From assembly GCF_017313335.1 (NCBI RefSeq), contig NZ_JAFLQW010000599.1, forward strand, positions 1 to 41,569: a stretch of DNA of 41,569 bases. The letters are read 5' to 3'. Source of the stretch: Phormidium pseudopriestleyi FRX01. GTDB taxonomy: Bacteria; Cyanobacteriota; Cyanobacteriia; Cyanobacteriales; Laspinemataceae. Below the pieces are notes generated by a model. It was not told the origin of the DNA. It saw only the letters and a list, made by a program, of their open reading frames with translations, and ran no database searches. This document shows positions 1-41,569 of the stretch, in pieces. Within the stretch, counting starts at the first letter, position 1. Each line of letters starts with the position of its first letter. A program made the translations under genes and the position numbers.

Positions 1-132
1 GATGCACCCCAAATTTGTAACTTTATTATGGCTATAGCCCGTATTGCTTACCCTAAACCTCGAAAAATGCTCAGGAGTGAGTTGTCTCAAATTCCCTAGC
101 CGTTAGTCCATTATTCTGTCAATTCCTTGTAC

Positions 133-1713
133 TTATTCTTCAAATTTAGCGCTGACGATTGTTGCATAATGTTTGACGATTTCACCGATGACTTCATCGA
201 TAGTTTGATGGTCTGTATCAATTTCAATCGCATTTTCTGCTTTTGTCAAGGGGGAAATTTTGCGCGTGCTATCTAGGCGATCGCGCTGTGCAATTTGGCC
301 TTCAAGCAGACTAAGGGTAATCCCTTCCTCCCCGGATTTTATCAAGTCTTGTTGACGTCGGCGCGCTCTTTCACTCACTGAAGCGGTTAAAAAGATTTTC
401 AACTCGGCATTGGGGAAAACATGAGTGCCAATATCTCGCCCTTCTGCCACGATTCCACCGCGTTCTCCAAACTGCTGCTGCTGTTTGACTAAATGAAGTC
501 GCACGCTTTTCAAGCTAGAAACTTGGGAAACATTGGCCGTAACTGCTTGAGTGCGAATCGCCTCAGTTACGTTACATCCATCTACCCAAACTTGGGTGGG
601 AATCGCCGGGTCCTCACTGGTGTCGATAAATTCGATTTTGGCCCGACTGACCACTTCTGCGATCGCCGGTTCATCGTCAAAAGAAATCCCTTTTTCCTGA
701 ACCAACCAAGTTATCGCCCGATACATGGCCCCTGTATCTAAATACATCAATCCCAGTTGTTTCGCCACTCTACGGGCTACAGTAGATTTCCCGGCACCCG
801 CTGGACCGTCTATGGCTACAATCGGTTGGCGGTCTTTCAGGATAATATTATCAATTAATCGGGTGTTGCCAATCCGCGCGGCGATCGCCACTAATCCCGC
901 AGATTCTATGCTATCAATCGGTTCAAGGCTTGTCGGTTCTACCAATTCGCAATACTCTAGGTTAACGTCCGGTTCAAGGCTCAATTCACCTTGAACCGCA
1001 GCAATTATACCCTGACGAGTTAGCTCACCCCCGAGAAAAACTTTTTGAGCCTTTTGTAAGCTACGATACAGCACTGCTGCACGCGCTTTTTCTTCATCAC
1101 TAAGATACTGATTTCGAGAACTCATTGCCAATCCCGAAGCCTCTCGAACAATCTCACAGGGGACAATTTCCACCGTCCGGTTCAAATCCCGAACTATCCG
1201 CTGTAAAATCGCCAGTTGCTGGGCATCTTTTCGCCCAAAATAAGCCCGGTCCGGTTCTACCACATTGAAGAGTTTGGTAACAATAGTCGCGACCCCCTGA
1301 AAGTGACCAGGACGCGATCGGCCACATAATCCAGACATCATCGACTGCGGAGGCCCCACCTGAGTTAAGGAATCCTCTGTCCCTTCAATAATTCCCATCT
1401 CCTCCGGCGTCGGTGCAAAGATGACATTCACTCCCGCTTGTTCACACAGGAGGCGATCGCCCTCTAACCGCTGAGGATATCGCAGCAAATCCTCATTCGG
1501 ACCAAATTGCAGCGGATTGACAAAAATACTGACAACAACAATATCATTGCTGGCTCTAGCCCGTTCAATTAAACTCAGATGGCCCGGGTGCAAGGCTCCC
1601 ATCGTCGGAACCAAACCCACAGTCTGACCCTTAGACTCTAGTTCTAAATAACAGCGCAACGCAACAACCGTTGTAAACAGGCGCACCACAACCCCCAAAT
1701 CTTTACCAAACAT
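133..1713 (-). CDS. panC/cmk: Bifunctional pantoate--beta-alanine ligase / cytidylate kinase
   Basis: This 526-aa fusion joins pantothenate synthetase (ATP-dependent condensation of pantoate with beta-alanine, in CoA synthesis) to CMP/dCMP kinase. Residues 1 to about 285 are PanC: TMGALHPGH carries the HxGH nucleotide-binding motif (His42, His45) and SSRNQYLS lies near residue 200. Residues from about 297 are Cmk: IDGPAGAGKS (302-310) is the P-loop and LDTGAMYRA follows. The fusion is characteristic of cyanobacteria. The open frame starts with ATG at 1713, where an AGAGG directly abuts the start codon. A GTG at 1686 preceded by GGGGG at about 5 nt would give MRLFTTV, which matches how I remember family members starting, so 1686 is the more likely start. 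Upstream lies the repeat region at 1.8-1.9 kb; no partner gene is adjacent. Confidence 0.95.
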   Translation of the reverse strand: MFGKDLGVVVRLFTTVVALRCYLELESKGQTVGLVPTMGALHPGHLSLIERARASNDIVVVSIFVNPLQFGPNEDLLRYPQRLEGDRLLCEQAGVNVIFAPTPEEMGIIEGTEDSLTQVGPPQSMMSGLCGRSRPGHFQGVATIVTKLFNVVEPDRAYFGRKDAQQLAILQRIVRDLNRTVEIVPCEIVREASGLAMSSRNQYLSDEEKARAAVLYRSLQKAQKVFLGGELTRQGIIAAVQGELSLEPDVNLEYCELVEPTSLEPIDSIESAGLVAIAARIGNTRLIDNIILKDRQPIVAIDGPAGAGKSTVARRVAKQLGLMYLDTGAMYRAITWLVQEKGISFDDEPAIAEVVSRAKIEFIDTSEDPAIPTQVWVDGCNVTEAIRTQAVTANVSQVSSLKSVRLHLVKQQQQFGERGGIVAEGRDIGTHVFPNAELKIFLTASVSERARRRQQDLIKSGEEGITLSLLEGQIAQRDRLDSTRKISPLTKAENAIEIDTDHQTIDEVIGEIVKHYATIVSAKFEE

Positions 1714-1802
1714 CCTCTTTGCAGAGTAGTTTATCCCAGGAAAGGATGAAGGCGGAAGTCAGGACGGATGATTTTTCCGCAGAGTTGTCCCCACCAAGTC
1801 TC

Positions 1803-1902
1803 AGAAACCGGGTTTCTTTTCCCAATTTTATGACACGGAACCACAATCTAGGCAGAAACCCGGTTTCTAGCCCCCTACCTAAAGTCAGAAACCGGGTATT
1901 CT
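1803..1902. repeat. Three copies of an AGAAACCGGGTTTCT palindromic repeat
   Basis: Near-palindromic 15-16-mers occur at 1803-1817 (AGAAACCGGGTTTCT), 1854-1868 (AGAAACCCGGTTTCT) and 1887-1902 (AGAAACCGGGTATTCT, one extra base). The first two are reverse complements of each other across a 36-bp spacer, so they can also pair as a larger hairpin. The cluster fills the space between the 5' end of panC-cmk and the 3' end of the RlpA-like gene. The same family recurs at 41.4-41.5 kb and in looser form at 26.63, 28.66, 28.71 and 35.62 kb. It probably belongs to a dispersed short-repeat family; a role as transcription terminator is possible but no clear U tract follows. Confidence 0.75.
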
Positions 1903-1926
1903 AGCCTGTAGGGTACTAACCTCCGA

Positions 1927-2964
1927 TTACTCGGCAGATGAGGTGGTGGATGACCCTAAAATATCCAGACGCACCTGTGCAACGCCGCTATTGATCATGC
2001 CCAGATTCTGGGCTGCTGCTGCTGAAACATCGATAATGCGTCCTCCGGTATAAGGTCCGCGATCGTTAATTCTGACCACCACAGAGTTCCCATTATCCAG
2101 GTTGGTGACCCGGACTTGGGTCCCGAAAGGCAAATACAGATGGGCCGCTGTTAAAGCATTTTCGTCAAAGATTTCCCCGCTGGCACTCATTCGACCATGA
2201 AATCCAGGGCCATACCAAGAGGCCATCCCGTTGATTTGGTATTGAAGATATTCCGGGGTGACAGCTTGTAGGGTTGGCGGTTCCGGTTCCGGTCTGGGTT
2301 GGGGGCGATTGGCAATTTCGGCGATCGGGGATGCGCTGGCAATCAGGCGGCGGAGTCGATTTGTGGCCTGAATTGCGTCTTGTGCTAAGTCGTTGGTGGT
2401 GTCCGGTAGTCGGGTTTGCTCGTCGTCGATCGCCACCAGGTTCATGCCATTGACTTTGATGAGATAGCTGTCACGGATGGGGTATCCTTCCTCGTCCAAT
2501 TCCCCATTCCAATCCAGGGTAATTTCGGGTGTGGCGTTACTTTGTCGTAACTGATTCAAACTGGAGGCGATCGCCTCTGCTCTCGATACAGGATCCCTGG
2601 GATTCTCGGACTGCATCTGGGCGATCGCGTTGGATCCCAAACTGCTTAACTCCCTCAATCCCTTTGCCTCCAGTCCCGATCCGGGCAACCCCATCTCAAT
2701 CTCTGAATTGGAATCCCCAGTCATGTCCACAGACTCGATAAAGGTCAAGACAGGAATATTTCGCACATAAAGGGTGGCGGCAGGTTTCCCGGTGATTTCA
2801 TGGGGTTGAATCTTAGTGATGACTTCGGACCAAGGATTCACCTGGATTCGGTCTGGATCCGAGTTCAAATTGACGGGTCTATTTGATTCAGCATGACTGG
2901 TTGAGGTTGTCCCGCAGGCGGTCATTAGCAGCACAACCGTTGTCCACCAAAATCTTTGCTTCAT
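1927..2964 (-). CDS. RlpA-like septal ring lytic transglycosylase family lipoprotein
   Basis: This 345-aa protein begins with a signal peptide ending in a near-consensus lipobox (LMTAC, Cys17), so it is probably a lipoprotein. The C-terminal part (about 240-337) is a double-psi beta-barrel RlpA domain: [18 protein letters not shown], then [26 protein letters not shown] and [11 protein letters not shown]. In studied RlpA proteins this domain cleaves denuded peptidoglycan glycan strands at septa; the aspartate in NDRGPY and the histidine in AAH are conserved. Residues 25-230 are a long unique region without a domain I recognise, containing a proline-rich stretch ([12 protein letters not shown]) just before the barrel. 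No SPOR domain is present. Single gene with a wide upstream space shared with divergent purM. Enzymatic activity of cyanobacterial members is inferred from the family. Confidence 0.88.
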
Positions 2965-3492
2965 ATATTTTGCTGTGAGGAACTGGTAAAGAACAATCCA
3001 TGAGTCGGGTTAGGCCCTTTGATAGCGGCTATATAGCTCATTCCCTGGGGCTTGAGCAACCCTTCTCATAGTCGATACGTTTTCGGTTTGGTGTGTTGAA
3101 CTGCAACAGACTATCACAAAGGTTTGGGATTGGGGATCGGTATAGTCGATTCAAGGGGGGTAACTTTATTAAAACTTTACAATTACAAAACTGGGGCTAT
3201 CCTACTTAAACCCAGATAGAATTAGGATTTCGGATTTATCGGCGGGAAAGAATACTTTATCAAAACTTTACATTCAATGGGCAAATTTTGCGATGTATTC
3301 AATTGCCAAGAGCAAAAACCCGCACCCTCAAGGGTGGGGCTATACGGACAAAGCCTGCCTCCGCAGGCTGAAGAGTAAAGCAAGTCTTGGAGAACCGGAT
3401 TGGGTAAAAACATCTTGCTTCCTGCTATCCATCCGTCCTACCTCCCCTGTAGAATAGCCAAGGTGGAAATAGCCGTTCAGATGGGTTGATAC
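2965..3492. promoter_or_regulatory. Divergent intergenic region rlpA-like / purM with a double hairpin
   Basis: This 528-bp space separates two divergently transcribed genes, so promoters for both should lie here, but I cannot fix them with confidence. No convincing small gene is present. The direct repeat atcaaaactttacattcaat / ttaaaactttacaattacaa occurs at about 3168 and 3258. At 3323-3369 are two hairpins in a row (see separate entry). Confidence 0.5.
3323..3369. repeat. Pair of short perfect hairpins
   Basis: CACCCT-ca-AGGGTG (3323-3336) is followed 15 bp later by AGCCTGC-ctcc-GCAGGCT (3352-3369). Both stems are perfect. The arrangement resembles the dispersed hairpin repeats common in cyanobacterial genomes and could also be a remnant end of an IS200/IS605-type element. 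No transposase is nearby. It lies 124 bp before purM, so an effect on a purM leader is possible but only conjecture. Confidence 0.5.
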
Positions 3493-4518
3493 ATGGATTA
3501 TCGAGAGGCAGGCGTGGATGTTGAGGCGGGTCGAGCCTTTGTCCAGAAAATTCGGAATATGGTTACAGGGACCCATCGACCGGAAGTCCTTGGGGGGATT
3601 GGTGGATTTAGCGGTTATTTCGAGTTACCCACCGGATATCAGCAACCCATCTTAGTCTCTGGGACCGATGGGGTGGGAACAAAACTCAAACTCGCCATGT
3701 TGCTCGATCGCCACGATACCGTTGGCATTGACTTAGTAGCAATGTGTGTGAATGATGTTTTAACATCCGGTGCCGAACCCCTATTCTTTTTAGATTATTT
3801 AGCCACTGGAAAACTCAATCAAGAACAACTGGCGAATGTAGTCCAAGGAATTACCGACGGATGTAAACAATCTGGTTGTGCCCTGTTAGGGGGAGAAACC
3901 GCAGAAATGCCCGGATTTTATCAACCGGGAGAATATGATTTAGCGGGGTTTTGTGTGGGAGTCGTGGAAAAAAGCGAACTGCTCACGGGTCAGCAAATCC
4001 AAGTGGGAGATGTGGCGATCGGGCTGGCGAGTTCCGGAGTGCATAGTAATGGATTTAGCCTAGTTAGAAAGATTGTGAGCGATCGCCATATCGATTGGCA
4101 AGACAAACCGGAACAACTCAACGCATCCGTCGGCGAAGTCTTGCTCACCCCCACCCAACTCTACGTTAAACCCGTATTAGCCGCGCGAAAAGCCGGAATA
4201 GAAATTCACGGCATGGCGCATATTACCGGAGGTGGATTACCAGAAAATCTCCCCCGTTGTTTACCGGCAGGATTATCCATCCAAATTGACCCCGACAGTT
4301 GGCCGATTCTGCCTATTTTTAACTGGTTAGCTGAGGTAGGAACTGTAACCTTGCCCGAAATGTTTAATACTTTTAATATGGGTATTGGTTATGTAGTGAT
4401 TGTGCCAGCTAATCAAGCCGAAAAAACCATTGAATGGTTTGAATTCCAGGCAATTTCTGCCTATCAAATTGGGGAAGTCATTGAAGGAACGGGGGAATTA
4501 GTCGGGATTCCAGAGTAA
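3493..4518 (+). CDS. purM: Phosphoribosylformylglycinamidine cyclo-ligase (AIR synthetase)
   Basis: PurM closes the imidazole ring of formylglycinamidine ribonucleotide to AIR with ATP in cytosolic purine synthesis. The 341-aa length is typical. Hallmarks are [10 protein letters not shown] (about residue 36), the substrate/ATP-loop sequence [13 protein letters not shown] (about 55-67), [18 protein letters not shown] (about 85-102), [21 protein letters not shown] (near 136) and the C-terminal [13 protein letters not shown] and [11 protein letters not shown]. The ATG at 3493 starts the family-typical MDYREAGVD. Transcribed alone, convergent with rnhB; a large hairpin at 4664-4726 lies between their ends. 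Confidence 0.97.
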
Positions 4519-4527
4519 GAGTAAATT

Positions 4528-4626
4528 TTGGGGATTGACCGGCAATTCGCTCGCCATCAGGTGGAAATATTGGAGCGTGAGTCAGATGCTCAAGTTATTG
4601 CTAAAATCTTTAACTTCCCGGTCTGA
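4528..4626 (+). other. Short coding-like remnant downstream of purM
   Basis: A 32-codon frame from a TTG at 4528 to a TGA at 4624 reads GIDRQFARHQVEILERES and ends DAQVIAKIFNFPV. The composition is protein-like and amphipathic, unlike the surrounding spacer. It has no visible ribosome binding site and begins just after a stop in the same frame. It may be the tail of a lost gene or chance. I do not recognise it. Confidence 0.25.
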
Positions 4627-4663
4627 TTAACCCTCAATTATACAAAGATTATAGCGGTTTCCG

Positions 4664-4726
4664 GACTCATCAGGTATCCATCGCACTCCTCACTCCTTCC
4701 TGATTGCGATGGATACCCCATGAGTC
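4664..4726. other. Two-tier hairpin overlapping the rnhB stop codon
   Basis: GACTCAT (4664-4670) pairs with ATGAGTC (4720-4726) and GGTATCCATCGC (4673-4684) pairs with GCGATGGATACC (4706-4717), separated by a 2x2 internal loop (ca/cc). This gives 19 perfect base pairs around a 21-nt apical loop that on the plus strand reads ACTCCTCACTCC then TTCCTGATT. The outer stem reaches into the rnhB stop codon (4725-4727). It lies between convergent genes, so it is probably a bidirectional 3' structure (terminator or RNA-stabilising), though no U run follows on either strand. Confidence 0.7.
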
Positions 4727-5381
4727 AAATGCCCCCTATCCGACAAGGTGCAAACGATCGCCGGTGTTGCCGAGATACCCCATACTGTTGCAATGCCTGA
4801 GTATGTTTTGCAGTACCATATCCTTTATTACTTGTCAAATCATACTCCGGATATTTCTTCGCCAAGCGCACAATTAACTCATCGCGCCAGACTTTTGCCA
4901 AAATACTGGCAGCGGCAATCACTAACGAATTGCTATCTCCTTTAATCATCGTTTGTTGGGGAATTCCTAAATTAGGAACGCGCTGATTGCCGTCAATTAA
5001 ACAGAATTCCGGTTGAACTTGGAGTTTATTGACGGACCGTTTCATTGCTAACAGAGAGGCTTGTAAAATATTAAGGCGATCGATTTCTTGGACCGATGCC
5101 ATGCCAATTGCATAGGCGATCGCCTCTTCCCGGATCAGTTTTGCTAACCGACAGCGTTGGTTATGGGACAGCTTCTTACTATCCGTTACCCCTGCTGCCT
5201 TCAAAAGTGCCGCCGCCTCATCGGACAAAATCACCGCGCCTGCAACCACCGGACCAAATAAACAACCCCGTCCCACTTCATCTACTCCAGCAATGCAGTC
5301 ATTTGGGGGCGTTTTCTGAGGATTTTTGCTGTTATCTGAGACATCCCAGAGACTAAGCTGTTGCGGCACATTTAACGGCAC
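4725..5381 (-). CDS. rnhB: Ribonuclease HII
   Basis: RNase HII nicks RNA:DNA hybrids and removes single ribonucleotides from DNA. Motifs: IAGVDEVGRGCLFGPVVAGA with the catalytic Asp-Glu pair, TDSKKLS, LIDGNQ and KVWRDELI for the third and fourth acidic residues, and the C-terminal HRRSFAP. The frame is open back to a TTG at 5474, but that start and the codons after it lie inside a strong intrinsic terminator (5427-5475), so translation most likely begins downstream of it. A GTG at 5381 (about 218 aa, coordinates given here) or at 5369 fits the usual length of about 200 aa; a TTG at 5417 is also possible. None has a clear Shine-Dalgarno. It follows rne directly, an arrangement common in cyanobacteria. 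Confidence 0.93.
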   Translation of the reverse strand: MPLNVPQQLSLWDVSDNSKNPQKTPPNDCIAGVDEVGRGCLFGPVVAGAVILSDEAAALLKAAGVTDSKKLSHNQRCRLAKLIREEAIAYAIGMASVQEIDRLNILQASLLAMKRSVNKLQVQPEFCLIDGNQRVPNLGIPQQTMIKGDSNSLVIAAASILAKVWRDELIVRLAKKYPEYDLTSNKGYGTAKHTQALQQYGVSRQHRRSFAPCRIGGI

Positions 5382-5426
5382 GATTTTTTTGGGGGGTAAA
5401 CAATTATTTGGGTTCAAACAAAATTT

Positions 5427-5475
5427 AAACAAAAAGATTGTCCTTGGAGAAGTGGAATGACTCTCCAAGGACAAT
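5427..5475 (-). terminator. Intrinsic terminator between rne and rnhB
   Basis: Read on the minus strand, ATTGTCCTTGGAGA (5475-5462), an 11-nt loop and the perfect complement TCTCCAAGGACAAT (5450-5437) form a 14-bp stem, followed at once by the T-rich tail CTTTTTGTTT (5436-5427). It begins 16 nt after the rne stop codon. This is a textbook Rho-independent terminator and should end most rne transcripts before rnhB. Confidence 0.88.
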
Positions 5476-5491
5476 ATTGAGTCAAAACGAA

Positions 5492-7573
5492 CTAACCTTC
5501 TGCCGCAGAAGAACGACGGCGACGACGACGAGTGGCGACTCCTGCCGAATCATCCTCATTGTCTTCCTCATCGGATGCGGAGATGTCATCATCATCATCA
5601 TCATCATCAGCATCAGCCTGATTAACCGGAGTCAAATTCTCCTCGGGAGAGTCCTCCTCTAGAGATTCCTCCTCTACATCCGCCTCTGCAATGGGTTCTT
5701 CATCGTCAAAACTCTGTTCCGAGAAAGAAGAAACCGACTCTCCCGGTTCCGTCACCGAGATGACGGCTGATTTAGAAAGTTTCACCTCCTCTTCCCGGAG
5801 CAGCAACGGAGAAATCCCCATCAGCGCATAGACATCTTGCTCTTCCGGCGACATTTCGACGTGAATCACCTCGGACGGTTCGTTCACCTTGTCATAATCG
5901 CGGAAACGGCGATTCCGGTCTGATCGATCAGGACGATCCTCCTTCGACGAACGCATATCTCGGTCATTCGTCAGCGCATAAGCGGGAACACCCACATAAG
6001 GTTCCGGTTCAGTCCATTCCGGTTTCGGTTCCCGACTCCCCGGTAGGATTGGCGAGGTACTACGAACCGCCGTAGTTTTTAGCGTTTCCTCCGTTTCCTC
6101 GCCTTCACCGGCATCTAAGCGACGACGGCGACGACGGCGTGGGCTTCCTGGACCCAATTCTTGATAGCTGGGATGATTGAGCAGATCCAACTCCGATACT
6201 TCCGTCGTTGACTCATAATCGGGGACATCGCGGACGGTGGGTTCTGGGATGCGAGTTTCCTTAACCGGCGAGGGGACCACCAGGCGATCGCTCACATCCG
6301 GGAGAATCGGCTGGATTGGTTCTACCTGAACATCTCCTTCTCCCGGCAAATGCACATGATGTCCTGACCCCCCACAAGTGGCGCAAGAGTCACTAAACAA
6401 CTCATACACATTCTGACCTTGGCGCTTGCGGGTCAGTTCAACCAACCCGAGTTCAGAGAGTTGAGCAATTTGCGGTCTATTTTTATCCGCTTTCAGGGCC
6501 TTATTGAAATGCTCCAGAACCTGTAATTGGTCCCGACGGGAGTCCATATCAATAAAATCGACAATAATCACCCCGGCGATATTCCGTAACCGCAATTGAC
6601 GGGCGATTTCCGTTGCCGCTTCACAGTTCGTCCACAACACCGTTTCCCGGGAAGTAGCCGATCGCGTAAACGATCCAGAGTTGACATCAATCACCGTCAG
6701 CGCTTCCGTCGGCTGAATAATAATGTAACCCCCAGACGGTAAATCCACCCTCGGTTTGAGCGCTTCGCGAATCGCCGCATTCACCCGAAAATATTCCAAA
6801 ATCGGAGTGCGTTCGCGGTGTTCATCAATCAACACCCCCGGAGGCATTTTACCCTCATTCCAAATCATCAACTGTTGCTTAACGCGCTTCACCCCAGTGG
6901 TGGCATCCACCACAATGCGATTCACATCAGCGCTGTACATATCCCGAAGCACGCGCTGAATAAAATCATCATCTCGATTCAACAGTGCCGGAGGGCGAAT
7001 CGTCGCCGCTTCCCGTTGGACATCCTCCCACTGTTTTTGGAGAAACTCTAAATCTTCTAAAATGGCCTCTTCGCCGACCCCTTCAGCTTCCGTGCGGACT
7101 AACAGTCCCATCCCAGCCGGCTTAATCAAAATAGCTAAAGCACGGAGTCGATTCCGTTCCGCCTCAGTGCGGATCCGGCGAGAGAGATTCACCCCTCGAC
7201 CAAACGGCATCAGGACCAGATAGCGACCGGGAAGGGTAATATTTCCAGTCAGGCGGGGTCCCTTATTTCCCGTCGGTTCCTTCATCACCTGGACCAGAAC
7301 TTTTTGTTGGGGTGACAACAGTTCCGTGATGGCTCCGGAGGAGCGTTTTAAGCGTAAAGGTCCAAGGTCCGTAACGTGAATAAATCCATTGCGGTCCGGA
7401 TCGCCGATGTTAACAAATGCTGCATCTATCCCCGGGAGGACATTTTCCACCACTCCTAGATAGATATCACTGACCTGGTGCGTTCCGGTGGCGACAACGA
7501 GTTCCTGAATCTGATCTTCAGAAAAAACAGCAGCAATTCTATACTGCTCTGCGATAATAATTTGCTTCGGCAT
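5492..7573 (-). CDS. rne: Ribonuclease E/G
   Basis: This endoribonuclease starts mRNA decay and processes RNA precursors. The 693-aa protein has an S1-type RNA-binding domain at about 35-120 (split by the usual RNase H-like segments), catalytic Asp296 (VIDVNSG) and Asp339 (IIVDFIDM), and a Zn-link CATC (Cys397, Cys400) used for dimer pairing in E. coli RNase E. The C-terminal third is low complexity: Arg-rich (RRRRRRR near 475), a run of eight Asp, and a terminal RRRRRRSSAAEG. RRRRRRSSA is the nonapeptide that, in Anabaena, binds PNPase, so a degradosome-like complex is likely. The ATG at 7573 has GAGG 7-8 nt upstream. A leader of about 1 kb separates it from the radical SAM gene, and a terminator separates it from rnhB. 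Confidence 0.97.
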   Translation of the reverse strand: MPKQIIIAEQYRIAAVFSEDQIQELVVATGTHQVSDIYLGVVENVLPGIDAAFVNIGDPDRNGFIHVTDLGPLRLKRSSGAITELLSPQQKVLVQVMKEPTGNKGPRLTGNITLPGRYLVLMPFGRGVNLSRRIRTEAERNRLRALAILIKPAGMGLLVRTEAEGVGEEAILEDLEFLQKQWEDVQREAATIRPPALLNRDDDFIQRVLRDMYSADVNRIVVDATTGVKRVKQQLMIWNEGKMPPGVLIDEHRERTPILEYFRVNAAIREALKPRVDLPSGGYIIIQPTEALTVIDVNSGSFTRSATSRETVLWTNCEAATEIARQLRLRNIAGVIIVDFIDMDSRRDQLQVLEHFNKALKADKNRPQIAQLSELGLVELTRKRQGQNVYELFSDSCATCGGSGHHVHLPGEGDVQVEPIQPILPDVSDRLVVPSPVKETRIPEPTVRDVPDYESTTEVSELDLLNHPSYQELGPGSPRRRRRRRLDAGEGEETEETLKTTAVRSTSPILPGSREPKPEWTEPEPYVGVPAYALTNDRDMRSSKEDRPDRSDRNRRFRDYDKVNEPSEVIHVEMSPEEQDVYALMGISPLLLREEEVKLSKSAVISVTEPGESVSSFSEQSFDDEEPIAEADVEEESLEEDSPEENLTPVNQADADDDDDDDDISASDEEDNEDDSAGVATRRRRRRSSAAEG

Positions 7574-8581
7574 TCAATTTCCTCAAAACTTGGCTATGAG
7601 CTATCACCAACAGAGATCTTTAGTCGAGTCTCTACGTTTTCTTTCTTTCGCTCGTGGCATCAAAAGCCCAGTACGACCGATGAATACGTACGATGTAGCT
7701 ATAGAAAAAACGAAACTTGATTTTCTAGGGTGTCGGGACAGAAGAGGGAAGACAACACGGGTTCTTTACAAAATTTATGCTGGCGAAAGCAAATTGCTTT
7801 GGACCTAGAACCTAGTTCCTTGTCCTGTTTATCTAATACTGAACCGACCCGCTAGGGCGAAAAATTAATCTTTGATATCCCCCATTGGGTCCAAACTAGA
7901 GCTATTGCCGAAAAGCCCGCGACTTTCGCGATCGAATCAATAGCTACGATGACAAGGGTATCCTGATGACATTCGGAGAATACTTTGGATTCCCACTCGC
8001 GAAAGAGCGGATATCCAATCCCTCTGGCGAACTGGCAAATAATACATCTAAATTCTGAAAGTTTTAGCGGCAAGGAATGATTGCCAGCATCTCGTGCTTG
8101 GCATCTGGTGCGGCTACGGTTGTAGAACTGCTAAATTTCGCCTCTCTACGGTTTGTCCAACCACAACTACCGAGATGATTATTGGCCCTTTGACACTGTG
8201 GTGACTGTATAGAGAACAGAAAGTTGGAAATTAATCTTGACAAATTCACCCTTAACGGCTTCGCACTTAGCCTCTAAGGGGTTATCACAACCGATGGGTC
8301 CGACAGAAGAACAGCGATCGGCTCTATCTCTGTTGCTTTCTCAAAACTTGACCCGTTTTAAAGGTCCCTAGGCTGTTTGTCTTGATCGAATGCTCTCTAT
8401 GACGATGGCCCTTTTTTCAAAAGGCCCCTCGACTTTCTACCCTCCGCTGACTCAATTTGAGGGAGGTAAAGGCAGGAAACCCTAAACTTTCTCAAAGGCT
8501 GAGTTCGGTTGGCCTCGGGTAGGGATGGGTTGGGCCATCGGGTTATATTTTAGCAGAATCTAGGATAACGGTAAATAAATT
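7574..8581 (-). promoter_or_regulatory. Long leader/intergenic region upstream of rne
   Basis: About 1 kb without a convincing gene; the short frames here show no family-like sequence. On the minus strand it ends in a good ribosome binding site (TTGAGGAAATTGA before the rne ATG). It holds several short hairpins, for example AAAGCAAATTGCTTT near 7786-7800 and GGcCCTTTT/AAAAGGCC at about 8409-8427. Cyanobacterial and enterobacterial rne genes are known to have long autoregulatory 5' leaders, so this space could contain one, or a separate small RNA; the sequence alone does not decide. Confidence 0.45.
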
Positions 8582-11218
8582 TCAGATTTCAGCCAAAATC
8601 AACTGTTTTCGGTGAGCGTGCAACAACTCAAACTCCCGTTTTGCCATGCGTTCAAACATATAGAGGATATGGGTGGGACGTAATAGCGTGCCATCATGAC
8701 GGCAACTCCCGAGAACGCGGAGGGTGCAAGTCAAGGCATCCGCAGATACTTCAACCTGTTCCAATTCAAAGAGGCGATCGCGCAAATTCACCCATTTGAC
8801 TTTCCCTCTTTTGGTCGTATGTTCCCATTCAATTTCCTCAGCGGCCAGGATTTCCTCGATCCACTGCTGCCAGTCTGACGGTTGCAAGGCTACTTCCTGG
8901 TCTGCCGATGGGGTTAAACCCAATCGCAGTATATACTCAGCTTGGTCCAGGAGTTGACTCGCCGAAGGCGCTTTCACCGCCACCGGCTCAATCCGATAAA
9001 TCGGCAGTTCTGCCGGAAGTTGAACACTCAACCTTTCCCGGAATTCCTCGGGATCCATGAGTTCAGTCAGTTCAAAATCTACGATTTCGCTTTCCGAGGT
9101 GTAACCCAGGGTCAGAGCGTTCGCCGGTGAAATTCGAGGTCCGGGATGATATCCCCCAGTGAAAGAGATCGGTAAATTCGCTCGTCGCACAGCGCGATCG
9201 AATAATCGGAGCAAATCCAGATGGCTGACCAGTGCCATGTCACCCATTTTACCCATCCACAGGCGCAATCGTTGGACGCGATCGGTGTTAGGCGAAAAGT
9301 GACCAGCAAATTCCGGAATCGTCCGGGGTGCAACAACGATATTGTGACCAAAGTCAACACCACAGACCCCACAATGGGAACAACCCTCAAAAGAACAGTC
9401 GGGAACCGTTGCCGCAGCCAGTGCCAGCTTGAGATCTTCTTTCAACCAGTTTTTATCAATTCCGGTATCTATAACATCCCAGGGTAGAGGGGCATCGAGT
9501 CGAGCATCTAAGTCGGTGCTAGTGCCGTCCATGACGTTCCATTCGCCACTTTCGACTTGCCGGTATTTCCAACTTAAATCTGATTCGGCGATCGCCTGGG
9601 TCCAGGCTCCAAAAGCCCGGTCCAAACTCTCCCACCAAGAATCCATCCCAGCACCCAGTTCCCAAGCCCGACGCACCACAGGCGCTAAACGGCGATCGCC
9701 TCGGCCCACAAAATCTTCCATCGCCGAAATCCGCACATCCGTAAAATTGGCCTTCACCCCTCGCATTCGGCGAAATTCCTGGCGAAGCAGGTCCTGCTTC
9801 CGCAAAAATTCAGCCGTAGAGACGGAATGCCATTGGAACGGAGTATGGGGTTTCGGCGTAAAGTTAGAAATCGTCAAGGTGACCTCTAACCGCTTCCCTC
9901 CTAATGCACGACACTCCTGTTGGAGCCAATGGACGGTTTCGGCAATTCCGAGAACATCCGCGTCGGTTTCTCCAGGTAAGCCGATCATAAAATAAAGTTT
10001 GACTTTATTCCAGCCCTGTTCATAAGCGGTTTTAATGCCCCGCCATAGTTCTTCGTTGGTTAGACCTTTATTAATGATATCCCGCATCCGCTGCGTTCCC
10101 GCTTCTGGGGCAAAAGTCAGCCCACTGGTGCGGGTGCCCCCGAGGATATTGGCAATATTTTCATCAAAGCGATCGACCCGTTGCGACGGCAGGGACAGGG
10201 AAATATTTTGGTCCTTGAGTCGATTTTTGATTTCCATTCCCACCGCAGGCAATGCCAGATAGTCCGAACAACTCAGGGACAAGAGGGAAAATTCGTTATA
10301 GCCGGTGGCGCGCATTCCCGCCTCGATCGCCTCGATTACCTGGTCTGGATCCACATCTCGGGCGGGACGGGTCAGCATTCCCGGTTGACAGAAGCGACAT
10401 CCGCGAGTGCATCCCCGGCGAATTTCCATCGTCAGGCGATCGTGCACCGTCTCCACATAAGGGACTAACCCGATGGAATAAGCTGGAATCGGGGTTGCCA
10501 CTCGTCGCAATACCCGTTTCGGCACTCCGGGACGGTTGGGATGCACGGATCCATTCTCCGCCATATCGTAGAACTGGGGAACGTACACTCCCGGAACTTG
10601 CGCTAAATCAAACAGCAATTCTTCCCGAGTCAATCCGGCAGCTTTGCCTTCTTGGAGCACTAACCCAATTTCCGGCAGGAGTTCCTCCCCGTCACCGAGG
10701 GCGATAAAGTCAAAGAACTCCGCGTAGGGTTCCGGGTTAGAGGTGGCGGTTTGGCCCCCAGCGAATACCAGGGGCCAGCTTCCGGCTTCAACGTTCCAAG
10801 GACCTGGACTAGAACGCTCTTTGGCGGTTAGGGGAATGCCCCCCAGGTCCAACATTTCTAAGATATTCGTGGCCCCGAGTTCATAACTGAGGCTGAATCC
10901 GAGGATGTCAAATTCCGGCAGCGATCGCTTCGACTCCACGGAAAATAAAGGAGTCTGGGTATTTCGCAGCTTCAAAACCAGGTCCGCACCCGGTAAATAC
11001 GAGCGATCGCAAAGCTGTCGCGGTTGGGCATTCAAAATGTTGTATAGAATCAGATGCCCTAAATTGGAGGCTCCTACCTCATAAACTTCTGGATAGGTGA
11101 GCACCCAACGCACAACGGCACTTTCCCAAGGTTTATGCACCGCCCCCAACTCATTACCCAGATAACGAGCGGGTTGTAATATGTCTGGGGTGAGGAGTTT
11201 CTCTACTGCAACTGACAC
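8582..11218 (-). CDS. B12-binding-type radical SAM protein fused to DUF2344
   Basis: The 878-aa protein has an N-terminal region resembling the cobalamin-binding fold of this radical SAM class (ILGFSLSYELGATNILEML, VFAGGQTATSNPEPYAEFFD), a radical SAM core with the 4Fe-4S motif CTRGCRFC (Cys270, Cys274, Cys277), a second cysteine cluster (Cys608, 613, 616, 619; CSFEGCSHCGVC), and from about 648 a DUF2344 domain (LRLWMGKMGDMALVSHLDLLR). It matches the family I know as TIGR03960 plus TIGR03936. The substrate is unknown. Genes for this pair usually sit next to rne/rng in bacteria, as here, which suggests a link to RNA or ribosome metabolism. Start GTG at 11218 with AGAGAG about 7 nt upstream. 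Confidence 0.9.
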   Translation of the reverse strand: MSVAVEKLLTPDILQPARYLGNELGAVHKPWESAVVRWVLTYPEVYEVGASNLGHLILYNILNAQPRQLCDRSYLPGADLVLKLRNTQTPLFSVESKRSLPEFDILGFSLSYELGATNILEMLDLGGIPLTAKERSSPGPWNVEAGSWPLVFAGGQTATSNPEPYAEFFDFIALGDGEELLPEIGLVLQEGKAAGLTREELLFDLAQVPGVYVPQFYDMAENGSVHPNRPGVPKRVLRRVATPIPAYSIGLVPYVETVHDRLTMEIRRGCTRGCRFCQPGMLTRPARDVDPDQVIEAIEAGMRATGYNEFSLLSLSCSDYLALPAVGMEIKNRLKDQNISLSLPSQRVDRFDENIANILGGTRTSGLTFAPEAGTQRMRDIINKGLTNEELWRGIKTAYEQGWNKVKLYFMIGLPGETDADVLGIAETVHWLQQECRALGGKRLEVTLTISNFTPKPHTPFQWHSVSTAEFLRKQDLLRQEFRRMRGVKANFTDVRISAMEDFVGRGDRRLAPVVRRAWELGAGMDSWWESLDRAFGAWTQAIAESDLSWKYRQVESGEWNVMDGTSTDLDARLDAPLPWDVIDTGIDKNWLKEDLKLALAAATVPDCSFEGCSHCGVCGVDFGHNIVVAPRTIPEFAGHFSPNTDRVQRLRLWMGKMGDMALVSHLDLLRLFDRAVRRANLPISFTGGYHPGPRISPANALTLGYTSESEIVDFELTELMDPEEFRERLSVQLPAELPIYRIEPVAVKAPSASQLLDQAEYILRLGLTPSADQEVALQPSDWQQWIEEILAAEEIEWEHTTKRGKVKWVNLRDRLFELEQVEVSADALTCTLRVLGSCRHDGTLLRPTHILYMFERMAKREFELLHAHRKQLILAEI

Positions 11219-11483
11219 GGCAACTCTCTACTTTTTAATGGTTCTCGATGCCCTTCATCAGGGCCACGTCACATCCAGTCAATACTGATGTACCCTTCGA
11301 GCCTCTTTATTTTATACGCTTGCAGGGAAGGATGAAGGCTTAACGCTCAAGCTCAAAAGCTCAAGACTGAAGAGATTCTACCAGGACTGCCCCATCTATT
11401 CCCTCTTCTCTATAGATAGAGACAATTCATCTCCCGCCCTCTCTATCCTGGATTCCCTCTCAAAAAATCATACATAATCCCCA

Positions 11484-11621
11484 GTTCGTAGTAACGACTT
11501 CAGTCGTGCTCTAATGTTCGTAGTAACGACTTCAGTCGTGCTCTAATGTTCGTAGTAACGACTTCAGTCGTGCTCTTATGTTCGTAGTAACGACTTCAGT
11601 CGTGCTCTAATGTTCGTAGTA
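11484..11621. repeat. Four 32-bp tandem repeats plus a partial fifth, each with a hairpin
   Basis: The units at 11484-11515, 11516-11547, 11548-11579 and 11580-11611 read gttcgtagtaacgacttcag followed by tcgtgctctaat. Copy 3 differs by one base (cttat for ctaat), and a truncated fifth copy (gttcgtagta) follows at 11612. Each unit contains the inverted repeat ACGACT-tc-AGTCGT. There are no spacers, so this is not a CRISPR array. It looks like a tandemly expanded intergenic repeat of the kind common in filamentous cyanobacteria. Confidence 0.9.
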
Positions 11622-11733
11622 CCTGAAAGTCATTAAAACATACACGCTAAAAATAAAAGCAGGATGAAAAGTCTTTGATGGACAGATTTAAGCCCGCCTT
11701 GTAGCAGTTGGATAACGCTTCAAGGTCTTAAAT

Positions 11734-11783
11734 CCTAAATCTGTGGAGAGGTAGTTTTCAAACTACCTCTCCACAGATTTAGG
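11734..11783. repeat. Perfect 24-bp inverted repeat with a 2-bp spacer
   Basis: The left arm 11734-11757 begins CCTAAATCTGTGG, the right arm 11760-11783 ends CCACAGATTTAGG, and the whole 24 bp is perfectly complementary around 'tc'. There is no T tract on either side. The length and perfection are beyond a typical terminator; it could be a small non-autonomous element, a cruciform-forming site or a double-stranded RNA source. Confidence 0.85.
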
Positions 11784-12060
11784 CTCACTTAAATCTTTTC
11801 AAAATTAAATCATCCTGGTTTTTAAGATTTTTATCCCTATAAAAAGTCCTTAAAAAAATTAATACTAGATACAAAATTCCAGATTAAAAACAAATAGTTT
11901 CTGATTGTTCCTTATTATGTCACCTTACTCTGCCAAAAAATCCGCTTATTTGCATCTAAAAAGTCTCGGTTCATCAAAAATTCAGCTAAAAAAAGCAATT
12001 CATTAAATCATAACCGCCGGAAAATCATCAGAAGTTAACTCTTAGCTTCCCATGCAAAAG

Positions 12061-12103
12061 AGGCAAAATTCCATGTTTTTATGCCTTCCGGGAATTTGCC
12101 CCT
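12061..12103 (-). terminator. Possible terminator downstream of the STAS gene
   Basis: On the minus strand GGGGCAAATTCC pairs with GGAATTTTGCCTC (one bulged A) across an 18-nt loop, followed by CTTTTGC. It sits about 80 nt after the STAS stop codon. The stem is good but the U tract is short. Confidence 0.3.
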
Positions 12104-12180
12104 ATTGAAATAGATTTTTTAGACATTCTTAAGTTAAGTGAATCAAAGCCCGATCTACATTTAACAGTTCAGAAAGAGTT

Positions 12181-12516
12181 CTAATTCAAAACTGCTTCAA
12201 ATTCTGCCCGAGTTTCAAATAGCTCAAATACCCGATCAAGTTGAGTGATTTCAAAAATAATCCGAATCGAGGGAGAGACTCCACATAAACTAAAGCGACG
12301 GTTGAGTCGGTGGGCCAGACTCATCGCTGAAACTAACGCCATCAGACCCGCACTATCCAGAAAATTCACATTTTCCATATCAACCAGAACCGTAGAAGGG
12401 ATCGAGGACTGGACGACTGTAGTCAGTTGAGTTTGAAGTGCAGCGGCATTAGAGGCGTTGAATTCACCTTGTAACCTCACGAAGCTAATTTCGGGACTGG
12501 CAACATTAGTAAGCAT
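12181..12516 (-). CDS. STAS-domain protein, anti-sigma factor antagonist type
   Basis: The protein is essentially one STAS domain of about 111 aa, as in SpoIIAA/RsbV-type antagonists that bind anti-sigma kinases or other switch kinases and are controlled by phosphorylation of a Ser. Key features are the beta strand ISFVRLQGEFNASNAAAL, VLVDMENVNFLDSAGLMALV with the phosphorylatable Ser of DSAG, and FSLCGVSPSIRIIFEITQLDRVFELF. The frame is open to 12561, but the ATG at 12516 has GAGG 8 nt upstream and gives a domain-length protein, so I chose it. No partner kinase or phosphatase is adjacent; the upstream neighbour is a divergent small gene. Confidence 0.9.
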   Translation of the reverse strand: MLTNVASPEISFVRLQGEFNASNAAALQTQLTTVVQSSIPSTVLVDMENVNFLDSAGLMALVSAMSLAHRLNRRFSLCGVSPSIRIIFEITQLDRVFELFETRAEFEAVLN

Positions 12517-12883
12517 CTGTTTAACCTCGGCTGAAAGCCACTTAAGTAGTAAAATTAACATCTTATTTTTATAATCTAGTCTAGTTTCCTAAAAATCTTC
12601 TATAGAGTGGGAGTGATTTCGTTGAATCTTTTTATTTAATCCAGGTTTTATAAAGTTTTCATTAAGAAGCTCTAAAACGTATTAAATTATACTCAATTGC
12701 CTCAGTGATTTCCGCAAGTCCAACAAAATTGGGGTTTGGAATAGGTTTATCACAGACTGTCAAATTATTATGCGATCGAAATCACCAACAAAGGCCGAAT
12801 CTTATCACCTGTGCCGGTCAAGATTTAGCCGACAATGATAGATGTATCGAATTCTCCCGATCGCCCCCAAGCGAGGTACCGCA
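12517..12883. promoter_or_regulatory. Divergent intergenic region, STAS gene / small conserved gene
   Basis: 367 bp, AT-rich in its first half, between two divergent genes whose ribosome binding sites (GAGG for each) mark both edges. Promoters for both genes should be here, but I cannot place -35/-10 boxes reliably. No other gene is seen. Confidence 0.4.
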
Positions 12884-13066
12884 GTGATTCGTCAACTGGT
12901 AGAGAAAGCGCTCTATATCAAGCGGTTAACTCCAGATATCGAAAATGGTATCAACTCTGAGTTAAGCCGCCTTGGTTATATCGATGATGTAGATTATGAA
13001 GCCTTGGAATTATTAATGGCGGAAATGGATGCAGGTCGGATTCAATTAGTCGCGAGTCCATAAAAC
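12884..13066 (+). CDS. Conserved small acidic protein of unknown function
   Basis: A 59-aa protein with a family-like sequence: VEKALYIKRLTPDIENGI, SRLGYIDDVDYEALELLMAEM and DAGRIQLV. It resembles small proteins common to cyanobacteria, but I know no function. The frame is open from an ATG at 12842, yet a GTG at 12884 has GAGG 7 nt upstream and removes an atypical basic N-terminus, so 12884 is preferred. No membrane segment; predicted all-helical. The stop falls at about 13061-13063. Confidence 0.7.
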
Positions 13067-13289
13067 ATCCAACGCGATCGCCGCCAAAACCAACCCCCAA
13101 CTCAAAAACCGCCTTCAATCGGTTGCAACCCCTGAATCGGGGTGCATTGGACCCGCAAACCGACTACTCAGGTCCCAGCCTAACGGGGCTTGTTTCCCCC
13201 GGTCAAAAAGAAACTTTAGGGGATCAAAAAGTGCGGTAAACTGTCTTCAGGTTTTTTTATGCTGACCTGGATCGGGTTGTCACGTCGTC

Positions 13290-14462
13290 ATGCAGTTTGC
13301 CAAACGTTTAGAAAAAATTCCTCCCTATCTATTTGCGGAGATTGACCGCAAGCGCAACGAACTCATCGCCAAAGGGATTGACATCATTAATATGGGGGTC
13401 GGCGATCCGGACAAACCGACCCCTGCACATATTCTTCAGGCTATGCATGAGGCGATCGAGGATCCAGCAACCCATAACTATCCCCCCTATCAGGGAACGC
13501 AGGAGTTCCGGGAAGCAGGGGTGCAGTGGATGGAGAAACGGTTTGGGGTGAAAGGATTAGACCCAGACCACGAAATTGTCTCTTCAATTGGCTCAAAAGA
13601 AGCGATTCATAATACCTTTTTAGCCTTTGTGGAACCAGGAGACTATACCTTAATTCCGGATCCGGGTTATCCGGTTTATCATTCCTCTACCCTGTTTGCC
13701 GGTGGCGAACCATATACCATGCCGCTGACGCCAGAACGGGGATTTTTACCAGATTTAGAGGCGATTCCCTCAGAGGTGGCGCGGCAGACTAAGTTGTTGT
13801 GGATTAATTATCCCAGCAATCCCACGGGAGCGATCGCCTCTTTAGAATTTTTTGAAAAATTAGTAGCCTTTTGCCGTAAGCATGACATCTTGTTATGTCA
13901 CGATCATGCTTATGCAGAAATGGCTTACGACGGCTATAAACCCCCCAGCGTCTTAGAAGTACCCGGTGCCAAGGATGTCACCATCGAATTTCACAGCTTG
14001 TCTAAAGCGTATAATATGACTGGATGGCGTATCGGCTTTGTCGTGGGGAATGCCAAAGGAATTCAAGGATTGCGTCAGGTTAAATCAAATGTAGATTCGG
14101 GAGTGTTCAAGGCCATTCAACGGGCGGCGATCGCCGCCTTTTCAACCACCGAAGAAGAACTCCAATCGGTGATTTCCGTATATCAAAATCGCCGAGATAT
14201 CTTAATTCAAGGTTTACAATCTCTAGGCTGGCCGATTTCACCCCCGAAAGCAACTCTATATGTTTGGACTCCTGTTCCCCCAGGCTATTCTTCTGCTGAG
14301 TTTGTCACGGTGCTATTAGAAAAATGCGGAATTATCGTTCCACCCGGAAACGGATATGGCGCGGCAGGGGAAGGATTTTTCCGCATTGCTTTAACCCTAC
14401 CAGAAGAGAGATTAATTGAGGGGATTCACCGCATGAAAGATGCGGGAATTCGTTATCAATAA
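13290..14462 (+). CDS. dapL: LL-diaminopimelate aminotransferase
   Basis: This PLP enzyme converts tetrahydrodipicolinate directly to LL-diaminopimelate with glutamate, supplying lysine and the peptidoglycan cross-linking amino acid. The 390-aa class I/II fold shows INMGVGDPDKPTP near 33-45, NYPSNPTGA (about 173-181), the HDHAY segment (Asp205) and the PLP lysine Lys239 in HSLSKAYNMTGWRIGF. The length and N-terminus (MQFAKRLEKIPPYLFAEIDR) fit the shorter DapL group found in cyanobacteria; a broader aspartate-type aminotransferase cannot be fully excluded from sequence alone. Transcribed alone; its stop is 30 bp from the stop of the convergent small gene. Confidence 0.88.
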   Translation: MQFAKRLEKIPPYLFAEIDRKRNELIAKGIDIINMGVGDPDKPTPAHILQAMHEAIEDPATHNYPPYQGTQEFREAGVQWMEKRFGVKGLDPDHEIVSSIGSKEAIHNTFLAFVEPGDYTLIPDPGYPVYHSSTLFAGGEPYTMPLTPERGFLPDLEAIPSEVARQTKLLWINYPSNPTGAIASLEFFEKLVAFCRKHDILLCHDHAYAEMAYDGYKPPSVLEVPGAKDVTIEFHSLSKAYNMTGWRIGFVVGNAKGIQGLRQVKSNVDSGVFKAIQRAAIAAFSTTEEELQSVISVYQNRRDILIQGLQSLGWPISPPKATLYVWTPVPPGYSSAEFVTVLLEKCGIIVPPGNGYGAAGEGFFRIALTLPEERLIEGIHRMKDAGIRYQ

Positions 14463-14492
14463 ACAAGCGGGTGCAGGAGTTGGGTGCGATCG

Positions 14493-14879
14493 CTAACACC
14501 CATCAAACGCTTCAGGATGAGCTTGCCAAACCTGTTGAACAAAAGAGCGGAGGCGATCGTGGGCGATCGCACAGAACCCGGGTTCTGGAGGAGGAAAACT
14601 TTGGAGTTCCGTCAATAAAGGAATCACTTCCGTATCCAAAGCCAAGCGGAATAAACTTTGAGGCCAGACGAGATCTGCACCCTGACGTAGATCATACAGC
14701 TCTCGGGATTCATCCGGAAAGGGTAGACGGTTCAGAACAGGACCCTCGGCCAACATCAGGGGCCTCAACCATAACATCGAACGAGTTGCCAAAATTTGAA
14801 TCACTTCTGCATAGAGGCAAGTTTGGTGATATTCGAGGCAGACAATCTGACAAGGTTGAAAAGAACAAGAAAATTGCAT
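14493..14879 (-). CDS. Conserved cyanobacterial protein of unknown function
   Basis: A 128-aa soluble protein with a family-like core: CLEYHQTCLYAEVIQILATR, MLWLRPLMLAE and LPFPDESRELYDLRQGADLVW, then LFRLALDTEVIPLLTELQ. I recall similar small proteins across cyanobacteria without a known function. The competing frame on the opposite strand has low-complexity, charge-scrambled sequence and is rejected. The gene is convergent with dapL. It contains a perfect CAGAACCCGGGTTCTG palindrome at 14572-14587. Confidence 0.7.
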   Translation of the reverse strand: MQFSCSFQPCQIVCLEYHQTCLYAEVIQILATRSMLWLRPLMLAEGPVLNRLPFPDESRELYDLRQGADLVWPQSLFRLALDTEVIPLLTELQSFPPPEPGFCAIAHDRLRSFVQQVWQAHPEAFDGC

Positions 14880-15604
14880 GAATTACTTTTACAGCACCCT
14901 AAAAACGGCACAGACAAGCGGGGTTTAGCTTAAGTTGAGATCCCAAAGCGGATCGAGAGGTCATTACACCCCTATCTGAGAAACTCCGACGGAGGAACGC
15001 AATTGGCACTCAGGCAATGGTGCATCCGGAGAAGGGGGTTAGTTGCCTGAAAAATGTTGGAAACCTGGGTAAGGACGCGATCGCGAATGGGTGTCCAATT
15101 CTGAGTAGGGCATTCCCACTCAAAGACTGGGCTGTTTCTGAGGGGTTCCAAAACCTCTCAGGGTTCAAAGCTTTACCCTGTAAAAATCGGTGACCATTGA
15201 ACTTTTTGTCAGGCAATTCCTGAGTGACATGAATTGACCCCTTAAAATGAATCGAGACTTACTCTACCAGAGGAATTCTGAAAACCCATGAGAATGGTTT
15301 GCATCTCCCGGTCAGCTAGATATAATAACTTACTCAGGAGATGTAGTAGGGATTCTAGCCCTGTCAAAACCGGGTTGACTCAAGAAGAAAAATGTGGATG
15401 GGGGTGTAGCCGAAGGCGAAAAATTGCCCTGGTTGAGCCTGCACTGTTCCCTCAGCGAGGTCTTTTGAAAAAATTAGAAAAAAGGGTAGGTTACGCTTGA
15501 TGGGGACAAAACTTCCACCTTTCCCGAGCAGAACATGATATCGTTCAAGCCAGTCTTAAGATTATGTTAATAAACTAAGGCTTATAACCCGTGGGAGGGT
15601 GCTG
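14880..15604. other. Gene-free region upstream of the amiC leader
   Basis: About 725 bp with only weak short frames (one on each strand, neither family-like). A TATAAT lies at about 15319. A strong Shine-Dalgarno GGAGG at 15594-15598 ends the region and belongs to the leader ORF at 15605. The transcription start of the amiC unit is probably in the last 300 bp. Confidence 0.4.
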
Positions 15605-15676
15605 ATGGCAACTGGGCTATTCAAGCCCCTGTTAACCGCTATGGCTGTACTATCCGCAAACACAACATTTTCATAA
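15605..15676 (+). CDS. Putative 23-aa leader peptide coupled to amiC
   Basis: The ORF ATG 15605 to TAA 15674-15676 encodes MATGLFKPLLTAMAVLSANT followed by TFS. It has a strong ribosome binding site (GGAGG, 6 nt spacing). Its stop overlaps the amiC start as TAATG, and amiC itself has no Shine-Dalgarno in front of it. This is a classical layout for translational coupling, so the leader probably drives or controls amiC translation. The peptide is hydrophobic and membrane-seeking. Whether the peptide has its own role is unknown. I do not recall it as a known conserved gene. Confidence 0.6.
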   Translation: MATGLFKPLLTAMAVLSANTTFS

Positions 15677-17460
15677 TGAAAAATTGGGTGAAACCGCAAA
15701 TATTTTCTTGGCTACTCCCAGCGGCAACTGCCGTGTTACTACTATCCGCTCCCGCGCAAGCGGCTAGACTGGAATATTGGCGTTTTGATACGGCTCAAAA
15801 CCGACTGCACTTTACGACGGCTGGAGGGGTTCAACCGAAAGCGCAATTAATCGCCAATCCCACACGCCTTGTGATTGATTTGCCCGGGACTACTCTGGAT
15901 CGACAGACAGTAACTCAGCCCGTTGGCAGTCCCGGATTTGAGTCAATTCGAGTGGGACAGTTTGAGTCAGACACGGCTCGATTAGTGATTGAATTAAGCC
16001 CGGGTTATACCCTAGATCCGCAACAGGTGCAATTCCGGGGAATCACTCCCACGGAATGGACGGTGGATTTACCGACACCTCAACGAATTGGGGCAGCATC
16101 GAGTGGATCGGCTGCGGCATCACCGACTCAATCGGGCAGCGGAGTTCAAATCGAAAATGTTCAGGTGACGCCGGATGGATTTTTTATCCGGACCCGAGGG
16201 GGGCAGCCTCAAGTCAAAATGGAGCGGAGTAGCGATCGCTCCTTATATGTGGATATCCCCGGGGCCACAATCTCCCCCAACATGGGGTCACGAGACCAAC
16301 TGCTCGATCGCCACGGTGTCGCTCGCATGAGTGTCCGCCCCCTGGACGGGTCAACTCCTGGAGTGCGAGTGACCTTCGTATTATCGGATACTAACTCCAA
16401 TTGGCAGGTCACCGCGAGCAACTTGGGTGGCGTGGTGGTTCTGCCCGGTCCTCAAGGTTCCAGGGTTGGGTCCGGGTCTGTGGCAATGGCTCAGAATCCC
16501 AGTAGCGATCGCATGGTCACCATTGAAGGCATCGAACTGCAACAAGATGGGTCCCAAATTTTAATCAAATCTAATCAACCCTTCACCTACACCAGCGAAT
16601 GGGACCGCGCTTCTGGAGCCTATCGAATCGTCATTCCCTCAGCCCAGTTAGGCAATGGGGTCCAACCTCCTCAGTCTACGAATCGCGGTGCTTTTTTATG
16701 GGTAAAGTTGCAGCAAGAAGACCCCCAAACTGTGGCAATTCTAGTCCAACCCGCAGCTGGGGTGCGGATTGGACCCCTGACCCAACCCAGTCCACAATTG
16801 CTCTCGGTTACCTTACAACGTCCCGGTAACGTCGCAGCAGCCCCTAATTCCAGCACCTCGATTCCCACTGCCCCGGCACCGATGAATTATCCTGCGCCTT
16901 CGCCAATGCGATCGCGCGATGGACGACGAGTTGTCGTCATAGATGCTGGACATGGTGGTAGAGACCCCGGTGCCGTTGGGATTGGGGGACTCCAAGAAAA
17001 GGGAGTCGTCATGGACATTTCCCAACAGGTGGCGAGAATTTTAGAACAAAATGGCGTCCAAGTTGTCATGACTCGTCAGGATGACCGGGAAATCGATTTA
17101 GCGCCTCGGGTTCAACTGGCTAACCGGGTCAATGCAGATATTTTTGTGAGCATTCATGCCAATGCGATTGATATGAGTCGCCCGGATGTGAATGGCATTG
17201 AGACTTATTATTATGCCAGTGGTCAGCGTCTGGCCCAAACCCTTCATAACAGCCTTTTGCAAGGGACTGGCGCTCGCGATCGCCGGGTGCGGCAAGCGAG
17301 ATTTTATGTTTTACGCCATACCTCCATGCCTGCGGTATTACTGGAAGTCGGGTTTGTCACTGGTGCAGAAGATGCCCCTCGACTGGCTAATGCAGCTTAC
17401 CGGACTCAATTAGCCCTGGCGATCGCTCAGGGTGTTCTACAATACCTGCAAAATCCATAG
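15676..17460 (+). CDS. amiC: N-acetylmuramoyl-L-alanine amidase with AMIN domains
   Basis: This periplasmic zinc amidase cuts the bond between MurNAc and L-Ala and splits septal peptidoglycan; in Anabaena, AmiC proteins also drill nanopores for septal junctions. The 594-aa protein has a signal peptide (cleavage near APAQAA-RLEYW, about 30), AMIN-type beta domains at about 32-135 and 155-255 and perhaps a third at 278-382, a Pro/Ser-rich linker, and the Amidase_3 domain from about 417. Zinc and catalytic residues are His426 (DAGHGG), Glu441 (QEKG), His494 (SIHAN) and Glu557 (LLEVGF). Preceded by a coupled leader ORF and followed after 96 bp by murI. Heterocystous relatives carry two tandem amiC genes here; only one is present. 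Confidence 0.95.
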   Translation: MKNWVKPQIFSWLLPAATAVLLLSAPAQAARLEYWRFDTAQNRLHFTTAGGVQPKAQLIANPTRLVIDLPGTTLDRQTVTQPVGSPGFESIRVGQFESDTARLVIELSPGYTLDPQQVQFRGITPTEWTVDLPTPQRIGAASSGSAAASPTQSGSGVQIENVQVTPDGFFIRTRGGQPQVKMERSSDRSLYVDIPGATISPNMGSRDQLLDRHGVARMSVRPLDGSTPGVRVTFVLSDTNSNWQVTASNLGGVVVLPGPQGSRVGSGSVAMAQNPSSDRMVTIEGIELQQDGSQILIKSNQPFTYTSEWDRASGAYRIVIPSAQLGNGVQPPQSTNRGAFLWVKLQQEDPQTVAILVQPAAGVRIGPLTQPSPQLLSVTLQRPGNVAAAPNSSTSIPTAPAPMNYPAPSPMRSRDGRRVVVIDAGHGGRDPGAVGIGGLQEKGVVMDISQQVARILEQNGVQVVMTRQDDREIDLAPRVQLANRVNADIFVSIHANAIDMSRPDVNGIETYYYASGQRLAQTLHNSLLQGTGARDRRVRQARFYVLRHTSMPAVLLEVGFVTGAEDAPRLANAAYRTQLALAIAQGVLQYLQNP

Positions 17461-17556
17461 TCGGCCTCTTAATCGAAAATCTTTCTGAAAGATTCCCGAA
17501 TTTTGGCTCCTGACTGCTGATTTCTAACCCATACACTTCTCGCAAATCAATCACCC

Positions 17557-18525
17557 GTGTCTAACTTTTCTGAGTCTGACCTGAGTCCCTTGTACGACGA
17601 TTGTTCAGGACAAAGCGATGGGTTTGTCCACAATACTGGCTCTGACTATCTATCCAGTTCCATTGCTGGTTCCCCACCCTATACCCCTGGAGCTGATGGG
17701 AACAACCAACGACCTAGAATAGGGGTTTTTGACAGTGGTCTGGGGGGCCTGACTGTCTTGCGAGAACTCTACCGCCAGCTTCCCCAGGAATCCATTCTTT
17801 ATTTTGGGGATACTGCTCGTCTTCCTTATGGCACTCGCTCTCAAGCAGAAATTATCCAATTTGTGCGCGAGATTCTCCACTGGATGATGACACAGAATGT
17901 CAAAATGGTCATTATGGCCTGCAATACCAGTTCCGCTCTGGCCCTGGAAGTGGTGCAAGCAGAGTTTCCCGTGCCGATGTTGGGCGTGATTTTACCCGGC
18001 GCGAGGGCTGCTGTAAGTCAAGGTCGCCGGATTGGGGTGATTGCGACCCCGGCAACGGCGGCGAGTAATGCATATCGGCGTGCGATTCAAGAAATGAATG
18101 CAGAGTCGCGGGTTTGGCAAGTGGGTTGTCCGGAGTTTGTGCCTTTAATTGAAGGCAACCTGATTAATGACCCTTATACGATGGAGGTGGCACGGGAATA
18201 TTTGGCTCCTCTACAAGAGCAGCAAATCGATACGTTGGTTTATGGTTGTACTCACTATCCCCTTTTAGCTCCAGTTTTCAAGAGTATTTTGCCGAGTTCG
18301 GTCCAGTTAGTGGATCCGGCTGTTCATGTGGTGGCAGCAGCGGCCCAGGAGTTGGAGATGTTAGGGCTACGAGAGACAGGTCCGGCACTCCCGACTCGAT
18401 TTACAGTGAGTGGTTGTGCTCAAGAGTTTGCTCAACGGGCGGTACACTTACTCGGATGTACTCCGGTGGTGTCCAAGGTGTGTTTACCTGTTTTAGAAGG
18501 TCAACCTTTGCCGGTGGAACCTTGA
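17557..18525 (+). CDS. murI: Glutamate racemase
   Basis: MurI makes D-glutamate for peptidoglycan precursors. The catalytic pair is present: Cys122 in ACNTSSAL and Cys231 in YGCTHYPLL, with the substrate loop FDSGLGGLTVLREL (Asp59, Ser60) and YFGDTARLPYGTRS. The frame starts at a GTG (17557) and gives a 50-residue Ser/Asp/Gly-rich N-terminal extension before the family's usual start near RIGVFDSG; no good alternative start or Shine-Dalgarno was found nearer the domain, so the extension may be real. It is downstream of amiC with a short hairpin (AATCTTTC-t-GAAAGATT) in the gap, and upstream of sds, an order I recall from other filamentous cyanobacteria. Confidence 0.95.
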   Translation: MSNFSESDLSPLYDDCSGQSDGFVHNTGSDYLSSSIAGSPPYTPGADGNNQRPRIGVFDSGLGGLTVLRELYRQLPQESILYFGDTARLPYGTRSQAEIIQFVREILHWMMTQNVKMVIMACNTSSALALEVVQAEFPVPMLGVILPGARAAVSQGRRIGVIATPATAASNAYRRAIQEMNAESRVWQVGCPEFVPLIEGNLINDPYTMEVAREYLAPLQEQQIDTLVYGCTHYPLLAPVFKSILPSSVQLVDPAVHVVAAAAQELEMLGLRETGPALPTRFTVSGCAQEFAQRAVHLLGCTPVVSKVCLPVLEGQPLPVEP

Positions 18526-18559
18526 TCCATTCGCTGTTTCAAATTGCTTTGAGCATTCA

Positions 18560-18600
18560 GGCGGCCTTTTGCCCGATGGAGATTGGGTTTGGGCCGTCTT
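18560..18600 (+). terminator. Possible terminator after murI
   Basis: GGCGGCC (18560-18566) can pair with GGCCGTC (18592-18598), with an inner CCC/GGG pairing in the loop, followed by CTTTGG. It begins 35 nt after the murI stop. The U tract is weak, so termination would be inefficient. Confidence 0.35.
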
Positions 18601-18800
18601 TGGAGATAAATTTTGGGTTTCTGGTTCTTAGGTTCTGGTATCTCGGTGAGGCGATCGCCCCAGGGCCAGTTATTTTAAGGAAGAGGTGAGGGAATTTCTG
18701 ACGAATCACTGGAGTCGAAAGCGATCGCCCAAAAGCTTGAGTGCGATCGCTCTGCAACCTCCATCGTTCTCCTGCATCTGAATCCCGCAGGAACACGGAG

Positions 18801-18920
18801 TCAAGGTCTCGAACTCGACCCTTTCGCGTGTCGCACTGCCAAACTCAACAGCAAATAAATGGTTAACAAATAACCTGTTGCCAGAACCGGAATAATCAAA
18901 GGCATATCAGTGTAAGTCAT
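18801..18920 (-). CDS. Possible small single-span membrane protein
   Basis: From an ATG at 18920 the frame encodes 39 aa: MTYTDMPLIIPVLATGYLLT and IYLLLSLAVRHAKGSSSRP, a clean transmembrane helix with a basic, small-residue tail, as in the many one-helix photosynthetic-complex subunits of cyanobacteria. I cannot match it to a named subunit. The frame continues upstream to a TTG at 19007 (68 aa) and remains coding-like (ILKQILLESADRIHITIFVD) back to a stop near 19058, so a longer product or a decayed gene is also possible. No clear Shine-Dalgarno. Confidence 0.4.
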   Translation of the reverse strand: MTYTDMPLIIPVLATGYLLTIYLLLSLAVRHAKGSSSRP

Positions 18921-19007
18921 AGTACGGCCAGAAATGAAAGCGGGGGAGTCGTCAACGAAAATAGTTATATGAATTCTGTCAGCACTTTCAAGCAGAATTT
19001 GCTTCAA

Positions 19008-19786
19008 AATACTGGCATGGGCCTGGTCAGACCCATATAGTCGCTCGGTGAAAACCCTTTTCTTAATCTTGAGGACCTATTGAGACTTCCTCGAACCCCT
19101 CCAGTTACAGCAGTAACCTTCAAAGCTGGAAATACATCCCTTCCAAAAGATCTCTATCGTTCTAGGTTTTCGATGGATCCCACGGATCCCGAGCCAATGA
19201 AACAGTATGAATGGGAGTGGTGAATACCAAGCCCAATACCATCGGTCTTGCGGTGACCGAGAAAAACCCACTCTAGGTTTTTCAGGGTTATGGCTACTAC
19301 TTGCTTTCCCAAAGCAACAACCTGCTCGGGAGCGAACGAAACACAAGAAGCGATCATCAAAGAAAATCCAGACTGAAAGCCACCCGCATGGGGTTTACTG
19401 AACGTAACCCACTCTGGGTTTTTTTCTCATCCAATTATCTAATCTACATCCCAAGCCCCAAGTCACCTAGGAGAAGTTCTGATCTCTAGATCAGTCACCT
19501 AGCTAACAATCTGTTACTTGAGCGCTATCGTCGGAGGCAAACCACATCAGGTAGCGTTGCTACGCTTATGGATGGAATCTTTAAATTCTTACTTTCTACC
19601 CTAACACAAGCGGGTTAAGTTTTCCAGGGTTTTCACCACTTTATTTAACAATTCTTTAAAAAGAGGCCAAGACATCGGTCCGATGAGCTTTTCAGGATAT
19701 TTTTATGAGAAAAGTGTCGGATCGGGAGAGGCTTCGCTTAGAATATATGTAAAATTTCGTAACTTTACGTCTGAGTCGGCCTATCC
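19008..19786. other. Intergenic region upstream of sds with short hairpins
   Basis: About 780 bp without a supported gene. Hairpins seen: TTGCTTT-ccc-AAAGCAA (near 19299-19315), and AACCC-actct-GGGTT followed by TTTTT (19406-19425), which on the plus strand looks like an intrinsic terminator although nothing recognisable precedes it. A close variant, AAACC-cactcta-GGTTT, lies near 19264. The sds promoter is probably in the AT-rich last 150 bp. Confidence 0.45.
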
Positions 19787-20758
19787 ATGACCTCAACCAC
19801 CTCCCTATTTTCCCCGGTTGAAGCAGACCTGCGGTTGTTAACCGAGAACCTGAAACAGCTAGTTGGTGCCCGTCACCCCATTTTGTTCGCTGCGGCGGAG
19901 TACCTTTTTGGGGCCAAGGGAAAACGGATGAGGCCAGCAATCGTGCTGTTGCTCTCGCGGGCCTTGGCACCCGATGGAGAGATCACCCCTCGTCATCGAC
20001 GATTAGCTGAAATCACGGAAATGATCCACACGGCCAGCTTAGTCCACGACGATGTAGTGGACGAATCGGAACTCCGCCGAGGAGTGCCGACGGTTCATAG
20101 TCGATTTGGCAATCGTGTGGCGGTGTTAGCTGGGGATTTCCTGTTTGCTCAATCGAGCTGGTATTTAGCAAACTTAGATAACCTAGAAGTGGTCAAATTG
20201 CTCTCGGAAGTGATTATGAATCTAGCCGAGGGAGAGATTCAGCAAGGGCTGAATCGATTTGACAGCAGCTTAGGGATTGAAGCTTACCTAGAAAAAAGCT
20301 ACTATAAAACCGCCTCCTTAATTGCCAACAGTTCTAAAGCGGCGGGTATATTAAGTGAGGTAGATGAAGAGTTAGCGGAAAACTTCTATCAATATGGACG
20401 CCAGATTGGTCTAGCGTTTCAAATTGTGGATGATATCTTAGACTTCACGGGTTCAACGGATGTTTTAGGAAAAAATGCGGGTTCGGACCTCAGCAGCGGC
20501 AATCTGACGGCACCGACGTTATATGCGTTGGAAGAGAAACCCTATTTAGAGGTTTTAATTGAGCGCGAGTTTGCCGAAGAGGAGGATTTAGCCGAAGCGA
20601 TCGCCTTGATTAAAGACTCCAATGGCATCCCTCGTGCTCGGGAACTGGCCGCTTTCCATGCTCGGGGTGCGGTCAAGCACTTAGAGGGTCTGCCCCCGGG
20701 GGAATGTCATCAAGCCTTGGTAAAATTGGCGGATTATGTCCTGAGTCGCTTGTATTAG
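19787..20758 (+). CDS. sds: Solanesyl diphosphate synthase (long-chain all-trans polyprenyl)
   Basis: The enzyme elongates prenyl diphosphates with IPP to make the C45 side chain of plastoquinone-9. The 323-aa protein has both Mg-binding aspartate motifs: DDVVD (88-92) followed by ESELRRG, and DDILD (215-219), plus GKRMRPAIVLL near the N-terminus. Chain length cannot be read securely from sequence, but this is the standard cyanobacterial member and sits in the murI-sds order I recall from related genomes. It is followed by a short stem CCAGTGG/CCACTGG (20773-20793) 15 nt after the stop. Confidence 0.92.
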   Translation: MTSTTSLFSPVEADLRLLTENLKQLVGARHPILFAAAEYLFGAKGKRMRPAIVLLLSRALAPDGEITPRHRRLAEITEMIHTASLVHDDVVDESELRRGVPTVHSRFGNRVAVLAGDFLFAQSSWYLANLDNLEVVKLLSEVIMNLAEGEIQQGLNRFDSSLGIEAYLEKSYYKTASLIANSSKAAGILSEVDEELAENFYQYGRQIGLAFQIVDDILDFTGSTDVLGKNAGSDLSSGNLTAPTLYALEEKPYLEVLIEREFAEEEDLAEAIALIKDSNGIPRARELAAFHARGAVKHLEGLPPGECHQALVKLADYVLSRLY

Positions 20759-21322
20759 CAATGAGCGTTCAGCCAGTGGGTTGGATCCACTGGTAGCGAA
20801 ATCGCACCGAAGATGAACCGTTAACGGTCCGTTGAGGGTGTTGAGGGTTCGGAGGAGATCGCCGTCGATGGCTCTAGTCTTCCACGGGCGCGATCGCGCT
20901 TAACCCTTTTTCTGGAAATTGCGATCGCCATTCAAGTTGCTCATCAAATTGCTAAATTTCCCTCCGCCATTTCGGGACCTCTGCTGCGGCAGTGGCACCG
21001 AAACCCAAGAAAGAAGGAGGGAGTTAGCCAGCAAGGGTCCAGTGCTTAAGCCCTTGACCCCATGAATCGGAAGTATTTTTGTGGAATAAATCCATCAATG
21101 CGGTGGAAATATTCACCCGACAACCGATTTAACAAAGCGGTTGCCGAGTTAACAGATTGCTAAACAGAAAGAAAACCCGACCGAGGTCAAAACCAATCGC
21201 CCTCACCATCCGGGTGAACCAGACTAACCCTTTGCTATCTAGCTATTTCTCCAGACTGTTCAGGGGAGAGGTCCTCCAAAAGGGCTAACCTGGCCAAACC
21301 GGGACTCCCCCCTGGATCGGAA
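20759..21322. other. Intergenic region between convergent sds and a conserved unknown
   Basis: 564 bp without a supported gene. It contains a stem at 20773-20793, HIP1 sites near 20890-20930 and a hairpin CGACAACCG/CGGTTGCCG (one mismatch) near 21118-21150. Both flanking genes end here, so it holds their 3' ends. Confidence 0.4.
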
Positions 21323-21817
21323 TTAGGCAATATCCGGCGGGACTGGGCGAGATTTAAGCGGATTAGACTGGAGTTGCAGATGTTGTTGTAACTGCGCCTG
21401 AATCAGGGTTTGAAGGTCCTGACGACGAACCTCCGTCCCGGCAGAAACATCTCCTGATTTTTCAAAAAAAACCACACTATCGAGGGTATCAATTGCCACC
21501 ATCTGAAATAAAATATGAATCACCGGGACCGGCACAGCAATTGCTTGTGAATCATTGGGAGCATAACTACCATTGCTGGCGTCCTTAACTGAAGGAAAAG
21601 CATAAATTACCTGTTTCTCAAGATCAGGTTGAGCGCGATTGCGTAACGCCGTCACCATCCAACGTTGATTAAGAGTTTGCAGGATATAATACTGGGAATG
21701 GCGCAATTGCAAAGCCAGTTGCTTCAACGCTGGCGCGATCGCAGCCACGATACCAGGAGTTTGACCATCTTGGGGTGCATTGTCAATCAGAAGCTGAACT
21801 TGTCGATCTAAATTCAT
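21323..21817 (-). CDS. Conserved cyanobacterial protein of unknown function
   Basis: From the ATG at 21817 the product is 164 aa, starting MNLDRQVQLLIDNAPQDG. It continues GIVAAIAPALKQLALQLRHS, YYILQTLNQRWMVTAL, YAFPSVKDAS, VPVPVIHILFQMVAIDTLDS and ends RPVPPDIA. I recognise this as a widely conserved cyanobacterial family without a known role. The frame runs back to 22060, but that would overlap the divergent hetZ gene and adds unrelated sequence; 21844 and 21868 are other possible ATG starts. No signal peptide or membrane span. Confidence 0.8.
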   Translation of the reverse strand: MNLDRQVQLLIDNAPQDGQTPGIVAAIAPALKQLALQLRHSQYYILQTLNQRWMVTALRNRAQPDLEKQVIYAFPSVKDASNGSYAPNDSQAIAVPVPVIHILFQMVAIDTLDSVVFFEKSGDVSAGTEVRRQDLQTLIQAQLQQHLQLQSNPLKSRPVPPDIA

Positions 21818-21868
21818 TGTTAAATAGGTCGAGCTTTCTATCATCCATTTAAGTTTAGCTGTAGTCAT

Positions 21869-21885
21869 CCCTAGCTGGACTAGGG
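21869..21885. promoter_or_regulatory. Inverted repeat between the divergent unknown gene and hetZ
   Basis: CCCTAG-ctgga-CTAGGG is a perfect 6-bp inverted repeat centred about 30 bp before the hetZ ATG and 60 bp before the divergent gene's ATG (21817). Its place and symmetry suggest an operator for a dimeric regulator, but no regulator is implied by the sequence itself. Confidence 0.3.
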
Positions 21886-21907
21886 GGTTGATACTTATAA
21901 AACCACC

Positions 21908-23077
21908 ATGATGGGAAAAATCGAGGGTCGCGTGGAAGAAGATATTTTTCAACTTCTCTTTACAGAACTCCAGCAAAATACCCGTTCTTCTGACAATAAA
22001 TGCCGGGAAGTCGCCGATCGCATTGCTGCAGAAGTCAACCGGATTTGCCAAGAAAGTCAAAGAATTAAAGCATCAGGAGAAGAAGAAAAATGGAGAGTTA
22101 CTTTATCCCGACATCGCTTACAGCAATGTCTGTTTTATTATAATTTTGGGGCGCGAGGGGGGAGAGTGGAATTACACAGTACCCTCAGTGCGATGGTTTA
22201 TCGCTACATTACGCCGCCTCAAATCCAGTCGAGTTATCAAGCTCGCTTGAACTTAATCGAAGATTTTCTACAAGGATTTTATGTGGAATCCTTAAATGCG
22301 TTTCGACGAGAAGCGCAACTGGAGGGGACCTTTTCCCCCACCACCTTGTTAGAACTGTCTGAATATATGGCATTCACCGAACGGTATGCTAAACGGCGGA
22401 TTCCGCTATCGGGAGGGCGATCGCAACAACTGCTGATCTTGCGAGCACAAACCTTTTCGCAACAGCAACCGCCAGAAACAACGGTCGATATGGAGCAAGC
22501 TGCCGAAGGGTCCTCCCTAGACTCAGACCAAACCTGGAATGACTCCTCAGTGCAGCAAGTGCGACATGCGATGGTTGATCGGGATCTAGAACCTGCCGAT
22601 CATTCCTTGCGCGAAACCGTCGTCAAAGAAGTGCTGGGTTACCTGCAAGAGAGAGGACAAAACGACTGTGCGGACTATTTTATTTTGCGATTGCAAGATT
22701 TACCCACCAATGAAATCGAAGAAATTTTAGGCGTGACTCCGCGACAGCGGGATTACTTACAGCAGCGCTTTAAATATCATTTGATTCGATTTGCACTCTC
22801 TCACCGTTGGGAACTGGTCCATGAATGGTTAGAAGCCGATTTAGAGCGAAACTTGGGGTTAACTCCGGAACGGTGGCAACAATTTCAAGACAGCCTAGAA
22901 GCTTCACAACGGAAATTACTCGAATTAAAGCAACAAGGCGCAAACGATTCAGACATTGCCAAACTCTTAGAATGTACAGTTAACCAAGTGCAGAAACGGT
23001 GGTTTAGACTACTAGAAGCCGCATGGCATCTTCGCAACGAGCGCGATTCCGGAAATAATGCATCTACAGATGAATAG
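21908..23077 (+). CDS. hetZ: HetZ family protein
   Basis: HetZ is a cyanobacterial protein needed for early heterocyst differentiation in Anabaena, where it acts with HetR and has DNA-binding ability. The 389-aa protein matches the family along its length: RVELHSTLSAMVYRYITPPQ, SSYQARLNLIEDFLQGFYVE, SLNAFRREAQ, LLELSEYMAFTERYAKRRIP, AQTFSQQQPPETTVDMEQAA, and the C-terminal helix-turn-helix-like LGVTPRQRDYLQQRFKYHLI plus KRWFRLLEAAWHLRN. Two ATGs stand in tandem (21908, 21911). It is followed 11 bp later by patU, so the two are co-transcribed. HetZ also occurs in cyanobacteria that make no heterocysts, so its presence does not show that this organism does. Confidence 0.85.
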   Translation: MMGKIEGRVEEDIFQLLFTELQQNTRSSDNKCREVADRIAAEVNRICQESQRIKASGEEEKWRVTLSRHRLQQCLFYYNFGARGGRVELHSTLSAMVYRYITPPQIQSSYQARLNLIEDFLQGFYVESLNAFRREAQLEGTFSPTTLLELSEYMAFTERYAKRRIPLSGGRSQQLLILRAQTFSQQQPPETTVDMEQAAEGSSLDSDQTWNDSSVQQVRHAMVDRDLEPADHSLRETVVKEVLGYLQERGQNDCADYFILRLQDLPTNEIEEILGVTPRQRDYLQQRFKYHLIRFALSHRWELVHEWLEADLERNLGLTPERWQQFQDSLEASQRKLLELKQQGANDSDIAKLLECTVNQVQKRWFRLLEAAWHLRNERDSGNNASTDE

Positions 23078-23088
23078 GGGGGTAAGAC

Positions 23089-24225
23089 ATGGATAGGGAC
23101 GAGCAAGTATTTCAAAACCTTGCCAACTCAGAGGCTGTTCAAGAGCGAATTCTCGGGTGGCTGTTCCAACTCTCTCAGCCAGACCCGATGCCGCAAATGG
23201 AAGAGCTAACCAGTCCGGAAACACCTCCGGGAACAGACTTAGACAGCCGTTTAGCTCAGAAAAACTTAGACCCTCTCGATTCTGAACCAATCGAGCGATC
23301 GCCCTCAATCGAGGGTGAATCCGAAGCAGGGTTTACCGAACTGGACGAGGGATTGAGTCTCAAAGGAGAGCGACCAATTAAACCAGGAGAGATACCTGCC
23401 GTGCAAGACCGTTTTTACACACTTGTGAAACGCCGACTGGAAACTGAAATTCAACATCACCCCCCCCTATTTCCTTGGGAAAATGAACTGTTGGATTACG
23501 AACCTGATTATTTAGATTTTCCCGAAGAGAAAAAAGTTCCTGCCTTCGATTGGTTGACCCAGTTGCCTTTGTTGAGTTTGCCAGTCACTCTCCCGGCGAC
23601 TGTACTCACCCAACTTTTAGAAGAATGCCGGGTTCTGATCCAATCTTCCCTGCAAGATGGAGCTAAATTAGTCCGTGCAGTAGAAGGATTATTTCCCGAT
23701 CGCCGTCCTCAACTACACCAGTTAGCGGGATGGGCCCTGGCCATGTCTCCAACCCGAGGATCAAGTGCAGAGGCGATTAATCCCCAGGCAACTGGAACGG
23801 TTGATTTTCCCCCCACCTACGAAGGGGCCAGTACGGATCAGAAAATGGTCCTCTGCTTATTGGCCGCCCGAGAAATTATGGGGACCCTGACCTTAAGCGT
23901 CTCTGCTTCGGGAGGGCCTGTCGAACGACAATGGCTCACCAGTGCCGGAATGTTGAGCATTCGGGTGGAATCTGTCGGGAAACCGAATCATGACCCCTCT
24001 AAACCGACCCAATCCCTCGGATGTCTGCGAGTCCGGGGTGAATTCCCCTCCGGTGGGACCTTGCAACTGCGCGGAGGAGAGGCTCAATCTACGACCTCTC
24101 GTCCTAATGCCGGATGTTTGCACGTTGAACTGTTTGAGCCGCAACCGGACTGCTCCTATTTATTAGAAGTGCGCTTCCATAACGAATACCAGAACGCCCT
24201 GACCTTTGTCGTGGGTCTCTCCTAG
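23089..24225 (+). CDS. patU: PatU-like protein
   Basis: This 378-aa protein follows hetZ by 11 bp with a GGGGGG-containing ribosome binding site overlapping the intergenic gap. In heterocyst formers PatU proteins affect heterocyst pattern; in Anabaena PCC 7120 the gene is split into patU5 and patU3, whereas here it is one frame. N-terminal part: FQNLANSEAVQERILGWLFQ followed by a low-complexity acidic linker (about 45-100). Central conserved core: DRFYTLVKRRLETEIQHHPP, LFPWENELLDYEPD, LPLLSLPVTLPATVLTQLLE, VRAVEGLFPDRRPQLHQLAGWAL. C-terminal part (about 250-378) is a beta-rich domain. Identification rests on position and on the core sequence as I remember it. Confidence 0.7.
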   Translation: MDRDEQVFQNLANSEAVQERILGWLFQLSQPDPMPQMEELTSPETPPGTDLDSRLAQKNLDPLDSEPIERSPSIEGESEAGFTELDEGLSLKGERPIKPGEIPAVQDRFYTLVKRRLETEIQHHPPLFPWENELLDYEPDYLDFPEEKKVPAFDWLTQLPLLSLPVTLPATVLTQLLEECRVLIQSSLQDGAKLVRAVEGLFPDRRPQLHQLAGWALAMSPTRGSSAEAINPQATGTVDFPPTYEGASTDQKMVLCLLAAREIMGTLTLSVSASGGPVERQWLTSAGMLSIRVESVGKPNHDPSKPTQSLGCLRVRGEFPSGGTLQLRGGEAQSTTSRPNAGCLHVELFEPQPDCSYLLEVRFHNEYQNALTFVVGLS

Positions 24226-24311
24226 AACGGACAACGAAAGCATTCATCCGATCTATAGAGTAAATTAGGAAGGAAGAAAGACTCGCTTTTGCTCTTTTAT
24301 CCTTCATCACT

Positions 24312-26600
24312 ATGTTTAACTCGTCAGGGATTCGGCATCTGTCCCTTATTCCCATCTGGCGTCGGCTCCGACAGCAAATCGAGGCGAGTAAACCTCCGAT
24401 TCCGGAGGACTCGATGATGCTGCGGGTGCTGGTGCAGGCCCTTGTGATCGTCGGGATTATTGCAACGGATGTGGCGGCAGGGACGATGATGAGCCTTTGG
24501 GCAGTCCCCTTGAGCATCGCAGGAGGCACCTGGAGTTGGTATCGCCGCCGCGATCGCAATACTGCCGTTAAATTTTTGCTTGCAATTGGGATGTTAGTAT
24601 CCCTCAGTGCTTTTTTTGGGCGCTTAGTTCAGGAACTCAACGATACCCGGGTAGTTCTGGCTGAACTGCTGATTCAAGTTCAGGTTCTCCATAGTTTTGA
24701 CCTCCCCCGGCGCTCGGATTTGGGCTATTCGATGGTGATCGGATTGATCCTGTTGGGGGTAGCGGGAACCGTCAGCCAAACCTTAGCCTTTGCCCCGTTA
24801 TTATTAATCTTTTTGGCGATCGCCCTGCCTACGTTGGTCTTGGATTATCGATCGCGCCTCGGACTGAAACCGGAGCAACGTCCCACGGGACCCCGGAACA
24901 AAAAGAAAATAAACTATGGACAACTGAGTTTTTACGGTGTCCTGTTTAGTCTGGTTCTGGCGATCGGACTGGTCATTTTTGCCGTGATGCCGCGTTTTCC
25001 TGGCTATCAATTACAGACCTTTCCGGTGAGTTCTCCCCTGGAAATTCCGGGGGATTTAGATGGTCGTCAAATTGTCAATCCGGGCTATGGCAATGGCGAA
25101 GGAGACGGCACCGGAGGGGACGGCAGTGATGGACCCGGAGAGATTGACGATACCTTTTATTATGGGTTCAATAACCGGATAAACCAAAACCTGCGGGGTG
25201 AAATGACACCCAAAGTCGTGATGCGGGTGCGATCGCAAGCGGAGGGATTTTGGCGCGTCTTGGCATTTGACCGCTATACCGGGAAAGGCTGGGAAATTGG
25301 TCGCAATGAAGAGGCAACCACCCTGCGCCGTCCTAGTTGGTCCTATCAATTTAATGTTCCCATAGATCGCACGCGACTAGGGAGAACCCAGGAGATTGTT
25401 CAAAGCTATACGGCAGTTTCGGATTTACCGAATATCATTCCGGCGCTATATGAGCCGAAATCTCTTTATTTTCCGACGGAACAGGTGACCTTTGATACTG
25501 AAGGCAGTCTGCGATCGCCCTTGGGTTTGGTCGAGGGACTGACTTACACGGTGATTTCAGAAGTCCCTTATCGCGATCGCACCGCCCTTTCTCAAGCCCC
25601 CACAACCTATTCCAAGGCCATTCGCAATTATTACCTGCAAGTCCCTCCAGAAATCAGCGATCGCGTGCGCCAACATACGGAGGAAATTTTAGCAGGCGCA
25701 CCCAATCCGGTCACCTCTCCCTACGAAAAAGCCCTCTATCTGGCTCAATATCTCAAACAAAACTACAGCATTCCGAACGACCCCTTTGGTCTGCCTTTTT
25801 TAGGACCCGAAGATGATTTGGTCGAAACCTTTCTATTCCAGCAACAGGGGGGCTATCCCGACCACTTCTCCACCGTCTATACCATCATGTTGCGTTCCAT
25901 TGGGATTCCCTCTCGCTTAGTCGTGGGGTTTGCGCCTGGAGAGTTTAATCCCTTTACGGGACTCTATGTGGTTCGCAATACCGATGCTTATGCCATGACG
26001 GAGGTGTATTTTCCCGAGTATGGGTGGTTTGCCTTCGATCCAATTCCCGGGAATGAAATCATCCCCCCATCCGTTCAAGAATATCAGACCTTTAGCGTGT
26101 TGCGGATGTTGTGGCGGTGGGTTGCGGGGTGGTTGCCTTCTCCAGTAACCGGATTTGCAGCAGCGGTGTTTTCTATCCTAGGCGGTTGGCTGGTGGGGAG
26201 CATTGTCTGGCTATTGCGACTGTTTACCGGAAGCTGGGTGGGACTATTTGCTGGTTCAATTTTACTCACGGGTTTGGCATTTCTAGGCTGGTTAGCTTGG
26301 AACGCTTTCGGACAGTGGCGTTATCGTCGGTTCTTGGCAAAAATGCCCCCAGTGGCACGACTGTATCAGCAAATGCTGGATACGTTAGGACAGCAGGGAT
26401 ATCGCAAACATCCGGCACAAACCCCGTTCGAGTATGCGCGAGAGTTACACGAACATCAACCCCAGACTGATGCATCTGCAGTTGAGGAGATTTCTCACGC
26501 TTATGTGAGTTGGCGTTATGGGGGCAGTGAACCGAATCTGGATCTTCTCCAGGAACGGTTAGAAGAGTTGAAAAGGCGATCGCAACTCCGACGAAAGTAG
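24312..26600 (+). CDS. Membrane transglutaminase-like protein lacking catalytic Cys and His
   Basis: This 762-aa protein has the TgpA architecture: several N-terminal transmembrane helices (about 38-105, 138-180, 206-227; DUF3488-like), a long extracytoplasmic region, a transglutaminase-like core at about 440-580, two further helices (about 612-665) and a DUF4129-like C-terminal domain. In the core the usual GYCxHF is GGYPDHFS, with Pro516 in place of the nucleophilic Cys, and the usual DAHAW is DAYAMTEVY, with Tyr560 in place of His; the Asp of FAFDP (Asp576) remains. It should therefore not act as a Cys protease/transglutaminase. It lies 86 bp after patU on the same strand. A Gly/Asp-rich loop (GEGDGTGGDGSDGPGE) lies near 262-277. 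Confidence 0.88.
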   Translation: MFNSSGIRHLSLIPIWRRLRQQIEASKPPIPEDSMMLRVLVQALVIVGIIATDVAAGTMMSLWAVPLSIAGGTWSWYRRRDRNTAVKFLLAIGMLVSLSAFFGRLVQELNDTRVVLAELLIQVQVLHSFDLPRRSDLGYSMVIGLILLGVAGTVSQTLAFAPLLLIFLAIALPTLVLDYRSRLGLKPEQRPTGPRNKKKINYGQLSFYGVLFSLVLAIGLVIFAVMPRFPGYQLQTFPVSSPLEIPGDLDGRQIVNPGYGNGEGDGTGGDGSDGPGEIDDTFYYGFNNRINQNLRGEMTPKVVMRVRSQAEGFWRVLAFDRYTGKGWEIGRNEEATTLRRPSWSYQFNVPIDRTRLGRTQEIVQSYTAVSDLPNIIPALYEPKSLYFPTEQVTFDTEGSLRSPLGLVEGLTYTVISEVPYRDRTALSQAPTTYSKAIRNYYLQVPPEISDRVRQHTEEILAGAPNPVTSPYEKALYLAQYLKQNYSIPNDPFGLPFLGPEDDLVETFLFQQQGGYPDHFSTVYTIMLRSIGIPSRLVVGFAPGEFNPFTGLYVVRNTDAYAMTEVYFPEYGWFAFDPIPGNEIIPPSVQEYQTFSVLRMLWRWVAGWLPSPVTGFAAAVFSILGGWLVGSIVWLLRLFTGSWVGLFAGSILLTGLAFLGWLAWNAFGQWRYRRFLAKMPPVARLYQQMLDTLGQQGYRKHPAQTPFEYARELHEHQPQTDASAVEEISHAYVSWRYGGSEPNLDLLQERLEELKRRSQLRRK

Positions 26601-26645
26601 GACGGGTTGGGTCAAGATAAGTGAGGGCGAAAAACCGGGTTTTGT

Positions 26646-27023
26646 TTAACAGTAAACGGTGACGTCCTCACCACATTCATCGGCTAAATAACATAATGCT
26701 CGAAAGCGCAGCCCTACAAACTGGTCATAAAAGGGGTTGAGTTTACATAGGGGCGGAATGTGAAATAAGACCCGACCACAGACTTTGATATCCCGTTCAA
26801 ATGGACATTGGGCGGGAATCAGTTTACACAAGCTATGTGCCATTTGGCGATCGCGAACTTCTAGGCGATCGAGCCACTGCTTGAGTGGGCCTAATGGCTG
26901 AAACAATTGCCGGTGCGGATGAGTTGGAATCCTAGAGCGATCGCTTTGTGTCGTCGCTTTTTCAGAAAGCTCTATCCAAGTGATGCGAATTAGATGCTGT
27001 ATGGTATAATCTAATACGTTCAT
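26646..27023 (-). CDS. Mo-dependent nitrogenase C-terminal-like protein
   Basis: The 125-aa product matches the cyanobacterial Mo-nitro_C family (Mo-dependent nitrogenase C-terminus, Pfam PF06967 as I recall). Conserved core: PLKQWLDRLEVRDRQMAHSL, CKLIPAQCPFERDIK, FHIPPLCKLNPFYDQ, VGLRFRALCYLADECGEDV, ending TVYC, with seven cysteines. Despite the name it is a small stand-alone protein, and no nif genes are in the window; function unknown. The frame is open to 27113, but tandem ATGs at 27026 and 27023 are preceded by AGAGGA, with best spacing to 27023. It is convergent with the transglutaminase-like gene; a GAAAAACCGGGTTTTG palindrome lies in the 45-bp gap. Confidence 0.82.
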   Translation of the reverse strand: MNVLDYTIQHLIRITWIELSEKATTQSDRSRIPTHPHRQLFQPLGPLKQWLDRLEVRDRQMAHSLCKLIPAQCPFERDIKVCGRVLFHIPPLCKLNPFYDQFVGLRFRALCYLADECGEDVTVYC

Positions 27024-27026
27024 CAT

Positions 27027-28167
27027 CTTTCCTCTATTGTTACGAGCGGGTGCTAAGTCAGCAATTGTATGGAGATTACAGCCTTTTATCGGGTCAACCC
27101 GGATGGCTCTCAATAAATTGAGAGATCCGCAAGAGGTTTATGTTTCTCTAGCGGGCGGTCTGATTCCGACTTTTAGGTTCTACCTCTTTATATTATATCC
27201 AGTTTCTTTGAAAATAGAACGGACTTCTATCACCATAATTAATAATCTCTATCACCGCTTACTATTGATCGCGATCGCTCTGATTTCGGTTTGTTTGCCC
27301 TAGGCTAACTCCCTGGGCTAATCTAAATCAGGGAAAAGCCTTAAAGCTGAATTTCTCTCAACTCCAAAATCGCTTATGTTTGGGATAAAATTTTGAAATT
27401 ACCCGAAGTTTGACTCAAGCATACTGGACCTCTATAGCGGTTCTAAATGATTTTGCGAATGGACACCCTCACCCCTTTCTCGTCGGCGGCCCAAAGCGGG
27501 AGAGGCCTGTCCTGAGCCCTGAGCCCTGAGCCCTGAGCCGGTCGAAGCCTGTCCTGAGCCCTGAGCCAGTCGAAGGGTCGAAGGGGGTCGAAGGGTCGAA
27601 GGGTCGAAGGGGGACGGGGGTGAGGTGTCAAACTGCTGCAAGACTGGCTATATCAGGAGTCTTCCTGAATTGAATGATCGATCAAGCATGGAGGGGGCAA
27701 ATCCCGCCCATCTTGTCAAACTGATATAAAGTTTATCTATAGAGCAATTAAGGTAACTTAATCTTTTTCCCCTGGGGTTTTTCTATTAAAAAGTCCTTTA
27801 TTTATTTAAAATTCTAAAAATACTTAATAAAAATAAGTAAAATAATTCAGGTGAAACTCAAGATTTATCCCTTTGTTTATTAACTTTATACCCTGTCCTG
27901 TGATCTCAAAAAAAACCCCTTTGATAAAAATCAGGATAAAGATATCAGCAACCAGAGGAATAGCCGACAAATTTTAGAAAATCCACCCTAAGAACGATGA
28001 AAAAATTCAGGGAAGGCTGGGAAAATAAAAAATAGAGTTCGGGCAGCATTCGGAAGTCAGCCCAAAGCCCTGTAATGCCTTCAGAGACTGATTAGATTTC
28101 TAAAAATAGTCCAAAATAAGGCATCAGTTTATTAACCTCAAAACAAACAGCAATTAATGCCAACTTT
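27027..28167. other. Gene-free region with repeat element and AT-rich stretch
   Basis: About 1.1 kb. The first 430 bp is the 5' flank of the Mo-nitro_C-like gene. An inverted-repeat element with tandem heptamers/octamers occupies 27462-27629. From about 27720 to 28160 the DNA is strongly AT-rich (many runs of a and t) and probably includes the promoter of the gene at 28168. Frames crossing the element are artefacts of the short tandem repeats. Confidence 0.5.
27462..27629. repeat. Inverted-repeat element with internal short tandem repeats
   Basis: The outer ends GACACCCTCACCCC (27462-27475) and GGGGGTGAGGTGTC (27616-27629) are inverted repeats apart from one extra C. Inside are tandem heptamers CCTGAGC (four then two copies) and octamers of the form GTCGAAGG (about six copies) between 27508 and 27613. 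Slipped-strand expansion is likely. It carries no gene; it may be a small non-autonomous mobile element. Confidence 0.75.
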
Positions 28168-28635
28168 ATGAAGACGGTTAACTTGTTTATTTTACGAACG
28201 GTGGAAGTTTTTGCGATCGGGGGACTTTTAGTCGGGTTTATGCCCCTTTCCACACCTGGTCCTCAAAACGTGATGGACCCAGAAGACTCAATCCAGTCAA
28301 GATCTGGAAAATTAACGGGTTATGTAGAAATACTATTTACGGAACCCGGAGACCCCTGCATTCAGAGTCAAGAAAGATATCTCCATCCTGGGACGAAAGT
28401 AGTCATTCAAAATAGCGATCGCCACCCGATCGCCACAGGATTTTTAGAGGTAGGGACCCCGGAACCTTTACAAGCTGGTTTTTCTAAAATGACCTGTAAA
28501 TTTCCTCTGGTTGTAGAAAATATACCCGAGCTTCAAAACTATATTATTAAGCTAGAAGGCGGGGAAGAATTTTCCTATTCTCGCCAGCAGTTTGAGCAGA
28601 AAAAATGGCAGGTGGAATTAACTTTGTTTAGATAA
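28168..28635 (+). CDS. Secreted or membrane-anchored protein of unknown function
   Basis: A 155-aa protein with a hydrophobic N-terminal segment (VNLFILRTVEVFAIGGLLVG, about 4-27) that could be a signal peptide or anchor. The rest looks like a small beta-sandwich or barrel: GKLTGYVEILFTEPGDPC, ERYLHPGTKVVIQNSDRHPI, ATGFLEVGTPEPLQAGFSKM, TCKFPLVVENIPELQNYII. Two cysteines (in DPCIQ and MTCKF) might form a disulfide outside the cytoplasm. I do not recognise the family. It is convergent with the YdcF-like gene. Confidence 0.65.
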   Translation: MKTVNLFILRTVEVFAIGGLLVGFMPLSTPGPQNVMDPEDSIQSRSGKLTGYVEILFTEPGDPCIQSQERYLHPGTKVVIQNSDRHPIATGFLEVGTPEPLQAGFSKMTCKFPLVVENIPELQNYIIKLEGGEEFSYSRQQFEQKKWQVELTLFR

Positions 28636-28639
28636 TAGT

Positions 28640-28750
28640 GGTACAGGATGGGGAAGAAAACCCGGGTTTCTTTGCCCCATATCTGCCAATAAAGCAACAA
28701 AAAAAGGGCTGGAAAACCGGGTTTTTGTCCCTGGTATTGAATACTGTACC
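28640..28750. repeat. Nested inverted repeats between convergent genes
   Basis: GGTACAG (28640-28646) and CTGTACC (28744-28750) bracket two palindromes of the AAACCCGGGTTT type, at about 28655-28671 within the larger hairpin GGGGaaGAAAaCCC/GGGTTTCTTtgCCCC and at about 28712-28726. The cluster fills the 146-bp gap between two convergent stops and could serve as a bidirectional terminator. Confidence 0.6.
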
Positions 28751-28781
28751 GGCGTCCTAGTTAATCCCCAAAATTACCCGT

Positions 28782-29477
28782 TTATTCCCCTGATTTCCCT
28801 CCTTGAAAAGGACCGATCACCCGGGGTTTAGGTCGAGTAACCTGCACCTGCCATAATGCTTTGACAACGGCCAAAAATTCCCGAAAAGTATAGTAAGTCA
28901 TCGAATCGGTGCGGAAAATTCCCCAATCGGGGGTTCCTAAACCGACTGCCTTAATTCCCATTTGACGACCCGTATAAACTGCCCGAGGGAGATGATAACG
29001 TTGGGTAATTAAAACAGCCTGTTGAATGCCAAACAGGGTTTGAGCGCGGTAACAACTATCATAAGTGCTCAATCCGGCGCGATCGAGGAGAATGTCGGTA
29101 AGTGGAACCCCCTGTTTTTCTGCATAAGATGACATTGCTTGAACTTCATCATAATCAGGACGGAAGTTGTCCCCAGTCATCAAAATTTTCTGAACGCGCC
29201 CCAGTTTATACAAATCGATCGCAGCTTGAACGCGATCTGCTAACATCGGGGTGGGAGTCCCATCCTCCCAAACCCCGGCACCAAAAACAATGGCAATTGG
29301 TTGAGGGGGAACCTGTTCGATTTCCCGATAGCGATCGCCGAAAGTCACGGCATAAACGTAGGCATTCAACCCCAAGGGAATGACGACTGTAGTCAGACCC
29401 AAAATTAACAGTAAAAAAGGCCAGTTCATAAAATTTAGAATAACCATTATAGATTCCATTTTACTTGTGTAAACCAA
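28782..29477 (-). CDS. YdcF/SanA-like DUF218 envelope protein
   Basis: This protein of up to 231 aa has one N-terminal transmembrane helix (WPFLLLILGLTTVVIPLGLN) and a DUF218 domain: PIAIVFGAGVWEDGTPTPML, ADRVQAAIDLYKLGRVQKIL, MTGDNFRPDYDE, AGLSTYDSCYRAQ and VLITQRYHLPRAVYTGRQMG. The closest studied relatives, E. coli SanA and ElyC, affect the envelope barrier and peptidoglycan/lipid-carrier handling; the biochemical activity is not settled. Start is uncertain: ATGs at 29477, 29459, 29447 and 29429 all precede the helix and none has a clear ribosome binding site. Confidence 0.87.
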   Translation of the reverse strand: MVYTSKMESIMVILNFMNWPFLLLILGLTTVVIPLGLNAYVYAVTFGDRYREIEQVPPQPIAIVFGAGVWEDGTPTPMLADRVQAAIDLYKLGRVQKILMTGDNFRPDYDEVQAMSSYAEKQGVPLTDILLDRAGLSTYDSCYRAQTLFGIQQAVLITQRYHLPRAVYTGRQMGIKAVGLGTPDWGIFRTDSMTYYTFREFLAVVKALWQVQVTRPKPRVIGPFQGGKSGE

Positions 29478-29665
29478 AATTTATTTAAAGACAAAATTTA
29501 CAAATTTTATTTCAAAAGTCCAGAAAAAATGCAGAGAATTATATTTATTTCACACAGTCTTATGATAATTGTATGATTTTCCAAAGGGTTTTTCATTTGA
29601 ATTAAAAATATTTGGTTAAAGATTCCTAATTCAGAGGATTTCGGAACCTTTAACCTTGACAAATA

Positions 29666-30370
29666 TTAAGTAATCTCATCCGGATTGATGCCCAGTTCTT
29701 GCAGCTTTTGCCTCAAGATAGCGCTACGCTGACGTTCGGCATCAACTTGGGCGATCGCCTCCTGAGCACGAGCACGTTCGGTATCAGCTTCTTCCTCTGG
29801 CGTCAGAACCAGTTCCCCTTCGGGGGTAAAAAACCGCAGCTTTTCCTCTAACATACCTAAATAAAGCTGCAATTGTTCACTCCAAAGCCATCCCTGTTCA
29901 TTGGGTGGAATGGCTTGATATTCCCCATTCATCAGGTGAAATCCCTGGAACTCTAAAGTATAGGGATCAAACCAAAAATAATCGGGAGTGCGCCAAACAT
30001 CTTGGTAAAGCTGTTTTTTTAAGCCCCGATCCGTGTTGGCCGTGCTATCAGAGAGGACTTCGATAATAAAGTTTGGATATTTTCCTTCTTCTTCCCAAAT
30101 GACCCAACTTTTTCGCTCTCGGCGTTCCGTATTCAAAACCACGAAAAAATCCGGTCCCCGCATCTCTTCCGATTTGCGCTGTCGGGTACTGTAATAGACG
30201 CTCATGTTTGCGGCTACAAAAAAATCATTGCGATTTTTCCAAAACCGCTCTAAACAAGCAATGAGCAGTAGTAGTTGTTTAAGGTGTCGATAACTTTCCA
30301 ATGGCGGCTCATCACTCCATAAATCGCCTGGGGGAAAGATAGGAATCTCGGAGGTTTGACTCTGTACCAT
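29666..30370 (-). CDS. Uma2 family (DUF820) PD-(D/E)XK nuclease-fold protein
   Basis: Uma2 proteins are extremely numerous in cyanobacteria and have a restriction-endonuclease-like fold; their targets are unknown. In this 234-aa protein the core motif is MRGPDFFVVLN (Asp74) and PNFIIEVLSDST (Glu104), with Lys118/Lys119 in GLKKQLY as the candidate basic residue. The last 50 residues (about 185-230) are a charged coiled coil (TERARAQEAIAQVDAERQRS) ending LGINPDEIT, typical for the family. The ATG at 30370 has GGGGAGA about 6-7 nt upstream. No adjacent partner on the same strand. Confidence 0.9.
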   Translation of the reverse strand: MVQSQTSEIPIFPPGDLWSDEPPLESYRHLKQLLLLIACLERFWKNRNDFFVAANMSVYYSTRQRKSEEMRGPDFFVVLNTERRERKSWVIWEEEGKYPNFIIEVLSDSTANTDRGLKKQLYQDVWRTPDYFWFDPYTLEFQGFHLMNGEYQAIPPNEQGWLWSEQLQLYLGMLEEKLRFFTPEGELVLTPEEEADTERARAQEAIAQVDAERQRSAILRQKLQELGINPDEIT

Positions 30371-31094
30371 ATTGGTCTCCCCGTTCAGGGTTATTTTTAT
30401 CTAGTTTAGCAGATTTGGTGATAAATAACAGAGGGGATAAAAAGAACCCTGTTGCGTCAAACCCCTAATACTCTAAACTCTTTACAAAATGAGCGCATTC
30501 TTTCTAAAAGATAGTCCAATAAAACATCTTTAAATCGGGTAAGCATCTAGCTTGCTTAGGGTGGGATAACTCATTTCAGGTTGCTATAGAAAATTTACTG
30601 AAAGCGTCAGGTTTGCTCAGGTCCATGAACATGAAAATAGGGTGAATCGAGGGGGAAGATTGAGGGGTTTATTCCTTCAAAATGCCACCTGAGCAATTTT
30701 GACAAACCGTGGGGTGATGCCTACTGTATGGGGAGTGTTTAGGAGCCTCGGTAGAGGTTGATGATTTCCAGATATTGATAATGAGGACTTTGATGCTGAT
30801 TCCTAAACTGCCGATTTCTAAGGGGTGTGGCTTGAGTTGCGGGTTGAGCAGTCCTAGGAAACCGTTTGGAGCGATCGCGCTCAAAACTATGCCATAGTGG
30901 TCAATATCCTGTAAACTAATCAGGGACGTTCTATCTATAGCGCTTCAATAACACCCCAAAAAGTACAATGGTTATTCAAGCAAGCGCTATCCTGGCGATC
31001 GCCCACCCAACCCCACTGCTAAATTTTTCTGGCTTCCCTCAACCATTCTGACTCCAGTCCTCCCATTTATCATCCCTGAACAGCCCGCGCTATA
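30371..31094. other. Gene-free region between Uma2 and the histidine kinase
   Basis: 724 bp between divergently oriented genes. A 71-codon minus-strand frame at 30669-30884 contains CQNC and a few protein-like stretches (LGISIKVLIINIWKSS) but no recognisable family or ribosome binding site; I do not annotate it. Promoters for both neighbours should lie here. Confidence 0.4.
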
Positions 31095-32315
31095 ATGACA
31101 CCCATTAACTCAGCCTTTATGGAAAATATCAGCCAAGCTTTTGCCAGTAAAATAGACGAAATTCTAGAAAAATGGAAACTCAAAGTCCGTTTAGATACGA
31201 AAATAGAAAATTCTAAAAACTTGTCTGAACCTGCACTCATAAATTTAATTCCTCAAGTGTTGGACGCGATGACAACGGCCTTAAATGAGTCAGAGGAAGA
31301 TGATTTTAAAATGGTGGCCCAAGCTAGTTTAGAACATGGAGTCAATCGGTTTGAGCATGGCTATGATGCAGCCGAAATTGCGCGGGAATATCGACTCTTG
31401 CGCCAGGTTATTTTTGCTATTTTAAAAGATGATCTCCTAGAATTACCGAAGGCTGAATCTTATCAAGCGTTTCGGATTATTGATGCCGTCATAGACCAAG
31501 CAAGTGCTTATTGCTTTCATCAATTTGTAGAAGAACGGACTCGAAAGCTAGAAAATCTTCACCAACAAATCATCAATAATAATGAAGAATTAACCCGGTT
31601 GCTGAGTCTAAGCCAAGAAAGTTTTTCTCAACTGGCCCATGAAGTCAAAACGCCTTTAAATTCAATCATGGCTTATTCCCAACTGCTCCTGCGTCAGCAC
31701 CAAGCCAAAACCGAAGAAGATTCTATTACGATTGAGCGCATTGAGCGAGTCTTGCGCGCTTCTCGACAATTACTACAACTGGTTAATAATTCTCTAGAAC
31801 TGTCTCAAGTTGATGCAGGAAAAACTCAATTAAACTTGATGAAAATCGACCTCAATTCGGTAATCGCCACCACCATAGAGACCATTGAACCCCTGGCTCA
31901 AGCTAAAGAATTATCAATTATTATTAGCAACGATAGCGCTCCTGAGCAGATTGTAACTGATTTGTCTCGCTTTCAGCAGATTTTAATCAATCTGTTGAGT
32001 AATGCAGTCCGGTACACTGAAACAGGCTCTATTACGGTTACCTGTGAAAGCCTTCCTGATGAAAAATGGTTGCTGAGTATTAGGGATACGGGCATCGGAA
32101 TTGCTCCAGAAAATATCGAGCGAATTTTTCAGCCATTTTCCCGAGTGGCCCAGCGGGTTTCTCAACAAGCTGAGGGCAGTACCGGCTTAGGCTTGACCAT
32201 CGTCTCCCAACTTGTTGAATTTCTCCGAGGAGAAATTGAAGTCGTCTCTCAAATTGGTGAAGGGTCGGAGTTTTTGATTATTTTTCCAATGGAAATCAAG
32301 CCGGATAATCGATAG
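31095..32315 (+). CDS. Sensor histidine kinase with RsbRD-type N-terminal domain
   Basis: This 406-aa soluble kinase has an all-helical RsbR/RsbRD-like N-terminal sensor (about 10-148), a short coiled coil (148-175), a HisKA domain with phospho-acceptor His182 (AHEVKTPLNS) and a HATPase_c domain with Asn303 (N box, ILINLLSNAVRY), DTGIGI (331-336) and GSTGLGLTI (361-369). All catalytic motifs look intact. RsbR-type helical domains are known in stressosome proteins and bind small ligands or partner proteins. No transmembrane helix, and no response regulator next to it, so it is an orphan kinase. The ATG at 31095 lacks a Shine-Dalgarno; a second ATG at 31119 (MENISQAF) is possible. Confidence 0.9.
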   Translation: MTPINSAFMENISQAFASKIDEILEKWKLKVRLDTKIENSKNLSEPALINLIPQVLDAMTTALNESEEDDFKMVAQASLEHGVNRFEHGYDAAEIAREYRLLRQVIFAILKDDLLELPKAESYQAFRIIDAVIDQASAYCFHQFVEERTRKLENLHQQIINNNEELTRLLSLSQESFSQLAHEVKTPLNSIMAYSQLLLRQHQAKTEEDSITIERIERVLRASRQLLQLVNNSLELSQVDAGKTQLNLMKIDLNSVIATTIETIEPLAQAKELSIIISNDSAPEQIVTDLSRFQQILINLLSNAVRYTETGSITVTCESLPDEKWLLSIRDTGIGIAPENIERIFQPFSRVAQRVSQQAEGSTGLGLTIVSQLVEFLRGEIEVVSQIGEGSEFLIIFPMEIKPDNR

Positions 32316-32547
32316 TATAATTTCAAGAAATTTACCTAAAATTTGGGCATTCAATGGGACATTCTCCCTCAGCAATTATTTTTTAATCATAAGATTTTAC
32401 CGACTCATCGGTTGGAGAGCGATGAATAAAAATAAATATTCTTATTCATTTTTCCCCTAGATTTACCCCGAAAAGTATTGAATCTTCCTGAAGTCGGGTC
32501 AGGTTTTGTTTCACCCTAAAACCAATTGATATCCCTTCACCTGTTCT

Positions 32548-33846
32548 CTACTCGACATCAATTTCACCGGAGAGTAATTTACTCAAGAGTAACTCCCGAG
32601 TTAACTTGAGGTTAGTCGTTTTTGCTTGTAATGTTTCGATTTGCCGACAGAGGGGGTCGAGGGTTTCGATAAACTGACGGTGGGTAGCGGAGTCGGGAAT
32701 GGCGATGGGTAATTGTCGAAACCAGCCGAGATTGATTTCGCGGTACATTAATCCTGATGCGAGGTTAAAAATGCGATCGCGGTTTTCCTTAATCCAAAAA
32801 TATAAATAGTAAGCTGATAGCCGGTCATTCGGGATACAAGTGATAAACCCTTGGTTAGTACAAGCAGTCGTGGTATTCAGTGCCACAACTCCAATGGTGG
32901 CCCGAGATGTCATCATCACTGAATAGGGGGGGAATGTGCGGATTTTACTGTGCTGCCGCCCTACCTCAGTAATTTTGTGAGTAGAATCCGAAACAAACAT
33001 CGTTCCGGCAGTGGTTAAATCCGTGGTTCTGTACCAGACTAATGTTCCGTTGGCCCAGTATTCGGGCTTTTTCTTTGCTGGGGTATCCCCGCTAATAGTT
33101 TCGATCGCCTCACCAATCGGTGCGATCGCCCATCCCACCGGAAACAATTCCTGGCCGGTCACTTGTTGTTGTTCCGGCGTTGCCTCCCGCCATTCCAAAT
33201 TAGGATTAGGAATCTGCCATTTCACAAACCACTCGTAATAGATACTTTGCGCCATCTGTTCGAGTAGCTTAATCCGCCGTTGATTGTTAGAAATTAAGTC
33301 ATCATAATCCGTCAGAATGGCTGCTATTTTTTGTTGTCTACCCAAATCTGGATAGGCGATCGGCATTCCTTTGAGTGCATTTAAACTGATATAACACTGC
33401 ACGACTCCAGCCTTGCTTGCCTGTAACGTATTTTGGAAAATCGGACCTTTCACCCAGTAATAAAGATAGGGAGACCAGATAATGGTCTGATTGGGTCTTA
33501 AAATAGCAAGACTGCTAGAAATCCCAAATAAGTCCTCGGGTTTAACTAAATAGGGTTCTCCGATACTGCCAATGATCCCAAATAAGATATCCCCGGCTTC
33601 TGGCTTGCGAATCGACTGGGTACTTTTACAAAAATAGCGTTCAAAATCTGCTTCTGAGATACAGTCAACCTTGGAAAGTTTTAACCGTCCCGGTTTAATA
33701 TTTTTGGCGGTTAAATAAAGGATGCCATTGTCTTGTCTTTTAATTTTGGCATGAGTGCCATCTCCAACAAGACAAACTTCGCCAATCCGTTTTTGCGTCC
33801 AATTGTTTCGTTGTTTCACGGTTTTAACTGAAAGGTATAGTACCAA
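32548..33846 (-). CDS. hsdS: Type I restriction-modification specificity subunit
   Basis: HsdS recognises the split DNA target of a type I system. The 432-aa protein has two target-recognition domains: the first at about 12-170 (WTQKRIGEVCLVGDG, IAYPDLGRQQKIAAILTDYD), then the central conserved helix (LISNNQRRIKLLEQMAQSIY), the second at about 235-390 (GWAIAPIGEAIETISGDTPA, IAIPDSATHRQFIETLDPLC) and a C-terminal helix ending LLSKLLSGEIDVE. The frame begins with a TTG at 33846; a GTG at 33819 gives a start closer to the first domain and is equally likely. It lies 73 bp downstream of hsdM. The two domains differ, so the target should be asymmetric. Confidence 0.93.
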   Translation of the reverse strand: MVLYLSVKTVKQRNNWTQKRIGEVCLVGDGTHAKIKRQDNGILYLTAKNIKPGRLKLSKVDCISEADFERYFCKSTQSIRKPEAGDILFGIIGSIGEPYLVKPEDLFGISSSLAILRPNQTIIWSPYLYYWVKGPIFQNTLQASKAGVVQCYISLNALKGMPIAYPDLGRQQKIAAILTDYDDLISNNQRRIKLLEQMAQSIYYEWFVKWQIPNPNLEWREATPEQQQVTGQELFPVGWAIAPIGEAIETISGDTPAKKKPEYWANGTLVWYRTTDLTTAGTMFVSDSTHKITEVGRQHSKIRTFPPYSVMMTSRATIGVVALNTTTACTNQGFITCIPNDRLSAYYLYFWIKENRDRIFNLASGLMYREINLGWFRQLPIAIPDSATHRQFIETLDPLCRQIETLQAKTTNLKLTRELLLSKLLSGEIDVE

Positions 33847-33919
33847 AATCTAAAAGTAAGTAGTCTGCAGTCCTGGAAAAAAGAATAGGAATGAGGAAGT
33901 CGGGAAGTTATTTTATCGC

Positions 33920-35494
33920 TCATTCATTCTCTGTTACCTTTAATAGGCCATCAATAGTTTGAGAAATTCGCCCTTCTAATTCTCTGGCCTCCACCGTGAG
34001 CATCTCGAATTCGTCATTGAGTTCTTGTAATTTTTCATGAAAATCAAAATTGTCTTCAGGTTTGGGGGCGATACCGACATACCGGCCCGGATTCAAGCTA
34101 TAAGCCTGTTCTGCAATTTCCGAAATCACGGCAATCCGGCATAAACCGGGAACATCGCGATAGATATTATCAGGAAATGTTTCTTCCCAATTGGGTAAAG
34201 TTCCATAAGCAGGGACTGCAGGATTGTAACGAGTATGTTCTGGTAAAGTTGCCACAGGTTCAACCGATTGTCCGCGATACATTCGGACAATATTCCCTAA
34301 GAATTGAATTTGTTCGTCGCTAAATTGACGGTGGGAACGGTAAACGTGTTGATAGAATTGACGGGCATCGATAAACAGCACTTTATCTTTGCGGGGGTTA
34401 TTCACTTTGTCGCGATCAAAGAACCAGAGTGTGCAGGGTAAGCCCACACTATAGAAAAAGTGAGAACCGACCGCAACGATCGCCTCTAAAACTCCCTCGT
34501 GAATCAGCTTTTTACGAATTTCCAACTCCAGGCCACGAGCATCACTGGCGGAATTTGCCATAACAAAACCCGCACGGCCCTTGGAATTCAATGCACTATA
34601 AAATAATTGAATCCACAAATAGTTGGCATTATCGACGCGAGGTAAGCCCAAGGGAAATCGGGGGTCGGTTTTGATTTTTTCTTTGTCTACTTTGTCTACA
34701 TTAAATGGAGGATTTGCCATAACAAAATCGAATTTACCCACACAATCATGGATGTCTTCATAATAGGTATTACTCTGGCGAATATCTCCGGTGAGTCCAT
34801 GTATCGCCAGGTTCATCAAGCAAAGCCGAACATTGTCCGCAATTTTTTCTTGTCCATAAATTCCGATTTCACTGCTAGGATTTTTCTGTCTTTTTTCCAC
34901 AAACGAGGCACTTTGGACAAACATTCCCCCACTGCCGCAAGCTGGGTCAAAAATTCTTCCGTGATAGGGTTCGATAATTTCAACAATCAGCTTGACTAAA
35001 GACGTAGGGGTAAAAAATTCGCCGCCTTTTTGTCCTTCACTCATGGCAAAATTGCTGAGGAAGTATTCATAAATTCGCCCAAACGCATCCCCTTCGATAT
35101 CCAAAGCGATGGTATGAAAGTCCGTCAGCAGTTGCTGGAGGATCTCGTTACTGAGACGGTGGTAAGTTTTGGGGAGGACGTTTTTCAATGCGGGGTTTTC
35201 CGCTTCGATCGCCCGCATCGCACTATTGATTTCTTCCCCGAGGTTGGCGAATGCCGGTCGATTCAGCAGGGACTCAAACCGCGCTTGGAGGGGAATGGAT
35301 AACACCCGTTCCGCGATCGGGCGATCGCTTGTGCGATAGCGCTGCAAGGCTTGGGTAAACTTATAGTCGGCATAGCGCAGGAAGATTAACCCCAGTACCG
35401 GCAGGGAATATTCCGACGGTTTTAGTTTGGAATTGGCACGCAATTGATCCGCCGCGTCCCATAGGCGTTTTTCAAGTTGATAGTAGTCTGGCAT
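33920..35494 (-). CDS. hsdM: Type I restriction-modification DNA methyltransferase subunit
   Basis: HsdM transfers methyl groups from SAM to adenine N6. The 524-aa protein has the HsdM N-terminal helical domain ([20 protein letters not shown]), motif X/I region [20 protein letters not shown], the SAM motif [10 protein letters not shown] (about 183-192) and catalytic NPPF (261-264, [11 protein letters not shown]), so it should be active. A C-terminal coiled coil ([20 protein letters not shown]) contacts HsdS in known systems. It forms an operon with hsdS. No hsdR is found on either side (a histidine kinase downstream, a diguanylate cyclase upstream), so this may be a methylation-only system unless HsdR is encoded elsewhere. 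Confidence 0.95.
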
Positions 35495-36427
35495 CTGTGA
35501 GTTTTCCCCTATCTGTGAACGGTATTTGAGCGCGTAGACCTTGGATGCTTCCCTCTATAGGGTATTGACAGAACTTTTATTGTATGGTATTCATGGCGCG
35601 GAGTCTAATAATTTTTTCTACAAAAAACCCGGGTTCCTTAGAGATGAGTAAAATTTGTCACGGAATTTATAGGTCCTACGCCGGGGGATCCTTCAAATCC
35701 TCGCCTCACTGGTCAAAGTGGTTAGAGGGGGGATTGGGCATCTGTTGCAATATAATGATGCTACCGTTAGGGTTGAGTCCAAACCGTCAGCAACAACGGC
35801 AGGAGGAGGGATTCATCAATCGTCCCTAGGTCCTTTATCCGCGATTCCTCCTGCTTGCTCAAATTTAGGCGAGATTTTCGTTCAGGCTTTACTAAAAGTG
35901 AGAAGAGGAGCAAGAGGGAGCGGATCTCGTTTGCGGTTGAGGGAAGAATCGGGAGTCCGGTTTTCGTTGTTGGAAAAAGCTGACCGATTCAAGGATTCGG
36001 CTATAGGAAAAAAACTTTGCCGGTGAGGGCCAAGAGTAAATAGGCTTTAAAAACTGGATGGGGTATAACCGGGGCGGAGGCAGTCAGGCTGGGGTGGAGA
36101 AATGAGGGAAAGACCGATCGCCTTGATTAAGTCGGCAAATGGTAGCCATAATTGCTCCTAATCGGGGTAACGATCCGGTAGGGTGGACTTGTTTTGGCGG
36201 TGTAGTCTTTGAGAGTAACTTCTATGACGACTCTAGGGGATTTGATTGCCATTGGCGGTTTCAGATGGAGGAGTTGGGGACTCTTGGAGCCTGGACTCTG
36301 GTCCATTGGGTTGGACTATTCTAAATTGTGTTTTGGAAAATCTCAGACTGTGCAGACAAACCGGGGCAAACATGGTTTACTAAAAAGGATGGATAGCGTT
36401 ATCGTGAGAAAGAGGCTTTAGATTTAC
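35495..36427. other. Gene-free region between hsdM and the GGDEF/EAL gene
   Basis: 933 bp between divergent genes. Short plus-strand frames (35584-36421) have biased, non-family sequence and are not annotated. An AAAAAACCCGGGTTCC palindrome-like motif is at about 35621-35636. The hsdM promoter and the GGDEF/EAL promoter should both be here. The size of the gap is compatible with a deleted hsdR, but no remnant was recognised. Confidence 0.4.
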
Positions 36428-39400
36428 TTGCTTTTCCAACGGTGGGCATTAACAGTGGCAAATGGCAACCTATCGGGACGGTTACGGCGATCGCTGGTGG
36501 TTTATACGGCATTGGGGATGCTCTCCATCGGTGCAATCATTTCTATCGTCAGTATCGGCTTCCTTTCTCATCATCTCAACCAGGACCGGCAACAACAGGT
36601 ACTTTTAGCAGCCCAAACGAAAAGTCAAGCCCTAGAGCAGTATTTCTTGCAGGTGACGGAGATCGCTGAACAGCTTTCCCGTGATAACACCATTGAAACA
36701 TCGAGTCAATCCCTTGGGGTTGATTTAACCGTGGGGTTGCCGTTGAGTTCCCCTCTGTTGGTAGAGGTCCTCCAACAAGCCCCAAAAATAGCGGGGATCA
36801 CTCAGATCGATCGCCAGGGTGAGGTGATGGCCCAGTTAGGGATGGGGATTCCTCGGGCCTTGTGGCCGGAATCGGTCGGGGATACCCCTGAAAAAATCTC
36901 CTTCCAGCCGGTGCAAGTCGGCAACCCGTCTTATTTGCTCGTGAGTGTAGCGCGCGTTAACCCGCCATCCCCAGAACCCCAAGGGACGGATTTATTCTTA
37001 TTCACCGTCTCGGAAATCGAAAGAAATTTACAGGAATTTGTCGCTGCAGGTCAATCCCTAGAAATTGCCTTAGCACGAGTCAATAATGCGCGGATTGATC
37101 GCCTGCTGCCATTCCTCGCTTATACGAATGAAGCCGGTTTGATGCCCCTGGGACCGAATACTCAGCTTTCGGTATTCCGGAACAAAAACATGACGCACCA
37201 GCGCAGCGTACAATTCCTGAACACTACTTTTCCCGGTTCGGAAGCGGTGGCAGTCGCACCGATTAAGAGTAGTAACTGGGTGGTGCTGGTACAACTTTCC
37301 TCCAATCATTTAGAGGCAGGCATTCGGCAGATGCAGCTTTTAGTTGGGGTTACGGTTGTTTTATTACTGTTAGGCACGGGAGTAATCGCTCTCTTGCTAT
37401 ATCCTCTCACTCGTCCGATTCTCATTCATGCTGATCAATTAGAACAGCAGTTGCAAGCGAATATGGCATCCTTGGAACGGGAACTGCAAGAACGGAAGCG
37501 CACTGAACGACTGTTAGCCGCACACGCTCGGGAAAGTGCGGTGATTGCGGGGTTAGGACAGTGGGCGCTGGCGGGGATGGAGGTGATGAGTTTGATTGAA
37601 AAAGCAGCCGAAGAAGTGATCCATACCCTCGATAGCGATTGTTGTGGCTTGTGGGAATTGTTACCCGATCGCCAGGAATTGGTGTTAAAATCTGGTGCGG
37701 GATGTTGTCAGGATGCGTTCGGGTCGGTAACAATGGGGGTAAATACAGAATCCCAAGAGGGTTATACCCTATTGGTGAATGAACCGATTTTGTCCCCTAA
37801 TTTCCAGGAAGAAACCCGTTTCACTCCCTCGCCTTTTTTGTTAGAAATTGACATTGCCAGTAGTATTACAGTGCTGGTACATGGACAAACGGGACCTTAT
37901 GGCGTGTTGGCGGCTTATAGTACGGAACGCGATCAGTTTGATGTAGAGGATGTGCACTTTCTGCAGGCGATCGCTAATGTTTTAGCTGCGGCGATCGACC
38001 GGCAGAAACGGGAACGAGCCTTGTGTGAGAGTGAAGAACGGTATGCTTTAGCGGTAGCTGGGGCGAATGATGGACTGTGGGATTGGAATTTGATCACCAA
38101 CCGGGTGTATTTTTCCCCGCGATGGAAATCCCTGCTGGGGTATCAGGTGGAAAATGGGGAGAAGATTTCTGAGCATAATTCGGTTTGCTTTCCAGAAGAG
38201 TGGTTTAGCCGAGTTCATCCGGATGATATCGACCCCCTGAAACAGGCGATCGCCGATCATCTTGCTGGAGTCACCCCCCACTTTAAAAGTGAACATCGGA
38301 TTTTAGATGTTCAGGGACAGTATCGTTGGATGCTGTCGCGGGGTCTGGCAGTGCGCGATCGCGAGGGAAACCCTTATCGCATGGCGGGTTCCCAAACCGA
38401 CATTAGCGATCGCAAAGCAACGGAAGAAGCCAATATCCGCCTCGCTGCCTTTCCCAAATACAACCCGAATCCCGTCCTCGCCTGCGATTTTCAAGGGGAA
38501 ATTGTCTATGTCAATCCTACCACCGAACGAGTGTTAGAAGAATTACGCCTGGGACTGGTAACCGGCTTTTTACCCAGGAATCATCGGGAACTGGTAGTCA
38601 ACTCCCTAAAGCGGGGAAAATCCGGATGGCAGGTGGAACGATTCGTCCAGGATAGGCTGTTTTATTGGTTGTATCACCCAATTCACTCTCTCAATATTGT
38701 GCATATTCACGTTATGGACATCACCGATCGCCAGAAAGCTCAAGATACATTACGCCATGAAGCCCTGCACGATAGTCTCACCGGGTTGCCGAACCGGGCC
38801 TTTTTCCTCAACCGCCTCACTTCTGCCTTAAGTCGGGCAAAAGTTCAACTCGATTATCAATTTGCGGTGATTTTTCTAGATTTAGACCGATTTAAAGTGG
38901 TTAATGACAGTTTAGGGCATTTTATTGGGGATTGCCTGCTCGTTGCTTTGGCAAAACGCCTGCAAAACTCTGTAGGTTCGGGTGATATTCTGGCCCGGTT
39001 TGGGGGGGATGAATTTACCATTTTAGTCGAACATATCCCAGATATTGAAACGGCAATAACCCTGGCTGAAAAGATCCAAACTGAGCTGATTTCTCCCTTT
39101 AATCTGAAAGGTTATGAAGTCTTTACCTCAGCAAGTATAGGCATCGCCCCCAGCAAACTGGGCTATGATCGTCCTGAAGATTTACTCCGGGATGCAGATA
39201 TTGCCATGTATCGCGCCAAAGCCCGAGGCAAAGCGCGATATGAAGTATTTGACAGTCAAATGTTAGAAAATGCCATAGCTCAATTAAACTTAGAAAATGA
39301 TTTGCGGCGCTCTATTCTCAAAAATGGTGAACTGACCCTCCAAGCTCATGCCCCCCAATTTTTTCCGAAAAAAATCACCGAATCTACGCCTCATTTGGTG

Positions 39401-40195
39401 ATACCTGATCCTCTGAGTTTAGAAGAAAAAACAGACAGTCAGCCCAATTTAGAACCGGCGGACTTCCTGCTTCATTATCAACCGATTGTGGCATTAGATA
39501 CGGGGTTAATCTCAGGATTTGAAGCCTTAGTGCGTTGGCAACATCCGGAACGCGGGTTAGTGTTTCCAGGAGAATTTATCCCGGTGGCGGAAGAAACCGG
39601 GTTGATTTTACCCTTGGGGGAATGGGTATTGCGGGAAGCTTGCCTGCAAATGCAACAGTGGCATGAGCAATTTAAGACACCGGAACCGTTGAGTATTAGT
39701 GTTAATTTGTCGGGACAGCAGTTGGGACAACTGGATTTACTGGCCCGCATCGATCGCATTTTAGAAGAAACTCATCTGGACCCGAGTAGTTTGAAGTTGG
39801 AAATTACTGAAAGTGTGTTAATGGAAAATGCGGCATTAGCAGCGGAGTTACTGGAACAATTGCGATCGCGCAATATTCATTTGTGCATTGATGATTTTGG
39901 GACGGGGTATTCTTCCCTGTCTCATTTGGCTCAATTTCCGATTAATACCTTGAAAATTGATAAATCGTTTGTGATGGGAATGGATGGGGACAATGAAAGT
40001 TCGGAAATTGTCCGGGCGATCGCCACCCTCGCCCATAATCTCGGGATGTATGTCACTGCAGAAGGGGTGGAAAAAGAGGAACATTTAGTGCAGCTTTGGT
40101 CCTTGCACTGCGATTATGGACAGGGGTATTTTTTCTCCCGAGGGTTGGATCGGGTGGCGGCCCAAAAATTGTTAGAACAATCCCCTCGGTGGTAA
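36428..40195 (+). CDS. Membrane sensor GGDEF/EAL cyclic-di-GMP protein
   Basis: This 1255-aa protein can be expected to make and/or break cyclic di-GMP. Order: cytoplasmic start, TM1 (about 22-47), extracytoplasmic Cache-like sensor (about 50-300), TM2 (about 303-327), coiled coil (335-365), GAF-type domain (about 370-525), PAS with its C-terminal motif (about 537-663), a second PAS-like domain (about 672-768), GGDEF (about 775-945; motif intact at 859-863) and EAL (about 1013-1250; EAL 1032-1034, DDFGTGYSSL at 1155). The RxxD inhibitory site is lost (Gly850 where Arg is expected, Asp853 kept). About 45 extra residues (Pro/Ser/Glu-rich, 970-1012) separate GGDEF from EAL. Start is a TTG at 36428 with AGAGG 12 nt upstream; a GTG at 36455 is an alternative. 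Confidence 0.95.
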   Translation: MLFQRWALTVANGNLSGRLRRSLVVYTALGMLSIGAIISIVSIGFLSHHLNQDRQQQVLLAAQTKSQALEQYFLQVTEIAEQLSRDNTIETSSQSLGVDLTVGLPLSSPLLVEVLQQAPKIAGITQIDRQGEVMAQLGMGIPRALWPESVGDTPEKISFQPVQVGNPSYLLVSVARVNPPSPEPQGTDLFLFTVSEIERNLQEFVAAGQSLEIALARVNNARIDRLLPFLAYTNEAGLMPLGPNTQLSVFRNKNMTHQRSVQFLNTTFPGSEAVAVAPIKSSNWVVLVQLSSNHLEAGIRQMQLLVGVTVVLLLLGTGVIALLLYPLTRPILIHADQLEQQLQANMASLERELQERKRTERLLAAHARESAVIAGLGQWALAGMEVMSLIEKAAEEVIHTLDSDCCGLWELLPDRQELVLKSGAGCCQDAFGSVTMGVNTESQEGYTLLVNEPILSPNFQEETRFTPSPFLLEIDIASSITVLVHGQTGPYGVLAAYSTERDQFDVEDVHFLQAIANVLAAAIDRQKRERALCESEERYALAVAGANDGLWDWNLITNRVYFSPRWKSLLGYQVENGEKISEHNSVCFPEEWFSRVHPDDIDPLKQAIADHLAGVTPHFKSEHRILDVQGQYRWMLSRGLAVRDREGNPYRMAGSQTDISDRKATEEANIRLAAFPKYNPNPVLACDFQGEIVYVNPTTERVLEELRLGLVTGFLPRNHRELVVNSLKRGKSGWQVERFVQDRLFYWLYHPIHSLNIVHIHVMDITDRQKAQDTLRHEALHDSLTGLPNRAFFLNRLTSALSRAKVQLDYQFAVIFLDLDRFKVVNDSLGHFIGDCLLVALAKRLQNSVGSGDILARFGGDEFTILVEHIPDIETAITLAEKIQTELISPFNLKGYEVFTSASIGIAPSKLGYDRPEDLLRDADIAMYRAKARGKARYEVFDSQMLENAIAQLNLENDLRRSILKNGELTLQAHAPQFFPKKITESTPHLVIPDPLSLEEKTDSQPNLEPADFLLHYQPIVALDTGLISGFEALVRWQHPERGLVFPGEFIPVAEETGLILPLGEWVLREACLQMQQWHEQFKTPEPLSISVNLSGQQLGQLDLLARIDRILEETHLDPSSLKLEITESVLMENAALAAELLEQLRSRNIHLCIDDFGTGYSSLSHLAQFPINTLKIDKSFVMGMDGDNESSEIVRAIATLAHNLGMYVTAEGVEKEEHLVQLWSLHCDYGQGYFFSRGLDRVAAQKLLEQSPRW

Positions 40196-40254
40196 ATCGC
40201 TGCCCCATTTTTGCGGAATAGATTTATATCATAATGCCCGACATTTGTCAAGAA

Positions 40255-40566
40255 TTAAAATAAATCATCCAGAGACGAGGGGAAATCGTCTCGGGGAGGG
40301 ACTTGGCGATCGGCAAACTCAGAAAGGGGGCGATCGCTACTCCAGGCCCACCAAACACAACCACAGTTACCACACTCGTAAAACTCCTGCCACTTGCGAC
40401 GGTGGTTTTCCGTATAAACCGGCGATCGCCGATTAATCCAAACCCGCTGCGCCTGCATAGAGGTAGCATGGCAGGAAGGGCAGTAGAACTCGTGAGCGTG
40501 AACTGCCTTCGTTGTCCATTCCGGTGGAATTGGCTCAAAAGCTTCCATGTCTTCAACTTCACTCAT
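40255..40566 (-). CDS. Small zinc-ribbon protein of unknown function
   Basis: A 103-aa protein with two CxxC pairs, FYCPSCHAT (about 28-36) and YECGNCGCVWWAWSSDRP (about 64-81), consistent with one zinc ribbon. Between them lies QRVWINRRSPVYTENHRRKW, a basic aromatic stretch that I recall from a conserved cyanobacterial family. N-terminus acidic (MSEVEDMEAFEPIPPEW) and C-terminus acidic (DDFPSSLDDLF). Possibly binds nucleic acid or a protein partner; no direct evidence. The start ATG at 40566 is in a divergent arrangement with the DUF3318 gene. The opposite-strand and alternate-frame reading are rejected because they lack these motifs. Confidence 0.75.
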   Translation of the reverse strand: MSEVEDMEAFEPIPPEWTTKAVHAHEFYCPSCHATSMQAQRVWINRRSPVYTENHRRKWQEFYECGNCGCVWWAWSSDRPLSEFADRQVPPRDDFPSSLDDLF

Positions 40567-40739
40567 TAAAATGGCCGATAGCTGCCCTAATATTCCCTCG
40601 AAGGGCTGGTTTTGTCCCCACCCACTCCCAAGGAGAAACGAATCGCACTATCGTATTTTATTGTAGGACGCTCTGGGCGTTTCTTTGCGAGTTTCCCCAA
40701 ACTCTAACTATCCCTACTCTCAACCCGAATCTGCCTATC

Positions 40740-41348
40740 ATGGATCCATCACCCGAAATCTTCCGCTTATTAGACTTGATGCCTGCATCTGGTCGGATGC
40801 TGTGCAAAATCGTCAATAAACCCCAACAATCCACGGCGATCGCGAGTTCCTTTCCCGGACCTTGGGCGAGGGAACGACCGATTTATATTAATTTTGACCT
40901 CTGGCGTAAATTATCCAGACCCCAAAGAGACTTGTTACTCCTAAGAACCGTTAGCTGGTTATTGGGGGTGAAATGGTTTAAAGCGGACTTATATCAAGGA
41001 ATTGTGATTGCTGGATTGTTAGGCACTCTGGTGGAACTCGTGGAAGGAGATGCTGTGGGAGTTGTCACCGCTGGGGGGTTAACGGCCCTCGCAGGCGCTC
41101 AAATTTGGCGAAGCACTCATCGCAGCGATCGCGAAATCGAGGCGGATCAAGCGGCGATTCAAATTGCCCTGAGAAGAGGCTATAACGAACCTGACGCCGC
41201 TAGACATCTGTTGAGTGCGATCGAAACCGTCGCCACCCTAGAAGGGAGACCCGGGTTGGATTTTATGGAACTGATTCGCGTCCAAAACTTACGGGCGATC
41301 GCCGGACTTTCCGGCGTCGGCATTCCCGAAGAGGGGATTCGAGAATAG
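40740..41348 (+). CDS. DUF3318 membrane protein
   Basis: A 202-aa protein of a family I know as DUF3318, found in cyanobacteria, with no known function. Features: MDPSPEIFRLLDLMPASGRM at the start, RERPIYINFDLWRKLSRPQR, LLLLRTVSWLLGVKWFKADL, two hydrophobic segments (about 90-125: IVIAGLLGTLVELVEGDAVG and VVTAGGLTALAGAQI), then SDREIEADQAAIQIALRRGY. The DREIEADQAA-ALRRGYNEPDAARHLL pattern is reminiscent of the helix following HExxH in M48 metallopeptidases (ExxAD), but no HExxH is present. The frame is open from 40512; the ATG at 40740 is chosen because conserved sequence begins there and the upstream part would overlap the divergent zinc-ribbon gene. Confidence 0.82.
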   Translation: MDPSPEIFRLLDLMPASGRMLCKIVNKPQQSTAIASSFPGPWARERPIYINFDLWRKLSRPQRDLLLLRTVSWLLGVKWFKADLYQGIVIAGLLGTLVELVEGDAVGVVTAGGLTALAGAQIWRSTHRSDREIEADQAAIQIALRRGYNEPDAARHLLSAIETVATLEGRPGLDFMELIRVQNLRAIAGLSGVGIPEEGIRE

Positions 41349-41383
41349 GGGAAAAAATGAAGGATAAACGATAAAAATAGCGC

Positions 41384-41542
41384 GTTAGAAACCGGGTTTC
41401 TTCCAACTATTTCTAGGAATGAGCCACCAATTTACGCTAGAAACCCGGTTTCTTGTCCCCGTAAAGGTTAGAAACCGGGTTTCTTCCAACTATTTCTAGG
41501 AATGAGCCACAAATTTACGCTAGAAACCCGGTTTCTTGTCCC
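41384..41542. repeat. Tandem duplicate of a 76-bp repeat with terminal palindromes
   Basis: Units at 41384-41459 and 41467-41542 differ by one base (ccaccaa/ccacaaa) with a 7-bp joint. Each unit starts gttAGAAACCGGGTTTCTTcc and ends gctAGAAACCCGGTTTCTTg; the two ends are inverted repeats of one another, so each unit can fold into one long hairpin. It is the same family as 1803-1902 at the other side of the window. The near-identity implies recent duplication. Confidence 0.88.
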
Positions 41543-41569
41543 TAGAAGCATTTACTTTGTTGAGCAATC

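Follow-up and report, generated by a model that had tools for sequence, protein, structure and literature searches.

The gene at positions 24312-26600 of the window (the whole stretch of DNA analysed here, 41,569 nucleotides from Phormidium pseudopriestleyi FRX01) encodes a transglutaminase-like membrane protein that, judged from sequence, is a maintained pseudoenzyme belonging to a conserved, non-catalytic cyanobacterial clade. We favour, at a probability of roughly 0.6, a reading in which the entire clade consists of TgpA-family pseudoenzymes that serve as non-catalytic, membrane-anchored binding or scaffold proteins, possibly sensors, of the envelope. Protein identities of 91-93% mark the source of the window as a Laspinema-like cyanobacterium, with 93% to the counterpart in Laspinema sp. 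D2d, 92% to that in L. palackyanum and 91% to that in an Oscillatoria MAG. The gene and its parts are as follows.

24312-26600, + strand: pseudo-transglutaminase gene of TgpA architecture, ATG start, 762 amino acids
24414-24995, + strand: N-terminal membrane helices, approximately residues 35-228, making up most of TgpA_N's membrane part
25140-26111, + strand: extracytoplasmic β-domain and transglutaminase fold, residues 277-600, by structural match to the TgpA periplasmic domain
25857-25859, + strand: codon of Pro516, at the catalytic Cys position (family alignment and TgpA profile alignment)
25989-25991, + strand: codon of Tyr560, at the catalytic His position (family alignment and TgpA profile alignment)
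25995-25997, + strand: codon of Met562, Trp in 16 of 16 catalytic relatives (alignment columns)
26037-26039, + strand: codon of Asp576, the third triad residue, kept (family alignment and TgpA profile alignment)
26361-26567, + strand: DUF4129, residues 684-752, C-terminal tail (Pfam)

The protein has the features of the TgpA family, three domains within a single membrane protein and the TgpA periplasmic fold. An hmmscan search of Pfam-A at E ≤ 0.001 gave TgpA_N (residues 47-422), Transglut_core (466-577) and DUF4129 (684-752) only, each above its Pfam cut-off, in line with the original prediction that the architecture is otherwise complete. PF14400 and PF14402, the Pfam models of the 7TM inactive transglutaminase, found no match in this search, and membership of that family was rejected. 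The modelled helices (35-56, 61-77, 84-107, 112-128, 134-154, 158-182 and 202-228) probably lie in the membrane, going by the TgpA_N match, and residues 277-600 would be periplasmic by analogy with TgpA. Two AlphaFold models have intermediate confidence scores (mean pLDDT 69.9 and 70.4), with the loop at about residues 544-558 poorly modelled. Structure comparison, one of the checks proposed at the outset, returned the expected fold: the whole model matches the TgpA periplasmic domain 6g4h with Z 20.8 over 262 residues (3.4 Å, 22% identity), whereas the best non-TgpA entry reaches Z 11.4; for the domain model the corresponding values are 18.9 and 13.3. The window genome (92% complete) encodes one TgpA_N protein, the pseudo-transglutaminase itself, and three further Transglut_core proteins, in each of which Cys and His can be read in the motif.

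The active site lacks two of its three catalytic residues. The motif GGYPDHFS, starting at residue 513, places Pro516 at the nucleophile position, DAYAMTEV from residue 558 places Tyr560 at that of the histidine, and an FDP motif supplies Asp576. In a profile alignment to the TgpA periplasmic domain 6g49 (E 2.8e-21), the Cys of GFCAHY pairs with Pro516, the His of DAHAWVE with Tyr560 and the Asp of SVDP with Asp576; the family alignment agrees, so that both proposed substitutions and the retained Asp stand. A true Cys elsewhere in the protein was looked for: the 762-residue window protein contains no cysteine anywhere, as is also the case for 25 of the 113 full-length orthologue rows, and Cys occurs in at least 10 of those rows at columns 89 and 728 only, neither of them extracytoplasmic. 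A relocated Cys or His was rejected, the protein being without Cys and His518 being common to active relatives. By its sequence, this protein is incapable of the cysteine chemistry of transglutaminases and papain-like proteases.

The loss of the nucleophile extends across the family. With the whole window protein as query against 386 genomes of the phylum, 143 matched: 116 with the pseudoenzyme, 18 from other classes, and 9 with weaker, different matches only (6 of these Cys-type by their residues; G087, G324 and G370, weak matches, without residues read). The family alignment of 146 rows comprises 115 orthologous rows without Cys, 3 fragments that stop short of the site and 28 rows with Cys; the orthologous loci number 118 at >41% identity, fragments included. 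Not one of the 115 orthologous loci covering the nucleophile site (≥42% identity) has a Cys there, and the substitutions are therefore not a matter of chance. The same holds for 0 of 80 named loci, a set that overlaps the 115 and is biased toward the pseudoenzyme clade, because its search patterns were drawn from that clade; its triad columns read PYD in 78, PFN in 1 and AYD in 1. None of the Cys-bearing rows (19 from other classes, 9 low-identity proteins inside the class) exceeds about 40% identity, and the triad is not retained in any close homologue. A degenerate single copy was rejected, as Cys is absent across both sets of loci and dN/dS places the gene under constraint. The pseudoenzyme is present in 97 of the 105 genomes from the window's order, broken and fused copies counted.

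Around the missing nucleophile, the site has changed more widely. Among the 112 rows that remain without the fragments and the stopped copy L069, residue 516 is P in 93, A in 12, E in 3 and R, V, G or I in 1 each; residue 560 is Y in 73, F in 20, H in 14 and Q in 5; and residue 576 is D in 96 and N in 16. The original suggestion that cyanobacterial relatives share the substitutions thus holds for the Cys, gone from 115 of 115 loci of one clade, but not throughout for the His, which 14 of 112 rows keep. To the two substitutions first noted we add a third: column 562 is Trp in 16 of 16 catalytic relatives, and all 112 pseudoenzymes, including the 14 His-keepers, have Met, Leu, Ile or Val there. 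Between residues 430 and 600, 26 of the 54 columns conserved in catalytic relatives are kept in the pseudoenzymes, which indicates that the cleft has been remodelled beyond loss of its nucleophile and that what it binds need not be the old substrate. Separately, the family f2 loci L112, L116, L118 and L119 carry an insertion directly before GGYPDHF that puts two cysteines near the dead nucleophile position, and family f28 (L066, L067 and L068) is a divergent branch of 42-43% identity, with Glu/Gln at the Cys/His positions and a long stem.

Selection was assessed on three pairs, each of the window gene with a close relative, the window sequence being common to all three. Pairwise dN/dS of 0.11-0.16 over the gene as a whole drops to 0.037-0.050 in residues 501-590, the lowest of the regions compared, in large part because dS is high there; pN of residues 501-590 (0.0216) is close to that of residues 229-500 (0.0225, 0.0226 and 0.0322). 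Residues 501-590 also have the highest mean conservation (0.82) among nine regions. The most conserved 20-residue windows (about 0.92) start at residues 116-134, in the membrane part, and a key function could sit there. Pro516 is encoded by four synonymous codons, used 88, 50, 19 and 17 times (both locus sets, duplicates included). Together with the absence of Cys from both locus sets, the conservation and dN/dS of the core agree with the original view of a maintained pseudoenzyme, not decay.

The pseudoenzymes group together in phylogenies. In a tree of the core domain with the triad columns removed, whose bootstrap had not settled, 34 of the 118 orthologue rows form one clade (support 100/100, stem 1.06), and 18 Cys-type rows of other classes cluster (94/88) and adjoin that clade weakly (84/0). 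In a full-length tree of 47 rows, the 23 pseudoenzyme rows are again one clade (SH-aLRT 100), adjoined by the Cys-type proteins of other classes (support 91). The nearest full-length relatives are thus likely to be proteins of other classes of the phylum that keep Cys-His-Asp. Four genomes (L051-L054, family codes f23 and f27) encode long Cys-His-Asp TgpA-like proteins and have no pseudoenzyme; the best trees place these proteins outside the group formed by the pseudoenzymes and the other-class proteins together, although the AU test does not reject their union with the pseudoenzymes (p 0.37 for the core domain and 0.061 for the full length). In an RpoB tree, f27 branches basally within the sampled class (support 85), and f23 has a long branch in a different part of the tree.

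Upstream of the gene lie cell-wall genes, sds and hetZ-patU, in the following order.

15676-17460, + strand: AMIN-Amidase_3 peptidoglycan amidase
17557-18525, + strand: glutamate racemase, murI
19787-20758, + strand: solanesyl diphosphate synthase, sds
21323-21805, - strand: F1 protein, about 160 amino acids, conserved, no Pfam match (45% identity to the F1 protein of L059)
21908-23077, + strand: hetZ (NCBIfam HetZ equivalog, 651 bits, cut-off 550)
23089-24225, + strand: patU, named by position (family F0, which recurs upstream of the pseudo-transglutaminase)

The proposed placement next to hetZ-patU is confirmed as to HetZ by its NCBIfam score; PatU, whose window protein has no Pfam or NCBIfam match, is identified by position. 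The gap between patU and the pseudo-transglutaminase is 86 bp (24226-24311), as first described. F1 occurs at 110 loci; in the window its place is between sds and hetZ, and in several genomes lacking hetZ it directly adjoins the pseudo-transglutaminase. Copies elsewhere are:

L059:7016-7528
L115:3766-4242
L122:4496-4975
L125:4516-5061

Calling hetZ at E 1e-60, we find patU followed by the pseudo-transglutaminase on the same strand within 1 kb in 59 of the 76 genomes that have hetZ and the gene, covering 10 of 16 family codes. The expected adjacency is thus widely kept, but not in the other 17: 2 have the gene too near a contig end, 1 has a hetZ fusion, 4 have patU 2.4-3.5 kb away, 2 have hetZ inverted and 8 have no hetZ within the flank examined. 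Co-presence with hetZ is not obligatory either. The gene occurs without hetZ in 40 of its 116 genomes, and hetZ without the gene in 3; in the hetZ-less L063 and L073, the pseudo-transglutaminase still follows murI and sds. Across 133 loci, the patU gap has a median of 283 bp and is ≤150 bp in 26 and >150 bp in 107. Promoter and terminator scans were uninformative, giving 8 sites where 6.7 were expected and 9 where 7.5 were expected, respectively. The neighbourhood link is real but not obligatory, and the distribution of the gene indicates that the protein is not specific to the HetZ-PatU system; the originally suggested role in filament or septum biology, by way of hetZ-patU, is not supported in that form. 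The MoxR-DUF58-TgpA set is a known gene arrangement. We observe it at L046, L049 and L056-L058, and MoxR (F16) or DUF58-type (F31, F48) neighbours at 10 of 28 Cys-type loci (absent at the other 18), whereas sequence clustering of 1.5-6 kb flanks finds no F16, F31 or F48 around the pseudoenzyme genes, either at the 118 orthologous or at the 80 named loci.

Some genomes carry altered copies. In G022, whose genome is one contig, a 936-residue open reading frame (L145:3989-6796, + strand) fuses HetZ residues 11-352 in frame to residue 177 onward of the pseudo-transglutaminase; patU and the first membrane helices are missing. G121 (L059) retains, in two frames, stretches that match residues 14-368 and 717-755, the core being gone, and the G385 copy (L069) has three in-frame stops. 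At L147, L148 and L149 (G087, G051 and G233), sds, hetZ and patU are matched at the locus, and no pseudo-transglutaminase orthologue was found in those genomes. The gene is therefore dispensable where it is truncated, stopped, fused or missing.

In the reading that we prefer, the membrane helices would hold the protein in the inner membrane, with the transglutaminase-fold domain facing the periplasm and DUF4129 on the cytoplasmic side. The remodelled, conserved cleft would bind a peptide, a protein or a wall fragment without modifying it, and the result would be a binding or scaffold protein, possibly a sensing one, of the cyanobacterial envelope. A fuller scenario, which we regard as speculative and rather improbable, is that an envelope transglutaminase lost its nucleophile, His and Trp early in the cyanobacterial radiation and turned into a scaffold or receptor that binds a peptide or wall ligand. 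Nearly every lineage of the window's order, along with several other orders, would have kept it since then, in many of them in the HetZ-PatU region, where it would link wall state to division control.

Other readings weigh the same observations differently. The transglutaminase fold might be a structural remnant, a spacer or folding aid to membrane helices and a DUF4129 domain that do the work; the conservation peak in the membrane part, the variation among families at residues 516 and 560 and a core pN about equal to that of residues 229-500 all suit this, but no other region compared has as high a mean conservation or as low a dN/dS as the core, more constraint than a spacer should need, and we think this reading unlikely. 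Equally doubtful is a partner of HetZ-PatU that controls division or septal wall synthesis in filaments. The accessible text of PMC12288457 describes Anabaena PatU3 as limiting the synthesis of septal peptidoglycan, which makes such a connection a reasonable hypothesis, and it is helped by patU lying directly upstream on the same strand in most genomes with hetZ and by the murI, sds and amidase genes of the window. His or Gln at residue 560 is also rarer with hetZ (6 of 76 rows against 13 of 37 others), but relatedness reduces this contrast to only 4 independent pairs, and a dependence of residue 560 on hetZ, toward which the raw counts lean, was not adopted. Against this partnership stand the 40 genomes with the gene and no hetZ, the 3 with the reverse, hetZ located elsewhere in 8 of 76, the mostly wide gaps to patU, and the early stops that the accessible text of PMC9284123 gives for a gene of this kind next to patU in heterocystous UU774 and in PCC 9339.

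A catalyst with new chemistry, in which Ser520, His518, Asp558, Asp576 and Tyr560 form a different active site, is very improbable. His518 (0.95), Asp558 (0.97) and Glu564 (1.0) are nearly invariant in the pseudoenzymes, and at position 520, Ala in the relatives, Ser predominates (0.78); however, Ser520 is not invariant, Asp576 is replaced by Asn in 16 of 112, and His518, Asp558 and Glu564 are older shared residues, since Cys-type relatives conserve them too (0.81, 0.81 and 1.0). Decay of the gene, to which the broken copies in G121 and G385 and the hetZ fusion in G022 could point, is refuted by the present data for the window copy, an open frame with dN/dS of 0.11-0.16, and these three genomes are themselves among the 97 of 105 in the order that carry the gene.

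Known systems offer partial parallels to the clade. Pseudomonas aeruginosa TgpA (PA2873; 6g49 and 6g4h) shares TgpA_N, the transglutaminase core and the periplasmic fold, and differs in that the window protein has the Cys, the His and the Trp of DAHAW replaced. Cys-type TgpA-like proteins from other classes of the phylum (L031-L047) are 28-36% identical to the window protein, and the four tested (L031, L037, L039 and L046) have the same three domains, DUF4129 of L039 falling slightly below the cut-off. Unlike the pseudoenzymes, they keep Cys-His-Asp in 16 of 17 cases (L047 is broken after its Cys) and have DUF58 and/or MoxR-type neighbours at 4 of 17 loci (L039, L040, L045 and L046). Protein 4.2 (EPB42) of the human red cell, a fold match (7uzs, Z 9.3 and 10.0), has a scaffold role, although it is eukaryotic, lies on the cytoplasmic face and is without the TgpA membrane domain. 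It is described as a transglutaminase family member without catalytic activity (PMC10318531, accessible text). Transglutaminase activity has been measured for TgpA, which is reported to be critical for viability (PMC3507681, accessible text). Shewanella vesiculosa hm2192 is an inner-membrane protein annotated as an inactive transglutaminase, and its disruption is reported to raise vesicle output (PMC12096838, accessible text); it is annotated there as a seven-helix fusion, however, whereas the window protein matches TgpA_N, Transglut_core and DUF4129 only. Cyanobacterial pseudo-orthocaspases are also widespread pseudoenzymes of the phylum, with His replaced by Tyr and Cys by Ser (PMC6426788, excerpt), but their caspase-type p20 domain is unrelated. 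In polymorphic toxins, inactive transglutaminase domains have been proposed to act as anchors through peptide binding (PMC3482391, excerpt).

Our literature search, whose coverage left out most subscription journals, returned no recognised description of the clade and no functional study. According to the accessible text of PMC9284123, PCC 7120 and NIES-3754 have an intact transglutaminase gene next to patU, and in Mastigocladus UU774 and PCC 9339 it carries an early stop; by its position, this gene would belong to the pseudo-transglutaminase clade. That text cites transglutaminase roles in light response and photoprotection for the gene and does not mention absent catalytic residues. A gene treated in the literature as a transglutaminase would thus belong to a clade that, on the sequence evidence, is incapable of that chemistry. 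With a pseudoenzyme in 97 of 105 genomes of the order and a dead domain among its most constrained parts, the clade would represent a component of the cyanobacterial envelope, and one whose gene adjoins a division and differentiation locus already studied genetically.
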